The translations under genes and the position numbers were made by a program. From IMG/VR virus record IMGVR_UViG_3300010885_003070, positions 1-64,000 of that record: a stretch of DNA of 64,000 nucleotides. One strand, 5' to 3'. Shown here one piece after another: positions 1 to 64,000 of this stretch. Source of the stretch: a virus. Within the stretch, counting starts at the first letter, position 1. The number at the start of each line of letters is the position of its first letter. The notes beneath the pieces are model-generated. The model was not told the origin of the DNA, ran no database searches, and saw nothing but the letters and a program-made list of their open reading frames with translations.

Positions 1-774
1 AGCAGAACGATAGATTGTTCTGATAACTTCACGGTTGATTTCAGCCAAGATTTCTGTTGAAAGAATGTTGGCCAATTCTGTCTCAGCATCAAGGCCGTGA
101 ATGGCTTTAAGATCCTGAGCAAGCTCTGTGGTGTATTCTGCTTTTAGCGCACGGCTACGAGCAGTAACGGTAACCTTATCGATTGAGAAGGCCATTTCGT
201 TGAACATGTTACCAGCAGCATCGCCGAGAGCTTCAGCCTGTGCTGTTGACATGCCTTTGTTGACAACGTATGAGTTGCCAGAAAGGGTAGCATCAGCAAA
301 TGGGTTGTTGTTAGCATCTGGATGGAAGCCAGCTTCGGTGATGCCGAAAGCGTTGTTCTGACCAGAGAATGCTGTGTTAGCTTCGTTAAAGAACGCTTCG
401 TTTGAGCCAGCGACTGGAGCATTTGTACCAGACATTGACTTATAACGTGAGCGCATAGCGAAGATGAGGCCTGTTGGGCCAGTCATTGGCTGAACGCCAC
501 AAACGTCATAAGCAATGAGGTTTGGAAGCGCACGGCGAACGAGTGAGATCAAAATTGGATCGTATGAACCAATGTTTGTACCTGCACCAAGACCACCACC
601 GGAGTTTGTAGGAGCGGCTTCGTTAAGGATGTTGCCTTCTTCAGCCATTGCCTTTTCTTGGTTTTCAAGGATAACCGCTGTAACAGCACGGCGATATGGA
701 TCCTTAATTGAATTGAGACCGTCGTGGTCAAGAACTGGTGACCACTTCTTCTCTAGGTTTTCTGTAAGATACAT
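1..774 (-). CDS. 23: Major capsid protein gp23, N-terminal part (cut by window edge)
   Basis: Forms the hexameric shell of the T4-type head. The minus-strand frame starts at ATG 774 (MYLTENLEKKWSPV) and stays open for 258 codons to base 1, so the C-terminal part lies outside the window. The early segment is the assembly delta peptide: residues 49-52 read I-L-N-E followed by AAPTNSGGG, which fits the (L/I)-x-E consensus of the gp21 prohead protease, so the mature protein would begin at about Ala53. Later stretches such as GTNIGSYDPILISLVRRALP and YDVCGVQPMTGPTGLIFAMR are typical of gp23. It follows gp22 and gp21 as in T4. The gap to gp22 is 38 bp and I see no clear late promoter in it. Confidence 0.95.
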   Translation of the reverse strand, partial: MYLTENLEKKWSPVLDHDGLNSIKDPYRRAVTAVILENQEKAMAEEGNILNEAAPTNSGGGLGAGTNIGSYDPILISLVRRALPNLIAYDVCGVQPMTGPTGLIFAMRSRYKSMSGTNAPVAGSNEAFFNEANTAFSGQNNAFGITEAGFHPDANNNPFADATLSGNSYVVNKGMSTAQAEALGDAAGNMFNEMAFSIDKVTVTARSRALKAEYTTELAQDLKAIHGLDAETELANILSTEILAEINREVIRTIYRSA

Positions 775-812
775 TTTAGTTTCCTTCTTTCTATGTTTTT
801 TAACTAGTTAAA

Positions 813-2210
813 TTACTTTGGAAGACTTTTACCAAGTGCCTTCACATATTTAGCCATTGGACCCTGTAGATTTTCTTCAGTGATTGTCTGTGGATCGGCT
901 GACTCAACACGGTCAAGAACTGCATCAGCCTTAACTGATGTTGGGAAGTAATTCTCCCTTAGTGTTGAAATTTTATTGACAAAAGTTTCGTCGTCGGTAT
1001 ACTCGACGTTCTCAACAAGAGCAAGTAGCTTCTGAGCTTGTGTATCGGTTAGACCTTCACAAACTGTAGCGGCTAGTTCGACCTTGCGGGATTCAGCAAG
1101 CATAGATGTTAGTTCAACATTACGCTGAATTTCTTCGTTTAGTTTTGCTTCGAGTTCTTCGACTGTTGATGATAGTTCTTCAACAACCTGAACCTCTTCT
1201 TCTGGAACATCAATGTAATGTTCAGCAAATAGGGAACGGAGTCCAGAAATGAAATCTTCTGTAAGTTCGCTACGGAGAGCGGACTCAACAGCAACCTCAT
1301 TCTCAGCAATCCATTGTTCAACAACATAGTTGAGATAGTCATCAACATTGGAAGCAAGTTCTTCCATAATCTCTTCAACTCTCTCTTCTAGTGTCTCGGC
1401 ATAAGCCTGTTCTAGTAGAGCAACTTCCTCTTCTAGCTTTGCCTTAACAGCAGCTTCAAAGATTGTTGTAGCTTTAGCTTGGAACTCTTCTGAAAGGTCT
1501 TCGCCTTCGAGAAGGGCATTAACGTGTTCAGCCATATCGACTTCATAGGTCTCTAGGGCTTCTGCTACTGTCTCTTCTTCTGCTTCTTCTGAAACAAATT
1601 CAAAGTTCTCATCAATAGCAGCTAGAATTTCTTCTTCTGAAAGACCGGCTTCGATGCCTTCTTGAATAAAGTCTTCAAGCTCTTCGGAAAGTTCGATGTC
1701 TTCATCGCACTTTTCCATTTTGCCTTCATGCTTCTCTTCTTTCTCGTCTTCCTCTTCTTTTTCAGCCTTGTGCTTACGGGCTTCTTTAAGAGCCTTAACA
1801 CGTTCGGCGAGAGAAAGTTCTCTATTCTCTTCAACTACCTCACCGTCATCTTCCATCTCTTCAGCGACGGCAGATAGCTTCTTAGCAGGTTCAGCATTTG
1901 CGCCAGAACCCTTGATTGAGGTGTCTCTCTTCTCACCACCAGCAGCGGCAGCACCAAGGTTGCCAGATGGAAGTGAAGTAGGTGTCTGACCACCGAGGTC
2001 CTTAGCTTCATTATGCTTTGGATCGGCTTCAGATGATTTTGACTTTGGTTTTAGTGTCTTAGCATTAGCTGTTGATGCTGTTGAAGGATCAACAGGATTT
2101 GGGTTAGAAACAGAACCATTACCCACTGATGGATAATTGATGCCATATCCTTCCTCGATCTTGCTTTTACCTTCAAGAACAGCCTTTGCTGTTTCTGTTA
2201 GTGATGCCAT
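813..2210 (-). CDS. 22: Prohead core scaffold protein gp22
   Basis: Internal scaffold of the prohead, later degraded by gp21. The 465-aa product is highly acidic and almost entirely low-complexity or helical. A Ser/Thr/Pro/Asn-rich N-terminal third (about residues 20-110) is followed by Glu-rich predicted coiled coil (about 115-370, many EE/EL/LEE runs) and an ordered C-terminal tail ending in KALGKSLPK. Numerous (L/I)-x-E tripeptides offer protease sites. T4 gp22 is about 269 aa, so this one is much longer, mainly from the N-terminal disordered region. Assignment rests on composition and on its position between gp21 and gp23. ATG 2210 is preceded by a GGAG element. Confidence 0.88.
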   Translation of the reverse strand: MASLTETAKAVLEGKSKIEEGYGINYPSVGNGSVSNPNPVDPSTASTANAKTLKPKSKSSEADPKHNEAKDLGGQTPTSLPSGNLGAAAAGGEKRDTSIKGSGANAEPAKKLSAVAEEMEDDGEVVEENRELSLAERVKALKEARKHKAEKEEEDEKEEKHEGKMEKCDEDIELSEELEDFIQEGIEAGLSEEEILAAIDENFEFVSEEAEEETVAEALETYEVDMAEHVNALLEGEDLSEEFQAKATTIFEAAVKAKLEEEVALLEQAYAETLEERVEEIMEELASNVDDYLNYVVEQWIAENEVAVESALRSELTEDFISGLRSLFAEHYIDVPEEEVQVVEELSSTVEELEAKLNEEIQRNVELTSMLAESRKVELAATVCEGLTDTQAQKLLALVENVEYTDDETFVNKISTLRENYFPTSVKADAVLDRVESADPQTITEENLQGPMAKYVKALGKSLPK

Positions 2211-2248
2211 TTGATAGATACTCCTTTATCTTTCTTTATTTAGTATTT

Positions 2249-2896
2249 TCAAAGTTTTGAAATGTAATTTTCAAAAATTCGTAGAGCCACTGACTCAATT
2301 TCACTCTTTGAGGCTTCTGATATAAGTTTCTTAGCATGATAATATTCTTGCTCTTTCCACTTACCATTCTCAAAAACCCACTCTTTGCCTTCCATAATGC
2401 CCTGCACAAATGCGTCTGGTGCGCTTGGATCTGCTACAATGTCTGCCGCTGTAGCCAACTTGAAATCGTCTTGGACTTGTTGATATCCATTGTGTGGACG
2501 AAGAGACCCTACGCCTCTGGTCGACACACCAAGACTTGCACCACCATCTAGTAAGCTCTTAACAATCTTACCATTAGGAGTATCCATAATCTTTGCTTTA
2601 CCAATAAAGTTAGTACCATCAGCATATAACTTGGTGATCATATGCGAAACTCTGTCTAGATTGATTTGAGGATTCTCTGGATGACCTAGTTCACCAAATG
2701 CTCTGTTCTTAGCAACATACTCGGTGTTATATCTTGATGCTTCTTTTGAAAGCACATTCATAGGATATACACGACCGTTACGGTTCTGCTTTTCAGCCTG
2801 CATGAAGATGCCAGTGATAAAGTGGTTCTTGCCACCTTTACCATCGGCTTCTACTAAGTATTGAACGTCTTGTATTTCTTCTCTAATAAGTTTCAT
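2249..2896 (-). CDS. 21: Prohead core protease gp21
   Basis: Serine protease of the T4 gp21 / herpes assemblin-like fold that matures the prohead by cutting gp23, scaffold and core proteins after (L/I)-x-E. The 215-aa sequence has the family landmarks: NRNGRVYP (about 38-45), the catalytic His in FGELGHPENP (His72), the nucleophile in GVSTRG (Ser125), and an acidic candidate in ATAADIVADPSAPDAF (Asp152 or Asp156). Length fits the family (T4 gp21 is about 212 aa). The C-terminal helical tail (EIESVALRIFENYI) is probably an autocleavage or scaffold-binding segment. A late-promoter-like octamer lies directly upstream. Confidence 0.94.
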   Translation of the reverse strand: MKLIREEIQDVQYLVEADGKGGKNHFITGIFMQAEKQNRNGRVYPMNVLSKEASRYNTEYVAKNRAFGELGHPENPQINLDRVSHMITKLYADGTNFIGKAKIMDTPNGKIVKSLLDGGASLGVSTRGVGSLRPHNGYQQVQDDFKLATAADIVADPSAPDAFVQGIMEGKEWVFENGKWKEQEYYHAKKLISEASKSEIESVALRIFENYISKL

Positions 2897-2914
2897 TTGT
2901 TTACCCTATAGGTG

Positions 2915-2922
2915 TATTTATA
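2915..2922 (-). promoter_or_regulatory. T4-type late promoter candidate upstream of gp21
   Basis: The minus strand reads TATAAATA, the exact T4 late -10 octamer, overlapping the stop codon of the upstream gene and lying 18 bp before the gp21 ATG. It would place gp21-gp22-gp23 under a middle-of-operon late start. It is a motif match in the expected place and was not tested. Confidence 0.5.
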
Positions 2923-3673
2923 AATGTTTAGTTCCGATACTTTCAAGATCGGATACAACTGATCCAACAGAACGACCGGCGGCACCAGCAACTGCTCTTG
3001 CTACCTTACCAACACGACCGCCTTTTTGATTTAGCTTCTCTTCAGGCGTTCTATCATCAACATGACCAGGTTCACGACCCATGAAAGTATTGATATTTCT
3101 TTTTAGCATTCCAGGTCTCTTAGTTGTCGCTTTTGGCTGACTTGGTTCAGCACCGGCAGCTTTTCTATAATCGTCATCAGACGGTTTAGCTGATGCTCTT
3201 TCTTGTTTATACTGTTTCCAAAATTGTCTGGCTGCATTAACACGATTAATAACCTCACCGGCAGCACCACCTATCTTTCTTCCAGCTTTTATTGCAACTG
3301 TCTCAGCTTTTCTTCTAAAAGTACCTTTTTGAACTTTACCAGATCCGCCTCTAACTTTACCTTCTGGATCAGGTTGAACTTCTACAGCTTCAACTACTTT
3401 TTTTTTAATCTTCTTGAATCGATGTCCTGCGATTGGTGTCATTTCTTTTCTAGGATCACCAAGAACTTCGGATGCTTTTTTATAGCCAGCTTTTCTTCTT
3501 GCTTCAACCTCAGCTTTAGTCAGACCACCAACGCCTTCATGCATCTTGGCAGCAAACATACGCTTCATTTCGTAAATCTTGCGTTCTCTAATCTCAGCAA
3601 GTTTTGCTTCAACCATATCATTGGCTTCAAGCATGTTATTTGAAATGATGGATTCGATTAGTTGTCTTGACAT
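2918..3673 (-). CDS. Putative prohead core / internal head protein (basic)
   Basis: A 251-aa protein between portal and protease genes, where T4 carries 67 and 68 (prohead core). The first 45 residues (SRQLIESIISNNMLEANDMVEAKLAEIRERKIYEMKRMF, split around LEAND) form charged helices like those in gp67/gp68-type core proteins. From about residue 75 the protein is very basic and Ala/Gly-rich (FKKIKKKVVEAVEV, RRKAETVAIKAGRKIG, GKVARAVAGAAGRSVG), which suggests DNA contact inside the head. Possible gp21 sites occur in the N-terminal region. I infer a core or internal protein from position and composition. No enzyme motif is visible. Confidence 0.55.
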   Translation of the reverse strand: MSRQLIESIISNNMLEANDMVEAKLAEIRERKIYEMKRMFAAKMHEGVGGLTKAEVEARRKAGYKKASEVLGDPRKEMTPIAGHRFKKIKKKVVEAVEVQPDPEGKVRGGSGKVQKGTFRRKAETVAIKAGRKIGGAAGEVINRVNAARQFWKQYKQERASAKPSDDDYRKAAGAEPSQPKATTKRPGMLKRNINTFMGREPGHVDDRTPEEKLNQKGGRVGKVARAVAGAAGRSVGSVVSDLESIGTKHL

Positions 3674-3674
3674 A

Positions 3675-4163
3675 TTACAATCCGTTGTTAAAAGCTAGAG
3701 GATCTCTGGCCTGACCTTGATCAAAGTCACGACCATCTTTCTTTAGATCAATAAAGAGTGTCCAGGTATCTGTAGCGCCTGCTGTGCTGGAGAATACAAT
3801 ATCGCCTGTGCAGTTTGCTTGATCGGGAATTTCAATTGTTCCTTGGGTGCTTGAGGAATCAAAGTTATAATCAAATGAACCTGTACCAAATGTAACGATA
3901 GCACTATTGGAGTTGCCACCCCATTGTAGTGTTACTGCCTTAGCCGCAGTCATTTGACCTTGACCCCAAACACGCTTGATAGCAACTCTATTAAGACGCT
4001 TAGGATTAGTTGAACTAACCTGACCTGTAGCATTGATTGCGTATGCTAAATTAGCTGCTTTAACTAGAGATACATTGGCATCAGTGCCACCGACACCAAC
4101 AACCTTAATCACTGTATGTCTATTGGTATCGACCAATGTTTGAGTTGTTAATACTGTTGCCAT
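3675..4163 (-). CDS. Conserved virion-associated protein, probable beta-rich head protein
   Basis: 162-aa protein, predicted all-beta, rich in Ser/Thr/Gly/Asn. No family name recognised with certainty. It starts MATVLTTQTLVDTNRHTVIK and ends with a charged tail containing DLKKDGRDFDQGQ and DPLAFNNGL. Proteins of this look, with the DFDQGQ tail, occur in the head gene cluster of T4-like phages of aquatic bacteria. The position between two prohead-region genes suggests a head component such as a decoration protein, which is inference. The gap to the upstream gene is 3 bp and to the downstream gene 1 bp, so it is translated as part of the prohead operon. Confidence 0.5.
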   Translation of the reverse strand: MATVLTTQTLVDTNRHTVIKVVGVGGTDANVSLVKAANLAYAINATGQVSSTNPKRLNRVAIKRVWGQGQMTAAKAVTLQWGGNSNSAIVTFGTGSFDYNFDSSSTQGTIEIPDQANCTGDIVFSSTAGATDTWTLFIDLKKDGRDFDQGQARDPLAFNNGL

Positions 4164-4166
4164 CGA

Positions 4167-5453
4167 TTATGCCTTTATTGAAAAGTTTAGTAGTTTCTTG
4201 AAAGAGTCGAGGTCTTCGTTTAGCATACTTTCAACAATCTTCTTGTTCTTAGTATTGACGGACTCATAAACTCTTATAATCTTTTTTGCCATACTATTAT
4301 TTAGGGTAACTGTTCTTCCGTTGATAGAAAGATCCATAGTTTCATCACCCTCATTGAGCATGTTTTGTATATCCGAAATCTTGTTCTCAGCAACTTGTTT
4401 CTTAGGTGTAGCACTAAGTTGTTTCTCTAGTGCTGCCTTTTGTCTGGATTGAGTTGTTTCATTACCAGGTCTAGCAGCTTTCCATGTGCTCTGTGTTTGT
4501 GTGTTAGGCTTTGCTCTTAACAATTCACCACGGCGTGATTTAGATGAAGAACTATCACCGCCTGCCGCACCGCCTTGACCTGATCCGCCTGTAACAAATG
4601 ATTTGACTTTATCTAAAGCCCATCCACCAACTGCACTAAGTGCGGCTCTTCCCATAGCTCCTGCAGCGGCTAAAGGTGCAAACTCATCAAGTCTTTCTTG
4701 TCTCTTCTCAGCGAGTTTTGCTTTGAATGATTCCTCACAGTTCCACTTACGCAATGCTTTATTGATACGTGAATCTGGATCTCTTGCTGTCTTAGCAGAG
4801 GTTAATCTCTTTTTCATTCCACCCATACGGGCACAGAATGATTTACGACGATTGGCTGCTTTACTACCTTTCTTCAACTTTGAAGGCTTAGTAGTAACGG
4901 CAGTCTGCAACTTTGAACCTGGATTCTCACGACGATATCTCATGACACCAGCTTTAGTTAGACCACCTTCAGGGTTCTTATATTTCGCATCAGACCAATC
5001 TTCTTTCATGTCTTTCTTCTCTTTTGATTTCTTGTATGCCTTGTAAGCACCAACACCAGCACCAACGGCAGTTCCTACTATAGCGCCAGGCAAGCCACCA
5101 ACTGTTCCTACTATGTGTCCAGCAGCGGCATTTGTAGCAATGTCACGAATTGCTCCTTCGTCAAGAACAACCGCTTCACTTAGATTTAGATTACCATCAG
5201 GACCAAAAGGTATAGATAGATACTTATTGACTAGTTTAGAATAGTAAAGAGCAACAACCTGTTTACCAGGATACTGTCTATATGCTACTCTTCTAAACAT
5301 AAGCATAGTTGGCATAACACTTGGTGATGGTACTGCTTTATCGGCAGCCTTGATCACACTGTTTTCACGACCTTCAAGCATAAGTTCATCTGGCGCAGTA
5401 ATCGCCAAAATTTCACTATCGTATTCTTCACGAAATTGCTTGATGGTCTTCAT
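4167..5453 (-). CDS. Prohead-region protein with DUF6321-like domain and glycine-zipper segment
   Basis: 428-aa multidomain protein. Residues about 1-95 form an N-terminal globular part. Residues about 108-140 (GHIVGTVGGLPGAIVG, TAVGAGVGAY) are a Gly/Ala-rich helical segment of glycine-zipper type. Residues about 150-245 contain the conserved basic block GGLTKAGVMRYRRENPG, SKLKKGSKAANRRKSFCARMGG and RINKALRKWNC, which I recognise as a DUF6321-like domain with a Cys pair. A second Ala/Gly segment lies near 258-282, then a disordered Ser/Gly-rich region, then a C-terminal domain about 365-428. It sits between portal and protease and is probably packaged in or part of the prohead. Function unknown. 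Confidence 0.55.
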   Translation of the reverse strand: MKTIKQFREEYDSEILAITAPDELMLEGRENSVIKAADKAVPSPSVMPTMLMFRRVAYRQYPGKQVVALYYSKLVNKYLSIPFGPDGNLNLSEAVVLDEGAIRDIATNAAAGHIVGTVGGLPGAIVGTAVGAGVGAYKAYKKSKEKKDMKEDWSDAKYKNPEGGLTKAGVMRYRRENPGSKLQTAVTTKPSKLKKGSKAANRRKSFCARMGGMKKRLTSAKTARDPDSRINKALRKWNCEESFKAKLAEKRQERLDEFAPLAAAGAMGRAALSAVGGWALDKVKSFVTGGSGQGGAAGGDSSSSKSRRGELLRAKPNTQTQSTWKAARPGNETTQSRQKAALEKQLSATPKKQVAENKISDIQNMLNEGDETMDLSINGRTVTLNNSMAKKIIRVYESVNTKNKKIVESMLNEDLDSFKKLLNFSIKA

Positions 5454-5463
5454 TGTCTAATCC

Positions 5464-6282
5464 TTACTGTGCAAAGTAGTTGGCAGCGATTTCTTTCTTA
5501 CGCTCTTCCAACTTTTCCATAGCTTTCTCTTGTAGAGCCTTCATAAGATTATCTTTCATTTCTGGAAGATTATCTTCAAGGATACAATCAAGAGCCTCGT
5601 TGATAAGTTCTTTATTGTCCATTTTAGTTTCCTCTTTGAATTGTTGACCGTATTTTGTTTGACCCTTTTCACCGCCTCTATCCACAATCAAGTCGGGTTT
5701 GTTGCCTATAGGACCTGATGTACCTTCGTAACCTGACATACCACCTTTGTTATCATACTCACCAAGTTCGTTTAGTTCACCTTTTCTATACTTATCATAG
5801 TTAGCTTGTAATGGATGTTTTGCTTCTTTAACAATTTTGTTAGAAGCGGTCTGTATATCATTAGGTGAATATGATGTAAAGCCCATATCAATAAGATGAT
5901 TATGATGTTTGTCTTTGATCATCTTTAGTATAGCACCATTCCAATCTTCATATGACATGGAATTAGTATCTATGTATTGATTGTCGGCATCAATTGCAGG
6001 TGTTCCTGTATTGAATCCTAAACCACCAATACCAGCAGTAACAGTTGTATTCTCTTTTACAATCTTTGTTTTTTCCATCTTGTCAAGTTTATCATAGTAA
6101 TCTGGTCTTTCACCAAGATGGTCTCTTGCAATCTCGTTAGCTTGTCTTGTGCTTGTAGTGTGTTCTTTCTCTACCTTGACTCCAGCAGCAATCTTCTTTG
6201 CCACTACTGATAAAGGTAGCTTCCACTTATCCGCAATCTGTTTTGCTGTTAGTGTCTTAACACTAGCAAGACCTTTAGACAA
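5464..6282 (-). CDS. Putative prohead core protein with DUF5661-like N-terminus (TTG start)
   Basis: 272 aa. The N-terminal region has the DUF5661-type signature VKVEKEHTTSTRQANEIARDHLG followed by PDYYDKLDKME (about 35-70). The C-terminal 55 residues (starting MDNKELINEALDCILEDN, ending EERKKEIAANYFAQ) are a charged helix resembling T4 gp67-type core proteins, and the gene lies immediately after portal, the gp67 position. Translation starts at TTG 6282, 3 bp after the portal stop, with an AAGGA Shine-Dalgarno at 6294-6290 and 7-nt spacing. An alternative reading is a two-module fusion in which the C-terminal part does the core work. The role is inferred from position. Confidence 0.55.
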   Translation of the reverse strand: MSKGLASVKTLTAKQIADKWKLPLSVVAKKIAAGVKVEKEHTTSTRQANEIARDHLGERPDYYDKLDKMEKTKIVKENTTVTAGIGGLGFNTGTPAIDADNQYIDTNSMSYEDWNGAILKMIKDKHHNHLIDMGFTSYSPNDIQTASNKIVKEAKHPLQANYDKYRKGELNELGEYDNKGGMSGYEGTSGPIGNKPDLIVDRGGEKGQTKYGQQFKEETKMDNKELINEALDCILEDNLPEMKDNLMKALQEKAMEKLEERKKEIAANYFAQ

Positions 6283-6285
6283 ATC

Positions 6286-8172
6286 TTAATCCTTATTTAT
6301 GTATGGTAACAATATACCATTTTCATTTAGATGTGTAACACTACCAGAACGATCAGCATAACGACCGTTGCCGATATACACTAGTCCCATATCTTTGGCT
6401 TCTTCTGCCACAGTCTTCTTCTTAGCAGCAGGCTTCTTCTCTGGTTTCTTAGGAGCGCCTTTGCTTGCCTTGATACGTTCTAGTTCAATCTTCTTATCCA
6501 TGATTTTAGTTTCATGGCTTTGATTTGCTTTTTCTGATTTACCTTGACCTTGATCTGGTCCAGTAATCTTGTCAACTTCTTTTTGTGTTATAGCCTGAGC
6601 AATTTGCTGTTGAGCACCAAACTCAATTTGGTTCTGCATATCTTGCTGTTGTTGAACCTGCTGATCAACCATTGCTTGTTGCTGTTGCTGTGCTAGAACA
6701 GCATTCTCTTGTTCCATCTGTGCGTTGATCTCTTCCATATCTTCGTCGGTTTGCTGTAGAATGTTCTTACGAACCCATTCAACACTGTAATACTTACCAA
6801 CGAATGGATCAACTTTAATAAGTGTATCGAGACGCATTGATAATAGTTCGGCGTCTTTTAGTTCATCAAAGTTATTGTCTTTCTTATAGTCATACCAAAT
6901 GTCTTCTTTAAACTCTTTCCACTCTTCTTCGGTACATACATTCTTGAGAATGAGTTGAACACGAAGAAGATCATCAAAGAGTGATGAAAACTTATTGCGT
7001 AGTCTTTGAACAAACTTATTGAACTTGATTTCGTCTCTGGTAATTTCTGTTGAACGACCAAGTGAGAAGCCTTGCTGAGGTTCTAGACGACCAATAGGAA
7101 CATTGAGTGACTTGTATAGTTTACTTTGGAAATACTTAACGTCTTCCATTTCACCTAGATTACGTGCGCCTTCTAGTGTAGAGATTTCAGTTCCTTTAGA
7201 ACCTTCACGGCGTGGCAACCAGAAATCTTCTAGCATTGATAGATGTTTGCGGTCGTCTTTGATCTCACCAGTATTACTATCGTAAACTAGTTTGTTACGA
7301 TACTTAACCATGATATCACGGACATACTGTTCCGCTTTAACTGTTGGCATGTTACCAACGTCGATATAGAAAACTCTACGCTCAGGAGCACGGCTTAGAC
7401 GATAGATAACAGTTGCGTCCTCTACCATGCGTAGATTGTTAAATGGTTTGATTGCTTTGTGTAAGTATGAAAGCACCATGGTCTGTTTTGGATCCATGAT
7501 ACCTGAGTTTACGTTGACAACGGAATCGACGGCAATCTTAGCACCAAGATTAGCACCAGCGCCGACCATACCTTTTTCATTATAGAGATAGTATTCAATT
7601 GTCTTTTTGATCAACTCAATACCTGTTTGAGGATCACGCATCTTTTGGATTTCACGTATCTTGCGAATACGACGAGGATCAATATACTTGATCTCCTGAA
7701 CACCCATTGCTGGATTAAGCTCATCGATAACAAGGTGATAGTATAATCTACCATCAACATACCAACGACGAAAGATGTCGTGACCCATGTTACCGAAGTT
7801 CAACATCTTTAGTAGTAGGTTAAATTCGTCTTCGATCTTTTTCTTAATAGCAGGTGGAGCTTTGACTTCATCCATATTGATTTCTACGGATGTGCCAGAG
7901 TCCTCAATAACGATTGCTTCATTGACGATTTCGTCAATAGCAGTTTCCATTTCAGGTTGAATAGCAAGTTCACGATACTTTGTGATAAGTTGTGTTTCGT
8001 TTCTAAACGTACCATCGAGATCAACATATGTACCATAATAGCCAGCACCTGCAACCGTAACAGCACCATCGTCTGTCTGCGGTATAGCAAATGTCTTTTG
8101 TGTTGGTTGACCGTATTGATCTGGTTTCTTATCCTGATCGTCGGCACCTATCTGAAAGCCAAATAAACGAAT
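6286..8172 (-). CDS. 20: Portal vertex protein gp20 (probable ATT start)
   Basis: Dodecameric portal of the head, docking site for terminase and neck. Canonical gp20 blocks are clear: AIDEIVNEAIV, DIFRRWYVDGRLYYH, YIDPRRIRKIREI, YRLSRAPERRVFYIDVGNMP, LEDFWLPRREGSKGTEI and EDVKYFQSKLYKSLNVP. The first ATG in frame (7950) would remove a conserved N-terminus: upstream codons read RLFGFQIGADD ... DDGAVTVAGAGYYG ... ETQLITKYRELAIQPE, typical of gp20. The frame is open to a TAG at 8232-8230 with no ATG, GTG, TTG or CTG, so ATT 8172, 8 nt after AAGGAG, is the best start (628 aa). The C-terminal about 140 residues form a Gln-rich then Lys/Pro-rich extension ending in GLVYIGNGRYADRSG, longer than T4 gp20 (524 aa). 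Confidence 0.93.
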   Translation of the reverse strand: MRLFGFQIGADDQDKKPDQYGQPTQKTFAIPQTDDGAVTVAGAGYYGTYVDLDGTFRNETQLITKYRELAIQPEMETAIDEIVNEAIVIEDSGTSVEINMDEVKAPPAIKKKIEDEFNLLLKMLNFGNMGHDIFRRWYVDGRLYYHLVIDELNPAMGVQEIKYIDPRRIRKIREIQKMRDPQTGIELIKKTIEYYLYNEKGMVGAGANLGAKIAVDSVVNVNSGIMDPKQTMVLSYLHKAIKPFNNLRMVEDATVIYRLSRAPERRVFYIDVGNMPTVKAEQYVRDIMVKYRNKLVYDSNTGEIKDDRKHLSMLEDFWLPRREGSKGTEISTLEGARNLGEMEDVKYFQSKLYKSLNVPIGRLEPQQGFSLGRSTEITRDEIKFNKFVQRLRNKFSSLFDDLLRVQLILKNVCTEEEWKEFKEDIWYDYKKDNNFDELKDAELLSMRLDTLIKVDPFVGKYYSVEWVRKNILQQTDEDMEEINAQMEQENAVLAQQQQQAMVDQQVQQQQDMQNQIEFGAQQQIAQAITQKEVDKITGPDQGQGKSEKANQSHETKIMDKKIELERIKASKGAPKKPEKKPAAKKKTVAEEAKDMGLVYIGNGRYADRSGSVTHLNENGILLPYINKD

Positions 8173-8180
8173 GGTCGTTA

Positions 8181-8186
8181 CTCCTT
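8181..8186 (-). promoter_or_regulatory. Strong Shine-Dalgarno that decides the portal start
   Basis: The minus strand reads AAGGAG, 8 nt upstream of the ATT codon at 8172. The same bases lie in a 5-codon mini-ORF, ATG TTC AAG GAG TAA (8192-8178), which could be a leader or coincidence. No other standard start codon in the portal frame is within reach of this site. Confidence 0.6.
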
Positions 8187-8200
8187 GAACATGATGAAAG

Positions 8201-8226
8201 TTCCATGGGACCGTAGCCCCATGGAA
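8201..8226 (-). promoter_or_regulatory. Perfect 9-bp hairpin between tail tube and portal genes
   Basis: TTCCATGGG (8201-8209) and CCCATGGAA (8218-8226) are perfect inverted repeats around an 8-nt loop. On the minus strand the stem is followed by CTTTCATCATG, not a clean T-run, so it is a poor match to a classical intrinsic terminator. It could attenuate or stabilise the gp19 mRNA end, or shape the 5' leader of the portal message, since it ends 14 nt upstream of the Shine-Dalgarno sequence. Confidence 0.5.
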
Positions 8227-8233
8227 TGTCTAG

Positions 8234-8241
8234 TATTTAGT
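8234..8241 (-). promoter_or_regulatory. Weak late-promoter-like octamer before portal
   Basis: The minus strand reads ACTAAATA, two mismatches from TATAAATA, between the tail tube stop and the hairpin. If used, transcription would begin in or near the hairpin. It is listed only because the 76-bp gap is large for this operon and needs some explanation. Confidence 0.2.
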
Positions 8242-8248
8242 CTAGCTA

Positions 8249-8806
8249 TTAAGCGCCAGAAATATCTGTAGAACCGTCGAGTGCTTCCCACCATTGATAG
8301 GCGAGTGTAACACCGTATTCTTCGATCTGATCGCCTAGTCCCCAATCAAGTTCAATTGGAGCAACATCAGTAGGAAAGCAACCAACAATCTTGTATGACT
8401 TGATTGGAGGACCAGCTTTACTAAACTGTGTTACTAATGCGTCTGATTGATATGAGAACGCTGCTAGAGCCTGTGGAGCACGAAGGTTAGAAACGTGACC
8501 ATTGATTAGGTTTAGCCATGTTTCTAAGTTTCTACGGGCAACAAAGTTTTCATCATTGATGATTGTGAATGACCAATCTGGGAATGTTCTTGTTCCGGCG
8601 ATCTTGATTTCACGACCGAAATAAGGAACACTGATTGATGAAACACCATCACCTGGGAGTGAGGTTGCCCTCACTCTGAAGATGACATCTGGGGTCAATG
8701 GCGCAGCACCAAGAATTGGTGGTAGAGCCATTACAACTTCAAATAAACTTGGACGAGCGCCGTCGTTTACTAGTGTTGCTCTAAATTGATTGACATTAAA
8801 AGCCAT
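8249..8806 (-). CDS. 19: Tail tube protein gp19
   Basis: Forms the stacked hexameric rings of the inner tail tube. The 185-aa length is close to T4 gp19 (163 aa). Recognisable segments are MAFNVNQFRATLVNDGARPSL at the start (quoted in part: FRATLVNDGARPSLFEV), FRVRATSLPGDGVSSISVPYFGREIKIAGTR in pieces (ATSLPG, VPYFGREIK), the TIINDENFVARRNLETW block, and YKIVGCFPTDVAPIELDW near the C-terminus. It directly follows the sheath gene as in T4. An AATAAATA late-promoter-like octamer lies 21 bp upstream of the ATG. Confidence 0.94.
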   Translation of the reverse strand: MAFNVNQFRATLVNDGARPSLFEVVMALPPILGAAPLTPDVIFRVRATSLPGDGVSSISVPYFGREIKIAGTRTFPDWSFTIINDENFVARRNLETWLNLINGHVSNLRAPQALAAFSYQSDALVTQFSKAGPPIKSYKIVGCFPTDVAPIELDWGLGDQIEEYGVTLAYQWWEALDGSTDISGA

Positions 8807-8827
8807 TTGAGTTTTCTCCTTTTCCTT

Positions 8828-8835
8828 TATTTATT
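8828..8835 (-). promoter_or_regulatory. Late-promoter-like octamer upstream of gp19
   Basis: The minus strand reads AATAAATA, one mismatch from the T4 late consensus, overlapping the gp18 stop and followed by an AAAAGGAG ribosome-binding stretch. A separate promoter would allow high tail-tube expression. Confidence 0.4.
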
Positions 8836-10579
8836 AGAATTTGCCAACAATTTCGGAGAAGGCAACACCAGTTCTAACAGCCACAAAGTTAAGATGAATA
8901 AAGTTGATAGAACGGGCTGGCTTGACATAAATGTCCCCGATGAATTGATTACTATCGATGACTTGTGGTGTATTGTTTGTTTCGTCACAAACTACACGGA
9001 AGTCATAGATACCACGACGACCTTTAACGTCTCGTAGGAATGGTTCTACAAGAGCAACGAATTGTGATCTTGTAAATTCATCGTTGAACTCAAAGAGTGA
9101 ATACTTAGCTGCCTTTGAGATTGACTTTTCAAGAACGATAAACAATCTACGAACATTGATACGATCAAATGCTGATGGCTTTGTCTGTAGTGTTTTATCA
9201 CCATAGAGAACAGTGCCTTCGCCTTTGAATGTAACAACTGGATTGATGTTGTTCTTGTAGAGGTTATCTCTGTCAGCCTTTGTTGGCTGCCAAGAAAGTT
9301 TTGTAACATTCTTGATCTGACCACGGTTAAGACCGGCTGGTGAGAACCAAGCATCTCTTGTCTGATCGGTGCGGGCACAGAGACCAGCAACGTCACCATT
9401 GAGAGGAATCCAACGATACTTGTTGTTATACTTGTCAAACTGCTTCTTCCATCCTGAGTCCATGAAGGCATATGAAGATGAACCAAAGAAGTTTCTTGTA
9501 ACAAGTGACTTTGTTACTTCTGAGCCAGGTTGATCAACAACGTCTGTGTATTGTGGTGAAACGAATACAACAACGTCGCCACGACCAAATGAACCACCAG
9601 GAGCAGCAATGTTATCGATAACATACTTAGAAACGGTGTTTGAAGAACCGCCCATCATGATTAATGATGTGTCGTAAGCATCGGTATCAGAAAACTTAAC
9701 ATAGGAATTCTGAAGCTGTCCATCAGTTGGAGTAGCTAGAACACCGCCTGCTAATGTAAAGTTGAATGAAGCATTTGACTGCGAGAATTGAACACCTGAT
9801 GCTGTGTTACCCCATGTTGAGGTTTGAACAACAGGAACAGTTGTGTTAGAAATCGCATGGTTGATTGGCCATAGGAATGCTGAACGGTCCGCAATAACAC
9901 TAGCATAGTAGTTTGAAGAACCGTCATCATTAGTAGCGTCAACTGCTTTTGAAAGGTTTGAGTATCTTTCAAGAACTGAGTTTGCAATACCACCAGTGAA
10001 TGTACCTTTGGTATCAAGAACGATAATGTGCATTTCGTCGTTAGCACCACCACGGTCGGCAACATACTTTGATGTTCCTGGAGGACCATTGAACTGTGCA
10101 GCTTGTTCCCAATTTGCCCAATCGGCGTCAGAAGAACTAACATTTGCTTTAGCAAACACGCAAACTTTAATCTCGTTGCCGAGTGTACCAGCATAACGAG
10201 CAGCGAACATGCCGTATGCAGGGCTATTGGTAGCGAATACGTCCCAATTGGTATCCCAATCGTCACGATTTTTAACTAGGGCTGCTGTGTTACCAGATGT
10301 AGCGCATTTAGCGGCGAATGTATTGGCTGAGCGAACTACTCTGAGGTTATCACCATAAGCCAAGAAGTTAGCTGCGGTGAAGAATGAAACTGCTGTATTA
10401 TCTGATGGTTGACCGAACCAGCGAACTAGTTCAACCTCATTAGCAATTGTAGTAACCTCGTCAATAGGACCCCAATCAAAGTTTCCGGCAAATGCCCCTT
10501 CTGTAGTAGATGCGGCAGGAACAACGGTCGTAAGATCAATTTCGGACCATGTCACGCCTGGGGAAAGTGAATATGCCAT
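8834..10579 (-). CDS. 18: Contractile tail sheath protein gp18
   Basis: Sheath subunit that contracts around the gp19 tube. The 581-aa product begins MAYSLSPGVTWSEIDLTTVVP, the typical N-terminal linker arm of phage sheath proteins. It has PGGSFGRGDVVVFVSPQ and the C-terminal domain with WIPLNGDVAGLCARTDQ, AWFSPAGLNRGQIKNV, LYKNNINPVVTF and RINVRRLFIVLEKSI, the conserved sheath core. It ends with a beta segment (DIYVKPARSINFIHLNFV) that interlocks neighbouring subunits. T4 gp18 is 659 aa, so the protruding domain is somewhat smaller. It sits between gp17 and gp19 as expected. Confidence 0.96.
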   Translation of the reverse strand: MAYSLSPGVTWSEIDLTTVVPAASTTEGAFAGNFDWGPIDEVTTIANEVELVRWFGQPSDNTAVSFFTAANFLAYGDNLRVVRSANTFAAKCATSGNTAALVKNRDDWDTNWDVFATNSPAYGMFAARYAGTLGNEIKVCVFAKANVSSSDADWANWEQAAQFNGPPGTSKYVADRGGANDEMHIIVLDTKGTFTGGIANSVLERYSNLSKAVDATNDDGSSNYYASVIADRSAFLWPINHAISNTTVPVVQTSTWGNTASGVQFSQSNASFNFTLAGGVLATPTDGQLQNSYVKFSDTDAYDTSLIMMGGSSNTVSKYVIDNIAAPGGSFGRGDVVVFVSPQYTDVVDQPGSEVTKSLVTRNFFGSSSYAFMDSGWKKQFDKYNNKYRWIPLNGDVAGLCARTDQTRDAWFSPAGLNRGQIKNVTKLSWQPTKADRDNLYKNNINPVVTFKGEGTVLYGDKTLQTKPSAFDRINVRRLFIVLEKSISKAAKYSLFEFNDEFTRSQFVALVEPFLRDVKGRRGIYDFRVVCDETNNTPQVIDSNQFIGDIYVKPARSINFIHLNFVAVRTGVAFSEIVGKF

Positions 10580-10628
10580 CTTTTACTCCTTTGTAGGTTG
10601 GAATGGTGTTAAAATCCATTTCAACCAA

Positions 10629-10636
10629 TATTTATC
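10629..10636 (-). promoter_or_regulatory. Late-promoter-like octamer upstream of gp18
   Basis: The minus strand reads GATAAATA, one mismatch from TATAAATA, in the 76-bp gap between terminase and sheath genes and 49 bp before the gp18 ATG. It is a plausible start for abundant sheath mRNA. Confidence 0.42.
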
Positions 10637-10655
10637 GTTTTGGTGTTTTTCAGAA

Positions 10656-12335
10656 CTATAGCCGACCGTCCCACTTATATCCAAGATCATCAAACGGGTA
10701 TAGCTGTTCTCTTTCACGAACCCATCGATCACCACTAGCATCTATCTCGTCCACAACCTCATCTAATCCGTTATCAATGAAACCAAATGGCACATTTTCT
10801 ACATCTTCAAGATAAGCAATTTCTTTCTGTAGAACATAACGTATGTCATTAGAAACGGTTTCTTTGAACAATTTCTGGGCTGTTAACCAGCCAAAATGAA
10901 CCAGCGTCATAGCTAGGTCATCGTTTGCTCCTTCTTCTGCCGCAAAGGTCTTCTTTGTTGATGAGAAGGAATATAGCTCTGTAATTGTATCCTCATCGTT
11001 AAGTATTAGTTTATCACTCTCAACTAGCGTCTTGAGGTTAGCACAACCAATCATCTTTGACTGGGCTGTGATTTTGAGACCAAATGCTAGTTTATTCTTA
11101 CCAGCAGCAAACCCACCTGAGGCCTGCATACCCTGTTTACCCTTTAACTGAAACTTTAGCAGATTTTCATATGCCAGTTCATAGTGTAGAATGTCTGCGA
11201 CCTGTAGACCAATAGAATTGATTTCGATAAGAACGAAAGCGTCATTATACTTTCTTGCCGCTGAGTAGATAACTGCCGGTAGAAGCATCGGGCTAATTTC
11301 GTTATTTCTATATTTAGCTACCTGGCGATATGGGATTTGTGTAACGTCAAAGATAGAGAATGTGGAGTAATCTAGTCCCTGCCCTTCAGCAACATCGGCA
11401 CACAATACATATGTGTGTTTGTGTTCTGGTTGCTCAAAGATATCCATACACTCCATACGAGTGATTGGTTCTTTCCAGTGTAGTGAAGCAAGTTTGGCAC
11501 CACTGATTAGTGTGTTAGATGAACCTAAGAACTCACAACCAAACTCTTGGTCAAACTGACGTTGGCTAGTGTTTCGTATAGTTTCTGCCGCCCATGCTTC
11601 ATCTCTGCCCGGCACCATTGACCAGTGGATCTCAATAGGCTGATATGTGCTAGTCTTGTCAATAGCTTTCTGCCACATCTTGTAGAAAAGATTCATTCCA
11701 TTTGGTGTAGAAACGATAACGACCTTAGATGTTTTACCAGATGAAATAGTAGGATAAGTTGAATTAAAGAACTCTTCAGCAATGTTGTTTGGAACGAACG
11801 CAAACTCATCAAGAAAGATTATGTTAAATGAGAAACCACGAACTGAGGAGCCTGATGTTGAGTCAGCTAGAACTCTTGAACCGTTAGCAAGATAGATAGA
11901 ACCTTTGTTCCATTCTTTGATGCCTTGCTTCAAGAACATAGGTAGATACTCAAAAGCAAGTTTAAGTTTCTGTAACAACTCACGGGCAGTTGGAGCACGG
12001 TTAGCTAGAATAGCGACAACAAAGTTTTCGTTGAATAGAACCTGATGAAGAATATATGCCACACTTGTAGTTGACTTACCAACCTGTCGTGGTAGCTTAC
12101 AGATAGAGAAACGATTATCATGGAACGTCTGTAACATACGTTCCTGAAAGTCCCACATAGCAAATGGTATGAGACCTTTATCGACGTTGATGATTTTGAT
12201 GTAAGTCTTGGCAAAGTAAACGGGATCGTCAGCACACTTGATATATTCATCAAGTTCTGCTTGGGTAAACGAATGGCGATACTGCTCATTAGGCAGATTC
12301 GGATTGTTTTGATAACTAAACGGAGTCCTTGCCAT
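10656..12335 (-). CDS. 17: Large terminase subunit gp17 (packaging ATPase-nuclease)
   Basis: Motor that translocates DNA into the prohead and cuts the concatemer. 559 aa. ATPase domain: Walker A LPRQVGKSTT (81-90, Lys87), Walker B IIFLDEF (172-178, Asp176, Glu177), coupling motif STPNG (209-213). Nuclease domain of RNase H fold: VLCADVAEGQGLDYS (Asp314), VLIEINS (Glu371) and a later acidic motif GANDDLAMTL near the C-terminus. The intervening SGSSVRGFSFN is typical of T4-like enzymes. The start at ATG 12335 overlaps the gp16 end by 20 nt, a common arrangement of these two genes. All catalytic residues expected for the family are present. Confidence 0.97.
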   Translation of the reverse strand: MARTPFSYQNNPNLPNEQYRHSFTQAELDEYIKCADDPVYFAKTYIKIINVDKGLIPFAMWDFQERMLQTFHDNRFSICKLPRQVGKSTTSVAYILHQVLFNENFVVAILANRAPTARELLQKLKLAFEYLPMFLKQGIKEWNKGSIYLANGSRVLADSTSGSSVRGFSFNIIFLDEFAFVPNNIAEEFFNSTYPTISSGKTSKVVIVSTPNGMNLFYKMWQKAIDKTSTYQPIEIHWSMVPGRDEAWAAETIRNTSQRQFDQEFGCEFLGSSNTLISGAKLASLHWKEPITRMECMDIFEQPEHKHTYVLCADVAEGQGLDYSTFSIFDVTQIPYRQVAKYRNNEISPMLLPAVIYSAARKYNDAFVLIEINSIGLQVADILHYELAYENLLKFQLKGKQGMQASGGFAAGKNKLAFGLKITAQSKMIGCANLKTLVESDKLILNDEDTITELYSFSSTKKTFAAEEGANDDLAMTLVHFGWLTAQKLFKETVSNDIRYVLQKEIAYLEDVENVPFGFIDNGLDEVVDEIDASGDRWVREREQLYPFDDLGYKWDGRL

Positions 12336-12765
12336 CTTCTTTCTGTTTCTTGATAGCAGATAATAACTCTGCCGCTGAACCTACGAATACCGCCTGCTCC
12401 ACGTTAATGCTTTCGGCATTCTTCTTACGTGGATCAGCCGCTGGATCTGGTTCTTTCAGATCACGCTTCATCTTTTGTAGATTGTATAAATCTTTTGACG
12501 TTTCGCCAACAGTCTTGATAAGATTAGCAACGACCTCGAATCCTCGTGCGGATTCATTCTGTCTGGCGATAGTAGAAATGTCTTCAAGGGCATCGTTGCC
12601 CTTTTCAATGAGATTGCGTAAAGTATTACGAACTAGTCGGTAATCTTCATCTCCATCTTCATCGCTTACTGGTTCATATTCAATAACTTCACTCTTGACC
12701 TCTTCTTTAGGAACAGGCAAGTGTTCGATGCCCAAAGCATCTGACAGATTTTTCTCAACACCCAT
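12316..12765 (-). CDS. 16: Small terminase subunit gp16
   Basis: Regulates the gp17 motor and recognises DNA ends. 149 aa, near T4 gp16 (164 aa). The acidic N-terminus (EEVKSEVIEYEPVSDEDGDE) is followed by the coiled-coil oligomerisation core (about 43-115) with RNTLRNLIEKGNDALEDISTIA and GFEVVANLIKTVGETSKDLY in two helices. The C-terminal tail is Lys/Asp-rich. It is positioned directly upstream of and overlapping gp17. Identification rests on the helical pattern plus synteny, which is strong. Confidence 0.9.
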   Translation of the reverse strand: MGVEKNLSDALGIEHLPVPKEEVKSEVIEYEPVSDEDGDEDYRLVRNTLRNLIEKGNDALEDISTIARQNESARGFEVVANLIKTVGETSKDLYNLQKMKRDLKEPDPAADPRKKNAESINVEQAVFVGSAAELLSAIKKQKEDGKDSV

Positions 12766-12774
12766 AATGTATCC

Positions 12775-13704
12775 TTACGCTCTCAAGTCTCCTGTTAGTA
12801 TCCAGGTATTAGCTAAAACCTTTACCGCTGTTGCTGTTAGATATTGTCCAGCAAGGTTTGCCCAGTTGTTTGATGAATTGACTGTAACAGCGGCGTCATT
12901 AGCGATAATCTTTGTTGTACCTGAACCATACTGATAGATATAGATTGCTGAACCGATATTAGCAGGAGATAGAAACACATTATCATCTGGAATGCTAATG
13001 AAGATAGTATTTGGATTGTTAGCAATAATAATAGAATGTGGAACCACAATAGCTGAGTTAGAAACAGCACTAACTGGAAATCTTTCTCTAACTGGTCCTA
13101 GTGTATCAGAAAAACCTGCTGTTGATGTAACAGTACCTGTAATAGTAATGTTACCACCAAGTGTACCTGATGTATTCTGTAATGATGTGTTTGCTCTAGA
13201 GAATGCTGCGTTTGTTGTATTATAAACAATTGCTGTATTTGATAATGTGGTAAATGTTGAGTTTGCCCAACCATATGTTGTTACTGCTACAGCGTTAGCC
13301 CAACCGTTAGCTCCAACAGCATTGTTAGCAGCAAGAATAGAGGCATAGTTGTTACCAGCAGCACCTACAGAAGAGGCGTATGAATTAGATGCCGCTCCAA
13401 CTACGACAGCATAAGCATTACTAGAAGCACCAACACTAACAGCAAATAGATTGCCGCTTGTGCCAATGTTGTAAGCTAGTGTATTGACAGAATTGGAAAA
13501 CGCAAAGGCAGCATTAGCAACATTGTATGATGCCTGAATTGTTGTGTTTTGGTTCAGATCCACACCAGCTAATATTACCGATAAACTAGAGATATTACCA
13601 TAGACTTCGGTAAAGTTAGCATTGACGTTAGTGAAAGCACCACGAATTGTATCGCCGGTACCGTCATTTGCTACTGTTCCTACATTAATAATTTTCTGTG
13701 CCAT
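12775..13704 (-). CDS. Neck-region fibre protein (whisker-like), inserted between gp15 and gp16
   Basis: 309 aa. The N-terminal motif QKIINVGTVANDGTGDTIRG followed by AFTNVNANFTEVY is a recurrent attachment domain of phage fibres. The middle (about 60-190) is built of aromatic/Asn heptads (AAFAFSNSV, NNYASILAANN, GWANAVAV) shared with the fibre island. The C-terminal part (about 195-309) is a beta domain ending WILTGDLRA. T4 has no gene here: its whisker gene wac lies before gp13. A neck or collar fibre is my inference from its location among neck and terminase genes. A CATAAATA octamer lies 26 bp upstream. Confidence 0.6.
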   Translation of the reverse strand: MAQKIINVGTVANDGTGDTIRGAFTNVNANFTEVYGNISSLSVILAGVDLNQNTTIQASYNVANAAFAFSNSVNTLAYNIGTSGNLFAVSVGASSNAYAVVVGAASNSYASSVGAAGNNYASILAANNAVGANGWANAVAVTTYGWANSTFTTLSNTAIVYNTTNAAFSRANTSLQNTSGTLGGNITITGTVTSTAGFSDTLGPVRERFPVSAVSNSAIVVPHSIIIANNPNTIFISIPDDNVFLSPANIGSAIYIYQYGSGTTKIIANDAAVTVNSSNNWANLAGQYLTATAVKVLANTWILTGDLRA

Positions 13705-13730
13705 TTGCCTTTATCCTAATTCTTTCTTCT

Positions 13731-13738
13731 ATTTATGC
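13731..13738 (-). promoter_or_regulatory. Late-promoter-like octamer upstream of the neck fibre gene
   Basis: The minus strand reads CATAAATA, one mismatch from the T4 late consensus, overlapping the gp15 end and 26 bp before the downstream ATG. Confidence 0.4.
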
Positions 13739-14737
13739 GTCAGGCCATTCGGTAATTGTAGTCGTATAACCGTAATCGTCGCCGATCTGTGCGTTTATCG
13801 GATCAGGTTCAATCTTGATCTCTACCATCTTTGACGGTGGTTCATAGAATGAAACTAGCTTTCCGTTAGCATTAGTTGAGACGGCGTGAATATTAGTATT
13901 GACTATGAATGTGCCTTGAGTAGCGCCGATAGTCAATAGACCACTATCTTCTCTAAAACTGAGAACGATACCCTGTGCGGTAGCGTTTCTATAACTATCG
14001 CCTTGAAAAACTGTGTCTTCTATCTTGAATGTACCATTAGCATTGCCAATAAGCATATTTGTGATAAATCTAGGATTTAGATTGTTATCATTATGAATGT
14101 TAGCATAAACGGTACGAATAATCTTCGGTGTTGTAATTGGACCATAATAGTGTAGTTTCATCGTAAAGTTTAGTGTCCAATAGACATATCTCACCGAGTC
14201 AAAGTTTCCTTCGTATTCAATGTTGTTTGTCACATTATTGAGAACTATCGGAATATCTTTGATGAACCCTAGATCAGGAACCATAGCGGCTGATACTGTA
14301 AAGTCAGGATTGAAGAACGGAAGAATTTGTTCAACGATTTGTGTTCCGTCGTCGATGTTTCTGGCATAAACGTTTAATTGAAAGTTTAGATCGTAGGGAG
14401 CACCCATATATGCTGAAGATGCAGTTGACCCGCCAGTGACCGGTTTAGACGCTTTTAAAAGGCTATTCTGCTTGCGTGAAGCATCGTAGGTCAGACCAGC
14501 AATCTCAAATGACATGCGTGGAAGCAATGCCTGTAGTTGTCGAGTCAAATCTGGATCGGAAAAGACACGGGTAACCATCTTCTCTTTAGGAGCATAGATG
14601 ATCGGAACAAGAAAGCGGTTGACTTCTTTTCCTGTCTGTTCATTCTTACGAATGATACTAATATCATCAAATAGTCTTCCAAAGAGGATGACTGCTTTCT
14701 TTGTTAGCTGATGATAGTAGTGAGCATTACCGAGCAT
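13733..14737 (-). CDS. 15: Tail sheath stabiliser / tail terminator gp15
   Basis: Hexameric cap at the top of the tail that joins tail to neck. 334 aa (T4 gp15 is 272). The N-terminal block matches the family: HYYHQLTKKAVILFGRLFDD, then ISIIRKNEQTG, FLVPIIYAPKEKM and LLPRMSFEIAGLTYDASRKQ. The long middle includes YGPITTPKIIRTVYANIHND. The C-terminal extension (about 290-334) is beta-rich and absent from T4. The start overlaps the gp14 stop as TAATG at 14737, implying coupled translation of the neck proteins. Confidence 0.9.
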   Translation of the reverse strand: MLGNAHYYHQLTKKAVILFGRLFDDISIIRKNEQTGKEVNRFLVPIIYAPKEKMVTRVFSDPDLTRQLQALLPRMSFEIAGLTYDASRKQNSLLKASKPVTGGSTASSAYMGAPYDLNFQLNVYARNIDDGTQIVEQILPFFNPDFTVSAAMVPDLGFIKDIPIVLNNVTNNIEYEGNFDSVRYVYWTLNFTMKLHYYGPITTPKIIRTVYANIHNDNNLNPRFITNMLIGNANGTFKIEDTVFQGDSYRNATAQGIVLSFREDSGLLTIGATQGTFIVNTNIHAVSTNANGKLVSFYEPPSKMVEIKIEPDPINAQIGDDYGYTTTITEWPDA

Positions 14738-15633
14738 TATGGCGTTCCAAACGGATTAGTTTCTGACAAGTCTAGTATTAGATCAGCGCCAGTATCAAAG
14801 TCTTCGTTGTTAAAGATATCAAACTTAACGTAGTCGTTTCTTTCGTCATCAACTGATAACACATTAAATTGAGCACCTGAGGTATTACCATATAGTCCAT
14901 TAGCACCATTTGATGAGAATTGACCACCAATACCAACAACAAACATTGTGCCATTGGCTTTATACCAATCTCTAATCTCACCATTTGCTGTATTGTTAGC
15001 CCATGTTCCGTCAGGACTCTGATAGACAACCTCGTTATCAAAGAAGTTATTGAAGCCTGTAAGACCTAGATTTAGTTTTTGTGTGTATGCGTTATCTTGT
15101 TCAATCTTATCAATCTCTTCAATACCTGTATCAATCTCTTCTTGACTAAATCTGAATAGTTCGCAGCGCATTTCATAGATGTATGGCTCTCTGTTACCGA
15201 GAGAATAGAACATAAGTTTCTTTTCGATGAACTTGATCTCAAATAGACGATGCATTAGAGGAACGTAGATTAGATCCCCTTCTTGTGGTCTGGTGCGTAA
15301 TGTTGTAGGAAGACCTTTGACAAATGATCGGCGAGAGATGACAAAGTTAGATGTGTCTCTAATCTCTAATCCAAACTTACTAAAGAAATCACCATCGCCT
15401 TCAAAGCCTTCGACGTTAGCGAGATAGGCTTCCATTGTATATGCTTTAGAAAACTTTGAGTTCTTATACTCACCAAAGATCATATCACCACTATCGTAGG
15501 AATCTCTAGGAATATAATATACACCATGTCCCATGATCTCAATGGACTCTACAATAACATCCTCCATAAGACGATGCTCATTGTTTAAACGATTTTGCTG
15601 AGGAAAGTTGTTAAAGTATCGATTGAGAGCCAT
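14737..15633 (-). CDS. 14: Neck protein gp14
   Basis: Forms the hexameric collar between portal complex and tail. 298 aa (T4 gp14 is 256). Family features include MALNRYFNNFPQQNR, LMEDVIVESIEIMGHGVYYI, DMIFGEYKNSKFSKAY, EGDGDFFSKFGLEIRDTS, FVISRRSFVKG and LIYVPLMHRLFEIKFIEK. It is coupled on both sides through TAATG overlaps (15633 with gp13, 14737 with gp15), so gp13-gp14-gp15 is one translational unit. Confidence 0.93.
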   Translation of the reverse strand: MALNRYFNNFPQQNRLNNEHRLMEDVIVESIEIMGHGVYYIPRDSYDSGDMIFGEYKNSKFSKAYTMEAYLANVEGFEGDGDFFSKFGLEIRDTSNFVISRRSFVKGLPTTLRTRPQEGDLIYVPLMHRLFEIKFIEKKLMFYSLGNREPYIYEMRCELFRFSQEEIDTGIEEIDKIEQDNAYTQKLNLGLTGFNNFFDNEVVYQSPDGTWANNTANGEIRDWYKANGTMFVVGIGGQFSSNGANGLYGNTSGAQFNVLSVDDERNDYVKFDIFNNEDFDTGADLILDLSETNPFGTP

Positions 15634-16382
15634 TAGCCTACCAAGAATCCTGGAGGGGCTTCATATGTCTCACGAATGTTTTGTTCAACCTTTTCAATGT
15701 CATTGACGGCTTCGTTATAGATATCAACACCACGCATAGTGACACCGCCTGGCAATTGCATCTTGTCGAACTTGGACATATTGGTGCCCCATTGTTTCTT
15801 GATGTATGCTGTGGTGAGTTTCTTGAGCATACGATCATTCCATACCTGTGTATATGTATCAGGATCAGTAATAACGAATCCTTCAACGACCATAAACTCA
15901 CCGGCTTGAATATCGTTCTCCCAATCCCAATCAACATAGAGCTTATCAGTCAAGCGATTGAAACGAATTGGCTGCTCACCGGTAAACACTAGATCGAGTG
16001 TGGCTAGATGCTGCATTGTGAGAGAGTAATTGACATATGATGTGGATGATAAGTCCCAAAGATCATTGAGACGCAACTGATAGCGAAGGTCAAACATATT
16101 CATACCCATCTTGTTTTGACCAACTCTAAAAACTCTTGTAGCGCCGATTAGACTGTCACTAACGGTAATGTATTTGTTAGCCTTGTCTGTATTAGTAACC
16201 TGATGCTTAACGTATGTGCGTTCGGTACCGTTAAAGTGGAATTCATTCCAATACTCAAAGGCAAGTTCTACGGCGTCATTGACCTGCTCATCATCCACGT
16301 TGATTTGAACAACCGGATGGCCGAGCTGACGGAGGCAAAACTCTTTTAGTTCTTCTTTGTTAGCAGGTTTGTTGAGCGACAT
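15633..16382 (-). CDS. 13: Neck / head completion protein gp13
   Basis: Head-completion protein that attaches to portal after packaging. 249 aa (T4 gp13 is 309). The N-terminal helical domain has ELKEFCLRQLGHPVVQINV and DDEQVNDAVELAFEYWNEFH, diagnostic of gp13. Later blocks include VFRVGQNKMGMNMFDLRYQL, WENDIQAGEFMVVEGF and LKKLTTAYIKKQWGTNMSKF, ending MRGVDIYNEAVNDIEKVEQ. It is the first gene after the radical SAM pair, with its own TATAAATA octamer 25 bp upstream. Confidence 0.93.
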   Translation of the reverse strand: MSLNKPANKEELKEFCLRQLGHPVVQINVDDEQVNDAVELAFEYWNEFHFNGTERTYVKHQVTNTDKANKYITVSDSLIGATRVFRVGQNKMGMNMFDLRYQLRLNDLWDLSSTSYVNYSLTMQHLATLDLVFTGEQPIRFNRLTDKLYVDWDWENDIQAGEFMVVEGFVITDPDTYTQVWNDRMLKKLTTAYIKKQWGTNMSKFDKMQLPGGVTMRGVDIYNEAVNDIEKVEQNIRETYEAPPGFLVG

Positions 16383-16407
16383 CTGACTCTCTTATTTGTT
16401 GTTTACT

Positions 16408-16415
16408 TATTTATA
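16408..16415 (-). promoter_or_regulatory. T4-type late promoter candidate for the neck operon
   Basis: The minus strand reads TATAAATA exactly, in the 39-bp gap between the second radical SAM gene and gp13. It separates the enzyme pair from the neck operon. Confidence 0.5.
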
Positions 16416-16421
16416 TAGCCT

Positions 16422-17516
16422 TCATATAAAACTATCGACGCTTATCACCTCATTGTAAAAACACTGTGCTAGGGTTTCCGGCAGATCGTCTTTCTTCCAT
16501 TGTCCACAGTTTCTAACGCAGGTTAATAGTTTGTTGTTCCCACACCAGTGCTTGTTCCAGTCAATCTGCCACGTTTCGCTGTCAATGATATCCTTTATTG
16601 ACTTTTTAGAACAATCCACTTCTCCCAAACTGTCAATCAAATCTAGATTTTGCTGATCCGAAACTTGTCTCATTTCTGAATATATATATTCGTTTTCAGT
16701 AAGAGGATTTAGTCCATCAAAGAAACAACAGGGTCGAATCTTCTTTAAAGAATCTATATAGAGTTGTTTCGTCTCTTTTGCGGAACATCGGATGTCTGCT
16801 ATTTGAGCATAATGCTTGTAGTTTAGAACCATGTCTTCTGTTGGATAAAACAGACTGTTATTACTAGGTGCTTCTAAGTAATAGAGAGTGTCATTCTTAT
16901 CATCAACGACCTTAAACTCTTTTGCACTATCAAACCTAGATGATTCCTTTATTATAAAGTTTCGAAATCCTAATTCTTTGGCTCTTCCTCGAGCCTCCTC
17001 AAACTGATGTTCGTTATGTTTAAATTTAATGAATTGCCAAACGGCGAATCCGCCCGCAGATATGAACGCTTTAGCATTATCTATAATTTTGTTGTAGTCG
17101 GTTCCAATTCTATAAAGATGATGTGTATCCTCTAAACCGTCGATACCAAAAAGAACAGTATGAACTGGAGGCAATGCCTTTGCTAATCGTTTCCACCAAT
17201 CTTCTTTTTGAAGACTCCCATTGGTGCTGATTGATACTATAACGTTAGGATTTATGTCTGTTATATGCTGACACATATCTACTAAGTTTTTATTGATTGC
17301 CGGATCTCCACTATTGCCACAAAAAGAGAAATAGGTAATCTGATTCAAAACATCTTCATTGATGATACTTTTAAAATCTTCTAAAGACCAATCGGACAGT
17401 ATCAGATCAGGATGTAAAGATCCACCATGTATATTCCGACGACACATAGGACATGATGCCTGACATCTACTAGATATATCAACAGTTATCAATGATAATT
17501 GCGAAAATCTAAACAT
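16422..17516 (-). CDS. Radical SAM enzyme with C-terminal Cys-rich (SPASM-like) region
   Basis: 364-aa putative radical S-adenosylmethionine enzyme. The [4Fe-4S]/SAM motif is C-x3-C-x2-C in SSRCQASCPMCRRN (Cys18, Cys22, Cys25). A GGEP-like SAM-binding turn reads SFCGNSGDPAI (about 93-103). STNGS and LFGIDGLEDTHHLYR follow in barrel order. The C-terminal part has IRPCCFFDG and CVRNCGQWKKDDLP with a later Cys, which resembles an auxiliary Fe-S (SPASM/twitch) domain. The sibling gene lies 6 bp upstream. The substrate is unknown. Peptide or nucleotide modification are both open. Not a T4 gene, and an unusual guest in the structural operon. Confidence 0.85.
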   Translation of the reverse strand: MFRFSQLSLITVDISSRCQASCPMCRRNIHGGSLHPDLILSDWSLEDFKSIINEDVLNQITYFSFCGNSGDPAINKNLVDMCQHITDINPNVIVSISTNGSLQKEDWWKRLAKALPPVHTVLFGIDGLEDTHHLYRIGTDYNKIIDNAKAFISAGGFAVWQFIKFKHNEHQFEEARGRAKELGFRNFIIKESSRFDSAKEFKVVDDKNDTLYYLEAPSNNSLFYPTEDMVLNYKHYAQIADIRCSAKETKQLYIDSLKKIRPCCFFDGLNPLTENEYIYSEMRQVSDQQNLDLIDSLGEVDCSKKSIKDIIDSETWQIDWNKHWCGNNKLLTCVRNCGQWKKDDLPETLAQCFYNEVISVDSFI

Positions 17517-17522
17517 AGTTTT

Positions 17523-18734
17523 CTAGATGTCTAGTAGATCATTTAGTTTAGAAAACGTTTTTCTCCAATCTTGATGTCGTCTTTCGTCGTCAATTTTGAG
17601 CCCACTGTCTAAGAGATCAACGTATTCGCTGAGTTGTAAGTCGCTCTTATTAACAGATAGAAAATCAATGATACCAGATTTATAATCGTAATCTTCTTTC
17701 TTCCAATTGGTATCAGTCCAATCAAAAGTATCCAAATAGTTTTTGATTTCTAATTTTAAATTTTCAGGAACACTAGCTATGCTGACATGTTGAGGATACT
17801 GAGAAATGTAATCAAAACTTACATTCCACTTAGGAAATTCTTTAAACTTTTCCAGTATGTCTTTTAGATGTAGTATATTGAAAACGCTTATAACTGTATT
17901 GAACGAAAAGTTAATGTTGGAGTATTTGTTACTATCATGAATCTCTTTTAAGTTTTTCATAACAGCATCAAATTTACATGGCCATCTTTCGTAGTCATAT
18001 CTTTCACCGATGTCATCTATGCTGAAGTTCAGGTCTACGCTTTTAAACGTATTCAACTTTTCAAACAGAAATTCGTCAGTGACGGTTCCGTTTGTGACTA
18101 ATCTTAGATTGATGTTCTTACTATTTCCGCTTTCCACAAGATAGTCTATAACCTTAATGCTCTCTTTCATGATCAAAGGCTCTCCGCCTGATATGAATAG
18201 TTTTTGGACAGAACCTAAATGTTTTTTCCAGTCTTCCCAATTCTTCTCATTAATCTTATTAACTTTACTTCTGTCAAACCAGGAATTATGATCTTTGTGT
18301 TTGGTGTTGTGTCTTCCTGTTTCTGAGAACTCTTTTTCCCAGAGACTACTGTTATACCAAGAGTAACAAACTCTACAGGCAGAATTGCATTCGTTTGAAA
18401 ACCTTATCATCAACTCATCTATAACAGGCTCTTCAACTTTTTTCAAATCATAATCATTGTTAAACTGTTGTCGCAAACTAACTACACCAGCATCTTCTTT
18501 GTCCCAACATAGCTGACACTCAGGTCTTTTCTCTTCATTAGTAAATCTTTGTCTAAGATCATTTAACCATGGACTATTCCAGATAGTAGATATATCGGAA
18601 TTTTGGATATAACTATTTGTCGCATCACTGTTTCTAATTATTCCATCTTCACGAAATATAGGACAGGCTGTGCATTTTCCTTCGGGTCTAATCTCTAAAC
18701 TTTTAAATGGTGCCATACAAAAATATTTGTTCAT
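17523..18734 (-). CDS. Twitch-domain radical SAM enzyme
   Basis: 403 aa. The N-terminal auxiliary cluster region has FCMAPFKSLEIRPEGKCTAC (Cys6, Cys21, Cys24) and RPECQLCWDKEDAG (Cys73, Cys76), the pattern of twitch-domain radical SAM proteins found in phages. The radical SAM motif follows at SNECNSACRVCYSW (Cys116, Cys120, Cys123), then FISGGEPLI (GGEP motif) and LVTNGTVTD. The C-terminal about 150 residues are charged and helical with no extra Cys cluster. It is arranged head to tail with the other radical SAM gene and likely cotranscribed with it. The substrate is unknown. Partnership with the neighbour or with the adjacent glycine-rich fibre is inference. Confidence 0.85.
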   Translation of the reverse strand: MNKYFCMAPFKSLEIRPEGKCTACPIFREDGIIRNSDATNSYIQNSDISTIWNSPWLNDLRQRFTNEEKRPECQLCWDKEDAGVVSLRQQFNNDYDLKKVEEPVIDELMIRFSNECNSACRVCYSWYNSSLWEKEFSETGRHNTKHKDHNSWFDRSKVNKINEKNWEDWKKHLGSVQKLFISGGEPLIMKESIKVIDYLVESGNSKNINLRLVTNGTVTDEFLFEKLNTFKSVDLNFSIDDIGERYDYERWPCKFDAVMKNLKEIHDSNKYSNINFSFNTVISVFNILHLKDILEKFKEFPKWNVSFDYISQYPQHVSIASVPENLKLEIKNYLDTFDWTDTNWKKEDYDYKSGIIDFLSVNKSDLQLSEYVDLLDSGLKIDDERRHQDWRKTFSKLNDLLDI

Positions 18735-18738
18735 TATA

Positions 18739-19380
18739 CTAAGTCCAACTTATAACTACGGATCCGGTAGCTCCAGCAGCACCCGCTGCTGCATAACTAA
18801 CAAGGGAACAAACGGTGCTACAACCAGAAGGTACTGTTCGATATTGTGGGGCTCCGCTACCCCCACTGCCACCACCGCCACAAGTTACAGCAACAACAGC
18901 ACCTGTCGCTGGTCCAGTTCCACCGTTTAGTGGATTGGTGAAAACTGTTACTGAAGACGGTTGAGATCCAGAAACTAAATTTCCGCTACCACCAGCTCCT
19001 CCAGCCGCTGAAGCAAATGCTCCAAAACTACTTGCACCTCCTGTACCGCCATTACCAGAACCCTGTAAACCAGCGCAACCACTATCTTGTGTGCCGGATT
19101 GTCCACCTCTTCCACCATATACAGTAACCGTTAGTGTTTCATATAGAGGAACAGTATAGTTACCACTTGCAGAAACCGTTGCACTTCCTGCGGTTACTGG
19201 AGTGGTTTTTCTCTTAGAATAAAAGTCGCTGAAAGATATAGCTCCAGAAGAAAAAGTTCCTTTTTGAACATTATCCAAGTACCAACCGATGCCTCTATGA
19301 GAATTGAGATTGTTACCTAAAGCAAATTCAGCGTTAATCTCGCTCATAGACAAAGATGAACCTGATGCCTTTATGGTCAT
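18739..19380 (-). CDS. Glycine-rich tail adhesin-like protein
   Basis: 213 aa. The N-terminal region (about 1-60) carries LSMSEINAEFALGNN and ISFSDFYSKRKTTP, a phage fibre attachment signature. From about residue 62 a Gly/Ser/Ala-rich domain begins (VTVYGGRGGQSG, GNGGTGGASSFGAFASAAGG, VTCGGGGSGGSG) and ends GATGSVVISWT. It is like other phage 'GG-rich' adhesins, which may fold as polyglycine-II bundles. Four or more Cys residues in the Gly domain are unusual. The start overlaps the stop of the S74 fibre gene by ATGA (19380-19377), so it is coupled to it. It may be a tip adhesin for that fibre, which is inference. Confidence 0.65.
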   Translation of the reverse strand: MTIKASGSSLSMSEINAEFALGNNLNSHRGIGWYLDNVQKGTFSSGAISFSDFYSKRKTTPVTAGSATVSASGNYTVPLYETLTVTVYGGRGGQSGTQDSGCAGLQGSGNGGTGGASSFGAFASAAGGAGGSGNLVSGSQPSSVTVFTNPLNGGTGPATGAVVAVTCGGGGSGGSGAPQYRTVPSGCSTVCSLVSYAAAGAAGATGSVVISWT

Positions 19381-20954
19381 TTAACTTCTCTTGAGATTAG
19401 TGTCTTTAGTTCCTCAATCTGTTTCTGCTGCTCTTTGATTGCTTCAACTAACAGCGGTATTACTTTTTCATATTGAACAGTCTTATAATTCTGACCTGAC
19501 TTTGACACCTCTACACCATCTATAAACTCAGTATCAAATGGTGCAGACTTAACAATCTGAGGTAAAACTTTTTGCACTTGTCCGGCAAGTAGTCCGACTT
19601 GCTCCGACATATCTGTATAACCAAATGAGGCAGCCACATCATTGTTAGTGTATATGACGCCTGATAGTTGATTTACTTTCTCTAACGGTGATTGAATAGT
19701 TGATATGATATTCTTTAAACGTTCATCGGAATAGTAAGCGGTAATGTTATTTGTTGCTCTAATTTCACCCGTATTAGCGGAAGCGCCTGTTCCAATACCT
19801 AAACTACCTGTAATAGTTAAACTGCCAGCAAGTGTACCACTGGTATTCTGTAAAGCGGTGTTAGCTCTACCAAAAGCAGCATTAGTAGTATTAAAAGCCG
19901 CATTGCTTGTAGCATAATCAGCATTGGAAGATGTATAAGCTGCCGTAATCCAATTTATAGCATTAGCACCGCCAAGTGTAAGGTTACTTGTGATGACATC
20001 AGCATTAAGAACAGCATTGATCATACCGTTCGCATATGGAATTATATCGTTTATTGTTTCTGGTTCAGGTCCACCTAGATTGTTGAATAGAAAATATTGT
20101 TTGGTAGCATGATCTCTGAAAAGACCTGTATGTAGATTGGCTGTTCCGTTGCTATAGTTACCAACAAAGCCGATGTCTATAATATCAGAAAGATCGTTGT
20201 TGGCAGCAAGATAGATTAGCGAGTCATTAACAATCAGATTGTTTGATCGTAATGTTGTTACATTACCTAATAGTGATAAATTGCCAGTGATAGCAAGGTC
20301 GCCGGTAATTGTCTGACTTGATGATGTTAGTTTAACATAGGTACTATTAGAGTATATGTTAGCACTGTTAGCAGCCGCAAACGCTAAGTTGGCAGTTAGA
20401 AAAGCAGGTGTTACTTGTGGTGCAACATTGTTAGCTGAAGCAAAGGCAGCATTAGCAGTATTGAAAGCAGGAGCAATTTGAGGAGCAACATTGTTAGCTG
20501 AAGCAAATGCGGCATTAGCGGTATCAAAAGCAAGATTGGATGTTACACCAGAAGGAATAGGTGAACCTGCAACAATGATAGATTGTGCTGATATAGAGTT
20601 ATCAGTAATTACTACAGTGTTTGTACCGATTGATAATGTGCCTGTAATTCTTAGATTACCCTCGAACACAGTATTGCTTACGTTTGGTAAAGCAGAGTTG
20701 GCAACAGCAAAAGCAGCATTAGCGGTATTGAATGCTGGAGCAAGCTGCGGTCCAACATTGTTAGCAGCGCCATAAGCGGCATTAGCAGTTATGAATGCGG
20801 CATTAGCTTTATCAAAGCCATATGCTACTATCACACCGACGTGTTGGATTGACTGCCATTTTGTTGTAGCAGCTACATAGATATATTTACTTCCTGATGT
20901 AGGATCTACAAATATCTGTCCGTCGGAAGGTGATGGTGGAAAATCTAATGCCAT
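19377..20954 (-). CDS. Tail fibre with C-terminal S74 intramolecular chaperone
   Basis: 525 aa. Residues 1-40 are the shared attachment domain (FPPSPSDGQIFVDPTSGSKY). A heptad stalk follows (FDKANAAFITANAAY, NVAPQIAPAFNTANAAF). Residues about 200-330 form an internal domain also present in the 2133-aa fibre (IYLAANNDLSDIIDIGFVGN, LHTGLFRDHATKQYFLF, PYANGMINAVLNADVITSN). The last 117 residues are a Peptidase_S74-type chaperone with cleavage motif YYSDERLKN (Ser409) and EQVGLLAGQVQKVLPQIV plus a terminal coiled coil. By family knowledge this domain trimerises the fibre and then cuts itself off, leaving about 408 aa. Confidence 0.88.
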   Translation of the reverse strand: MALDFPPSPSDGQIFVDPTSGSKYIYVAATTKWQSIQHVGVIVAYGFDKANAAFITANAAYGAANNVGPQLAPAFNTANAAFAVANSALPNVSNTVFEGNLRITGTLSIGTNTVVITDNSISAQSIIVAGSPIPSGVTSNLAFDTANAAFASANNVAPQIAPAFNTANAAFASANNVAPQVTPAFLTANLAFAAANSANIYSNSTYVKLTSSSQTITGDLAITGNLSLLGNVTTLRSNNLIVNDSLIYLAANNDLSDIIDIGFVGNYSNGTANLHTGLFRDHATKQYFLFNNLGGPEPETINDIIPYANGMINAVLNADVITSNLTLGGANAINWITAAYTSSNADYATSNAAFNTTNAAFGRANTALQNTSGTLAGSLTITGSLGIGTGASANTGEIRATNNITAYYSDERLKNIISTIQSPLEKVNQLSGVIYTNNDVAASFGYTDMSEQVGLLAGQVQKVLPQIVKSAPFDTEFIDGVEVSKSGQNYKTVQYEKVIPLLVEAIKEQQKQIEELKTLISREVK

Positions 20955-20964
20955 TTATCTCTCT

Positions 20965-20989
20965 ATGGTTTGAACGCTAAGGGTTGACA
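20965..20989 (-). repeat. Relic of a fibre gene N-terminus (25-bp direct repeat of 22668-22692)
   Basis: These 25 bp are identical to 22668-22692, the first codons of the 560-aa fibre (MSTLSVQTI). Here they lie between that gene's stop and the S74 fibre start and read, from TTG 20991, S-T-L-S-V-Q-T-I-E-R then stop. This looks like the stub of a deleted or recombined sibling gene. Confidence 0.75.
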
Positions 20990-21010
20990 ACGTTTGTTCC
21001 TTTTACTGTG

Positions 21011-22693
21011 TTAAGCAACATAATCGAATGTTGCTCCATACATAGCATAACCACCCATGTTACCCTCAGACGGATAAGCAAGTGAACCACCAATATCTCT
21101 AACAAGAACCATATACCAACGATAACCATATCGACTTGAATTGAAGGCTGCTGTTTTTACGGTACCATCACCCTCTGAACCTGAACCACCCATATGACCA
21201 CGACCTAGATATGTCCAATTACCAATAGTTTGATAGTTACCGCTAGTAATGTTTTGATTTGATCCATAAAAATCAATATTACCACAAGCATTAGCATGTT
21301 TAACCCAGCGAAATCTATTTAGAGCACGAGGCGTTCCGCCTGTTAAGTTGAAACACAGATATGTTGGTTTAACACCATCATGACCTGTATGAATTGCGAA
21401 ATTGCCATAACTATAATTTAACCAATTTGTTGGACTATTCGGACTTGCCGCTTGAGCATTAGCATAATAGAGTGTCATGCCAGTGTTTGTAATATTATTA
21501 GCAACGGTTTTGTCCGCAAATTGCGATAGATATCCCAATCCCCCACCAGATTCTACACCTCTTTCCACCAAGAAAGAGAAACTGCGTGGTGTTTGATTGC
21601 CGGCATTATCTGTTGCTGTTAATGTAAAACTATATGTAGTATTGCTTTCTGAAAATGTTGTTGTACCAAAGATGTTACCGTTTGATGAACCTAGATAACA
21701 ACCTGCTGGTAGAGATCCTGAGGTTAATGAATATGATAAAGTAGCACCAATATCTGGATCAGTCGCATTTGCTGTTGCCAAAACACCAGAACCTATACCA
21801 CCTATTGTGGATCCTAATGAACCAGATGAATTAGCCCAGGCAGGAACACCACCACAATCAATAGCTGAATCCAATACAAAAGACAAACCACTAGCATTAA
21901 TAACTTTTACTTTGAGAGGTTCATTAGCAATAGTAAAATCTTGTGGAGTAGTTGCTGTTAATTGAGAAGCACTAACTCTAGTTGTTACTGATGCGAAGTA
22001 TTCTGTGCCACCATTAGTGATAAATTTTACTACAGGTGATCCGTCAAAATTTGATCCATTGATAGTAAATGTGGTACCAGTTTCACCGCTAAATGATGAT
22101 GGTGTTACATTTGAAATCACTGGTGGTGTTGAAATACTCGACCACGAACCTTGTGAATATTGTTCGAGATAACCCGTTTCTGTGTTAAATCTCATCATAC
22201 CTGGCATTGCGCCTGACGGTCTCTGAGCAGTATTACCGGTTGGTATTGTCATGTAATCTTTGGTAACAAACAATCCATTAGCTACATTTAGCGAGGTTTC
22301 TGTGATTGTTACTGTATTCTGACCGATAGTCAATGCGCCGGTGATTGTTAGATTGCCTTGAAACACAGCATTAGTTGTGTTTGGTAATGCTGAGTTAGCT
22401 TTAGCATAGGCTAAGTTGGCTGTATTAAACGCAGGTGTTACTTGTGGTGCTACATTGTTAGCTGAAGCAAAGGCAGCGTTAGCAACACCATATACAGTAT
22501 TAGTAACTGTCCAATTAGAATTGACGGAGTTATAAGAAGCATTAGCAACAGCAAACACAACATTTTGTGCGTTATAAGAAAGATTGGCAGAATTGAACGC
22601 AGCATTAGAAGCATTATACGCACCAGCGAACTCTGTGTTGCTGAAATCCATACTACGAATGTCTCTGATGGTTTGAACGCTAAGGGTTGACAT
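21011..22693 (-). CDS. Tail fibre with IPT/TIG-like, cadherin-like and C-terminal lectin-like domains
   Basis: 560 aa. N-terminal MSTLSVQTIRDI attachment segment, then heptad stalk (about 20-130: FNSANLSYNAQNVVF, NVAPQVTPAFNTANLAY). Residues about 185-265 resemble an IPT/TIG Ig fold (PPVISNVTPSSFSGETGTTF split as NVTPSSFSGETG, FTINGSNFDG). Residues about 285-375 resemble a He_PIG/cadherin-like domain (GATLSYSLTSGSLPAGCYLG, YSFTLTATDNAGNQ). The last about 175 residues form an aromatic/Gly-rich domain (KPTYLCFNLTGG, FRWVKHANACGNIDFYGSNQ, YRWYMVLVRDIGG) suggestive of a discoidin-like carbohydrate binder. The start overlaps the preceding stop as TAATG at 22693. Probably a receptor-binding fibre. 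Confidence 0.7.
   Translation of the reverse strand: MSTLSVQTIRDIRSMDFSNTEFAGAYNASNAAFNSANLSYNAQNVVFAVANASYNSVNSNWTVTNTVYGVANAAFASANNVAPQVTPAFNTANLAYAKANSALPNTTNAVFQGNLTITGALTIGQNTVTITETSLNVANGLFVTKDYMTIPTGNTAQRPSGAMPGMMRFNTETGYLEQYSQGSWSSISTPPVISNVTPSSFSGETGTTFTINGSNFDGSPVVKFITNGGTEYFASVTTRVSASQLTATTPQDFTIANEPLKVKVINASGLSFVLDSAIDCGGVPAWANSSGSLGSTIGGIGSGVLATANATDPDIGATLSYSLTSGSLPAGCYLGSSNGNIFGTTTFSESNTTYSFTLTATDNAGNQTPRSFSFLVERGVESGGGLGYLSQFADKTVANNITNTGMTLYYANAQAASPNSPTNWLNYSYGNFAIHTGHDGVKPTYLCFNLTGGTPRALNRFRWVKHANACGNIDFYGSNQNITSGNYQTIGNWTYLGRGHMGGSGSEGDGTVKTAAFNSSRYGYRWYMVLVRDIGGSLAYPSEGNMGGYAMYGATFDYVA
22668..22692 (-). repeat. Parent copy of the 25-bp repeat at 20965-20989
   Basis: This is the intact N-terminal coding sequence of the 560-aa fibre. 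The second copy, 1.7 kb downstream in transcription order, lies outside any long gene. Confidence 0.75.
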
Positions 22694-24354
22694 TACTGAG
22701 CGATCTCCATAACGGTGATTGTGCTGGACATTCTAGCTCCATTAGTAGAGTCGCCATCAGAATATGATCTATTCACATAAACCGTTCCGGAGTTTTCACC
22801 CCCAACTTTTACTGAATATGTTACTGCTGATGTGGTCGCCGGAGAATCCAGATGAGAAAAAGAACAAGTTCCTACTACAATGACACCATTTTCAGAATGA
22901 GTTCTTGCCATTACACCGGGTCTAGCACTAACCGGAGATGGATTTCCGATTAATGTAGAATCTCTGTATAATAAACAATACAATTGAGCAACACCGGGTG
23001 TTCCCATACCATTCAAATTAACCATGACTAAAATTTTACTTGTAGAACTAGTAGGCGTTATTGTAACCGATAATCCTGTAACAGTTGTGCCTGTAGATGT
23101 ATAACTACCGCCTGAGGCGGAAATATTGACTGCGGTACTAAAAGTGTCTGTTTTTGTAGTAGATGCTGCTTGTAATACCGATCCAGCAGGCATTGATGCT
23201 TTTGCAATGCCACGAGAAGATGATGTTATATTTCCTGAAGTAACTAAGTTACCGGTATCATCAAGAGCGGCAATAACTTGAGTATATGCGTTATTGATAA
23301 TCTCAAAACTACCAGATTGGTTCAGTCTAAAAGTTTTAACAGGATTTGTAACAGCGGGATATGAGTTGTTTGTTACTCTCAAGAAATCTGCATAACCGAT
23401 ACCACCAATTGTGTTGGCGGCAGTTATGTGAAGTTTTGCGGCACCTGGTGTAGTATTACCAACACCAAGATTTGATGCACTAAGAGTTCCTTGGATTGCA
23501 GTAGATGTGGTTGAATTGCCTTGATTATTGGCGGCCGCCCACGTTAATGTGTATCCAAGAGAGACTGGAGTAGTCTGAGATCCAGTTGGAGAGTAATAAG
23601 AAGTCGCTCCAGCAGCATCGCTGTATTGAAGATCAATTAGAGAATATGCGGTACTTTTAACGTATATATAGACATTGTTACCTGAATCTTTATAAACTTG
23701 AAGGTCTTGGTTACCTATGGATCCATTGATAAGACCTTGAACAGGAATATTACCAACTCTTGAAAATATTGAAATTACAACAGAGGCAGCACCTTGTGTT
23801 CCTCCAGCAGGACCATCGTGTCCGCCTATATTTCCTCTAACATGAAAATTACCATTATTATTACCAATGGTACCAATTAGATAGTAATAAGTGTTTGAAT
23901 CACTACCTTGATTTACACTAAGGCCTCTTCTTGGAAAGGAATATGTCAAATAATTACTAGTTGTCAATGATGTATTTGCTATACCGTATATGGCGTTCGT
24001 TACTGTCCAATTAGAATTGATTGAAGCATAAGCATTGTTAGCAGTTAGAAAAGCAGGTGTTACTTGCGGAGCAACATTGTTAGCTGAGGCAAAGGCAGCG
24101 TTGGCAACATTAAAAGCAGCATTAGAAGCAACAGGAATCCAGTTAGTATTACCACCAAACTCAACGTAACCTGTATCACTATTGTAGCGTATCATACCAG
24201 CTTGTGAATTAGGACGAGAAGCAGTATCACCTACAGGTAGTCTAATGGCAGCCGCTGATACTTTAATGATACCATCATCAGCCACAGAATCGTAATCGAT
24301 ACGTCTGGTGCCTGAGGCGTTAAACTGAACGTTTGCTACTCTTAGAATTGACAT
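22693..24354 (-). CDS. Tail fibre with MEIAQ-type C-terminal head
   Basis: 553 aa. The N-terminal region (about 1-80) includes ASRPNSQAGMIRYNSDTGYV, a common fibre attachment repeat. A short heptad stalk (FNVANAAFASANN) follows, then a Gly/Ser-rich beta region (about 140-300). The C-terminal about 170 residues, beginning SSRGIAKASMPAGSVLQ and ending TITVMEIAQ, are a predicted jelly-roll head shared with the 421-aa fibre and, more distantly, the 329-aa fibre. SHLDSPATTSAVTYSVKVGG is the most conserved segment. Receptor binding is inferred. An AATAAATA octamer lies 16 bp before the ATG. Confidence 0.7.
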   Translation of the reverse strand: MSILRVANVQFNASGTRRIDYDSVADDGIIKVSAAAIRLPVGDTASRPNSQAGMIRYNSDTGYVEFGGNTNWIPVASNAAFNVANAAFASANNVAPQVTPAFLTANNAYASINSNWTVTNAIYGIANTSLTTSNYLTYSFPRRGLSVNQGSDSNTYYYLIGTIGNNNGNFHVRGNIGGHDGPAGGTQGAASVVISIFSRVGNIPVQGLINGSIGNQDLQVYKDSGNNVYIYVKSTAYSLIDLQYSDAAGATSYYSPTGSQTTPVSLGYTLTWAAANNQGNSTTSTAIQGTLSASNLGVGNTTPGAAKLHITAANTIGGIGYADFLRVTNNSYPAVTNPVKTFRLNQSGSFEIINNAYTQVIAALDDTGNLVTSGNITSSSRGIAKASMPAGSVLQAASTTKTDTFSTAVNISASGGSYTSTGTTVTGLSVTITPTSSTSKILVMVNLNGMGTPGVAQLYCLLYRDSTLIGNPSPVSARPGVMARTHSENGVIVVGTCSFSHLDSPATTSAVTYSVKVGGENSGTVYVNRSYSDGDSTNGARMSSTITVMEIAQ

Positions 24355-24370
24355 TGATTACCCTTTAGGA

Positions 24371-24378
24371 TATTTATT
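24371..24378 (-). promoter_or_regulatory. Late-promoter-like octamer inside the fibre island
   Basis: The minus strand reads AATAAATA, one mismatch from the T4 late motif, in the 33-bp gap upstream of the 553-aa fibre. It is close to the ATG, so the 5' leader would be very short. Confidence 0.3.
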
Positions 24379-24387
24379 CTCTTCATA

Positions 24388-25653
24388 TTACTGTGCTATT
24401 TCCATAACTGTTATAGATGATGTTGTTCTTTGCGCCCAGTCGGTGTTATCGGCATCATTGACTGAACGGTTAAGATATGCTGTTGAACCACCCTGCATTT
24501 TTAATTGTATTCTATATGTCAAAGCGGATGTTGATGCTGGTGAATCGAGATACTGATAATTCCATGGGGTAAACTGGTGGTTACCATCGCCAATTGTCTG
24601 GAGACCACCAAAGGTAGAAAGAACTCTTGAACTTGCTGCGGCAGCAATTCCAATAGGTGTGTCATTTCTAGTAAATCTCGCCTGCATTGTTACGTTATAG
24701 ACGACAGCCTGCATTGAAATCATAACTAATACTTTACTGGTTGCGGATGTTGGCGTGATTGATACTGATAGATTTGGATGATTGGTAAAAGAACTTACAG
24801 CAAGAGTTGCGACTCCATCCCACCATGTCTGTTGAACTTGTAGAATAGAACCAGAAGGCATAGATGCTTTAGCAATACCACGAGATGATGTAGTCAGTGT
24901 TCCTGTTGTAGCAAAGTTGCCCACACTATCGACACTAAACAAAGTCGCCACGCTGCTATTAGCAACAATAAACGGATTGCTAGAAGACGCACCAAAAAAT
25001 CCTACGGTTGTGCCATTATTACGCAATGCTACTTTGTAAGTGTTACTATCGCTTGAATTGATTATCTGAGGTACACCTGTTGTCGATAATGTCAAAGCAC
25101 CTGCAAGCGTAACACTACTTGTATTTGGTAAAGCAGTATTAGCAACGCCATAGACAGTATTGGTGACTGTCCAGTTGGAATTGATAGAGGCACTGAGAGA
25201 TGAGAATGCCGCATTAGCGTAGCTGTATGCTGCATTAGCTGTATTGAAAGCTGGTGTGACTTGTGGCGCTACGTTATTAGCAGAGGCGAAAGCTGCGTTG
25301 GCTACACCATAGACAGTATTAGTGACAGCCCAGTTAGAGCCGAGAGAAGCTGAAGATGTATTAGCTAAACCATATGCCGCATTAGCTGTATTGAAAGAAG
25401 CTGATACTACGGCGGCCGATACTGTGTTAGCAATATTGAATGAAGCATTAGCAACATCAAAAGCAACATTTATACTATTTGATTGAAGACCTGCTGATGA
25501 GAATGTTCCTAGAAACTTAGTTGTTCCACCAAAGACAATATCATTGTTAGCTGCCTCTACTCTAACAAAAGCAGCCTGACTATTCGCTGATGAAAGAACG
25601 AGCGGTGTCGTATTAGATGGTGTGGTGATATTTGATACGGATAAAGTTGACAT
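24388..25653 (-). CDS. Tail fibre with MEIAQ-type C-terminal head (paralogue)
   Basis: 421 aa. Starts MSTLSVSNITTPSNTTPLVL, related to the MSTLSVQTI start of the 560-aa fibre. The central part is a heptad stalk (FNIANTVSAAVVSASFNTANAAY, quoted in part; NWAVTNTVYGVANAAFASANN). The C-terminal head starts SSRGIAKASMPSGSILQV and ends SSITVMEIAQ, with YLDSPASTSALTYRIQLKMQ. This is the same head family as the 553-aa neighbour but clearly diverged in the loops. The start is TAATG-coupled to the 109-aa gene at 25653. Probably one of several alternative adhesins. Confidence 0.7.
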   Translation of the reverse strand: MSTLSVSNITTPSNTTPLVLSSANSQAAFVRVEAANNDIVFGGTTKFLGTFSSAGLQSNSINVAFDVANASFNIANTVSAAVVSASFNTANAAYGLANTSSASLGSNWAVTNTVYGVANAAFASANNVAPQVTPAFNTANAAYSYANAAFSSLSASINSNWTVTNTVYGVANTALPNTSSVTLAGALTLSTTGVPQIINSSDSNTYKVALRNNGTTVGFFGASSSNPFIVANSSVATLFSVDSVGNFATTGTLTTSSRGIAKASMPSGSILQVQQTWWDGVATLAVSSFTNHPNLSVSITPTSATSKVLVMISMQAVVYNVTMQARFTRNDTPIGIAAAASSRVLSTFGGLQTIGDGNHQFTPWNYQYLDSPASTSALTYRIQLKMQGGSTAYLNRSVNDADNTDWAQRTTSSITVMEIAQ

Positions 25654-25982
25654 TATACGATTACCACCCTAGATCCCGACTGAATAGTTAGTGTAGTATT
25701 ATTTCCTGTGATATTTAGGGGACCGGCACATATAGCATTGTTGCCTGAATAGATCGTAACGTTTGATGTTAGTGTGTTAGTGTGTAATCTAAAGATATCA
25801 CCTAGTGACGGCGCTTGCCCAACTTCACCATTGTTACCAGCATAGAAACCACCTAGAATAGATTGAACGTATGTATTTGAGTTCCATCTACCATTAGCCG
25901 CATCATAGACATAACGACTTCCTGATGTGCCGTCAACATAGACTTGTCCATTAGTAGGTGAGTTTGGAAAATTAAGTGCCAT
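25653..25982 (-). CDS. Short fibre protein: attachment domain joined to a beta cap
   Basis: 109 aa only. Residues 1-40 are the shared attachment domain (MALNFPNSPTNGQVYVDGTS, RYVYDAANGRW). Residues about 60-109 form a beta-solenoid-like cap (VTIYSGNNAICAGPLNITGN, LTIQSGSRVVIV) closely like the C-terminus of the 249-aa fibre at 35403-36152. No stalk is present, so it may be a minimal or internally deleted fibre rather than a broken gene. The frame is intact and it is coupled to the next gene by TAATG. Confidence 0.6.
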   Translation of the reverse strand: MALNFPNSPTNGQVYVDGTSGSRYVYDAANGRWNSNTYVQSILGGFYAGNNGEVGQAPSLGDIFRLHTNTLTSNVTIYSGNNAICAGPLNITGNNTTLTIQSGSRVVIV

Positions 25983-26001
25983 AAAACTGTTTTCCTATCT
26001 G

Positions 26002-26991
26002 TTATGATATCTCAAATAGTGTGATTGAACTTGTGCCTCTTTCATAACTGTTACCCGCCGAAGCATTAACGCATCTATTGATAAACATTGTACCGGCAGT
26101 AAATGAAGCAATTGCTAATTGATATGTCAATGCTGATGTCGTTGCTGGAGAATCATAATAATCAAAAAAACAAGTTTCTGGCGTGCTGTCGGCGTCGCCT
26201 CCTGCATAATAAGATAAAGCAGCCATATGAATACCCAGGGTATTTGTTCCATTAGGATCAGGTAGTCCGACAACGGTGCCGTTTCTTTTGATGTTGAACA
26301 TAGCTTCCCAAGTCAATCCTGCGCCATTCCATTCACCAAACCATCTAACCGTCATATAGATTTTACTACTAGAACTTCTAGGAGTGATAGTTGCTGATAT
26401 ACCAGGAACATCTGTATATGTGTTGTAACTAGCTGGAATTGATAGAGACGTTGGAGTTCTATAATATGTATTGACAACCTGAATGATCTGTCCTGGCATT
26501 CTAGGATAACCATCAATCATAAAGTCTGTGCCTGTAGAACTTTGAATGATGTTTGATCTTAGTCTAGTAGCATTGATATTGATGTTTGTGTTAACCGTGC
26601 CGCTTACAGTTAAGTCACCATTTAGAGTAAAGCTGGTGTTTTGTAGTGAGTTATTAGCTCTATCAAAGGCAGCAACGATAGCGTTATTCGTTGGGTTCAG
26701 TCCGCTGCCAGAAAGAACATTCACATGAAGGCGGTCAGTAACCATTGTATTAGCGACGACACCATTAGCAAACAATGTATTCGCTGCTTTAGTATAGACT
26801 AGTCCAGATGTTCCGTTTGATAAGCCACCATCAACGAACAATACCTGATTGTTAGCAGCGGTTGATGATAACTCTGTAGATGTGATTTGAGTCAACCATG
26901 CGCCAATAGCAGCATTGTAATAATAGCTAACACCATTCTGGTTATATGTCTGCCCATTAGTTGGGTTTGATGGAAAGTCTATAATAGCCAT
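26002..26991 (-). CDS. Tail fibre with distant MEI-type C-terminal head
   Basis: 329 aa. N-terminus MAIIDFPSNPTNGQTYNQNG plus YYYNAAIGAWLTQI is the attachment domain, also seen in the 249-aa fibre. A NQVLFVDGGLSNGTSGLVY block follows, then a short stalk (AAFDRANNSLQNTSF). The C-terminal about 165 residues (PGQIIQVVNTYYRTPTSLSI, ITPRSSSSKIYMTVRWFGE, YYDSPATTSALTYQLAI, ending SSITLFEIS) are a distant paralogue of the 421- and 553-aa heads. Probably a receptor-binding fibre. Confidence 0.65.
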   Translation of the reverse strand: MAIIDFPSNPTNGQTYNQNGVSYYYNAAIGAWLTQITSTELSSTAANNQVLFVDGGLSNGTSGLVYTKAANTLFANGVVANTMVTDRLHVNVLSGSGLNPTNNAIVAAFDRANNSLQNTSFTLNGDLTVSGTVNTNININATRLRSNIIQSSTGTDFMIDGYPRMPGQIIQVVNTYYRTPTSLSIPASYNTYTDVPGISATITPRSSSSKIYMTVRWFGEWNGAGLTWEAMFNIKRNGTVVGLPDPNGTNTLGIHMAALSYYAGGDADSTPETCFFDYYDSPATTSALTYQLAIASFTAGTMFINRCVNASAGNSYERGTSSITLFEIS

Positions 26992-27015
26992 TTCTTGCTG
27001 TTGCCTTTTATTATT

Positions 27016-27780
27016 TTAACCAAATGTTACTGTATCGGTAACGCCCGCCGCAGTTATTGTATAGTATCTATAAGTAGCATCTGAGGTACTTGTCTGAGTA
27101 ACACCTGCGGAGAATGTTGCTGTTCTCGCTAAAAGTATTCTTAATAAAATTACACCAGATCCACCAGAGCCGCCAGGATTACCATTCTCAATTCTCGTTG
27201 AACCACCACCACCACCTCTGTTAGGAGCGCCACTTGTTGGAGCGTTTCCTTGTGCGCCGCCATTACCACCACCATCTTGACCAGGACCATTAGAACCGTC
27301 GTTTGATCCACCGCCACCACCACCATATGTCTGATTAGATCCACCATATGTTGATGCGACACCAGCACCACCAGTGGTACTAGAACCATTGCCACCACAA
27401 CCAGCACCAGCACCACCAGTGATTCCACTACGAGCAGCGCCGGTAAATGTTTGAGGTGAACCACACGAACCACCTTGACCACCATTTGTTCCGCCCACAC
27501 CACCACCTGCCACAAAACTCGCAAATGTGGATGGGTTACCTGACAAGCCAGTGGCTGATGCCTGTGATCCTACACCACCCAAACCAACTGTTACTTGATA
27601 AGTGGTGCCTAAAAATACTTCGAGTCCTGTTCCTGTGTAATAACCACCGCCACCTCCGCCTCCGCCGTAAGTGACACCACCGATACCTTTAGCTCCAGCA
27701 CCGCCGCCACCTAAAACGAAATAATCAATATTCGTTCTTCCTCGTCCAGCCCCTACCATAGCTCCTAAAATACCAGTCAT
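27016..27780 (-). CDS. Glycine-rich tail adhesin-like protein
   Basis: 254 aa when started at ATG 27780, which lies 1 bp after the previous stop. A longer reading frame from 27858 would overlap the upstream gene by 77 bp and has a nonsensical leader, so I reject it. The protein begins MTGILGAMVGAGRGRTNIDY and then FVLGGGGAGAKGIGG. It is dominated by Gly with GGGGGGGGYYTGTGLEVFL, GGAGAGCGGNGSSTTGGAG and GGGGGSNDGSNGPG, closing in RTATFSAGVTQTSTSDATYR and a beta strand. The pattern VTVGLGGVGSQ plus Gly repeats is typical of phage polyglycine adhesins. Confidence 0.65.
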   Translation of the reverse strand: MTGILGAMVGAGRGRTNIDYFVLGGGGAGAKGIGGVTYGGGGGGGGYYTGTGLEVFLGTTYQVTVGLGGVGSQASATGLSGNPSTFASFVAGGGVGGTNGGQGGSCGSPQTFTGAARSGITGGAGAGCGGNGSSTTGGAGVASTYGGSNQTYGGGGGGSNDGSNGPGQDGGGNGGAQGNAPTSGAPNRGGGGGSTRIENGNPGGSGGSGVILLRILLARTATFSAGVTQTSTSDATYRYYTITAAGVTDTVTFG

Positions 27781-27781
27781 A

Positions 27782-28588
27782 CTATGATAATCCCGATCCT
27801 GAAACAACAAATACTGGATTAGCGCCACCAGTAACACACAATAACGTTGCTGTTCCATATTGTGCTAATGTTCTATTACCAGTTGTGGCTGTTCCGCTTA
27901 AACGTAACGTAACGTTTGTTCCTTGTGTGATGGTCTGATTTGATCCAGAATTATTGTATATAACAACAGTATCACCAATACTGAAAACCGACGCATTGAC
28001 AGTAACACCACCAGTAGTGATAGATATGTGTTTGCCAGTGTCGCTAGCCACAAGAATATATGCCGAAGTCTGAGCATTCTGCGGTATTGTCAGATAGCCG
28101 ACCGATGTTCCACCACCCATAATAATGTTGCCGGTGACAGTCAGAGTTCCACTAAAAGTACCGGTTGTATTTTGTAAGGCTGTGTTGGCTCTATTGAAAG
28201 CTGGGGTTACAGTATTGGCAGTCGCAATTGCCAAATTGGATGTAATATATGCCGCATTAGCCATATTGAAAGAAGCATTAGCCAAAATATAAGCATTGTT
28301 AGACTGATTGAATGCCTGTGTGCTTGTATAGTCAGACGGTGAAGCATCAACCCACTGTGTGGATGTACCATCGTTGTAATAGACTAATAGACGCCCATAT
28401 TCCTGATTCCACCACAACTGTCCGACTACAGGACTGCCTGGAGCAGAAGCCGCAATAGTAATCGATTGTGTAAACGCAGATGTAGATTTCCAACAAGTAT
28501 TAGCTGAGTCCCATGCCCAGCGATTGCCGGTTGACACATCCGTATATACTTGACCATTGGTCGGTGTATTTGGAAAATTAAGAGCCAT
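27782..28588 (-). CDS. Tail fibre with LWWN module
   Basis: 268 aa. N-terminal attachment domain MALNFPNTPTNGQVYTDVST with NRWAWDSANTCW. Residues about 45-85 hold the module VVGQLWWNQEYGRLLVYYND followed by TQWVDASP, found four times in the 2133-aa fibre. A heptad stalk (FNMANAAYITSNLAI) comes next. The C-terminal about 110 residues are a beta domain (LTIPQNAQTSAYILVASDTG, TVVIYNNSGSNQTITQ, TLLCVTGG) common at fibre tips. It is followed 1 bp later by the glycine-rich gene, suggesting a fibre-tip pair. Confidence 0.68.
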   Translation of the reverse strand: MALNFPNTPTNGQVYTDVSTGNRWAWDSANTCWKSTSAFTQSITIAASAPGSPVVGQLWWNQEYGRLLVYYNDGTSTQWVDASPSDYTSTQAFNQSNNAYILANASFNMANAAYITSNLAIATANTVTPAFNRANTALQNTTGTFSGTLTVTGNIIMGGGTSVGYLTIPQNAQTSAYILVASDTGKHISITTGGVTVNASVFSIGDTVVIYNNSGSNQTITQGTNVTLRLSGTATTGNRTLAQYGTATLLCVTGGANPVFVVSGSGLS

Positions 28589-28596
28589 TACTTACC

Positions 28597-28896
28597 TTAT
28601 GGTTTTGGAAACTTGTTCTTTACTTCGTCAACAGATGCCTTCCAAGCATCATAACCACCGTGATATAGTGTATCAAACTGATCGGCGAATGACGGATATG
28701 CCTTTGCTCTATCTCTCTGATACTGATTGTTCAACCAAATCTGATGAAGACGGTCACATTCATCTTCTAACTCTTTCTGAGTTGGCTTTGGTTTTTCATT
28801 ACCTGGTAGCCAGTCTAGCCCAGAGTATTCCTCACCATTGAGAACCCACTGTGCTCCTGGATATAGTGACATAATTGCTTTTGATAAATCTCTCAT
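28597..28896 (-). CDS. Small tail-fibre assembly chaperone-like protein
   Basis: 99 aa. The C-terminal half has the widespread phage pattern YPSFADQFDTLYHGGYDAWK followed by a helix and KNKFPKP, found in small proteins encoded beside tail fibres and usually regarded as tail assembly chaperones or of unknown function. The N-terminus LSKAIMSLYPGAQWVLNGEE is also typical. Its paralogue-like relative at 34383-34688 has the same closing pattern. A chaperone role is inferred from context only. Confidence 0.55.
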   Translation of the reverse strand: MRDLSKAIMSLYPGAQWVLNGEEYSGLDWLPGNEKPKPTQKELEDECDRLHQIWLNNQYQRDRAKAYPSFADQFDTLYHGGYDAWKASVDEVKNKFPKP

Positions 28897-28919
28897 AGTT
28901 TTTCCTCTTTTGTTCCTAT

Positions 28920-29192
28920 TTAGTTGGTAGGCGATCCCATCGGAGGCAACTCTGGCTGAGAATTAGCGTATTTAATATTAGCCTGAGATACTACTAAATC
29001 AACATCTGCCGGAATAGTAGGAATATTAGGATCGGCTGTCATGCGACGAACCTCTGCCTGATAGATTTCTTGCTTTGCCGCAAAGACCCTAGCCTGAACA
29101 AAGTTATTGACCCAGTCTTCTGGATCTGCCGCAAACGATCTGATACATTTTTCATCAACATCATTAAGTGACACTGTAATAGTCATAGCCAT
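28920..29192 (-). CDS. Small conserved phage protein
   Basis: 90 aa. Begins MAMTITVSLNDVDEKCIRSF and continues with DPEDWVNNFVQARVFAAKQE, an amphipathic helix, then a Pro-rich tail (IPTIPADVDLV, PELPPMGSPTN). Similar small proteins with the W-V-x-N-x-x-x-x-R helix occur near tail fibre genes in T4-like and other phages. I do not know its function. A role in fibre assembly or attachment is a guess. The ribosome-binding stretch AAGGAG lies 7 nt before the ATG. Confidence 0.55.
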   Translation of the reverse strand: MAMTITVSLNDVDEKCIRSFAADPEDWVNNFVQARVFAAKQEIYQAEVRRMTADPNIPTIPADVDLVVSQANIKYANSQPELPPMGSPTN

Positions 29193-29204
29193 TTTTTATT
29201 CTCC

Positions 29205-29768
29205 TTATCCTATAAGTGCGCCGCTAAAGAAGTTTTGGGTAGCATACCACTGTAATGCTCCACCACCATATACATACAACTGAACGAAATCTCCTGCGGT
29301 CAATCTATAAATGTTATTTATCTGTGTGTCGTGAGAGTAGCTACTTGATGCGTTTGTTCTACCTCTAATTCTATGCTCATGTCCTGCCCCGGCCGCTCTT
29401 GCTCCTGAACTTCCGTTTACCCAAAATCCAGGATGAACATATGAATCAGAATTTGTTGATGTGTTCTTATAAAAGTATAGACTTGAGGTAAAGTAATATA
29501 CACCAGAAACAGGTGCTGTAAATGCGTTAGTGCTAGTGCTATAACAAGATCCATTATTCCATATAACTGTATTGAACGGCATTACTGCCCAATTACCATT
29601 AGTAAAGTTGTTCCAGGCAGCCGGAGTAGATTCAACAAAGAAACTAGGTCTATTGCTAAGTATTACTCTATTTGATGCGTCAATGTTAAGTCCAGTCAGA
29701 CTATTGGCTATTATACTCAATGCCGTATTGCTAGACTGAATTGTGGCTCCTGCTATATCTAATGGCAT
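29205..29768 (-). CDS. C1q-like adhesin domain protein (copy 3 of 3)
   Basis: 187 aa. N-terminal about 45 residues (LDIAGATIQSSNTALSIIAN) are a short attachment segment. The rest is a jelly-roll with the C1q-like core CYSTSTNAFTAPVSGVYYFT, SLYFYKNTSTN, HPGFWVNGSSGARAAG, DFVQLYVYGGGALQWY and closing FFSGALIG. It is paralogous to the next two upstream genes with the same block order. Such trimeric jelly-rolls sit at fibre tips in several phages. Receptor binding is inferred. Confidence 0.65.
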   Translation of the reverse strand: MPLDIAGATIQSSNTALSIIANSLTGLNIDASNRVILSNRPSFFVESTPAAWNNFTNGNWAVMPFNTVIWNNGSCYSTSTNAFTAPVSGVYYFTSSLYFYKNTSTNSDSYVHPGFWVNGSSGARAAGAGHEHRIRGRTNASSSYSHDTQINNIYRLTAGDFVQLYVYGGGALQWYATQNFFSGALIG

Positions 29769-29769
29769 T

Positions 29770-30366
29770 TTAATTTCCTAGAAATACACCACTAAACGTT
29801 GAATATGGTCCATATATACGCAAAGTGACGTTAAAATAATATTTGACATCAACATAGTCACCCGCTGTCAAATATATTGGTTCACACATATCTCCGTCGT
29901 GTGCATAGCTACCAGGAAAACCATATTGTCTCATTCTATAGATTGCACCACCCGGTCGACGATTAGATCCTCCACCATTAACCCAAAACATCAGGTGAAA
30001 ATAATTGTTAGTATTACCATTAACACAATACGAATATGTTGTAGATGAAAACAAATACATACCGGTCCATGGCGCAGTAAATCTATATGTTGATGTGTTA
30101 TAACAGCTTCCTACATTATAGTATCCATTGCCGCCTGTGTATGTCCAGGGAATAGTAACCCAAGTAGAGGCAGCACCCATGTCTGTCCAATCGTTCGTTG
30201 AATTGAAGCCAACATTGAACATTGGTAATACAGTATTACCACCACTATCGAGCGGAGATAAAACAAGACCAGCGGATGATTGTGTGTATAATCGATTATC
30301 ACTAGAATCTCTAGCTGTAAAAGATGTTCCACCCGTTAGTAGTGTGCCACCAACATCGATACCCAT
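29770..30366 (-). CDS. C1q-like adhesin domain protein (copy 2 of 3)
   Basis: 198 aa. N-terminal segment MGIDVGGTLLTGGTSFTARD then SSDNRLYTQSSAGLVLSP. The C1q-like core includes CYNTSTYRFTAPWTGMYLFS, HLMFWVNGGGSNRRPGGAIY, YLTAGDYVDVKYYFN and closing YSTFSGVFLGN. It is paralogous to the flanking genes. The N-terminal segment is also shared with copy 1 (IPMF/LPMFN region), so whole genes were duplicated, not only the heads. It is coupled to copy 1 by TAATG at 30366. Confidence 0.65.
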   Translation of the reverse strand: MGIDVGGTLLTGGTSFTARDSSDNRLYTQSSAGLVLSPLDSGGNTVLPMFNVGFNSTNDWTDMGAASTWVTIPWTYTGGNGYYNVGSCYNTSTYRFTAPWTGMYLFSSTTYSYCVNGNTNNYFHLMFWVNGGGSNRRPGGAIYRMRQYGFPGSYAHDGDMCEPIYLTAGDYVDVKYYFNVTLRIYGPYSTFSGVFLGN

Positions 30367-30941
30367 TAGCCTACATAAACTCCTGCAAATAAACTATATG
30401 GCGAATAATGATATGCTGTGCCCGAGGTCGCCCAAAACACTTCAGAATAGTCACCTGCTTGTAACCAAATAACCTCTTCTATTTGTGCGTCTGTTTGATA
30501 ATTAGACAAATAACCATGACCTCTAATTCTATACTTTGTATCTGTACCGTGTCTGGCGCCTGGAGAACCATTGACGCCGATAACAGGATGGTAATAGTTT
30601 CCAGCATAGGTGTATGCTGAAAACATTAAGAAATATGGTCCTGAAATGGGAGCGGTAAATCTTGTTGTAGAAGTATCGTAACAAGAACCTACGTTGATGC
30701 TGACATTGGTACAGTAGTCATTGACCTTGCGCCAGGCACCATCAGCAACAGATATCCATCCAGAATCGGTTGCTCTACCAGCAATAAACATAGGAATATT
30801 GCCGCTATTATAATAACCAAATGATGTGCCGCTAGAAGTTGTAATGCCTTGTTCAAATACTGTAGAACCAGATGTGTTTCTTACTCTGAAAGCACCACTA
30901 CCACCTTCTATACTGCTACCATTTCCTAGATTGATTGCCAT
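30366..30941 (-). CDS. C1q-like adhesin domain protein (copy 1 of 3)
   Basis: 191 aa. N-terminal MAINLGNGSSIEGGSGAFRV and SSGTSFGYYNSGNIPMFIAG, then the C1q-like core CYDTSTTRFTAPISGPYFLM, HPVIGVNGSPGARHGTDTKY, VIWLQAGDYSEVFWATS and closing YSLFAGVYVG. It is the first of three tandem paralogues and follows the 310-aa fibre by a TAATG overlap at 30941, so these heads may be alternative tips of, or partners to, that fibre. Confidence 0.65.
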   Translation of the reverse strand: MAINLGNGSSIEGGSGAFRVRNTSGSTVFEQGITTSSGTSFGYYNSGNIPMFIAGRATDSGWISVADGAWRKVNDYCTNVSINVGSCYDTSTTRFTAPISGPYFLMFSAYTYAGNYYHPVIGVNGSPGARHGTDTKYRIRGHGYLSNYQTDAQIEEVIWLQAGDYSEVFWATSGTAYHYSPYSLFAGVYVG

Positions 30942-31873
30942 TAGACATCTTTCTTAGGTGGTGCCGTAGCAGGATCAACCTCTGTAAGATTGAACTTATA
31001 TACCTTACTTTTCTTATTGTTATAGAGAAATAGTTCATCTTCACCTTCGACAATGGTCCAGTTACCAAACTCGTTAGCAAGATGTAAGTCGCCTGTGAAG
31101 ATATTACGCCATCTGGCAGTTGAAGCACCAAGATCGTATGTGTTGGATAATCCTGGAAGAACATGTCCCGCACTACTTATTCTTATGCGGTCAGTGCCAC
31201 CAGTACCAAAGATAAGATTGTTTGTTGTGCCTGAGCCTGAACCAAAATACAAATCGTTTATATTACCGCCAGCGATAGTTGCTTTAGCTGAACCAAAATA
31301 CCATGGTGTCGAGTTATCAAAATATGATACATGATAACCACCAGAAGCGCCGGTTGCTGTAAATCTAGATATCTCGCCGTTTGCGGCTAATACATGAAAC
31401 TTACCAACGGGATATGAATTAGTTCCGATACTGACAGCACCATTAGGAACATAGAAGCTACCGTTATATGAAACGTTTGGTGTATTCGGAAATGCTGTGT
31501 TAGCTGTGTTTACGGCAATATTGGCAAACGTGTATGCTGTGTTAGTGTATGTCCAGTTGGTGTTTAGTGAAGCATAGATTGGATTGACATATGATGCGAT
31601 TGTTGTCGTATCAATTGAACCAGAAGGAACAGTCTCAATCCACTGAGATGAATCGCCATCATTGTAATATACGAATGTTCTACCAATCTCTCTATTGAAC
31701 CACATAGAGCCTGGCCCGATATTACCAGGAGGTGTAGATGAAACCGACATACCAACATTGTTAGACGAAAACGCCCAAGCGCCAGTATTAGAGTTATAGA
31801 TGTATCTATTACCCGTAATAGTGTCTAGATATATTTGACCGTTAGTTGGTGTTGTAGGAAATGTAAGTGCCAT
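30941..31873 (-). CDS. Tail fibre ending in the IVEGEDELFLYNNK motif
   Basis: 310 aa. N-terminal attachment domain MALTFPTTPTNGQIYLDTIT with RYIYNSNTGAW. LWWN-type module at about 50-85 (GPGSMWFNREIGRTFVYYND, SQWIETVP). Short stalk (YTFANIAVNTANTAF), then a beta region with GTGGTDRIRISSAGHVLPG. The C-terminal block NTYDLGASTARWRNIFTGDL and GNWTIVEGEDELFLYNNKKS is a well-known ending of fibres in T4-like cyanophages. It ends in a charged Pro/Lys tail. It leads into the C1q-like trio by a TAATG overlap. Confidence 0.75.
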   Translation of the reverse strand: MALTFPTTPTNGQIYLDTITGNRYIYNSNTGAWAFSSNNVGMSVSSTPPGNIGPGSMWFNREIGRTFVYYNDGDSSQWIETVPSGSIDTTTIASYVNPIYASLNTNWTYTNTAYTFANIAVNTANTAFPNTPNVSYNGSFYVPNGAVSIGTNSYPVGKFHVLAANGEISRFTATGASGGYHVSYFDNSTPWYFGSAKATIAGGNINDLYFGSGSGTTNNLIFGTGGTDRIRISSAGHVLPGLSNTYDLGASTARWRNIFTGDLHLANEFGNWTIVEGEDELFLYNNKKSKVYKFNLTEVDPATAPPKKDV

Positions 31874-31880
31874 CTGATCC

Positions 31881-31888
31881 TATTTATA
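31881..31888 (-). promoter_or_regulatory. TATAAATA octamer immediately upstream of the 310-aa fibre
   Basis: An exact match to the T4 late octamer, but only 7 bp from the ATG at 31873 and overlapping the previous stop codon. A promoter here would give an almost leaderless mRNA for the first gene, so it may serve the following genes or be chance. Confidence 0.25.
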
Positions 31889-32234
31889 GTAAGTTGGTAA
31901 GAGTGTTTGCTACATCTCTTTGATAGCTTCTGATAAACTCTCTAGCGATCTTTCTCTCTGAGATAAGATCATCTAGACTTTCACCTTCTTTAGGATCATA
32001 ACCAGGCAATAGTTTGAAATCTGTATCGTTTAGAAATTTCTTATATAGTTCAAATTGCATCAATGGAGATATCTCTGGTGTGTATGCTTCTAGAACACCG
32101 TTCACCAGTTTGAAGTTTTGTCCTGGAGGAATCTCACCATCATAAGCAAACCATCCCTCTTTTATCATCTGAGGTGTCGCTTCTTGGCCAGCGAGTTGAA
32201 CGACATTTTCAAAGATACGTTTGATATAAACCAT
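31884..32234 (-). CDS. Small tail-fibre assembly chaperone-like protein
   Basis: 116 aa from ATG 32234. A GTG at 32240 is in frame, but GGAGG lies 6 nt before the ATG and abuts the GTG, so the ATG is preferred. The N-terminal half resembles the start of phage small accessory proteins (YDGEIPPGQNFKLVNGVLEA). The C-terminal half has FLNDTDFKLLPGYDP and a helix ISERKIAREFIRSYQRD, like the TDW/TDF...P...R..IR pattern of tail assembly chaperones. It follows the RCC1 protein directly, so it may help that adhesin fold or attach. This is inference. Confidence 0.5.
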   Translation of the reverse strand: MVYIKRIFENVVQLAGQEATPQMIKEGWFAYDGEIPPGQNFKLVNGVLEAYTPEISPLMQFELYKKFLNDTDFKLLPGYDPKEGESLDDLISERKIAREFIRSYQRDVANTLTNLL

Positions 32235-32236
32235 TG

Positions 32237-33796
32237 TCACCCTCCAAGAAATGGTGTAATTTGATAAGGCACTAATGCTGTAATAGTAGAATCGGCAGCT
32301 AAACTATTTTGAGAATTGTAACCCCAAACATAAAATCTACCATCAGTAGATTGTGCCATAAAACTATGAACGGGATATGTTGTGGCCATCCATCCGAGAT
32401 TAGATACCACAAAGTCACCAGGTAACAAAACTTTGGTGTATGTGGTTCTATTCGTTGTGTCACCAACGCCTAGTTCACCATTACCGTTATAACCTGTGCA
32501 GTAAAGACCGTTATCTGCTGTTTTTCTAATGAACGTGGCAGATGTCAATGATTGAACATAATTTGTGCATCCGTTTGATAATATGGCAGCTACACCAGTT
32601 TGATTTATAGTTGGTGTAGGATTATTTGTTGTGGTGCCATTACCTAGCTGACCATAACCATTATAACCCCATGTATATAAACTACCATCTGGTTTCAATA
32701 CAAGACAACCACCCTGCCCATCACCAAAAGAAGCAACATCGGCGATACGACCTGCACCAACATTTGGTGTTATTGGTGTTGAACGATCTGTGGTTGTGGT
32801 ATCACCAAGCTGACTTTCACCGTTTCTACCACAAGTTCTGAAGATAGTAGTTGTGCCATTATCAAGCAACATTCCCAACCAGGATTGACCGAAATCGCCG
32901 CCGTTCCAACCACCAAACCCACCAATCACCTTTGTCAAGATATAACCCGAACCACCACCCCACGCTGATGTAACATTAATAAATGAACTTTGAGGAGTTG
33001 TTGTGTTTCCGTTACCTAATTGACCATAACCATTATAACCACATACCCAAATAGTAAAATCAGTTTTTTGAACAACGGTATTACCCCAATAAGATCCCAT
33101 ATTCCATACATTGAGAATATCTGTACCTAATGCTGTGATCTGAGTCCATGAACTTCTATTTGTTGTATCACCGACGCCTAACTGACCAATACCATTGTAA
33201 CCAGTTGTGTATAGATAACCATCTCTTTTTCTGATTATCAGTCTATTGTAGTCTGGATATCTCTGGGATGTTGTTGGATGATCATAAACATTACTAACGT
33301 TTGTTGTAGAAAGTGTCGGGAATCCGTAGGCAGTTGTATTGCCTACTCCCATTTGACCGTTATTGTTTAGTCCCCATGTATAAAGATTGCCATTGGCGAA
33401 TAGTGCCCACGATCTATTAAACCCGTCGGTACCGCATTGAATCGGATTTGTGGTTTCGTTTGGAAAAGCAACAGCCTTAAATTTGTCTAGACCATACACA
33501 GGTACTTGACCGTTCAATCCTCTACCTGTCGCATAATTTCCAGTACCACCACTGGTACCTGATGCTGTATATACTCTACCATTCTGAAATAACATCATAC
33601 AACCTGCGCCACACTGTGAAATGTAGGTCACATTATTATATCTAAGACTTGAGGCACTGACGTTAGCTGTAATACTATTGACTGCCGCAGCGTTACAAGT
33701 AACAGTGTTCGAAGACATGTTACCGCCGGTATCTAAAACGATATTTGTTCTTACGCTACCTGGATGCTGTAGGTTGATTGATTTGATAGTTGACAT
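32237..33796 (-). CDS. RCC1-type beta-propeller tail adhesin
   Basis: 519 aa. After a short N-terminal segment (MSTIKSINLQHPGSVRTNIV) the protein carries about eight blade motifs spaced 52-70 residues: GRVYTASG (about 73, degenerate), NLYTWGLNNNGQMGVGN (137), YLYTTGYNGIGQLGVGD (194), IWVCGYNGYGQLGNG (249), RTCGRNGESQLGD (320), SLYTWGYNGYGQLGNG (372), LYCTGYNGNGELGVGD (431) and RFYVWGYNSQNSLA (487). This is the RCC1 repeat (G-x-N-x-x-G-Q-L-G), which folds into a seven-bladed propeller. The N-terminus is fibre-like and the neighbours are fibres, so I infer a virion adhesin. It is coupled to the upstream gene by TAATG. Confidence 0.8.
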   Translation of the reverse strand: MSTIKSINLQHPGSVRTNIVLDTGGNMSSNTVTCNAAAVNSITANVSASSLRYNNVTYISQCGAGCMMLFQNGRVYTASGTSGGTGNYATGRGLNGQVPVYGLDKFKAVAFPNETTNPIQCGTDGFNRSWALFANGNLYTWGLNNNGQMGVGNTTAYGFPTLSTTNVSNVYDHPTTSQRYPDYNRLIIRKRDGYLYTTGYNGIGQLGVGDTTNRSSWTQITALGTDILNVWNMGSYWGNTVVQKTDFTIWVCGYNGYGQLGNGNTTTPQSSFINVTSAWGGGSGYILTKVIGGFGGWNGGDFGQSWLGMLLDNGTTTIFRTCGRNGESQLGDTTTTDRSTPITPNVGAGRIADVASFGDGQGGCLVLKPDGSLYTWGYNGYGQLGNGTTTNNPTPTINQTGVAAILSNGCTNYVQSLTSATFIRKTADNGLYCTGYNGNGELGVGDTTNRTTYTKVLLPGDFVVSNLGWMATTYPVHSFMAQSTDGRFYVWGYNSQNSLAADSTITALVPYQITPFLGG

Positions 33797-34383
33797 TATG
33801 CAGGCCTCACTAAGAATGCTTGAAAAAATGTAACCGCTGAGCCTGGTTGTATGCTTTGAGCATTATTTCCCTGAGCATATAGTTCAAAATAATCTGAAGT
33901 GCCATTGGCATAAGCAAGAGCAGATCCATTGGAACTATTACTATTTGTTCCGTTTCCTATTGAATCGACACCATTTTTAAATGCAGATCCATTTTTATAC
34001 AAATATGTTGTTAGTCGAGCGGTAGCGGCACCATTCTCAGCGTTAAATGTAAAAAGATAGTATCCAGCGACGTTAGGTGTAAATCTATAGTTTGTTGTGT
34101 TATCGTAACAATTTGCTGTATCAAATTCCTCAGTATTAATCTGTAGCTTTGTATATACACCAGCAGATACGCTTTGACCACCGATGTTATAAGCACTAAA
34201 AGCAGGACCAAATCCACCATAGAAACCTGATCTACTAATCATAGGTTGTGTAATAGTATTAGAATCCGCAGAGGTGATAACGTTACCTGTAATAGCAGGC
34301 AATGTAAGTGTGTTGGCTGTTGACATGTTTGGCACATCAATCGTTATTGAACCACCACCTGATGAGTTTAGTTTAATCGGCAT
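33796..34383 (-). CDS. C1q-like fibre head protein (fourth, divergent)
   Basis: 195 aa. The N-terminal MPIKLNSSGGGSITIDVPNM and ANTLTLPAITGNVITSADSN form a common fibre linker. The C-terminal about 130 residues match the C1q/TNF-like jelly-roll order: PAFSAYNIGGQSV, TKLQINTEEFDTANCYD, YRFTPNVAGYYLFTFNAENG, TYLYKNGSAFKNG, DYFELYAQGNNAQS and closing TFFQAFLVRPA. It is closer to classical C1q domains than the trio at 29205-30941. TAATG overlaps on both ends couple it to the 101-aa gene and the RCC1 gene. Confidence 0.7.
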   Translation of the reverse strand: MPIKLNSSGGGSITIDVPNMSTANTLTLPAITGNVITSADSNTITQPMISRSGFYGGFGPAFSAYNIGGQSVSAGVYTKLQINTEEFDTANCYDNTTNYRFTPNVAGYYLFTFNAENGAATARLTTYLYKNGSAFKNGVDSIGNGTNSNSSNGSALAYANGTSDYFELYAQGNNAQSIQPGSAVTFFQAFLVRPA

Positions 34384-34688
34384 TATTCACCCTTTGGATA
34401 CTTTTCTTTAACAGCGTCACACTTAGCAATATATTCGTCCATCTTTGTGCTATCACCCTTTTGAGCCCAGTAGTATGCGTCAATAAAATCTATCATTTGT
34501 GGATATGATAAACTTCTTAGCTGCTTATAGTTGTAATTTGGTTGTGCTGGTTCAACTAAATTACCATTAACTAATTTCCATCCCACCTTAACATTTTCGT
34601 CAGCATCAATCCAATATAGATTATTGTGAACTTCAAATTCAGTGGGAGCTAGGTCTACTACCACATTGTCAAATATTAACGCTTTCAT
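34383..34688 (-). CDS. Small tail-fibre assembly chaperone-like protein
   Basis: 101 aa from ATG 34688, which overlaps the previous stop as TAATG. A longer frame from 34838 only reads through the glycine-rich gene in another frame and is rejected. The sequence begins MKALIFDNVVVDLAPTEFEV and ends with LRSLSYPQMIDFIDAYYWAQ, then KCDAVKEKYPKGE. The closing pattern (Y-P-x(3)-D-x(2)-D-x-Y-Y/H ... V-K-x-K-Y/F-P-K) matches the 99-aa protein at 28597-28896, so the two are probably distant relatives. A role in fibre assembly is inferred. Confidence 0.5.
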   Translation of the reverse strand: MKALIFDNVVVDLAPTEFEVHNNLYWIDADENVKVGWKLVNGNLVEPAQPNYNYKQLRSLSYPQMIDFIDAYYWAQKGDSTKMDEYIAKCDAVKEKYPKGE

Positions 34689-35392
34689 TAATAGTATTCC
34701 TCCACAACAACAACTCCAGACACACCATTTGAACCAGAATCGCTTGAAGTGGCGTGAGTGCCTGCACCACCACAACCCCATCCTCTTGATGTTCCACGAG
34801 CAATCCAGTATGATCCGCCAGCTCCAGAGCCTCCCCAAAAAGAGTTGCCTCCATTACCACCTGTTTCTTCATTACCGCCGCCGTCGATATTGCCTCCGTG
34901 ACCATCTGCACCGTATAAGTTTATATCACCTCCACTAGCAGAACCACCACGACCGCCGCCCGCCCAGTTTACAGGTCTTGAACCTCCTGTTGCGGTACAA
35001 TATGCACCAAATGATGATGTTCCGCCGTCGGATCCGCCTGTATTTGTGTTGCCTACTGATCCTGTACCACCAGAACCAATGGTAACAGCGACAGATGAAA
35101 CAGAACTAACATCAATTAATTTGATTGCTGTGCCACCGGCTCCGCCACCACCTTGAGCATCGTCTTGGTTATGTGAACCGCCACCTGCTCCACCACCAGT
35201 CACATAAACTCTAATTCTTTTTATGCCAGCAGGTCTTGTCCATGTAAAATTTCCAGCAGTTTCAAAAATTTGAATTGACTTTAATCCAAGCGGGACCGAA
35301 GAATCCAACGCACTGGCTGATATTGATCCATTTGCAATACCACCAGAAGAGAGACCGGTAATTAGTCCAGATCCACTAATACTAACAGGCAT
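34688..35392 (-). CDS. Glycine-rich tail adhesin-like protein
   Basis: 234 aa. N-terminal MPVSISGSGLITGLSSGGIA, then FETAGNFTWTRPAGIKRIRV and YVTGGGAGGGSH, the typical entry to phage glycine-rich adhesins (an N-terminal beta strand with F-T-W-x-x-P followed by V-x-V-x-G-G-G). The Gly domain (about 75-210) contains GGGGAGGTAIKLIDVSSVSS, GRGGSASGGDINLYGADGHG and GGNGGNSFWGGSGAGG, and closes GVSGVVVVEEYY. It is possibly a calcium-independent polyglycine bundle. The exact fold is not readable from sequence. Confidence 0.68.
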   Translation of the reverse strand: MPVSISGSGLITGLSSGGIANGSISASALDSSVPLGLKSIQIFETAGNFTWTRPAGIKRIRVYVTGGGAGGGSHNQDDAQGGGGAGGTAIKLIDVSSVSSVAVTIGSGGTGSVGNTNTGGSDGGTSSFGAYCTATGGSRPVNWAGGGRGGSASGGDINLYGADGHGGNIDGGGNEETGGNGGNSFWGGSGAGGSYWIARGTSRGWGCGGAGTHATSSDSGSNGVSGVVVVEEYY

Positions 35393-35402
35393 CTATCTTT
35401 CC

Positions 35403-36152
35403 TTACACTACTGTCCAGGTTGAACCTGATGGAACTGTTACTGTTACACCACTATTTAGTGTGATAGGTCCAGCCGACATAGCGTTACGACCTTCAGTGA
35501 TTGTATAGCTTGTTGAGATGTTAGCAGAGCATTCAACGAAAGCATCTACTGACATATTGCCAGCAACCTCTAGCTTTAGACTTGGGTTTGTATTACCAAT
35601 ACCAACGTTACCATCAGTAGAAATTCTAACTCTTTCAGCACCACCAGCATTCGAGAAAACTAGATTTGGTGATGCTCCTGATGTTGCTCCGATGTAATAG
35701 TAATCGTTGCCCGCCGCTATTGAATATCTGACACCAATTGAGTATGTCTCGGCATTTGCTATTAGACCCGAACGTCCACCATATACCAGAAACTTTTGAT
35801 TTACAGCTAGACCAGTAGTACCAACACCAATCTTATCTAATGTTGATATGATACCATTGGAAGTGACATTACCAGAAACAGTGACATTACCAGTAGCCCA
35901 GATATTACCTGAAGCAACAATGCTACCAGTCGTAAATGTATTGGAATACTTATTGAAAACTAATCCAATTGAACCGTTAGTATAGCCAGCATCATTGAAT
36001 AGTATCTGTGTATTAGTCGTATTCGCATTGACTGGATTGGTAATTAGATTAGTTAGCCAAGCACCAATATCACCATTATAGTAATACTGAACTCCATTAA
36101 GAGTGTATATCTGATTATTAGCTGGTGATACTGGAAAGTCTAAAGCTGCCAT
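35403..36152 (-). CDS. Tail fibre with beta-cap C-terminus
   Basis: 249 aa. N-terminal attachment domain MAALDFPVSPANNQIYTLNG with YYYNGDIGAWLTNLI, like the 329-aa fibre. A TQILFNDAGYTNGSIGLVFN block is also shared. The body has the common fibre repeats GIGTTGLAVNQKFLVYG, ERVRISTDGNVGIGNTNPSL and KLEVAGN. The C-terminus TEGRNAMSAGPITLNSGVTV and PSGSTWTVV is a small beta-solenoid cap found at fibre ends. It is probably a short structural or side fibre. Confidence 0.68.
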   Translation of the reverse strand: MAALDFPVSPANNQIYTLNGVQYYYNGDIGAWLTNLITNPVNANTTNTQILFNDAGYTNGSIGLVFNKYSNTFTTGSIVASGNIWATGNVTVSGNVTSNGIISTLDKIGVGTTGLAVNQKFLVYGGRSGLIANAETYSIGVRYSIAAGNDYYYIGATSGASPNLVFSNAGGAERVRISTDGNVGIGNTNPSLKLEVAGNMSVDAFVECSANISTSYTITEGRNAMSAGPITLNSGVTVTVPSGSTWTVV

Positions 36153-36161
36153 TTTCTTCCT

Positions 36162-39104
36162 TTATGCCTGTGCTTCTGACCATCGCAAAACAAGTGCGGC
36201 GTTCGCTGTACCTGATGTCGTTCTAATATTGATTGCTAGAATATCAGAGCCGTCAGGATACTTAAAGTCACCACCAAGTGGAGCACCCGTCAACTCTTTT
36301 AGTTTACCGATGTCAAGACGATCACTAACAGCGCCTGATGTAGTTGCCTGACCAGCGAAAGCGAACACCTGCTCACCAGGAATAGCATACTGAACACCAG
36401 AAGATGGACCAGCACCGATAGTTGACCAAATAACAGTCTGAGAAACCTGAGCGAAACTTGGCTGTCCACCCACGGACTCTGTGTTCAATGCTGTCCATGT
36501 AGCATTACTAAAGTTCTTAGGATTGAGAATACCTTCAATAATAATGTTACCAACTAAAGGTGATGATGAACCGCCGGAGACAGCAACACCGACTTCTTCT
36601 AGTAGCAACTGAGAACGATTGAGCAATGTCTTAGAACCCAATGGACCAATCTGTGAGTTTTCAACTGATGGAGCAAGACGAATAACGAACGCCGTCTGCG
36701 CTGTAGTTGTAAGCGGCATGTTAATTCTTTGATAGTTGAAGATGTAACCACGTTCCGAGTCAAACCCACCGTCAAGAATAAGAGCAGAACCCCAGTGATT
36801 GAGTGTCGGACTACAAGTTGTCTGAATCATAATAACGCCGTTAGCGGCTGAGTGAGCAACGTTAGCTCCCGCTGTTAGATTATATGATGATCCGGATTGA
36901 TACTGTGACATAGTAAAGTTTCTAACAGCATTCGTCAGATTACCTGTACCAGATGTAGTGCTCTTACCATTATAACTAATGATTTCATTGTCAATATAAA
37001 CGATGCCCGTATTAGGAAAGAACTTAGTTTCTTTGATTGGAATAGTATTCTGTGTAGCATTCATAGCAGTAGTCAAGAAACTAACTGGACAGTCATTCTC
37101 GATAGAATAACGAACAGGCAAGTTACCAGAACGCATATAGGATTCGTCATTGACGTTATTGTTTTTGATACGATGTGCTGTTAAGAAGTTACCATCTGAA
37201 CCACGAACCATGTAATCAATGAAGCCAGCGCCGTACCATGAGAACTGAATAGCCATCATCTGCATTTTGTTTAGATCGATGTTGTATCCACTAGGACCGT
37301 TACCGTCGATAGTATCAACGTTAAATTCATTCTGAGGAATTCTCAACTCTCTAATCATACTTGCTTTAATACCTGTAGCAGTAACACCACGATAATCTGG
37401 TGTAATGTATGCGGTTATATCATCCGCAACATATGAAATAAAGTGTGTCATACCTCTAATCATGACCTTATCACCAGCTTTAAGTTGCTGAGTAAATCTT
37501 GTGCTTGTTCCTGTAATAAGACTGCTGTTTAATGTTGCTGAAACTGTACCAGTAACCTGTGCCGTGGATGATCTTCTAACCACATAAAGTCTATTACCAT
37601 CGAACTCCCAGAAAATACCGTTCTGATCGTCAAACATACCGGCTCTAACACAAGCGCCAGTCCATCTGTCAATATAAACTCTACAATCAATATCAAGCAC
37701 CGCACTAGTGGCACCAAGATTTTGTGTAGCAGTAAAGGTGAAAGAATAGTCACTTACGATACTAGTGACGGTATATGTTCCGTTATAACCAGATGTCAAT
37801 ACACTGTTTAATCTAATAATCGCACCAGGTTGTAAACCATGATCGATATTATCTGTGGTTACTGTTACAGTAGAACCAATGCCTAGACCACTGGAGGTAA
37901 TAGATTGAACGTCATAGTTTGGTTTAAACAATGTACCAGTTGACCAGAAATAACCTTTACCAGATTGATAACGGAAATACTTTTTAGTCTGACGAACTGC
38001 GACAGCACCATATGTCGGTGTTCCTGTTTCAAGAACAACACCACCGTCTTGTGGTCGATGGACAATAGATGATGAGTTGAACGCATAAACATTCATCAAA
38101 GCTGGAGAAGCAACTGCTGCTCCTGTTCTGGCAGTATAGATGAAAGAGTTTTGTGACGGTACGCTTGTAATAACAAACGGACCAGTTGCTAGGTTGGCAT
38201 AGTTACCAGATCCAACGTTAGCATATATCTGTGTACCTGGTAGAAGTCCATGAGGAGCATTAAAATTGATCGTCATAACAGAAGGAATCGCACCAGATGA
38301 TGTGGCATCTTTAACAACGATTTCTGATACCGAGTAGAGAGCACCTCTTTTTGCTAGTGTAGAGGTGATAAACAAATTTTGACCGTTGAATGTTCCTACA
38401 ATACCTTTAGCAAAGTATGTGACGGATGTAGAAGATGGCACTGAGTTGATGATAAAGTTACCTGCCGCTCTACTGAAACCAACAACAGCAGGATTCAAAC
38501 TTGTCATACAAATAACTTGACCTGCGACCATACCATGAGCAGAATCGAATGTTGCTGTAATTACACTGTTTGTTGAACTTGTAGCATTGAAGTCTGTGGT
38601 AACTGTGGTTACTGTTAGATCGATACCTGGCAATTCGTATGTTGAAGGATAACCACGAATTGTGCCGTAACCTGCCCACTTCGTAGGCTGTAGACCGTAT
38701 TCAAAGTCGGCGTCAATCATTGACTGTGGATTTGCTACACGAATACGTTCAATGGCGTCAGTACCAAATGCCCATGGTCTAATCTTAACACCGTCTTTTG
38801 AATCTTCTACGAATACTTGTAGTTTGTCTGTAGCACTATGGGTTGATGTATTGTAAGCAAGAGTAATAGTTGTATAACCAGCTTCTTTCTGAAGAAGATT
38901 TGTGAACAAAGCAGTATCAGCGGCAGTATAGACAACTGTTGTTCCAATAAATTCAGGAGCACCGAAGTTATAGATAATGACGTTTCTTGTTACGTTAGTA
39001 ACTAGCAACAAATCTTCAATAGACACCTTGCCTGGAATAACAACGGATCCCACTCCCGCCGCTCCCGGTGTGAAAACATATGATTTAATTAACTTCTTTG
39101 CCAT
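36162..39104 (-). CDS. Large virion structural protein (T4-like phage tail fibre/baseplate type)
   Basis: 980 aa. N-terminus MAKKLIKSYVFTPGAAGVGS. The segment RIRVANPQSMIDADFEYGLQ followed by PTKWAGYGTIRGYPS is a strongly conserved signature of a large structural protein in T4-like cyanophages. Repeated beta modules of the type SAHGMVAGQVICM, APHGLLPGTQIYA and NIDHGLQPGAIIRL each end in an SV..SxxxFxYTA strand (three copies in residues about 185-460). The C-terminal half contains VDTIDGNGPSGYNID and TLNHWGSALILDGGFDSERG and ends ALVLRWSEAQA. No enzymatic motif is visible. A baseplate-proximal fibre or baseplate component is likely. Confidence 0.75.
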   Translation of the reverse strand: MAKKLIKSYVFTPGAAGVGSVVIPGKVSIEDLLLVTNVTRNVIIYNFGAPEFIGTTVVYTAADTALFTNLLQKEAGYTTITLAYNTSTHSATDKLQVFVEDSKDGVKIRPWAFGTDAIERIRVANPQSMIDADFEYGLQPTKWAGYGTIRGYPSTYELPGIDLTVTTVTTDFNATSSTNSVITATFDSAHGMVAGQVICMTSLNPAVVGFSRAAGNFIINSVPSSTSVTYFAKGIVGTFNGQNLFITSTLAKRGALYSVSEIVVKDATSSGAIPSVMTINFNAPHGLLPGTQIYANVGSGNYANLATGPFVITSVPSQNSFIYTARTGAAVASPALMNVYAFNSSSIVHRPQDGGVVLETGTPTYGAVAVRQTKKYFRYQSGKGYFWSTGTLFKPNYDVQSITSSGLGIGSTVTVTTDNIDHGLQPGAIIRLNSVLTSGYNGTYTVTSIVSDYSFTFTATQNLGATSAVLDIDCRVYIDRWTGACVRAGMFDDQNGIFWEFDGNRLYVVRRSSTAQVTGTVSATLNSSLITGTSTRFTQQLKAGDKVMIRGMTHFISYVADDITAYITPDYRGVTATGIKASMIRELRIPQNEFNVDTIDGNGPSGYNIDLNKMQMMAIQFSWYGAGFIDYMVRGSDGNFLTAHRIKNNNVNDESYMRSGNLPVRYSIENDCPVSFLTTAMNATQNTIPIKETKFFPNTGIVYIDNEIISYNGKSTTSGTGNLTNAVRNFTMSQYQSGSSYNLTAGANVAHSAANGVIMIQTTCSPTLNHWGSALILDGGFDSERGYIFNYQRINMPLTTTAQTAFVIRLAPSVENSQIGPLGSKTLLNRSQLLLEEVGVAVSGGSSSPLVGNIIIEGILNPKNFSNATWTALNTESVGGQPSFAQVSQTVIWSTIGAGPSSGVQYAIPGEQVFAFAGQATTSGAVSDRLDIGKLKELTGAPLGGDFKYPDGSDILAINIRTTSGTANAALVLRWSEAQA

Positions 39105-39113
39105 TTTGGTTCC

Positions 39114-42100
39114 TTACATTCCAAGTGCTACAGCATAAGCAAGTGACAATGATGATCCACTATTCGCTTTATCGTATGCGGCGTTCGCTGTATTATATAT
39201 AGGTGATGTGTCGTAGGATGGTGATGTATCAACCCACTGAGATGAATCCACATCTGTATAGTAAACAAGTAATCTACCATAATCTTTATTCCACCACAAT
39301 GTTCCTGCTGTTGGATTGACAGGCGCAATACTACTGATTTGTACCTTATTGTTAGTAGCATCGAAAGCAGCATTAGCAACATCATAAACAGGATTGATAT
39401 AACCTGTAACGATAGCGCCTTCAATTGATGATACAGAAGGTGATATTTCAACCCATGAACTTGTATTCGCTGGATCAGTATAGTAAACGAACATCTTACC
39501 AAGGTCAGAGTTCCACCAAAGTTTACCGACTGTGAGATCAACAGTAGGAGCAGTTTGTCCTACATTAGCACCACTATTATTAGCTTTATCAAAGGCAGCA
39601 TTAGCAGTATTATAAGCTGCGTTGGCCAACTGATTAGTTGGTATTAGAATACTAAGATCAATACCAGGTGCTTCTGGAGCAGCCTCAACCCATTGCGCCG
39701 AATCTTGATCAATGTAGTAGATATAAAGTTTACCTGAATCATTATCCCACCACAGATTACCGCCAGCAGGAAGAATTGGTGCGGTGTTCTGAACCTTAAC
39801 CGAAGCTGTGCCAATTGGAACGCCATTGATGAGAATGTTAGAAGCATTAACTGTTCCAACAATATCAAGTTTATAATTTGGATCAGTTCTACCGACACCG
39901 ATATTGGCACCGCTTGCACTATCTTGAATGCGTAATACTTCATTACCAGCAAGTGTGCCACCGACGAAGAATGATAGTGATTTAAGAGCAGTTGAGTTAG
40001 CAGTACCAATTGCTAGATTGCTATTTGATGTATAGAGATAACCGTCTCTTGCACCATTGATTGTCCAACCAGGTTGTGCATAGTTAGAACCGTTGATACC
40101 AAAATTGATAAAGTTGCTGACATCATTACCATCATCAGCGGTAACAACAAGGTCACCAGATGATGCAGGACTTGTGCCAGCATTGCGAATGTTTAGCTGA
40201 ACTGGTCCGTTTTCTGAACTCTCTGCACTGAAGATGGCACCAGCAAGTGTGGTTATCGGTGCGCCGTTTCCAGATATGGTAACTGGATAAGTTGGATTTG
40301 TATTACCAATTCCAATGAAGCCATACTGTGACAATGTTAGAATTGGTATAGTTCCAACACCACCATTGTAGAATGTCATAGCATCGTTAGCACCGACACT
40401 GATACGACCTCTACCGTTTACATAATCAACTACGATACCATCAGAGAATGAACCTCTGTAATCGTGTAATGAAAAGAATCCATTGTTAGCGGTTGCTGAA
40501 CCAGAGAACTTTAGATTGCCGGCAAATGTAACACCAGTTGTATTAGCAAGAGCATTGTTTGCTTTATCAAAAGCTGCATTGGCAGTATTGTAAGCATTGT
40601 TAGCTGTGTTATAGCTAGGTGTTACTTGCGGCGCTACATTGTTAGCTGAATCAAATGCTGCGTTGGCGTGTCTGAATGCCGCATTACTATTAAAGAATGC
40701 TAGATTTGCTGTTGTATAACTTGGTGCAATCTGAGGAGCAACATTGTTAGCTGAAGCAAATGCGGCATTGGCAACATCATAAACAGTGTTTGTTACTGTC
40801 CAATTGGAATTGATAGAAGCATAAGCAACATTTACAGTATTGAATGCTACATTTGTTAGATGATAATATCCAGTATCAATTTCTGGTGTAGGTGTTGTTT
40901 CTACCCACTGTGAGGTATTACCATCATTATAATAGATAAACAATCTACCAGTAACAGTATCCCACCATAGCTGTCCATTTGTAGGACTTGTTGGCGGTGT
41001 AGAAGCAACATTAGCTCCACCAACGTTTGCTTTAGCAAAGGCAGCATTAGCAGTTAGATAAGCATTGTTAGCAGTTCTAAAAGCTGGCTCTACTTGAGGT
41101 GCTACGTTATTGGCAGAAGCATAAGCGGCGTTAGCTGTATCAAATGCTACGTTAGATGTGTTGTATATGATAGCAACATTTGATTGTGTCGCATAGGTAG
41201 CGGTAGCATAAGCATTGACAGAAGCACCAACATAGTTAGTATAGTTATTACCAGCGGCTCCTACTTGCTGTGTATAAGCATTACCAGCAGAGGCATATTG
41301 TTCAACTAGTGTATTGGAAGCAATGTATGTGGTAACTGTTTGTGCTATATTACCTGAAATACTCCACTGTCCAGCGGTTTCAATCCAGAGTAAAGCAGCA
41401 TTGGAACTTAGATTACCACGATTGACTTCAAGACCAGCATTGTCAATTGGCATAACTGACATTGGTAAATCAGCATTAAGAGTAAGGATATTATCCCCAA
41501 TCTGTAGTTGCTGAGTGTTAGCATATGTTGTTGTGCCAGAGATTGTTAGATTACCAGTGATACCTACATCACCAGAGATCAATCCACCAGTCTTCTTATA
41601 GTATGTGGCATCAGCGAATGCGTTAGCAGATGCGCCAACATAGTTAGTATAGTTATTACCAGCAGTTCCAATATTGGTTGCTGTAGTAAGAGCATAAGAA
41701 TTAGCAGATGCTCCAACTGTGTTTGTCCAAGCATTAGCTGAAGCAAGACCCACATTAGCACTGTTATAAGCAGCGTTGGCTACAGTGAATACAGAATTGA
41801 CAGCATCATAGGTAAGATTGGAATGACCAAATGCTGCGTTTGCTGTTAGATAAGCATTGTTAGCAGTATTGTATGATGGTGTAACCTGTGGAGCCACATT
41901 GTTAGCAGCGGCATAAGCAGCGTTAGCAGTATCAAACGAAATGTTTGTTGTCTGGTATACCTGTGCTACGTTTGATAGTGTAGCGTATGTCGCAGTAGCA
42001 TAGCTGTTAGCTGAAGCGCCGACATAGTTAGTATAATTATTACCTGCTGTGCCTACAGTGTTAGCCCAGTTGTTAGCACCAATAGCATTGTTAGCAGCTA

Positions 42101-45100
42101 GTATAGAAGCGTAGGTATTACCAGAAAGAGTAACGTGGTCTGTGTAGTTGTTTCCAGCAGTTCCTACTGTATTTGCCCAAGCATTAGCACCGACAGCATT
42201 ATTGGCAGCTAGTATTGATGTATAGATATTGACAGATAGACCGACGTGATCGGTGTAGTTATTACCAGCAATACCGACTGTATTAGCCCAGTTGTTAGCT
42301 CCAACTGCGTTGTTTGCTGCTAGAATAGAGGCATAGTTGTTACCAGCAGTACCAGTAGCATTTGAGTAAGCATTAGCCGCAGCAAATCCAACATTAGCAT
42401 TGTTATAAGCAGCATTTGCTTTATCAAAGGCGCCAGTAATTGTATGAATAGCGTTAGCGCCGCCAAGATAGATGTTGCTTGTGATTAGATCAGTGTTGAG
42501 AACCGCATTGATCATTCCATTTGCATATGGAATAAGTTCGTTTGTTGTTGATGGATCTGGACCGGCATGTTCAACAAAGAGGTAATACTGCTTATTAGCA
42601 TGATCTCTATAAAGACCAGTATGAAGATTTGCTGTTCCGTTGCTATAGTTACCAATAAAACCAATATCTAAAACATCGCCTTGATCATTGTTAGCAGCAA
42701 GATAGATTACTGGATCGTTGATAACAACGTTGTTAGCAGCAATAGATGTTGCATTGCCAAGTAAGAAAACGTTACCAGTGATAGACAGATCACCAGTGAT
42801 TGTCTGTGACGGTGATGTTAGTTTTAGATATGTTGCATCAGCATATGAATTGGAGCTATTGACCATAAAGCCAGCATAGCTATTGGCTGATAAACCGACT
42901 GTATTAGCCCATGTGTTTGCTCCAATAGACACAGCATTAGCATTAGCATAAGCAGCATTCGCTAGTGTGTAAGAAGCATTTACTGTCGCATATACGAGAT
43001 TCTGAACAGTCCAATTGGAATTAGACGAAGCGTAAACTGTATTTGTTAAATCGTAGATAGCATTCTGGACAACCCAGTTAGAGTTGGAAGAAGCATATAC
43101 AGTATTGGTAAGATCGTATAGAGCATTTTGAACTTGCCAGTTGGAATTACCAGAAGCGTAAGCAGCATTCGTTAGATCATAGTTGGCATTTGCCATAACA
43201 TAGTTGGCATTTACAGTAGCGTAAACTAGGTTCTGAACTGTCCAGTTGGAATTGCTAGAAGCGTAGATTGTATTAGCTAAATCATAGACAGCATTCTGGA
43301 CAACCCAATTAGAGTTGCTTGATGCGTAAACTGTGTTAGTTAAATCGTAGATAGCATTCTGTACCTGCCAGTTTGAATTGGCAGAAGCATAAGTGACATT
43401 GACAGTATCGTAGGCAGCATTGAGTGTATTGTATCCTGCGTTTGCCATGACATAGTTGGCATTAACAGTAGCATATACTAGATTTTGAACTGTCCAGTTG
43501 GAATTAGATGAAGCATATACAGCATTGACTGTTCCGTAAGCAGCATTAAGTGCCTCATAAGAAGCATTACCCATAACGTATGAAGCATTAACAGTAGCAT
43601 ATACTAGATTTTGAACAACCCAGTTTGAATTTGATGATGCGTAATTGGCGTTGACTGTATCATAGGCTGAGTTCAATGCTACATAAGCAGCATTAGACAT
43701 AACGTAGTTTGCGTTTACTGTGGCATATACTAAGTTCTGGACAGTCCAGTTAGAATTGGCAGAGGCATAATTAGCGTTGACTGTATCTAATACTTTACCG
43801 AGATCAGTGTTTGATGATATGAAGGTATTGATTGTTTGTGAAACGTTACCTGTGATTGCCCACTTACCATCAACTTCCATCCACAATAGAGCGGCATTAG
43901 AGTTGTGATTGCCTCTATTGACTTCAAGACCAGCATTATCAATTGCCATCACATCCATTGGCAAATCAGCATTCAATGTGATGATATTATCGCCGACTTG
44001 TAGCTGTCTTGTATTGGCGTATGTTACAGCACCTGAGATTGTAAGATTACCAGTGATACCAATGTCGCCATCAATCAATTGTGACGGTGCGATTAGTTTT
44101 ACATAGGTTGCTTCGGTATAGATGTTAGAGCTATTGGCCATAAAGCCAGCATAGCTATTGGCAGATAGACCAACATGATTGGACCAAGCATTAGCAGCAA
44201 TTGCTAGTGAGTTAGCATTAGAATAAGCAGCATTGGCTAGTGTATAAGCAGCATTGACTGTAGCGTAAACTAGATTTTGAACAACCCAGTTAGAGTTAGA
44301 TGATGCGTAAATGGTATTGGTAAGGTCATAAACAGCATTTTGGACAACCCAATTGGAATTAGATGAAGCATAAACAGTATTTGTTAGATCGTAAAGAGCG
44401 TTTTGAACGACCCAGTTAGAGTTGCTAGAAGCATAAGTGGCATTAACTGTATCATAAGCAGCATTTAGTGCCTCGTAAGAAGCATTACCCATAACATAAT
44501 TAGCATTTACGGTAGCATAAACTAGGTTTTGAACTGTCCAATTAGAGTTAGATGATGCGTAAACGGCATTAACTGTGTCATAAGCAGCATTTAGTGTGGT
44601 ATAGCCAGCATTTGCCATGACATAGTTGGCATTGACTGTGGCATATACTAAGTTCTGGACTGTCCAGTTTGAATTAGATGAAGCATAGATTGTGTTTGCT
44701 AGTGTGAATAGAGCATTCTGCACAGTCCAATTGGAGTTGGATGATGCGTATATTGTGTTTGCTAATCCAAATACTGCGTTCTGGACTGTCCAGTTTGAGT
44801 TTGATGAAGCATACACCGCATTGATAGTAGCATATGCGGCATTGCCCATAACATAGTTAGAATTGGTGGTAGAATATAATGCGTTTTGAACGACCCAATT
44901 AGAATTAGATGAAGCGTAGTTAGCATTAATCGTGGCATACGCTGCATTACCCATAACATAGGCAGCATTTGCTGTTGAATATATTGCATTCTGAACTGTC
45001 CAGTTAGAAACAGAAGAGTCATAGATGGTATTAGCTAATGTATAAAGAGCATTCTGGACAACCCAGTTAGAGTTTCCTGAAGCATATACGGCGTTGACGG

Positions 45101-45515
45101 TATCATATGCCGTGTTGAGCGCAACATAACTCGCATTAGCCATAACGTAGTTAGCATTTACAGTAGAGTAAACTACATTTTGAACTTGCCAATTGGAATT
45201 AGATGAAGCATAGACAGCATTGACAGTACCATAAGCAGCATTCAAGCAAACATAGGCAGCATTGCCCATTGTATAGCTGACATTAACTGTGCTATAGATT
45301 AGATTTTGAACAACCCAATTAGAATTAGATGAAGCGTAGGCATAGTTTGCTACGTTAGCAGCACCGTTGGCATGGTACCAAATTGGAGGAAGATCAGTGA
45401 TAAGAGCCGCACCGGCCATTGAGCCGCCACCGCCAGTTGTTAATGTAATTCTATTCTTAGGTGTGGTTGTGACATTTAGCTTGTCACCACCGCCGGTTGT
45501 GATCTTGATTGACAT
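39114..45515 (-). CDS. Giant heptad-repeat tail fibre (2133 aa)
   Basis: 2133 aa, likely the main long fibre. After a beta-rich N-terminus (SIKITTGGGDKLNVTTTPKN) almost the whole first half is a seven-residue repeat, [Y/W/F]-x-x-x-N-x-x, e.g. YASSNSNWTVQNLVYATVNA and YVMANASYVALNTAYDTVN. Two copies of a domain with VGDNIITLNADLP and NAGLEVNRGN (about 43790-44090 and 41290-41590), one domain shared with the S74 fibre (about 42430-42830), then stalks with NNVAPQVTP. Near the C-terminus are four LWWN modules such as GTLWWNKDYGRLLVYYTD. It ends AYAVALGM without a chaperone domain. It is probably a trimeric rod. Confidence 0.85.
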   Translation of the reverse strand: MSIKITTGGGDKLNVTTTPKNRITLTTGGGGSMAGAALITDLPPIWYHANGAANVANYAYASSNSNWVVQNLIYSTVNVSYTMGNAAYVCLNAAYGTVNAVYASSNSNWQVQNVVYSTVNANYVMANASYVALNTAYDTVNAVYASGNSNWVVQNALYTLANTIYDSSVSNWTVQNAIYSTANAAYVMGNAAYATINANYASSNSNWVVQNALYSTTNSNYVMGNAAYATINAVYASSNSNWTVQNAVFGLANTIYASSNSNWTVQNALFTLANTIYASSNSNWTVQNLVYATVNANYVMANAGYTTLNAAYDTVNAVYASSNSNWTVQNLVYATVNANYVMGNASYEALNAAYDTVNATYASSNSNWVVQNALYDLTNTVYASSNSNWVVQNAVYDLTNTIYASSNSNWVVQNLVYATVNAAYTLANAAYSNANSLAIAANAWSNHVGLSANSYAGFMANSSNIYTEATYVKLIAPSQLIDGDIGITGNLTISGAVTYANTRQLQVGDNIITLNADLPMDVMAIDNAGLEVNRGNHNSNAALLWMEVDGKWAITGNVSQTINTFISSNTDLGKVLDTVNANYASANSNWTVQNLVYATVNANYVMSNAAYVALNSAYDTVNANYASSNSNWVVQNLVYATVNASYVMGNASYEALNAAYGTVNAVYASSNSNWTVQNLVYATVNANYVMANAGYNTLNAAYDTVNVTYASANSNWQVQNAIYDLTNTVYASSNSNWVVQNAVYDLANTIYASSNSNWTVQNLVYATVNANYVMANANYDLTNAAYASGNSNWQVQNALYDLTNTVYASSNSNWVVQNAIYDLTNTVYASSNSNWTVQNLVYATVNASYTLANAAYANANAVSIGANTWANTVGLSANSYAGFMVNSSNSYADATYLKLTSPSQTITGDLSITGNVFLLGNATSIAANNVVINDPVIYLAANNDQGDVLDIGFIGNYSNGTANLHTGLYRDHANKQYYLFVEHAGPDPSTTNELIPYANGMINAVLNTDLITSNIYLGGANAIHTITGAFDKANAAYNNANVGFAAANAYSNATGTAGNNYASILAANNAVGANNWANTVGIAGNNYTDHVGLSVNIYTSILAANNAVGANAWANTVGTAGNNYTDHVTLSGNTYASILAANNAIGANNWANTVGTAGNNYTNYVGASANSYATATYATLSNVAQVYQTTNISFDTANAAYAAANNVAPQVTPSYNTANNAYLTANAAFGHSNLTYDAVNSVFTVANAAYNSANVGLASANAWTNTVGASANSYALTTATNIGTAGNNYTNYVGASANAFADATYYKKTGGLISGDVGITGNLTISGTTTYANTQQLQIGDNILTLNADLPMSVMPIDNAGLEVNRGNLSSNAALLWIETAGQWSISGNIAQTVTTYIASNTLVEQYASAGNAYTQQVGAAGNNYTNYVGASVNAYATATYATQSNVAIIYNTSNVAFDTANAAYASANNVAPQVEPAFRTANNAYLTANAAFAKANVGGANVASTPPTSPTNGQLWWDTVTGRLFIYYNDGNTSQWVETTPTPEIDTGYYHLTNVAFNTVNVAYASINSNWTVTNTVYDVANAAFASANNVAPQIAPSYTTANLAFFNSNAAFRHANAAFDSANNVAPQVTPSYNTANNAYNTANAAFDKANNALANTTGVTFAGNLKFSGSATANNGFFSLHDYRGSFSDGIVVDYVNGRGRISVGANDAMTFYNGGVGTIPILTLSQYGFIGIGNTNPTYPVTISGNGAPITTLAGAIFSAESSENGPVQLNIRNAGTSPASSGDLVVTADDGNDVSNFINFGINGSNYAQPGWTINGARDGYLYTSNSNLAIGTANSTALKSLSFFVGGTLAGNEVLRIQDSASGANIGVGRTDPNYKLDIVGTVNASNILINGVPIGTASVKVQNTAPILPAGGNLWWDNDSGKLYIYYIDQDSAQWVEAAPEAPGIDLSILIPTNQLANAAYNTANAAFDKANNSGANVGQTAPTVDLTVGKLWWNSDLGKMFVYYTDPANTSSWVEISPSVSSIEGAIVTGYINPVYDVANAAFDATNNKVQISSIAPVNPTAGTLWWNKDYGRLLVYYTDVDSSQWVDTSPSYDTSPIYNTANAAYDKANSGSSLSLAYAVALGM
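42950..45350 (-). repeat. Coding tandem repeats, 21-bp periodicity (heptad stalk)
   Basis: DNA of this segment of the giant fibre gene repeats in multiples of 21 bp because the protein repeats every seven residues. Phrases for NSNWTVQN and YATVNANYVM recur many times with synonymous changes. A short non-repeated domain interrupts at about 43790-44140. The boundaries are approximate. It is not a CRISPR array: there are no identical repeats separated by unique spacers. Confidence 0.8.
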
Positions 45516-45518
45516 GCG

Positions 45519-45860
45519 CTACCTGGTAATAGAGGGTGCTACAAATATCACACCTTCAATTAATCTAGATGTTGTCGATGATAGTGTATCACGAACTTTT
45601 ACATCAAAAAGATATGAACCTGATCGTAGGTTAGCCGTTTGACCAGCAGTCATTGTGATAAGAAATTCACCGTTTGATGCGTCATAGACAGTGCAGGTAA
45701 GATTTGCTGACGTATTAGGTGACAGCAATGATCTTCTAAGGGAACTGGTTACTACATAACCATAGACGTTTTGAGGAAGATTTGTGTTATCATCATTTAG
45801 ATTGACTGTGGTAGAAAAGTCGCTTCCTTGATCTATGTAAAGTTCTACATATTCTGCCAT
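45519..45860 (-). CDS. Small beta-sandwich baseplate/fibre-base protein
   Basis: 113 aa. An all-beta sequence of Ig/BppU-N-terminal style: MAEYVELYIDQGSDFSTTVN, YGYVVTSSLRRSLLSPNTSA, LTCTVYDASNGEFLITMTAG and SGSYLFDVKVRDTLSSTTSR, ending EGVIFVAPSITR. Similar short domains occur at fibre bases in T4-like marine phages and in upper baseplate proteins, where they anchor fibres. Position directly upstream of the giant fibre (3 bp gap) and behind its own promoter-like element suggests it is the adaptor of that fibre. This is inference. Confidence 0.6.
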   Translation of the reverse strand: MAEYVELYIDQGSDFSTTVNLNDDNTNLPQNVYGYVVTSSLRRSLLSPNTSANLTCTVYDASNGEFLITMTAGQTANLRSGSYLFDVKVRDTLSSTTSRLIEGVIFVAPSITR

Positions 45861-45885
45861 TGGGTCTCTTTCTTATAGTTCCTAC

Positions 45886-45899
45886 TATTTATATTTATC
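45886..45899 (-). promoter_or_regulatory. Tandem T4-late-like octamers upstream of the giant fibre pair
   Basis: Overlapping GATAAATA (45899-45892) and exact TATAAATA (45893-45886) on the minus strand, 25 bp before the 113-aa gene. The surrounding 90-bp gap is among the largest in the island, fitting a real promoter for the adaptor and giant fibre. Confidence 0.52.
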
Positions 45900-45950
45900 T
45901 GTCCTAGGACCCAATGACTATATGTTTATCACTCCCAGAAAGAATAGGTA

Positions 45951-46478
45951 TTAGCTTTCGGCGATCTTTTTAATCTCTTCTAAAGTATCATAGAATCCTT
46001 TTATAGAATGAGGATCTTCAGCAGCTATGACTTTCAATGAATCCAACAGATTAGTGACAGTAGCATATGCATTCTCGACGCTACGCTCATCTCTTTCTTG
46101 TTTGACAATAATCTGTCTCATTTCTTTCAATTCATCCAAGGTGACTGATTTACTTTCACCTGTTAGATTTCTAATATCCATCATCTTAGTATCAACACCA
46201 GGATCTTTGATATCTTCCTGCAACTTCAACCAATCGACAGGAGCATTCATCAAAATGCGCTTTTCAATTTCCTCGTTGCTTGGAGCAGGTGTATCAAAAA
46301 TACTCATCATAACATCTGTTCTTGTAGATACTGGATATCCATCAGCGTTTAGTATCACTGATCCGTCGGGATTGAGTGAATTAGCAAGATCGGTTTCAGT
46401 TACTTTGTCGGTAAAGTAACGAACGACTATTCCATGTGCCGCTGGATCAACCTTGATTATTCGGTAATGAATGTTCAT
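45951..46478 (-). CDS. Conserved T4-like phage protein of unknown function
   Basis: 175 aa. N-terminal half is beta with a conserved start NIHYRIIKVDPAAHGIVVRY (quoted in 20), then DGSVILNADGYPVSTRTDV. The middle EIEKRILMNAPVDWLKLQED is helical, and the C-terminal half is a charged helical bundle (VTLDELKEMRQIIVKQERDE). Similar proteins with the PVDWLKLQE segment lie upstream of fibre genes in aquatic T4-like phages. A tail-fibre accessory or chaperone is possible. No motif decides it. Confidence 0.55.
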   Translation of the reverse strand: MNIHYRIIKVDPAAHGIVVRYFTDKVTETDLANSLNPDGSVILNADGYPVSTRTDVMMSIFDTPAPSNEEIEKRILMNAPVDWLKLQEDIKDPGVDTKMMDIRNLTGESKSVTLDELKEMRQIIVKQERDERSVENAYATVTNLLDSLKVIAAEDPHSIKGFYDTLEEIKKIAES

Positions 46479-46488
46479 TTCTTTCCTC

Positions 46489-47613
<1,125 letters not shown>

Positions 47614-47616
47614 TAA

Positions 47617-48459
47617 TTACCTCACGTCAGGTAGATAAGAACCGTATAGATTTGTTCCATCACAGACGAATGAGAATAGATCACGACGATTAGCAGTTGT
47701 AGTCAATACTGGCGCAACACCAGCAGGCCACTTGAATACTGAATTCCATGTAACGGTTCTGTTACCAGAGCCATCTTGTATAATATGAAGAATGTATGAA
47801 CCGATCTTTAGATTTGTTGGGGCAGCGATTGCTCTATTGCCACCAAGTGTGACTGTAGCAACTGAACCGAGAGATGTGTCCCAGTTGATTGTAGCACCAT
47901 CTGTCAATATTTGATTAGCAATATTGGCATTGATTGTGACTGTTCCTGTGAATGTAGGACTGATCTTAGGAGCATATGTGATATTAGCAAAGCTGTTAGC
48001 TGATGTTCCAACGTAATTTGTATAGCTGTTACCAGCGGCTCCAACGTTATTAGCCCAACCTGTTGCTGTTACACCTGTAGAGAATGCTAGAGTGTTTGCC
48101 CATGCGTTAGCGCCGACAGCATTGTTAGCAGCTAGAATGGAAGCATAGTTGTTAGCAGCGGTAACAGAGAATTGAGCATTGCTATTAGCTGCCGCAGCAT
48201 ATGAAATAGCAAGTCCTTGTAATGTGTTAGCTGTAAATGCGGAAGCAACATTTGCTGTTGCGGAATCATTCAATGAGGTTGATGTAATGATATTGACGTA
48301 TAGATTACTTGATCCAGAGATACTTGTAGGAATAGATACGGTATTGGCATTAGTGGTGTTACAATAAACTAGCTTACCATTAAGAACAGTAATTATCTGG
48401 TTAGTTGTTGTTCGCCAGTAATCAAATGTATCTGTGAGTGCGACGTTTGCTATTGCCAT
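47617..48459 (-). CDS. Short tail fibre with heptad stalk
   Basis: 280 aa. N-terminal MAIANVALTDTFDYWRTTTN followed by QIITVLNGKLVY is a recurrent fibre attachment motif. The stalk (about 75-150) uses the shared repeats NNYASILAANNAVGANAWAN and GNSYTNYVGTSANSF. The C-terminal about 110 residues form a beta domain (NWDTSLGSVATVTLGGNRAI, GSYILHIIQDGSGNRTVTWN, FKWPAGVAPVLTT) commonly found at fibre ends, closing FVCDGTNLYGSYLPDVR. It is followed 3 bp later by the large glycine-rich adhesin, again a fibre plus Gly-rich pair. Confidence 0.7.
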   Translation of the reverse strand: MAIANVALTDTFDYWRTTTNQIITVLNGKLVYCNTTNANTVSIPTSISGSSNLYVNIITSTSLNDSATANVASAFTANTLQGLAISYAAAANSNAQFSVTAANNYASILAANNAVGANAWANTLAFSTGVTATGWANNVGAAGNSYTNYVGTSANSFANITYAPKISPTFTGTVTINANIANQILTDGATINWDTSLGSVATVTLGGNRAIAAPTNLKIGSYILHIIQDGSGNRTVTWNSVFKWPAGVAPVLTTTANRRDLFSFVCDGTNLYGSYLPDVR

Positions 48460-48460
48460 T

Positions 48461-48688
48461 TTATCTTCTCGCTAGTCCTTTTAGTAAGTCTTTGATCTCG
48501 TTGATATCGGTTCGTAACTCGTCAATTTGATTTTGTATTCTGTCAACCGCTTGTTCTCTTCTTTTACGTTTCTTATAAGCGGCTAATGCTTCATTATCCT
48601 TATTTATAAGAAATCCCTCAGCGGTTCTATAGATACCTGGCTTGTCGGTTCTTCTATCGGGTCCTAATGTCTCTGTCACTTCCTGCAT
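48461..48688 (-). CDS. Small coiled-coil protein
   Basis: 75 aa. Contains KPGIYRTAEGFLINKDNEAL followed by AYKKRKRREQAVDRIQNQID, a basic helix, and a leucine/isoleucine coiled coil ending EIKDLLKGLARR. The G-I-Y-R-T-x-E-G-F-L-I-N-K-D-N-E-A-L segment is familiar from small proteins beside baseplate genes of T4-like phages. Function unknown; an adaptor between fibre and baseplate is a guess. The start at ATG 48688 overlaps the previous gene by 35 nt. Confidence 0.55.
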   Translation of the reverse strand: MQEVTETLGPDRRTDKPGIYRTAEGFLINKDNEALAAYKKRKRREQAVDRIQNQIDELRTDINEIKDLLKGLARR

Positions 48689-49445
48689 TTCTTTCTGTTA
48701 TGAGATTGAGAATAACGTTTCTTTCTGTCTCAGGTGTCAATTCCGATTCGATATCGGTACAGCCGTGAACCTCTATCAACTTATCAACTATACTTAGCCA
48801 CAACTCTGCTTGCTCTTTATCGTAACCAACCATTGTAATAATTCGTCTACCGAGCTTCTTTAGTATGGTTGGCGGAACAACGGTACAGCCAAGCAATACG
48901 TGATGATCAGTGAGGGTCACAGGATAATCAAAGCCTAATCCTAAAAGCGGTTTCTTCGTTACAATAGTATGACCGTATAGCTTGATACATTCATATACTA
49001 TTCCATTGCGATAAACTTTGCTATTATCATACACCTCAGCATTGTTACAAATAATAGCATTATCATAGATTTCCGCATTTTCATAGACTTGTGCGTTATC
49101 CATAACTCTAGCGTTACCAAACACTTTACTGAAACCACTTACTCTAGCGTTGTCTCTAATAGATGCGTGATCAAATATCATAGCATCACCATAGACTTTG
49201 GCACGATTGGTTACAGAAGCATTTCCAAATACACTAGCACCATCGTTGATGATAGCAGCATCAGTAACAAAGGCATTCTCAAAAACTCTGGCATATGGAC
49301 CAACAAAGCAGGTATCATCTACCTTTGCTGTGTTTGCTACCCAGCCACCTCCACGTGGGTGTTGGTGTGCTGGTACTGGTCCATTGCCAAAATCGTATTC
49401 GTGTATTTCTCTAAAATCATTCTGTAGATCAAATTCAATTTCCAT
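48654..49445 (-). CDS. Left-handed beta-helix (hexapeptide repeat) protein
   Basis: 263 aa. From about residue 50 to 155 the sequence is an almost unbroken chain of hexapeptides of the form x-N-A-x-V-x: NASVTNRAKVYGDAMIF, HASIRDNARVSGFSKVF, NARVMDNAQVYENAEIY and NAIICNNAEVYDNSKVY. That is the left-handed parallel beta-helix of hexapeptide acyltransferases, but the usual catalytic His loop is not evident. The C-terminal part (about 160-263) has LTDHHVLLGCTVVPPTILKK and a helical end. In a virion gene cluster it may be a spike or structural rod, or a sugar-modifying acyltransferase. I favour structural with modest confidence. Confidence 0.7.
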   Translation of the reverse strand: MEIEFDLQNDFREIHEYDFGNGPVPAHQHPRGGGWVANTAKVDDTCFVGPYARVFENAFVTDAAIINDGASVFGNASVTNRAKVYGDAMIFDHASIRDNARVSGFSKVFGNARVMDNAQVYENAEIYDNAIICNNAEVYDNSKVYRNGIVYECIKLYGHTIVTKKPLLGLGFDYPVTLTDHHVLLGCTVVPPTILKKLGRRIITMVGYDKEQAELWLSIVDKLIEVHGCTDIESELTPETERNVILNLITERNAGSDRDIRTR

Positions 49446-49453
49446 TCATCACC

Positions 49454-52400
49454 TTATATCTGTAGTGCGATTGTTCTCAAATCACCAACACGTGGATAGA
49501 CAGCGGTATTGTTTAGTGTATTGACAAGACCAATCTTGATAGCGAAATACTTGTAGCCAGTGAATGTGATACCAGCAGCATTAGTATATCGAACTTCGCC
49601 ATTAGGACCTGTCAAGTTAGCTGTAGCAAATCCATATGTGTATTCTTTGTAGTCGTTTCTGTTTGCTAGTGAAGAATACTCATCGGCTGATGATCTTGAC
49701 ATTTCAATCCATGGTGCGTTATCAAACAATGTTGAGTCTTCACGATGAAGTATCTTGATCCAAACTTTAACGTCTGTATTAGGTGGACGATAAGCAGTTA
49801 GAACAACTTGAATGTCCTCTGCGTCTTGTCCCTCTGCTAGAGTTACAGTCTTGGAGATGTATCTATTTATTAGCTCACCACCAGAGGCAGCAGTTTCGCC
49901 ACCAGAGTTAGCACTAATAATGTTATCTAGGTAGATTGAATGTGTTCTGCCCATATCAAGAACAGGAGAAACGCCAATCTTACCAGTTAGGAATGTTGCT
50001 CTAACTTGATTAGAACGAGCACCGCCTAGAGCCGATGTTTCATTGCTCTTTGAGTGTAGTGCTTGCTCGGCATCGTAGTAATATGTTTCTGATGGTTGAA
50101 CGGAAACATAAGAACCTTCTACACTTGTATTTGAGTAAGAACGCATAGCAAACTTTAGATCGGTATCTTTGAAGTTCATTGTCGCAGGCTCAAATGAGAT
50201 TGCGGAATATCTGTAGTTTCTTATCTGACCAATTACACCGTTGTAATCTGGTGCGGCGACACTAAAGATATAGTCATTAGCTGAGAAGTTACCATCAGAG
50301 TTTGTTAGCTGTGCTATGCTGTATGTGATGGCTGAGTTTGTTGTCGGACCATCAACATAGTAGTTTAGAACACCACGACCGTATGAAACAGAGGTAACGT
50401 TTGCTGAAATGCCACGATAGACATTGTTAGCAGCAAAGACGTTGATTGTTTCACCAACAGTATATCCAGTGTTAGACATTGAATATGTTGAACCGTTGAT
50501 AGCAGATACGGAAGAGTTAGCTAATGATGTAACACCCTTTAGAATATCTGTTGTCTGAATTGTTCCGTTAGATGAAAGAACTAGTTTAGAACCAGTGGTG
50601 AATACATCACCTTGTCTTGGTTTCAAGCTCTTTGATCTACTCTTGAGTATTAGATTTTCAACTGGCTTATTACCAAGAATAGCTTCGCCTTCTGTATTAG
50701 TAACGAAGTTTGCTCTGTAGAACTTACAGGTCAAGTCAACGTCAGCAATAATATCCCAGTTGATGTTATTGTTTGTCTGATAGAATGCCCCAGTGTTACG
50801 ACGGTTGTTATACTGTCCTTTGCCGTTGAGATCATCTTGACCCAACTTAGCAGTCCAGAAGTATGTATCTGGGTTACTATCAATAGGATGTATGATAAAC
50901 GCATACATTGTATTGTGATACAAGAAGAGTGGTGCTTTGAACTTGACGTTTAGAGCATTTGTCTTACCATCTGTGGATATCGGAATATCATCAACATTCT
51001 CATACCATACTTCGGAGAATGGAACTTGATTTCTTGTAATAGTTCCACCAGCAGACATTTCACGAATTTCAAACCAGATACCTTTATCTCTGATACGAGA
51101 AATAAAGAGATCAACACTTGTTAGGAACATACCCTCTTCACCATTTGGCGCCTGAGCCAAGAATGAGTAAGCGGAACAATGCTTACCTCTTGGTGGAGGT
51201 GGAGGTGGAGCAGCAATGTCTTGGAAGGCACTGTCACTATATGTTTCTTCAAGTTCTTTGTCGTAATAATCAACGTGTCTTGAAGAGTAAATTGTTCTTT
51301 GTTTTGTTACTGCGGTACCAGAAGCATAGAAGAATGCTCTACCACCAGTTGATAGATCGTCACTTGCTCCGAGTGGTGAAACAGACGCTTCATTTACAGG
51401 AATAAATGTATCAGCAACTACAAGCGCACGGCTACCACAACGGAATCTCTTCTCATTAGGTAGACGCATTTGGAAGTATAGTGTACCATTAGCATCAGTA
51501 ACAAGTTCTGAGCCTTCCGCCGGACCACCCTGGATCAACAAATCTTCGGCTGGTGAATTTTCAACACCATCAGTAATAGCTGTATATTGTGTGTTGGAGA
51601 TTGGACGTGTATATGATGCCATTGGCTCGTTATCAAAGAATGTCCAAACTCTTGTGAATGGCTTCATTGAGGTACAAGCAACAGTGATTACCTGAGGACG
51701 AATATAAGGAATTGATTCAGTATTGATAATCTTATATCCGCTTTCCGCTGTCTGAGTAACATCAGAAACCCAATGCTCTGTACCGGTACGAACATTGTTG
51801 TAAACTGTCTCAACAGAAACACCACGACCGTTACCTGGTGGATTTAGTGAGTTAGCAACATCTCTTGCTTCATCGTATGTTCTATAGAGATTGCCATAGT
51901 TATACGCATTTCTATTTGAGCCGTTGCCTGTATAGACACGATAACCAACAACATACTTTTTCCAAGCATTCCATTCGGTGCTTGTCAATACTGACTGATT
52001 GGTTAGAACGTTTGTCTGTGTCCATGTGCCAAGATTAATTTGTTCGTCAGGAGCGGTAGAAACGTCAACCCAAACGTCTTGCTCAGGGAACAATCTAACC
52101 TGACCAACGAACAACCAGTCACGGCGTTCGATGTTTCTGTCAGATGTAACCCATGACTGATTCCACAATAATTCTTCTGAATAGTTTAGTGTAACAAGAT
52201 CATCATTCTTTACAACGTTTGTTCCACTAACATAATCATAACCAAATGAGTCCATGGTGTATAGTGGACGAAGAACTTTTTCATCAGGATCGACACAGAT
52301 ATGATGATCGTTGTTGTATGTTGCTGCTAATGACTGATCACGGAATGAATCGGTAAAGATACCATTCTTGAAACGATCAAGACCATCACCATCTAAGATG

Positions 52401-55400
52401 AGTAGATCAGAAGCAGCCTTTTCTAGAACGGACAATGCTGTGTAGTATTCTAGATTGACGATACGCTGTTTCAATGTACCAATGTCACGCATAGTAAATC
52501 TAGCGTTTGACATCTTCTTAGTGGATGTTGCTAGATCATAGCGATTGATTGATGAAGCATAAGCTGGTGACAATGATGGATATGGCACAATGTTGAGAAC
52601 AGCAATAGTCATTGTACCAGGAATTGCTTCTGGTGTGATTGGGAAATTGCTTGGTATGCCAGTGATGACTTGGAATCTCTTATCCTTATCTACAACAAGC
52701 AAGTCCTTACGACCCATGTATGTTGTATAGTCATATATAATCTGACTTGATGAAGCAGGTATTCTCAAACCATTTGTTGAGTTCTGATAAGCAAATGACC
52801 TAGCTGGATTCTCTGTTGCCGTCGCAGGTGTTGTACCTGTAGGACTTGTGCCATCGGCAGAGTTTGTCTTTACTGGTCTAAAGTCAAGATAGTTTCTGAG
52901 ATTATACTCTTTACCATTTACTGGTGACTTGTAGATAGAAACATTTTCTGTTCTGATATCTACTGAGGAATCATATAGAGCATCATTATCCTCAATTGGA
53001 TAGGAGTCAATTGAGAAGTAACCAGCACGGGATGTAAAGTTTGGCTCAAAGTAATCTAGTTCAACTAGAAGACGATCAGTAGCAGATAGACCAATACCAG
53101 TTGGTGTAATTGTGCCATGATCATAGTAACTATCACGTTGACCGTTATCAAACTTGAACAATGTTGTAACATCTGTGCCAGCAGTATTAGATGTTGGATA
53201 TGTTCCTCCTGTACCAAGTCTAATGCTCTTAACTTGATAAACATCAGAGAAGCCTAGATCGTATGGACCAGTTGTTCCTCTTGCGTTCGTGTTACAATTA
53301 ATTCTAACGTAACGGCTTGCTCTCTTGAGCTTTTCAATTTCCTTAGCCGCTGTTCTAGCTAACTTATATGTCAATGTAGCATTTAATGTAGTCGGAAATG
53401 TTTCTTTAAGATCAAAAGTCAATGATGTTGGTGTTGCCACTACTGTTCTAGATACACCTGCGGCTGAACCTTTACCAGTAAGATCAATAATATCACCAGT
53501 TTTATATGCTTTAAAGAATGTGTTACCTGATAGACCGGTAGGTAATCCACCAACAACTGTCAAGCTGGTATCGTTAGTGATTGCTGAAATGTAATATGTT
53601 CTTGTGTTGCCGACAAATTCAATTTTGTCACCAACGTTTAATCTTGTGAAAGCTGTACCTACACCGCTGAGTGCGGATGTTCCACCAGTACCATTAACAG
53701 TACCTGTCATTGTAATATTAGCTGAGGTGTCTAGTGTTAATCTTAGTTCGGATTCTTGTGCGGCAGAAAGTGTCGTTGAACCATATGGGAATGTTTCACC
53801 AGTGCCAGCAATAGAGTATGTGAATGTGCCATTAGCAGCAATTGGTGAGATACTGTCTGTTTTGTTGAAATAGAATGTTGTAGCATTGATTGTTGGATTA
53901 TCAATATCTCTTACACTCTTAACATATTCATCACCAACATAGTATAGTAACTGTGAATTAGGCACTTCGTAAAGAACGGCTGCGCCGGCATCCAATACAA
54001 TATCAGCATAACCATCAGAAGCAGAACCATCGTAATAAACGCTTCTTACGTTAGCAAAGCTGTTGCTACCGAGCATATTGACATCCATTAGATAGATGTT
54101 ATATCTGGCATCATATCCTGGTGTACCTGTTGAGTATTCAAATGATGCTACGTTAGCTGTACCGATAACTCTACCTGATGGTGATGTAGCACCTGACCAT
54201 AGATTGTTACTAATACGGCGTTGAGGTGTATCGTAAAGAGAAACTGCTGTTGCTTTGTCTAATACCCATGAACCTACGGTGCTATTAGCAGTAACATATG
54301 AACCTAGTGTAGCGGAAGCAATTTGCTCTCTAAACTGTGAAGTGGCTAGACCTTTTTCAATCTGTAGTTCGGCTGTATCAAGATTGTTGATCTCATAACC
54401 TTGAACATAACCAAGACCAGACGAAACGCCGACGAACAATAGACTATTGTTACCGTTGGCATAACGACCAAAGTTTGAACCTGTGTCATCATGTTCTCTA
54501 ATCTGAACATCCATACCACGAACAACATAATCGCCAGACTGATCAAAAAGACGTTTAGCCATCTCATCTTGAATGATGTTATACTGTGATCTCTCAAAGT
54601 ATGACTTAACCACACCATTCTCAATACTAAACAATTCCACAAAATCAGGAGCACCGATTGGATCATCATATGGTCTGACAGTTAGAGTTGGTGTTAGCTT
54701 TAGACGATCTGCGCCAGGTGCGGCATAGTTAGATGCTTCTAGTGCTGGATCTAGTAATGATGTATCCTGTGAAGCATTGATAATGTCTTCTGTTACGAAG
54801 AAACCAACCTTACATGACGGATTTGGATTATATCTATCGAGAATGACTGACTGTGTTTCAAAAGAGATAAAGTGGTTCTTAGCAAAGAATACACCTTCAT
54901 CAATCTTAAATCTTGAACCGAAGCCGACGTTAGCAACTGGATCTGTATTGAGAACAACAAGTGTCTTTGTTACACCACCAACGTTTGCTGATAGTGTTTC
55001 ACCAGCAGTAAAGATTTTCTGAATGTTGTTTGAACTTGATGTTGTCTTATACTTAACGTATAGTGTCTTTGTATTTGAGTTTGACTGTGTACCTGATACA
55101 ACATCAACAACCGCTGCGGTAATGTTTGATGTAGCACCTAGAACGTCAACGCCAACGAAGTCACTGATGGTAACGTCATTGTTTGATGCGTCATAATCTT
55201 TAATCTTAACGTAACGAATACCTGAACCTGTATTAGCACCACCGTGTGTTTCTAGTGTGAAGCCACCAGGAATAACAATAGAGCCTTCTTTGAATACATG
55301 CTTGCCGAAACGATTAATCTGTTCTTGAAGGGATGACTGGATCTGTGTTAGTTCACGGGCTTGGACTGCGTAGCCTGGCTTAAATAAAATTCTATAGTAG

Positions 55401-55483
55401 TTACTATCAATGGTATAATCATCGTAGTAAGGAGTAACATTGAAGTCAGTTGTCAATGTATTATTTGCTCTATTATAAGCCAT
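49454..55483 (-). CDS. Giant DUF4815-type baseplate/fibre protein (2009 aa)
   Basis: 2009 aa. The N-terminus MAYNRANNTLTTDFNVTPYY, DSNYYRILFKPGYAVQAREL and TQIQSSLQEQINRFGKHVFK with GSIVIPGGF is the DUF4815 signature found in large structural proteins following gp8 in T4-like aquatic phages. The middle includes ALSVLEKAASDLLILDGDGL (about 1025). A hexaproline linker near residue 1425 (IAAPPPPPPRGKHC) separates a C-terminal region with ISRIRDKGIWFEIREMS and PLFLYHNTMYAFIIHPID. It occupies the place of T4 gp9/gp10, so an attachment role for fibres on the baseplate is plausible. Confidence 0.82.
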   Translation of the reverse strand: MAYNRANNTLTTDFNVTPYYDDYTIDSNYYRILFKPGYAVQARELTQIQSSLQEQINRFGKHVFKEGSIVIPGGFTLETHGGANTGSGIRYVKIKDYDASNNDVTISDFVGVDVLGATSNITAAVVDVVSGTQSNSNTKTLYVKYKTTSSSNNIQKIFTAGETLSANVGGVTKTLVVLNTDPVANVGFGSRFKIDEGVFFAKNHFISFETQSVILDRYNPNPSCKVGFFVTEDIINASQDTSLLDPALEASNYAAPGADRLKLTPTLTVRPYDDPIGAPDFVELFSIENGVVKSYFERSQYNIIQDEMAKRLFDQSGDYVVRGMDVQIREHDDTGSNFGRYANGNNSLLFVGVSSGLGYVQGYEINNLDTAELQIEKGLATSQFREQIASATLGSYVTANSTVGSWVLDKATAVSLYDTPQRRISNNLWSGATSPSGRVIGTANVASFEYSTGTPGYDARYNIYLMDVNMLGSNSFANVRSVYYDGSASDGYADIVLDAGAAVLYEVPNSQLLYYVGDEYVKSVRDIDNPTINATTFYFNKTDSISPIAANGTFTYSIAGTGETFPYGSTTLSAAQESELRLTLDTSANITMTGTVNGTGGTSALSGVGTAFTRLNVGDKIEFVGNTRTYYISAITNDTSLTVVGGLPTGLSGNTFFKAYKTGDIIDLTGKGSAAGVSRTVVATPTSLTFDLKETFPTTLNATLTYKLARTAAKEIEKLKRASRYVRINCNTNARGTTGPYDLGFSDVYQVKSIRLGTGGTYPTSNTAGTDVTTLFKFDNGQRDSYYDHGTITPTGIGLSATDRLLVELDYFEPNFTSRAGYFSIDSYPIEDNDALYDSSVDIRTENVSIYKSPVNGKEYNLRNYLDFRPVKTNSADGTSPTGTTPATATENPARSFAYQNSTNGLRIPASSSQIIYDYTTYMGRKDLLVVDKDKRFQVITGIPSNFPITPEAIPGTMTIAVLNIVPYPSLSPAYASSINRYDLATSTKKMSNARFTMRDIGTLKQRIVNLEYYTALSVLEKAASDLLILDGDGLDRFKNGIFTDSFRDQSLAATYNNDHHICVDPDEKVLRPLYTMDSFGYDYVSGTNVVKNDDLVTLNYSEELLWNQSWVTSDRNIERRDWLFVGQVRLFPEQDVWVDVSTAPDEQINLGTWTQTNVLTNQSVLTSTEWNAWKKYVVGYRVYTGNGSNRNAYNYGNLYRTYDEARDVANSLNPPGNGRGVSVETVYNNVRTGTEHWVSDVTQTAESGYKIINTESIPYIRPQVITVACTSMKPFTRVWTFFDNEPMASYTRPISNTQYTAITDGVENSPAEDLLIQGGPAEGSELVTDANGTLYFQMRLPNEKRFRCGSRALVVADTFIPVNEASVSPLGASDDLSTGGRAFFYASGTAVTKQRTIYSSRHVDYYDKELEETYSDSAFQDIAAPPPPPPRGKHCSAYSFLAQAPNGEEGMFLTSVDLFISRIRDKGIWFEIREMSAGGTITRNQVPFSEVWYENVDDIPISTDGKTNALNVKFKAPLFLYHNTMYAFIIHPIDSNPDTYFWTAKLGQDDLNGKGQYNNRRNTGAFYQTNNNINWDIIADVDLTCKFYRANFVTNTEGEAILGNKPVENLILKSRSKSLKPRQGDVFTTGSKLVLSSNGTIQTTDILKGVTSLANSSVSAINGSTYSMSNTGYTVGETINVFAANNVYRGISANVTSVSYGRGVLNYYVDGPTTNSAITYSIAQLTNSDGNFSANDYIFSVAAPDYNGVIGQIRNYRYSAISFEPATMNFKDTDLKFAMRSYSNTSVEGSYVSVQPSETYYYDAEQALHSKSNETSALGGARSNQVRATFLTGKIGVSPVLDMGRTHSIYLDNIISANSGGETAASGGELINRYISKTVTLAEGQDAEDIQVVLTAYRPPNTDVKVWIKILHREDSTLFDNAPWIEMSRSSADEYSSLANRNDYKEYTYGFATANLTGPNGEVRYTNAAGITFTGYKYFAIKIGLVNTLNNTAVYPRVGDLRTIALQI

Positions 55484-55498
55484 TTTTATCTTTTCCTT

Positions 55499-56824
55499 TT
55501 AGAAATTCAGAACGATTTTGTAATCTTCGGCTTGGTCATCAGCCCTTTGAATAGCAGTCATGTTATCTGTATATAGTAGATTTCCGCTACGTGGTTCTAA
55601 TGTTGGATTGGTAATAGCACTAACAAAACGGGCAGCGGTTGTATTAGCACCAATAAGCAAGTCTTTTGATGGTATACCATTTGTATTTGATAACTTGATA
55701 ACGTTATTACCAGAATCCCATTCTACAACATGCCCACTAAAGAATGATGATGCTAATGAAGCACCTTGATAAACTACCTCATCTTCGACATACTCAACTG
55801 AGGTACCGTTCAATGATAGAACTGTTAATTGTGAGAATGCTGGTAGAGATGACATTGTTGTAACACCGTATAGGCGAGGATCTTCAATCAATGAAATCTG
55901 TCTGTAATCGTTATGTGTGGTCAATACACCGCTTTCGGTATCTTTGATCTGAACATCCATAATCAAATATGAACCACCAAGTTCTATTATAGGATCTAAT
56001 CCGTGACCACCCTGAGGACTGATGATTGCTCTAGCTGATGCTCCAGCACCTGTAGTCGAACCAAGCGTAACATTAGCATATGTATAGCCATAACCTAGAT
56101 TGTCAATGACGATTGACTGAACAGTATTTGATGATGTATTCAATACAGCAAAGGCGTTAGCATAAAGACCATCGCCTGTGATTGATACGACAACATCGTT
56201 TGCTGTGTATCCAGAACCTGCGTTTGTTACATTGATAACATGAATAGCACCATCAATAGCATTCTCTTGAACGATCCATTGCTGGCTGTTATCGCTTTGT
56301 GCTAGAGTTTTGACTGGAATAAATGATGGTGTCAAAAATCTTAGTTTCTCTTCCGCAGTTAGACTATACATATACTTCCAGTTATAACCATCTGCGGTCT
56401 GAAAGTGTGTAGTTGTAACAAGAATGTTTGGCATAACCGTAGAAGGTGCGCCATTGTTATTAGATAGACACTTGAATATGTTATGCTCGGATGTCATAAC
56501 ATAAAAGTTGTATGAAGAGTCGAATAATTGTAGGGAATCAATTAGATCGTCATAAGCATCATAAACAGTACCAGATGTCCAGTTGATACGTGGAATAGCA
56601 TGTCTGATATTGTTACCTGTAATTCTTTTGCCACCAATCATGTTCTTCCAGATTTGATTGGTATTGACTGCGGACGTGTTAGCCTGAGGTGGAGCAGCAT
56701 CGTTTGCCCAAGTAGCGGCTCGACCAAAAGTCAAATAGACGTTTGATGATGATGGTTCTGATACGGATTCTTTGACTTGCTTGGCGACAAAGATATCGAG
56801 ATTTTTAGAACGTGACGATGACAA
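55499..56824 (-). CDS. 8: Baseplate wedge protein gp8
   Basis: Wedge subunit joining gp7 and gp10 in the T4 baseplate. 441 aa (T4 gp8 is 334). The family segments are present: VYLTFGRAATWANDAAPP, IWKNMIGGKRITGNNIRHA, VMTSEHNIFKCLSNNNGAPS, DGYNWKYMYSLTAEEKLRFL. The extra length is two inserted modules NAGSGYTANDVVVSITGDG and NLGYGYTYANVTLGSTTGAG, the same GxGYT module found in the two preceding baseplate proteins. An exact TATAAATA octamer lies 27 bp upstream. Confidence 0.9.
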   Translation of the reverse strand: MSSSRSKNLDIFVAKQVKESVSEPSSSNVYLTFGRAATWANDAAPPQANTSAVNTNQIWKNMIGGKRITGNNIRHAIPRINWTSGTVYDAYDDLIDSLQLFDSSYNFYVMTSEHNIFKCLSNNNGAPSTVMPNILVTTTHFQTADGYNWKYMYSLTAEEKLRFLTPSFIPVKTLAQSDNSQQWIVQENAIDGAIHVINVTNAGSGYTANDVVVSITGDGLYANAFAVLNTSSNTVQSIVIDNLGYGYTYANVTLGSTTGAGASARAIISPQGGHGLDPIIELGGSYLIMDVQIKDTESGVLTTHNDYRQISLIEDPRLYGVTTMSSLPAFSQLTVLSLNGTSVEYVEDEVVYQGASLASSFFSGHVVEWDSGNNVIKLSNTNGIPSKDLLIGANTTAARFVSAITNPTLEPRSGNLLYTDNMTAIQRADDQAEDYKIVLNF

Positions 56825-56850
56825 AGGCTGATCCTTCTCTAATTATCTAC

Positions 56851-59800
56851 TTATTTATAAGGCGAAACATAGGCAGTGCCTTCCATAACCGAGCCAGATA
56901 CAATACCAAGACCAGAATGAGCAACCGCATTGATAGTGTTTGTATGGCGAATTACCGCACCAGTCACTTCATTTACAGTGTTAGGTATAAAGACTTGTGA
57001 TCCATATATTGCCGCTGAGTTGGCAATACTATCGTTAGCGGTATAGTATATATTGTATGTGTTGGTGCTATATTCACTCTTGATCATATAGACACCGTTA
57101 GCTAAATCGGTAGCAGATGTGAAGAACTCAATATAGACATTATCATTAGGTGATAGTTCATTATCTGTTTTGAGTGTAGTAAATCTAATATTGGAATAGT
57201 TATTTGTCTGATACCAAACTCTGACATTGCTATTACCTGTAGCAGGTTTAGCAACATTGATTGTAAATACATCAGAGCCTGTCTTGATTGGATAGTAAAT
57301 GCCATTTGATGTATTAGCCTGATCACCGCTTGTAAATGCGATATAAGCAGCATTACCATTTGACATTGGATGACTAGCAATAACAATCTTAGATAGCTTC
57401 TGATAGACACGGGATGTTGAACCAGCAAAGATTACATTCTGTCCAGTGATATTGAATGTATTACCGTCTTGAACACTGGATACAGTATAGTAACCATTAC
57501 GTGTGTTTCCTGTGTCACCACCAAGGAATAGAACGTATGTCTGATCTCCAGCAGCGAATCCGTGATTGTTTGCTTTTACAGTAATCTTTCTACTGATTAG
57601 ATTTGCTACACCAGATCCTACGTTAGCGGTTGTCATGTTAGGATGTAGAACGTTGAATGTGTTGGCGTTCTTTACACCACGAACTTGATAGTAACCATTT
57701 GCTAGTGAGTAATCTACTGTCTGGAATTGAATATAGACATTATCATTTAGTTCTGGTCTGCTATATGGCAGTGTGATCATAACGTCAGGATTATATACAA
57801 GAACGTTACCAACGTTGGCGACACCATCGCTTCTTTCAGTCAATGGATTAGTAACAGAGAAATGACTTATATTGGCTGATGTTACTGTATAGTTTGTGTT
57901 TCCAAGATTAGCCCATGTGTTTGAGTTTTTGAATTGTAAGAATACAAAATCACCTTGGGTATATCCGTGATTGAAATAAGAAATAACAATATCATTATTG
58001 GCAGCGGAATAAGAAGTATTGTGATTTGATGTATTAGCACTATACGAACCAATAACAAACTCGGCATTTGCTGTACCAGTTAGAACATTTGGTGAGAATA
58101 CACCGCTAGTGTATCCCTGTACCTGATACATTGTTTTGTGTGGTAAAGTTGATGACTCGGTATTAGAGAAAACAACCTCAACGTTTGTGTTTGTGAGTGT
58201 TTCATTATCAAAGACGATATCATATTGACCAAATAGTCTAGCGCCTGCAGGATGTGATAAGTCTTTTACTGCGGCTCTATACTTGTTGATTGTCTCATCA
58301 ACCTTGACAACGTATGAGAACTCTTGATAGTAATCTCTGTCTTCCAGGAAGTTATAGCCAGAGATGTGTCCATCATCGTTGATGTATCTGCCTGGATATG
58401 AGTAAGCACCAGTAACGTATGATAGCTGTGCGTTAGCGTTACCGTTACCGAGTCCTGTTAGATCAAGTGTTGGATTATCTGTATAGCCATAACCACCAGA
58501 AACAACGGTCATTGCTTGAATTGTACCGATGTTAGAAACTGACTGAATGATTTCTTCGTTATGTCCAATGATTGCTGTTACAGCGATATTAGCACCAGTA
58601 CCTGTTCCTGATACAACATTAGCTGCTGGTAGATTGGTCGGCTCATATCCTGATCCACCAATAATGTGACCAGGCATTTGCTTAAACTTGACTTCTGTAA
58701 TCATGCCATTAGCAGCAACGTTTGTTACGTTGGCAATAGCACCAGAGCCAGCACTACCTAATGGGTTAAGAAATTCGATGGTATCACCAGCAGTATAACC
58801 TATACCACCATTGATAATCTGCATCTTGCCTATAATACCCATCTTCGATATAACAGAATTAGCAGAGATAGCAATTGTAATTGGCGGAATGTAGTTGTTA
58901 CCACCAGAAGCAATTGCTAGTGAGAAAGCAGGTCCACAATTACCATACACAAAGTATGACATTGAATTAGCAAAGCCAGCGGAATCATTAGCTGGATCTA
59001 TAATAGATGATTTGAGATTGGAGTATCTATTGTTACCGATAGCTGTATTAGCTTCGAGATTGATTGTTGACCAGATAACATTATAGCTATTTGGATGATA
59101 GAAGCCACTTTCATCAACGTCGGCAACGGTACCAGACGCACCAGAGCCTGAACCGAAGATTAGTAGAGCATCATCAACTTGGAATCCTGCGCCGCCTTTG
59201 ACAACACCAGCAGCCTGAATTGTTCCTTTGGTAACCTTTGAGATGATAACCTGTGCGCCAATACCAGTGTTACTAACAATAGGAACTGTGGTGCCTTCTG
59301 TATAACCAGCGCCGCCAGATACAATCTGAACCGATGTGATAATACCAGAGAATAGATTTGCTGTTAGAAACTTATCAACACCTTCTTCGGTATACTGAGT
59401 ATAGATTTCTTCCGCATTCAAGAACTCTTTATAGATATTAGAGAGTTTCAATTCATAGATAAGCTGTCCTTTGTCATAGTAGGTATCAACCTTCTCGACA
59501 ATAGCAGTAGCGTTTGATGATATGCCTTTGATGAATGTGTTACCAAAGTTTGTCGCTGCTATAGAATTAGAAACGTTATCAACCTTGACGCCTCTAACTC
59601 TCAATGACTTTTCAATAAACCACTTACCATCAGAAGCACGAAGAATGTCGGTCTTTGGATAATAGAACTGAGCTTCTTTGTTGAATAGAGCTTGAACAAT
59701 AAACCGAACAGAACTCTCACTACCAGATGATAGATAGAACTCTTTGGCGTGTTTTAGTATGTTTGTTCTATCGGCTAGAACATTGTCAGGAATATACTGT

Positions 59801-60078
59801 ATGAAAGTATCATACATCTTCTGTAGGAATGAGATGTAATCGTAGTCATCTCTGACATTCTGATCATTGGTATGATCTTCAAGGACGTGTTCATATAGCT
59901 GATCAATATCTAAGTTTCGTAGCATGTTCTTGGAGAGATAGAGAGCCTCGCCCTCTTGCTCCATTGCTTTATAATAGTATTCTAGAAACTTGATAAAGGT
60001 ATCATGCTCTTCCCTGACGAATGCAGGAAGCTGTCCAGAAACTAATATTGATGTTTTGCTATTTGATGATAATGACAT
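56851..60078 (-). CDS. 7: Large baseplate wedge protein in the gp7 position
   Basis: 1075 aa, close to T4 gp7 (1032 aa), lying between gp6 and gp8 as gp7 does. N-terminal PAFVREEHDTFIKFLEYYYK, SKNMLRNLDIDQLYEHVLED, DNVLADRTNILKHAKEFYLS and FNKEAQFYYPKTDILRASDG are conserved in this gene of aquatic T4-like phages. Residues about 250-540 carry five or more GxGYT beta modules (GGAGYTEGTTVPIVSNTGIG, GGIGYTAGDTIEFLNP, GGYGYTDNPTLDLTGLG). The C-terminal half has repeated NHGYTQGDFVFLQF and NHGFAAGDQTYVLF modules. The equivalence to gp7 rests on position and size, not on clear sequence similarity. Confidence 0.72.
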   Translation of the reverse strand: MSLSSNSKTSILVSGQLPAFVREEHDTFIKFLEYYYKAMEQEGEALYLSKNMLRNLDIDQLYEHVLEDHTNDQNVRDDYDYISFLQKMYDTFIQYIPDNVLADRTNILKHAKEFYLSSGSESSVRFIVQALFNKEAQFYYPKTDILRASDGKWFIEKSLRVRGVKVDNVSNSIAATNFGNTFIKGISSNATAIVEKVDTYYDKGQLIYELKLSNIYKEFLNAEEIYTQYTEEGVDKFLTANLFSGIITSVQIVSGGAGYTEGTTVPIVSNTGIGAQVIISKVTKGTIQAAGVVKGGAGFQVDDALLIFGSGSGASGTVADVDESGFYHPNSYNVIWSTINLEANTAIGNNRYSNLKSSIIDPANDSAGFANSMSYFVYGNCGPAFSLAIASGGNNYIPPITIAISANSVISKMGIIGKMQIINGGIGYTAGDTIEFLNPLGSAGSGAIANVTNVAANGMITEVKFKQMPGHIIGGSGYEPTNLPAANVVSGTGTGANIAVTAIIGHNEEIIQSVSNIGTIQAMTVVSGGYGYTDNPTLDLTGLGNGNANAQLSYVTGAYSYPGRYINDDGHISGYNFLEDRDYYQEFSYVVKVDETINKYRAAVKDLSHPAGARLFGQYDIVFDNETLTNTNVEVVFSNTESSTLPHKTMYQVQGYTSGVFSPNVLTGTANAEFVIGSYSANTSNHNTSYSAANNDIVISYFNHGYTQGDFVFLQFKNSNTWANLGNTNYTVTSANISHFSVTNPLTERSDGVANVGNVLVYNPDVMITLPYSRPELNDNVYIQFQTVDYSLANGYYQVRGVKNANTFNVLHPNMTTANVGSGVANLISRKITVKANNHGFAAGDQTYVLFLGGDTGNTRNGYYTVSSVQDGNTFNITGQNVIFAGSTSRVYQKLSKIVIASHPMSNGNAAYIAFTSGDQANTSNGIYYPIKTGSDVFTINVAKPATGNSNVRVWYQTNNYSNIRFTTLKTDNELSPNDNVYIEFFTSATDLANGVYMIKSEYSTNTYNIYYTANDSIANSAAIYGSQVFIPNTVNEVTGAVIRHTNTINAVAHSGLGIVSGSVMEGTAYVSPYK
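56852..56859 (-). promoter_or_regulatory. T4-type late promoter candidate upstream of gp8
   Basis: The minus strand reads TATAAATA exactly, at the end of the gp7-position gene and 27 bp before the gp8 ATG. Confidence 0.5.
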
Positions 60079-60081
60079 AAA

Positions 60082-62163
60082 TTATTTTTCCGCAACCATT
60101 TCGAGAGTAACAGATTGAACATTGTTTTCGTCCATCGTCAATATTCTGTTTCTCAATGGTTGAATGATTTCTGTACCAGATACGATGTTCATTGTTAGAA
60201 CGTCTGTGTCGTAATAGTCATTAGAAACAACGGCGCTTGGCTGAATAGCATTCAATACAACCTCACCAGTATCATAATCGACGGTACCAGCGTTTTCATT
60301 AATAACAATCTTGTTACCAAGTGTATCATAGTAATATGTTCTAAGAATACCGTTTCTTGCTTGTAGAACTGCTTTAGCGGTTGACTCGGTGCCAACTTGT
60401 CCATCGTCAGTGATTGTGACAGTAGCACGGGAATAATTGATGCCTTTGTTTGTTACCTCAATAGATGTAACCTTACCATTGACCACACTAGCAACTGCGG
60501 TAGCTCCTGTACCGTCGCCAGTAATACTGACATTAGCTGAGATGTAATCTCTACCTGGTGTGATAAGATCAATAGCATCAACACCTGTGAATGAGTTTGG
60601 CACCTCTTCATAGAACACGTTTCTAGAAACTAGACCGCTATCGAGAACTGTAATCTGTGGGAAAGAGTATAGCTTATTAGTGTAAGTTCCTCTTTCAATT
60701 GGTGTCTTGAAGTAATAGTAATACTTCTTTGACTTAGTTGTATCAATAACCTGACGGCTTTGTAGATAGATTGAGATATCGGAACCAGTAATTGCTGGAT
60801 CTGCCTTTTCAATATAGCTTTGTAGTTTTGCTTTCTTGAATGTTGAGCGATAGGTATTCAACTCATCATTAGCATAATCAAAAGCAGCCTGCTTAACTAG
60901 CTGTAGAATTTCTGTTGCTGACTTTGATGTTAGTCCTGGATTGTAATAGACTTTACCACGAACTGTGACAAAGATATAATCAGGATCAACAATAACTGGT
61001 GTCACAGTAACGACGTTCTTATTCTTGATTAGGTTAGTCTTGATATTCTCTTTCTCAAGGTTTGTCAGTGTATAGAAACCTTTAGTCTTGATAGAGATAT
61101 AAACCTTTCCGTAAACTGGCGGATCGTTGTCTTCGCCACCCCAGATAGAAACGGCGTCAATGTTCTGATATTCTTTGACTAGAATTGTTTCATAGTCACG
61201 AACAGTAACGCAACGATTTTGTGCTGTGTAATACTGTGGTGCTCTTAGTTTAACTCTATCAATGTCTTCCTTATCAGACCCGGTTCTTGAACTTGAAACG
61301 GTTGTAACACGAACATTGCCGGTATAGATATCACCGACAGGCTCAACTAAGTTAAACTTGGAAACATCATTGCCCATTGAACCCTGTGTATCAACATATG
61401 TGGCGATAACAATGTTACCATCTTTTGGACGATAACCAAGAACACCGTCACCAAACTGTAGTGTATAGTTTAGGTTCTCGTTCTCTTCTAAGAAATATAC
61501 TCGGCTGTTTGCTGTGATTGTTGTGATATCAGTTGAGAGTAGAAACTCTTCTGTATAGGAATTAGATGCTGATTCCTGAACTGTGATTGTTAGTGTGTCA
61601 GTATCAACGTTAGCTGATGGAATCTCAAATCTTGCTGTCTTGTTATTAGATGACATGCCAAATTGCTGAGTGATAACCTCACCCTGCTTGATCCACACAT
61701 TAGGGAAATAGAATGAGTTACCTGACTTACTAGCTGTATTAGAATTGAGTGTTACGAATGGATATGATGTGCCTTCGATATCAGCACCAAGTAGTCTTGT
61801 GTATTTGTCCAGTGTGATTGTGTGTAGTGACTGATTTTCTGAAGCGGTTGGTGTAACACGGAGATTGATCATTGCCTCTGCCGCATGTGGTGATGTCGGC
61901 ACATAGTTGATCAACTTAGCTTGTGAGATGATGTTCTGTCTAATCTGAGCGGTATCTAGAAACGCTTCGTTAGCTACCATGTTCAAGTAGTATGAATTGT
62001 AATAGGTGTTGTAAGCGAGAATGTCTAGTAGAACGGACATACCTGAGCCTTCAAAGTTATAATCAGAAAACTCTGACTGGCTGCCAAGAAATGTCTTTAG
62101 ATTGTTTCTAATAGAGTTGAAATCTAGTTCCGAAACTCTGAGGGTTGTATTTGCTCTAGACAT
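60082..62163 (-). CDS. 6: Baseplate wedge protein gp6
   Basis: Iris-forming wedge protein of the T4 baseplate. 693 aa (T4 gp6 is 660). Recognised from LRVSELDFNSIRNNLKTFLG, FSDYNFEGSGMSVLLDILAY, NTYYNSYYLNMVANEAFLDT and AQIRQNIISQAKLINYVPTS at the N-terminus, and from the central GDGVLGYRPKDGNIVIATYV, RCVTVRDYETILVKEYQNID and ISIKTKGFYTLTNLEKENIK (baseplate J-like core). The C-terminal region holds two GxxYxxAxVxITGDGxGA-type modules, as in the next two genes. Gap to gp25 is 3 bp. Confidence 0.94.
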   Translation of the reverse strand: MSRANTTLRVSELDFNSIRNNLKTFLGSQSEFSDYNFEGSGMSVLLDILAYNTYYNSYYLNMVANEAFLDTAQIRQNIISQAKLINYVPTSPHAAEAMINLRVTPTASENQSLHTITLDKYTRLLGADIEGTSYPFVTLNSNTASKSGNSFYFPNVWIKQGEVITQQFGMSSNNKTARFEIPSANVDTDTLTITVQESASNSYTEEFLLSTDITTITANSRVYFLEENENLNYTLQFGDGVLGYRPKDGNIVIATYVDTQGSMGNDVSKFNLVEPVGDIYTGNVRVTTVSSSRTGSDKEDIDRVKLRAPQYYTAQNRCVTVRDYETILVKEYQNIDAVSIWGGEDNDPPVYGKVYISIKTKGFYTLTNLEKENIKTNLIKNKNVVTVTPVIVDPDYIFVTVRGKVYYNPGLTSKSATEILQLVKQAAFDYANDELNTYRSTFKKAKLQSYIEKADPAITGSDISIYLQSRQVIDTTKSKKYYYYFKTPIERGTYTNKLYSFPQITVLDSGLVSRNVFYEEVPNSFTGVDAIDLITPGRDYISANVSITGDGTGATAVASVVNGKVTSIEVTNKGINYSRATVTITDDGQVGTESTAKAVLQARNGILRTYYYDTLGNKIVINENAGTVDYDTGEVVLNAIQPSAVVSNDYYDTDVLTMNIVSGTEIIQPLRNRILTMDENNVQSVTLEMVAEK

Positions 62164-62166
62164 TGA

Positions 62167-62571
62167 TTACCTTATTTTTTCTAGGAATAGATTAAATGTC
62201 GCTGGAGTTTCAGTATTCAATATTACATATTCCAACTGGACATTGAAGCCGTGATTGTCAGTATCAGCATAAACATTTAAACGTGTTATTTCAACTCTAG
62301 GCTCATAAGTATTTATTAGTCTTCCTAAAGCATCTTCTAATAGTGAAGCGGTGATAACATCGACGTTATCGAATAGTAGTCTAGGAACATCTGAGCCAAG
62401 AGACGAGTTAAACGGACGCTCATAATAGCTAGTAAAAATTAGATTGCGTATTGATCTTTTTACAGCATCGACACCTTTTTTCTTATTGATGTCGCCAGTA
62501 ATCGGATTGATCATGAAATCTAAATCAAGATCAGAATAGTCTGGTTGTCGGCTAATGTTTACTTGTGCCAT
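62167..62571 (-). CDS. 25: Baseplate wedge protein gp25
   Basis: Small wedge protein that nucleates the sheath at the baseplate. 134 aa (T4 gp25 is 132). The gp25/lysozyme-like fold signature is evident: DLDLDFMINPITGDINKKKG, VDAVKRSIRNLIFTSYYERP (with FNSSLGSDVPRLLFDNVD), LLEDALGRLINTYEPRVEIT and FNVQLEYVILNTETPATF. It is positioned between hub protein and gp6 as in T4-like genomes, with late-promoter-like octamers just upstream. Confidence 0.95.
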   Translation of the reverse strand: MAQVNISRQPDYSDLDLDFMINPITGDINKKKGVDAVKRSIRNLIFTSYYERPFNSSLGSDVPRLLFDNVDVITASLLEDALGRLINTYEPRVEITRLNVYADTDNHGFNVQLEYVILNTETPATFNLFLEKIR

Positions 62572-62585
62572 CTTAGTCCTCTACC

Positions 62586-62602
62586 CATTTATACTATTTA
62601 TG
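62586..62602 (-). promoter_or_regulatory. Pair of late-promoter-like octamers upstream of gp25
   Basis: The minus strand carries CATAAATA (62602-62595) and TATAAATG (62593-62586), each one mismatch from TATAAATA, 14-31 bp before the gp25 ATG at 62571. Confidence 0.4.
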
Positions 62603-63722
62603 CCCAATTCTTAGTCTCACTATTTCCAGCAGGCTTATCTGGAGCATGAACACCACGAGACTTAGGATCATCTGATGCGAACTGTCCAAAGTCAAAGTCC
62701 ATCTGTAATCCTAAAGCAGACATTATATTAGATAATCCAAGGCCCGAGTTAAGATTGAGACCAGACGGACCATCAACATTAACACTTGATTGACCAACGA
62801 TGGTTGTCATTGTCTGTCCTTCAATACTTGTCTTTGCTCCGCCAAAGTGAGCGTCACCTGTTGCTCTCACATCAACTTTTTGTTGAGCTTTAACCTCAAC
62901 ACTACCAGCAGCAGATTTTGCTTGAATGTCTCCAGTAGTTGAACTAATGCCAACGTCTTTATCTGCTTTGACTTGAACGCCGTTTGACTTTGACTCGATG
63001 CCAAAGTCTTTCTCGGCTGTCATCTTGATAGCTTCGTCAGAGGACTCATAGTTCATCTTACCTTTTGACTTGACATGAACCTCACCGTCTTTTGTCTCTG
63101 AGTGAAAGTTTCCTTCTTCGATATTCTGTGTGATATTTCCCTTTTTGACTGCCATACCAATACCGGAAGCGGAGCCAAATAGTAACGAGTCTGACTGAGA
63201 AGCAATAGTAGTGGAACCTTTAGACACATAAGCAATAGCACCACGGGCAATCTTACTAGATGAACCCATGAGCTTTTTATTCTCGTTTCTTGCTTGTGTA
63301 TCAATATTTCCTAGAATTTGTCTGTTATGATTTTTAGCAGCTAGATTGAAATTACCCAATACTGTGAGATTATAGTCTTTGTGGCAGGTAACATTATAGT
63401 CACCATATACTCTAAGCGAAGCATCACCCTTGACTGTGATATCCTGTGCGCCAGATATAGTCATACGATCTTCACCAAACGTCACCTCATACTTGCCATT
63501 ATGCGCTGTGATATGTAATGAGCCATCGTGCGCCATCTGAATAGATGTGCCGCTGCGGTGCTGTAGTGTGACAGTCTCTCCGCCCTTTGTATCATCTAAT
63601 TGTAGCACATGACCAGATCGTGTCTTCCAACTGAAATAGTCAGGATACGATCCAGCCGACTGAGCTTTACGAGCATCAGACTTATGTGGCTGCGTCCATT
63701 TTGGAGGCGTTTCTTTTTTCAT
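62598..63722 (-). CDS. 5: Baseplate hub needle protein, gp5 C-terminal-like (no lysozyme domain)
   Basis: Cell-puncturing needle of the tail hub. 374 aa. N-terminal OB-type end SAGSYPDYFSWKTRSGHVLQ, then LDDTKGGETVTLQHRSGTSI and MAHDGSLHITAHNGKYEVTF, the VgrG/gp5-type start. It then runs into a long triple-stranded beta-helix pattern (DITVKGDASLRVYGDYNVTC, GDIQAKSAAGSVEVKAQQKV, VDVRATGDAHFGGAKTSIEG). T4 gp5 is 575 aa and contains a lysozyme domain between OB and needle. No lysozyme-like segment is visible here, so wall digestion must come from elsewhere or not be needed. Confidence 0.82.
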   Translation of the reverse strand: MKKETPPKWTQPHKSDARKAQSAGSYPDYFSWKTRSGHVLQLDDTKGGETVTLQHRSGTSIQMAHDGSLHITAHNGKYEVTFGEDRMTISGAQDITVKGDASLRVYGDYNVTCHKDYNLTVLGNFNLAAKNHNRQILGNIDTQARNENKKLMGSSSKIARGAIAYVSKGSTTIASQSDSLLFGSASGIGMAVKKGNITQNIEEGNFHSETKDGEVHVKSKGKMNYESSDEAIKMTAEKDFGIESKSNGVQVKADKDVGISSTTGDIQAKSAAGSVEVKAQQKVDVRATGDAHFGGAKTSIEGQTMTTIVGQSSVNVDGPSGLNLNSGLGLSNIMSALGLQMDFDFGQFASDDPKSRGVHAPDKPAGNSETKNWA

Positions 63723-63733
63723 TCTTTCATACC

Positions 63734-64000
63734 TTAAGGATTAGGATTAAACGATACACCAAAATTACTACTAACTGATTCCGGAATACTTTCTAGTGAA
63801 TCCGGTAAGAATTTATCTAGTGCTATTGGATTGCCGCCTTTGACTGTATCTTCTACAATCTGCGTCATTCTTTGTGTGTCGCCATCTTGGTTTAATTTCT
63901 TATGCATACCCTTGGCGTCATTCTCTTGCTCTCTTGTCATACGCTTCCACATATCTTTCATTGTGCCAGCGGACTCGCCGAACATGTTCTGGTTCATACC
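63734..64000 (-). CDS. Partial CDS, C-terminal end of an unknown hub-region protein
   Basis: The frame is open to the window edge (Gly codon at 64000-63998 before a Met at 63997), so this is probably the C-terminal 88 residues of a longer protein. The sequence is charged and helical (MKDMWKRMTREQENDAKGMH) with a Pro/Ser-rich tail (DKFLPDSLESIPESVSSNFG). It lies 11 bp upstream of the needle gene, which suggests a hub or tail-assembly partner. No family recognised. Confidence 0.5.
   Translation of the reverse strand, partial: GMNQNMFGESAGTMKDMWKRMTREQENDAKGMHKKLNQDGDTQRMTQIVEDTVKGGNPIALDKFLPDSLESIPESVSSNFGVSFNPNP

Follow-up and report, generated by a model that had tools for sequence, protein, structure and literature searches.

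An apparent AUU start codon, conserved in the portal gene of a clade of T4-like phages

Where does translation begin in a T4-type portal gene whose conserved N-terminus is preceded by no standard start codon, and why might a weak start be kept there? We asked this of a 64,000-nucleotide stretch of DNA (the window), taken from a virus record of 81,073 bases that belongs to an uncultured T4-like phage.

Identity and context of the portal gene

The gene at 6286-8172 had been described from the sequence alone as a T4-type portal gene (gp20). This identification is firm, with a full-length match to PF07230 (Portal_T4; E = 2e-177 / 3e-175, profile positions 2-433 of 433). The genes on the minus strand run gp17, gp18, gp19, gp20, a DUF5661 gene, further genes, prohead protease and scaffold. 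The window therefore contains the T4-type order of terminase, sheath, tube, portal and, further on, protease. The features of the locus are as follows.

10656-12335, minus strand: terminase gp17
8834-10579, minus strand: sheath gp18, by DNA-level match to annotated sheath genes and by its position, which is that of the sheath in phages Mosig and Melnitz
8249-8806, minus strand: tail tube gp19, ATG start (PF06841, E = 2e-5, just below the curated cut-off)
8201-8226, minus strand: predicted intercistronic hairpin with a UACG loop, between gp19 and gp20
8178-8192, minus strand: micro-ORF ATG TTC AAG GAG TAA, overlapping the Shine-Dalgarno (SD) sequence
8181-8186, minus strand: SD sequence AAGGAG, followed by the 8-nt spacer TAACGACC at 8180-8173
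8170-8172, minus strand: ATT codon, almost certainly the start; present in 14/14 distinct clade members and matched in relatives by GTG/TTG/ATA starts at the aligned codon
6286-8172, minus strand: portal gp20 (PF07230), 628 codons plus stop when read from the ATT
5464-6282, minus strand: DUF5661 gene 3' of the portal, TTG start at 6282
2249-2896, minus strand: prohead protease (Peptidase_S77)
813-2210, minus strand: scaffold

We also considered a cyanophage carrying photosystem genes and rejected it, as six related records gave no match to PF00124.

The portal frame lacks a standard start codon near its SD sequence

On the minus strand, the open portal frame spans 8229-6286 and is bounded upstream by an in-frame TAG at 8232-8230. 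The preliminary description stated that no ATG, GTG, TTG or CTG lies between this TAG and the ATG at 7950, and that AAGGAG (8186-8181) stands 8 nt 5' of an ATT at 8172-8170. Both statements held when we rechecked them in the window sequence. ATG 7950 is codon +74 counted from the ATT. A crude scan of ~55 large ORFs identified the portal as the sole ORF without a standard start near its SD sequence; two others appeared to use TTG (6282, 56824) and the remainder ATG. The sequence AAGGAGTAACGACCAT occurred once in the window, with no second copy when up to 3 mismatches were allowed. The portal gene combines what would be expected of an AUU-started gene: a conserved N-terminus compatible with no standard start codon, an SD sequence at a proper distance, and a codon conserved in relatives.

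The ATT codon is conserved across the portal clade

We scanned IMG/VR and retrieved 317 encoded portal relatives, 80 of which were kept. A second scan, using the N-terminus pattern with the start codon left open, gave 66 stretches. Alignments were anchored at the residue after the start, clade counts were restricted to distinct sequences with 400 residues or more, and the portal tree is a quick version.

The preliminary description had named the start codon of close relatives as a check. ATT was present at exactly this codon in 14/14 distinct portals of the window's clade (SH-aLRT 99). Sister clades had GTG at the aligned codon, and further ones had TTG and, in one case, ATA. Among 37 distinct portals starting one codon before [KR]LFGF, there were 20 GTG, 14 ATT, 2 TTG, 1 ATA and 0 ATG starts, whereas ATG was used by all distinct copies of gp19 (64/64), gp18 (44/44) and gp17 (20/20) in the fetched loci; neither the portal nor the neighbour-gene counts are independent of ancestry. 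A 38th sequence (L042, of L042/L043) has regained ATG via a lysine-rich N-terminal extension (MMAKHPKKSKRSRSADSEQLDEQ-RLYGF).

In-frame stops lay 5-6 codons upstream of the ATT in 11/14 members, without ATG, GTG, TTG or CTG in between. ATT alone was common to all members among the few codons left between stop and N-terminus, and the SD spacing was 7-8 nt in every ATT member. The 74 codons from the ATT to ATG 7950 were under purifying selection (median dN/dS 0.10 vs 0.08 for the rest). Within-clade pairwise dS ranged from 0.5 to >2, near saturation, and some pairs were incomputable through saturation. Conservation of the ATT in 14/14 members, with silent sites near saturation, indicates that its position is more than chance. 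Clade conservation, upstream stops, the aligned GTG/TTG/ATA starts, fixed SD spacing and purifying selection together indicate that translation almost certainly starts at ATT 8172.

A start at ATG 7950, with the upstream part noncoding, is the call expected from an ATG/GTG/TTG gene caller, as this is the first standard start. However, the upstream residues (RLFGFQIG...LITKYREL) are conserved at the low dN/dS given above, the starts of relatives align with the ATT, and in cultured relatives an ATG start (MAELFGF) lies at almost the same position. We consider a start at ATG 7950 very improbable.

We also considered a base error at the ATT, and frameshift or readthrough from an upstream ATG. The micro-ORF ATG overlaps the site, and in one relative (L003) an ATG stands in frame 11 codons upstream. 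Yet the same ATT recurred across many independent metagenomes, which disposes of the base error that the preliminary description had raised. The upstream in-frame stops and the varying frame of the micro-ORF also stand against frameshift or readthrough, as does the lack of an Rfam match in four loci, where no known intron family was found. These explanations are already refuted by the relatives, and we give them next to no probability.

The leader ORF and the intercistronic hairpin

The preliminary description had reported a 5-codon ORF overlapping the SD sequence. This micro-ORF is present at 8192-8178, but it has 4 codons plus a stop. An ATG stood 19-21 nt 5' of the ATT in 13/14 members, and its ORF ended between -12 and +5. 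This arrangement would suit a model in which AUU initiation needs ribosomes that have just terminated nearby, either on a short leader ORF, which in the window encodes MFKE, or on an HNH gene in some relatives. HNH stop codons do overlap the portal start codon in three loci (L041, L031 and L231: CATTAAA, CCATAAAA and AATTAAG). However, the leader ATG has no SD sequence of its own, and its frame and length (2 to 7 codons) vary among relatives. The ATT has a full SD sequence of its own, and GTG relatives are without a leader. We judge that a dependence on termination is improbable.

Further candidates were rejected at this site. A conserved leader peptide is contradicted by the varying frame and length, although the ATG is kept, and a frameshift from the micro-ORF into the portal is ruled out by the varying frames together with the in-frame stops. 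As a start codon, the ACG in GTA ACG ACC ATT fails because it is GGG in about half of the clade and lies only 2 nt from AAGGAG. An intron with an upstream exon would have to fit a gp19-gp20 gap of just 65-81 nt in HNH-free members.

Between gp19 and gp20, the window sequence folds into a perfect hairpin at 8226-8201 (TTCCATGGGGCTACGGTCCCATGGAA). Most relatives have a UUCG loop at this site and the others have other loops, with differing stems. T4 intercistronic regions contain hairpins of this UNCG-loop kind.

Two types of initiation region and their movement between phages

We compared SD strength as the mean match to the anti-SD complement. This was 6.5 bases for ATT portals, 4.95 for GTG portals and 4.56 for nine ATG-start outgroup portals. 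In bacteria, weak starts are accompanied by SD strengthening (PMC5622118). Two types of initiation region were found, AGGAGTaACGrCc-AUU/AUA (the AUH type) and AAAGGA-GUG. In the 22 nt upstream of the start, AGGAGT-ACG-C- is common to most AUH members, and AAAGGA plus A/T-rich sequence to GTG/TTG members. An AUH-start scan added L231 (ATT) and L234, L237, L238 and L243 (ATA); as it selects such starts, these were kept out of the counts.

The type of initiation region did not always follow the portal body. The upstream 22 nt of L031 matched AUH members at 8-16 positions and GTG/TTG members at 3-8. In the portal-body tree, the sisters of L031 and L231 are the GTG phages L028 (SH-aLRT 96) and L033 (SH-aLRT 90), respectively. 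Because both carry the AUH region, it seems to have been swapped into other backgrounds by recombination. Less simply, the region would be ancestral and lost repeatedly.

A related HNH-like endonuclease gene, assigned by eye from the motif EIHHxDGNRxNND, was found between gp19 and gp20 in three loci.

L031, 1893-2501: HNH-like gene between gp19 and gp20
L041, 1789-2502: HNH-like gene between gp19 and gp20, with a frameshift that appears to disrupt it
L231: HNH-like gene on the reverse strand, directly 5' of the portal

An AUU/AUA-type region stands beside the HNH gene in all three, two of which are otherwise GTG-type phages. A natural guess, from a sample of three loci, is that the initiation region moves by homing in which the flank is co-converted. 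A broader reading is possible, and we put it forward tentatively: across a large T4-like group, portal dosage may be set at initiation through two exchangeable non-AUG cassettes, one pairing AUU/AUA with a long SD and the other GUG/UUG with a short SD. These would recombine between lineages, sometimes with an HNH homing endonuclease gene, and AUG would be selected against.

Retention of the ATT and a possible limit on portal dosage

To gauge retention of the ATT, we used silent sites across 11 diverged members. Only 7/99 fourfold columns and 2/19 invariant-Ile columns (1 of them as all-ATT) were unchanged. As so few silent columns are fixed, the chance of bare retention of the T is ~5-10%. The ATT shared by related sequences is one evolutionary event followed by retention, and retention alone is only moderately improbable. 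By itself it is suggestive of selection without proving it. The case for a kept weak start comes from combining retention with the absence of ATG among the homologues, a pattern that suggests the ATT is kept on purpose in the clade.

The explanation that we favour overall, and think probably correct, is initiation at AUU by the ordinary initiator tRNA, with output held low and partly rescued by the SD sequence. AUU 8172 would be read by fMet-tRNA, as in infC, throughout the clade. The portal would then begin fMet-RLFGFQIG, with the predicted N-terminal peptide (f)MRLFGFQIGADDQDK. The third base of AUU mismatches the initiator anticodon, and discrimination, by IF3 in known cases, would lead to less initiation. 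The strong AAGGAG at 8 nt would compensate in part for the weak codon. On balance, the late mRNA would yield less portal than gp18 or gp19, whose SD sequences are of the same kind but precede AUG.

The T4 portal protein is present at 12 copies per head, and reduced output would fit this need. That the ATT limits expression is plausible and agrees with the absence of ATG; dosage limitation as the reason for the ATT is somewhat more probable than not. From sequence, we infer lowered output, its role in AUU retention and IF3 as the agent. In S. aureus reporters in poor medium, AUU/AUA starts, which come with extended SDs, yielded ~10% of the output of AUG (PMC13009471). IF3 represses AUU-type starts, and infC itself has ATT (PMC5472188). 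The strong SD sequence could bring AUU output near the GUG level.

Alternatively, the AUU start may be a tolerated relic, the strong SD sequence being sufficient and low output not being selected. The longest SD was found beside ATT, and the initiation region seems to travel as a recombination block with which the ATT may hitch-hike. Yet ATG is one base away and occurs in 0/37 distinct homologues, while it is universal in the three neighbour genes. In bacteria, moreover, start codons change to AUG significantly more often than away from it (PMC5622118). We consider a relic unlikely, with an appreciable share of the probability still resting on it.

Comparison with known AUU starts

E. coli infC resembles the portal gene in being essential, in starting primarily at AUU and in keeping a non-AUG start across relatives (ATC in Streptomyces, AUA in S. 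aureus; PMC5472188, PMC13009471). It differs as a host gene that regulates its own discriminator (IF3 autocontrol), whereas a phage portal cannot feed back on IF3. In E. coli pcnB and in S. aureus cvfC1/ccpN, an inefficient AUU/AUA start limits expression. The S. aureus starts are conserved and have an extended SD (PMC13009471), and the limit on pcnB output is given in PMC13009471 as a citation of Binns and Masters 2002. These are cellular genes in which the effect was measured, whereas the portal is a phage morphogenesis gene known here from sequence alone.

Initiation at AUU is also said to occur in a T4-type phage: Nivinskas reportedly described, in 1992, an internal AUU start in bacteriophage T4 gene 26 that yields a smaller second product. 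That AUU is internal, whereas the full portal protein here would have no start but the AUU. The closest cultured portals, those of Pelagibacter phage Mosig and Methylophilales phage Melnitz (Kyanoviridae; 54-56% identity), share the gp18-gp19-gp20 order with the window. Their gp20 starts one residue earlier, with ATG.

Our literature searches found no AUU-started portal. AUU starts as such are already known from infC and pcnB, and the portal gene of this clade adds a real and conserved new case, in a phage structural gene and an unusual evolutionary setting, to a kind that is known but very rare. A clade that keeps AUU in an essential structural gene, with relatives that never use ATG, is a natural experiment on weak-start retention. 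It also lets one test directly whether head assembly requires a limit on portal dosage. The portal protein is in wide use as a marker for T4-like phages, and gene callers limited to ATG/GTG/TTG would drop 74 residues from these portals.

Two other weak starts were seen in the window. The TTG at 6282, which adjoins the portal, has AAGGA 7 nt upstream, and TTG starts the DUF5661 gene in 10/25 distinct relatives. In the large minus-strand ORF at 55499-56842, the SD-backed start appears to be TTG 56824.
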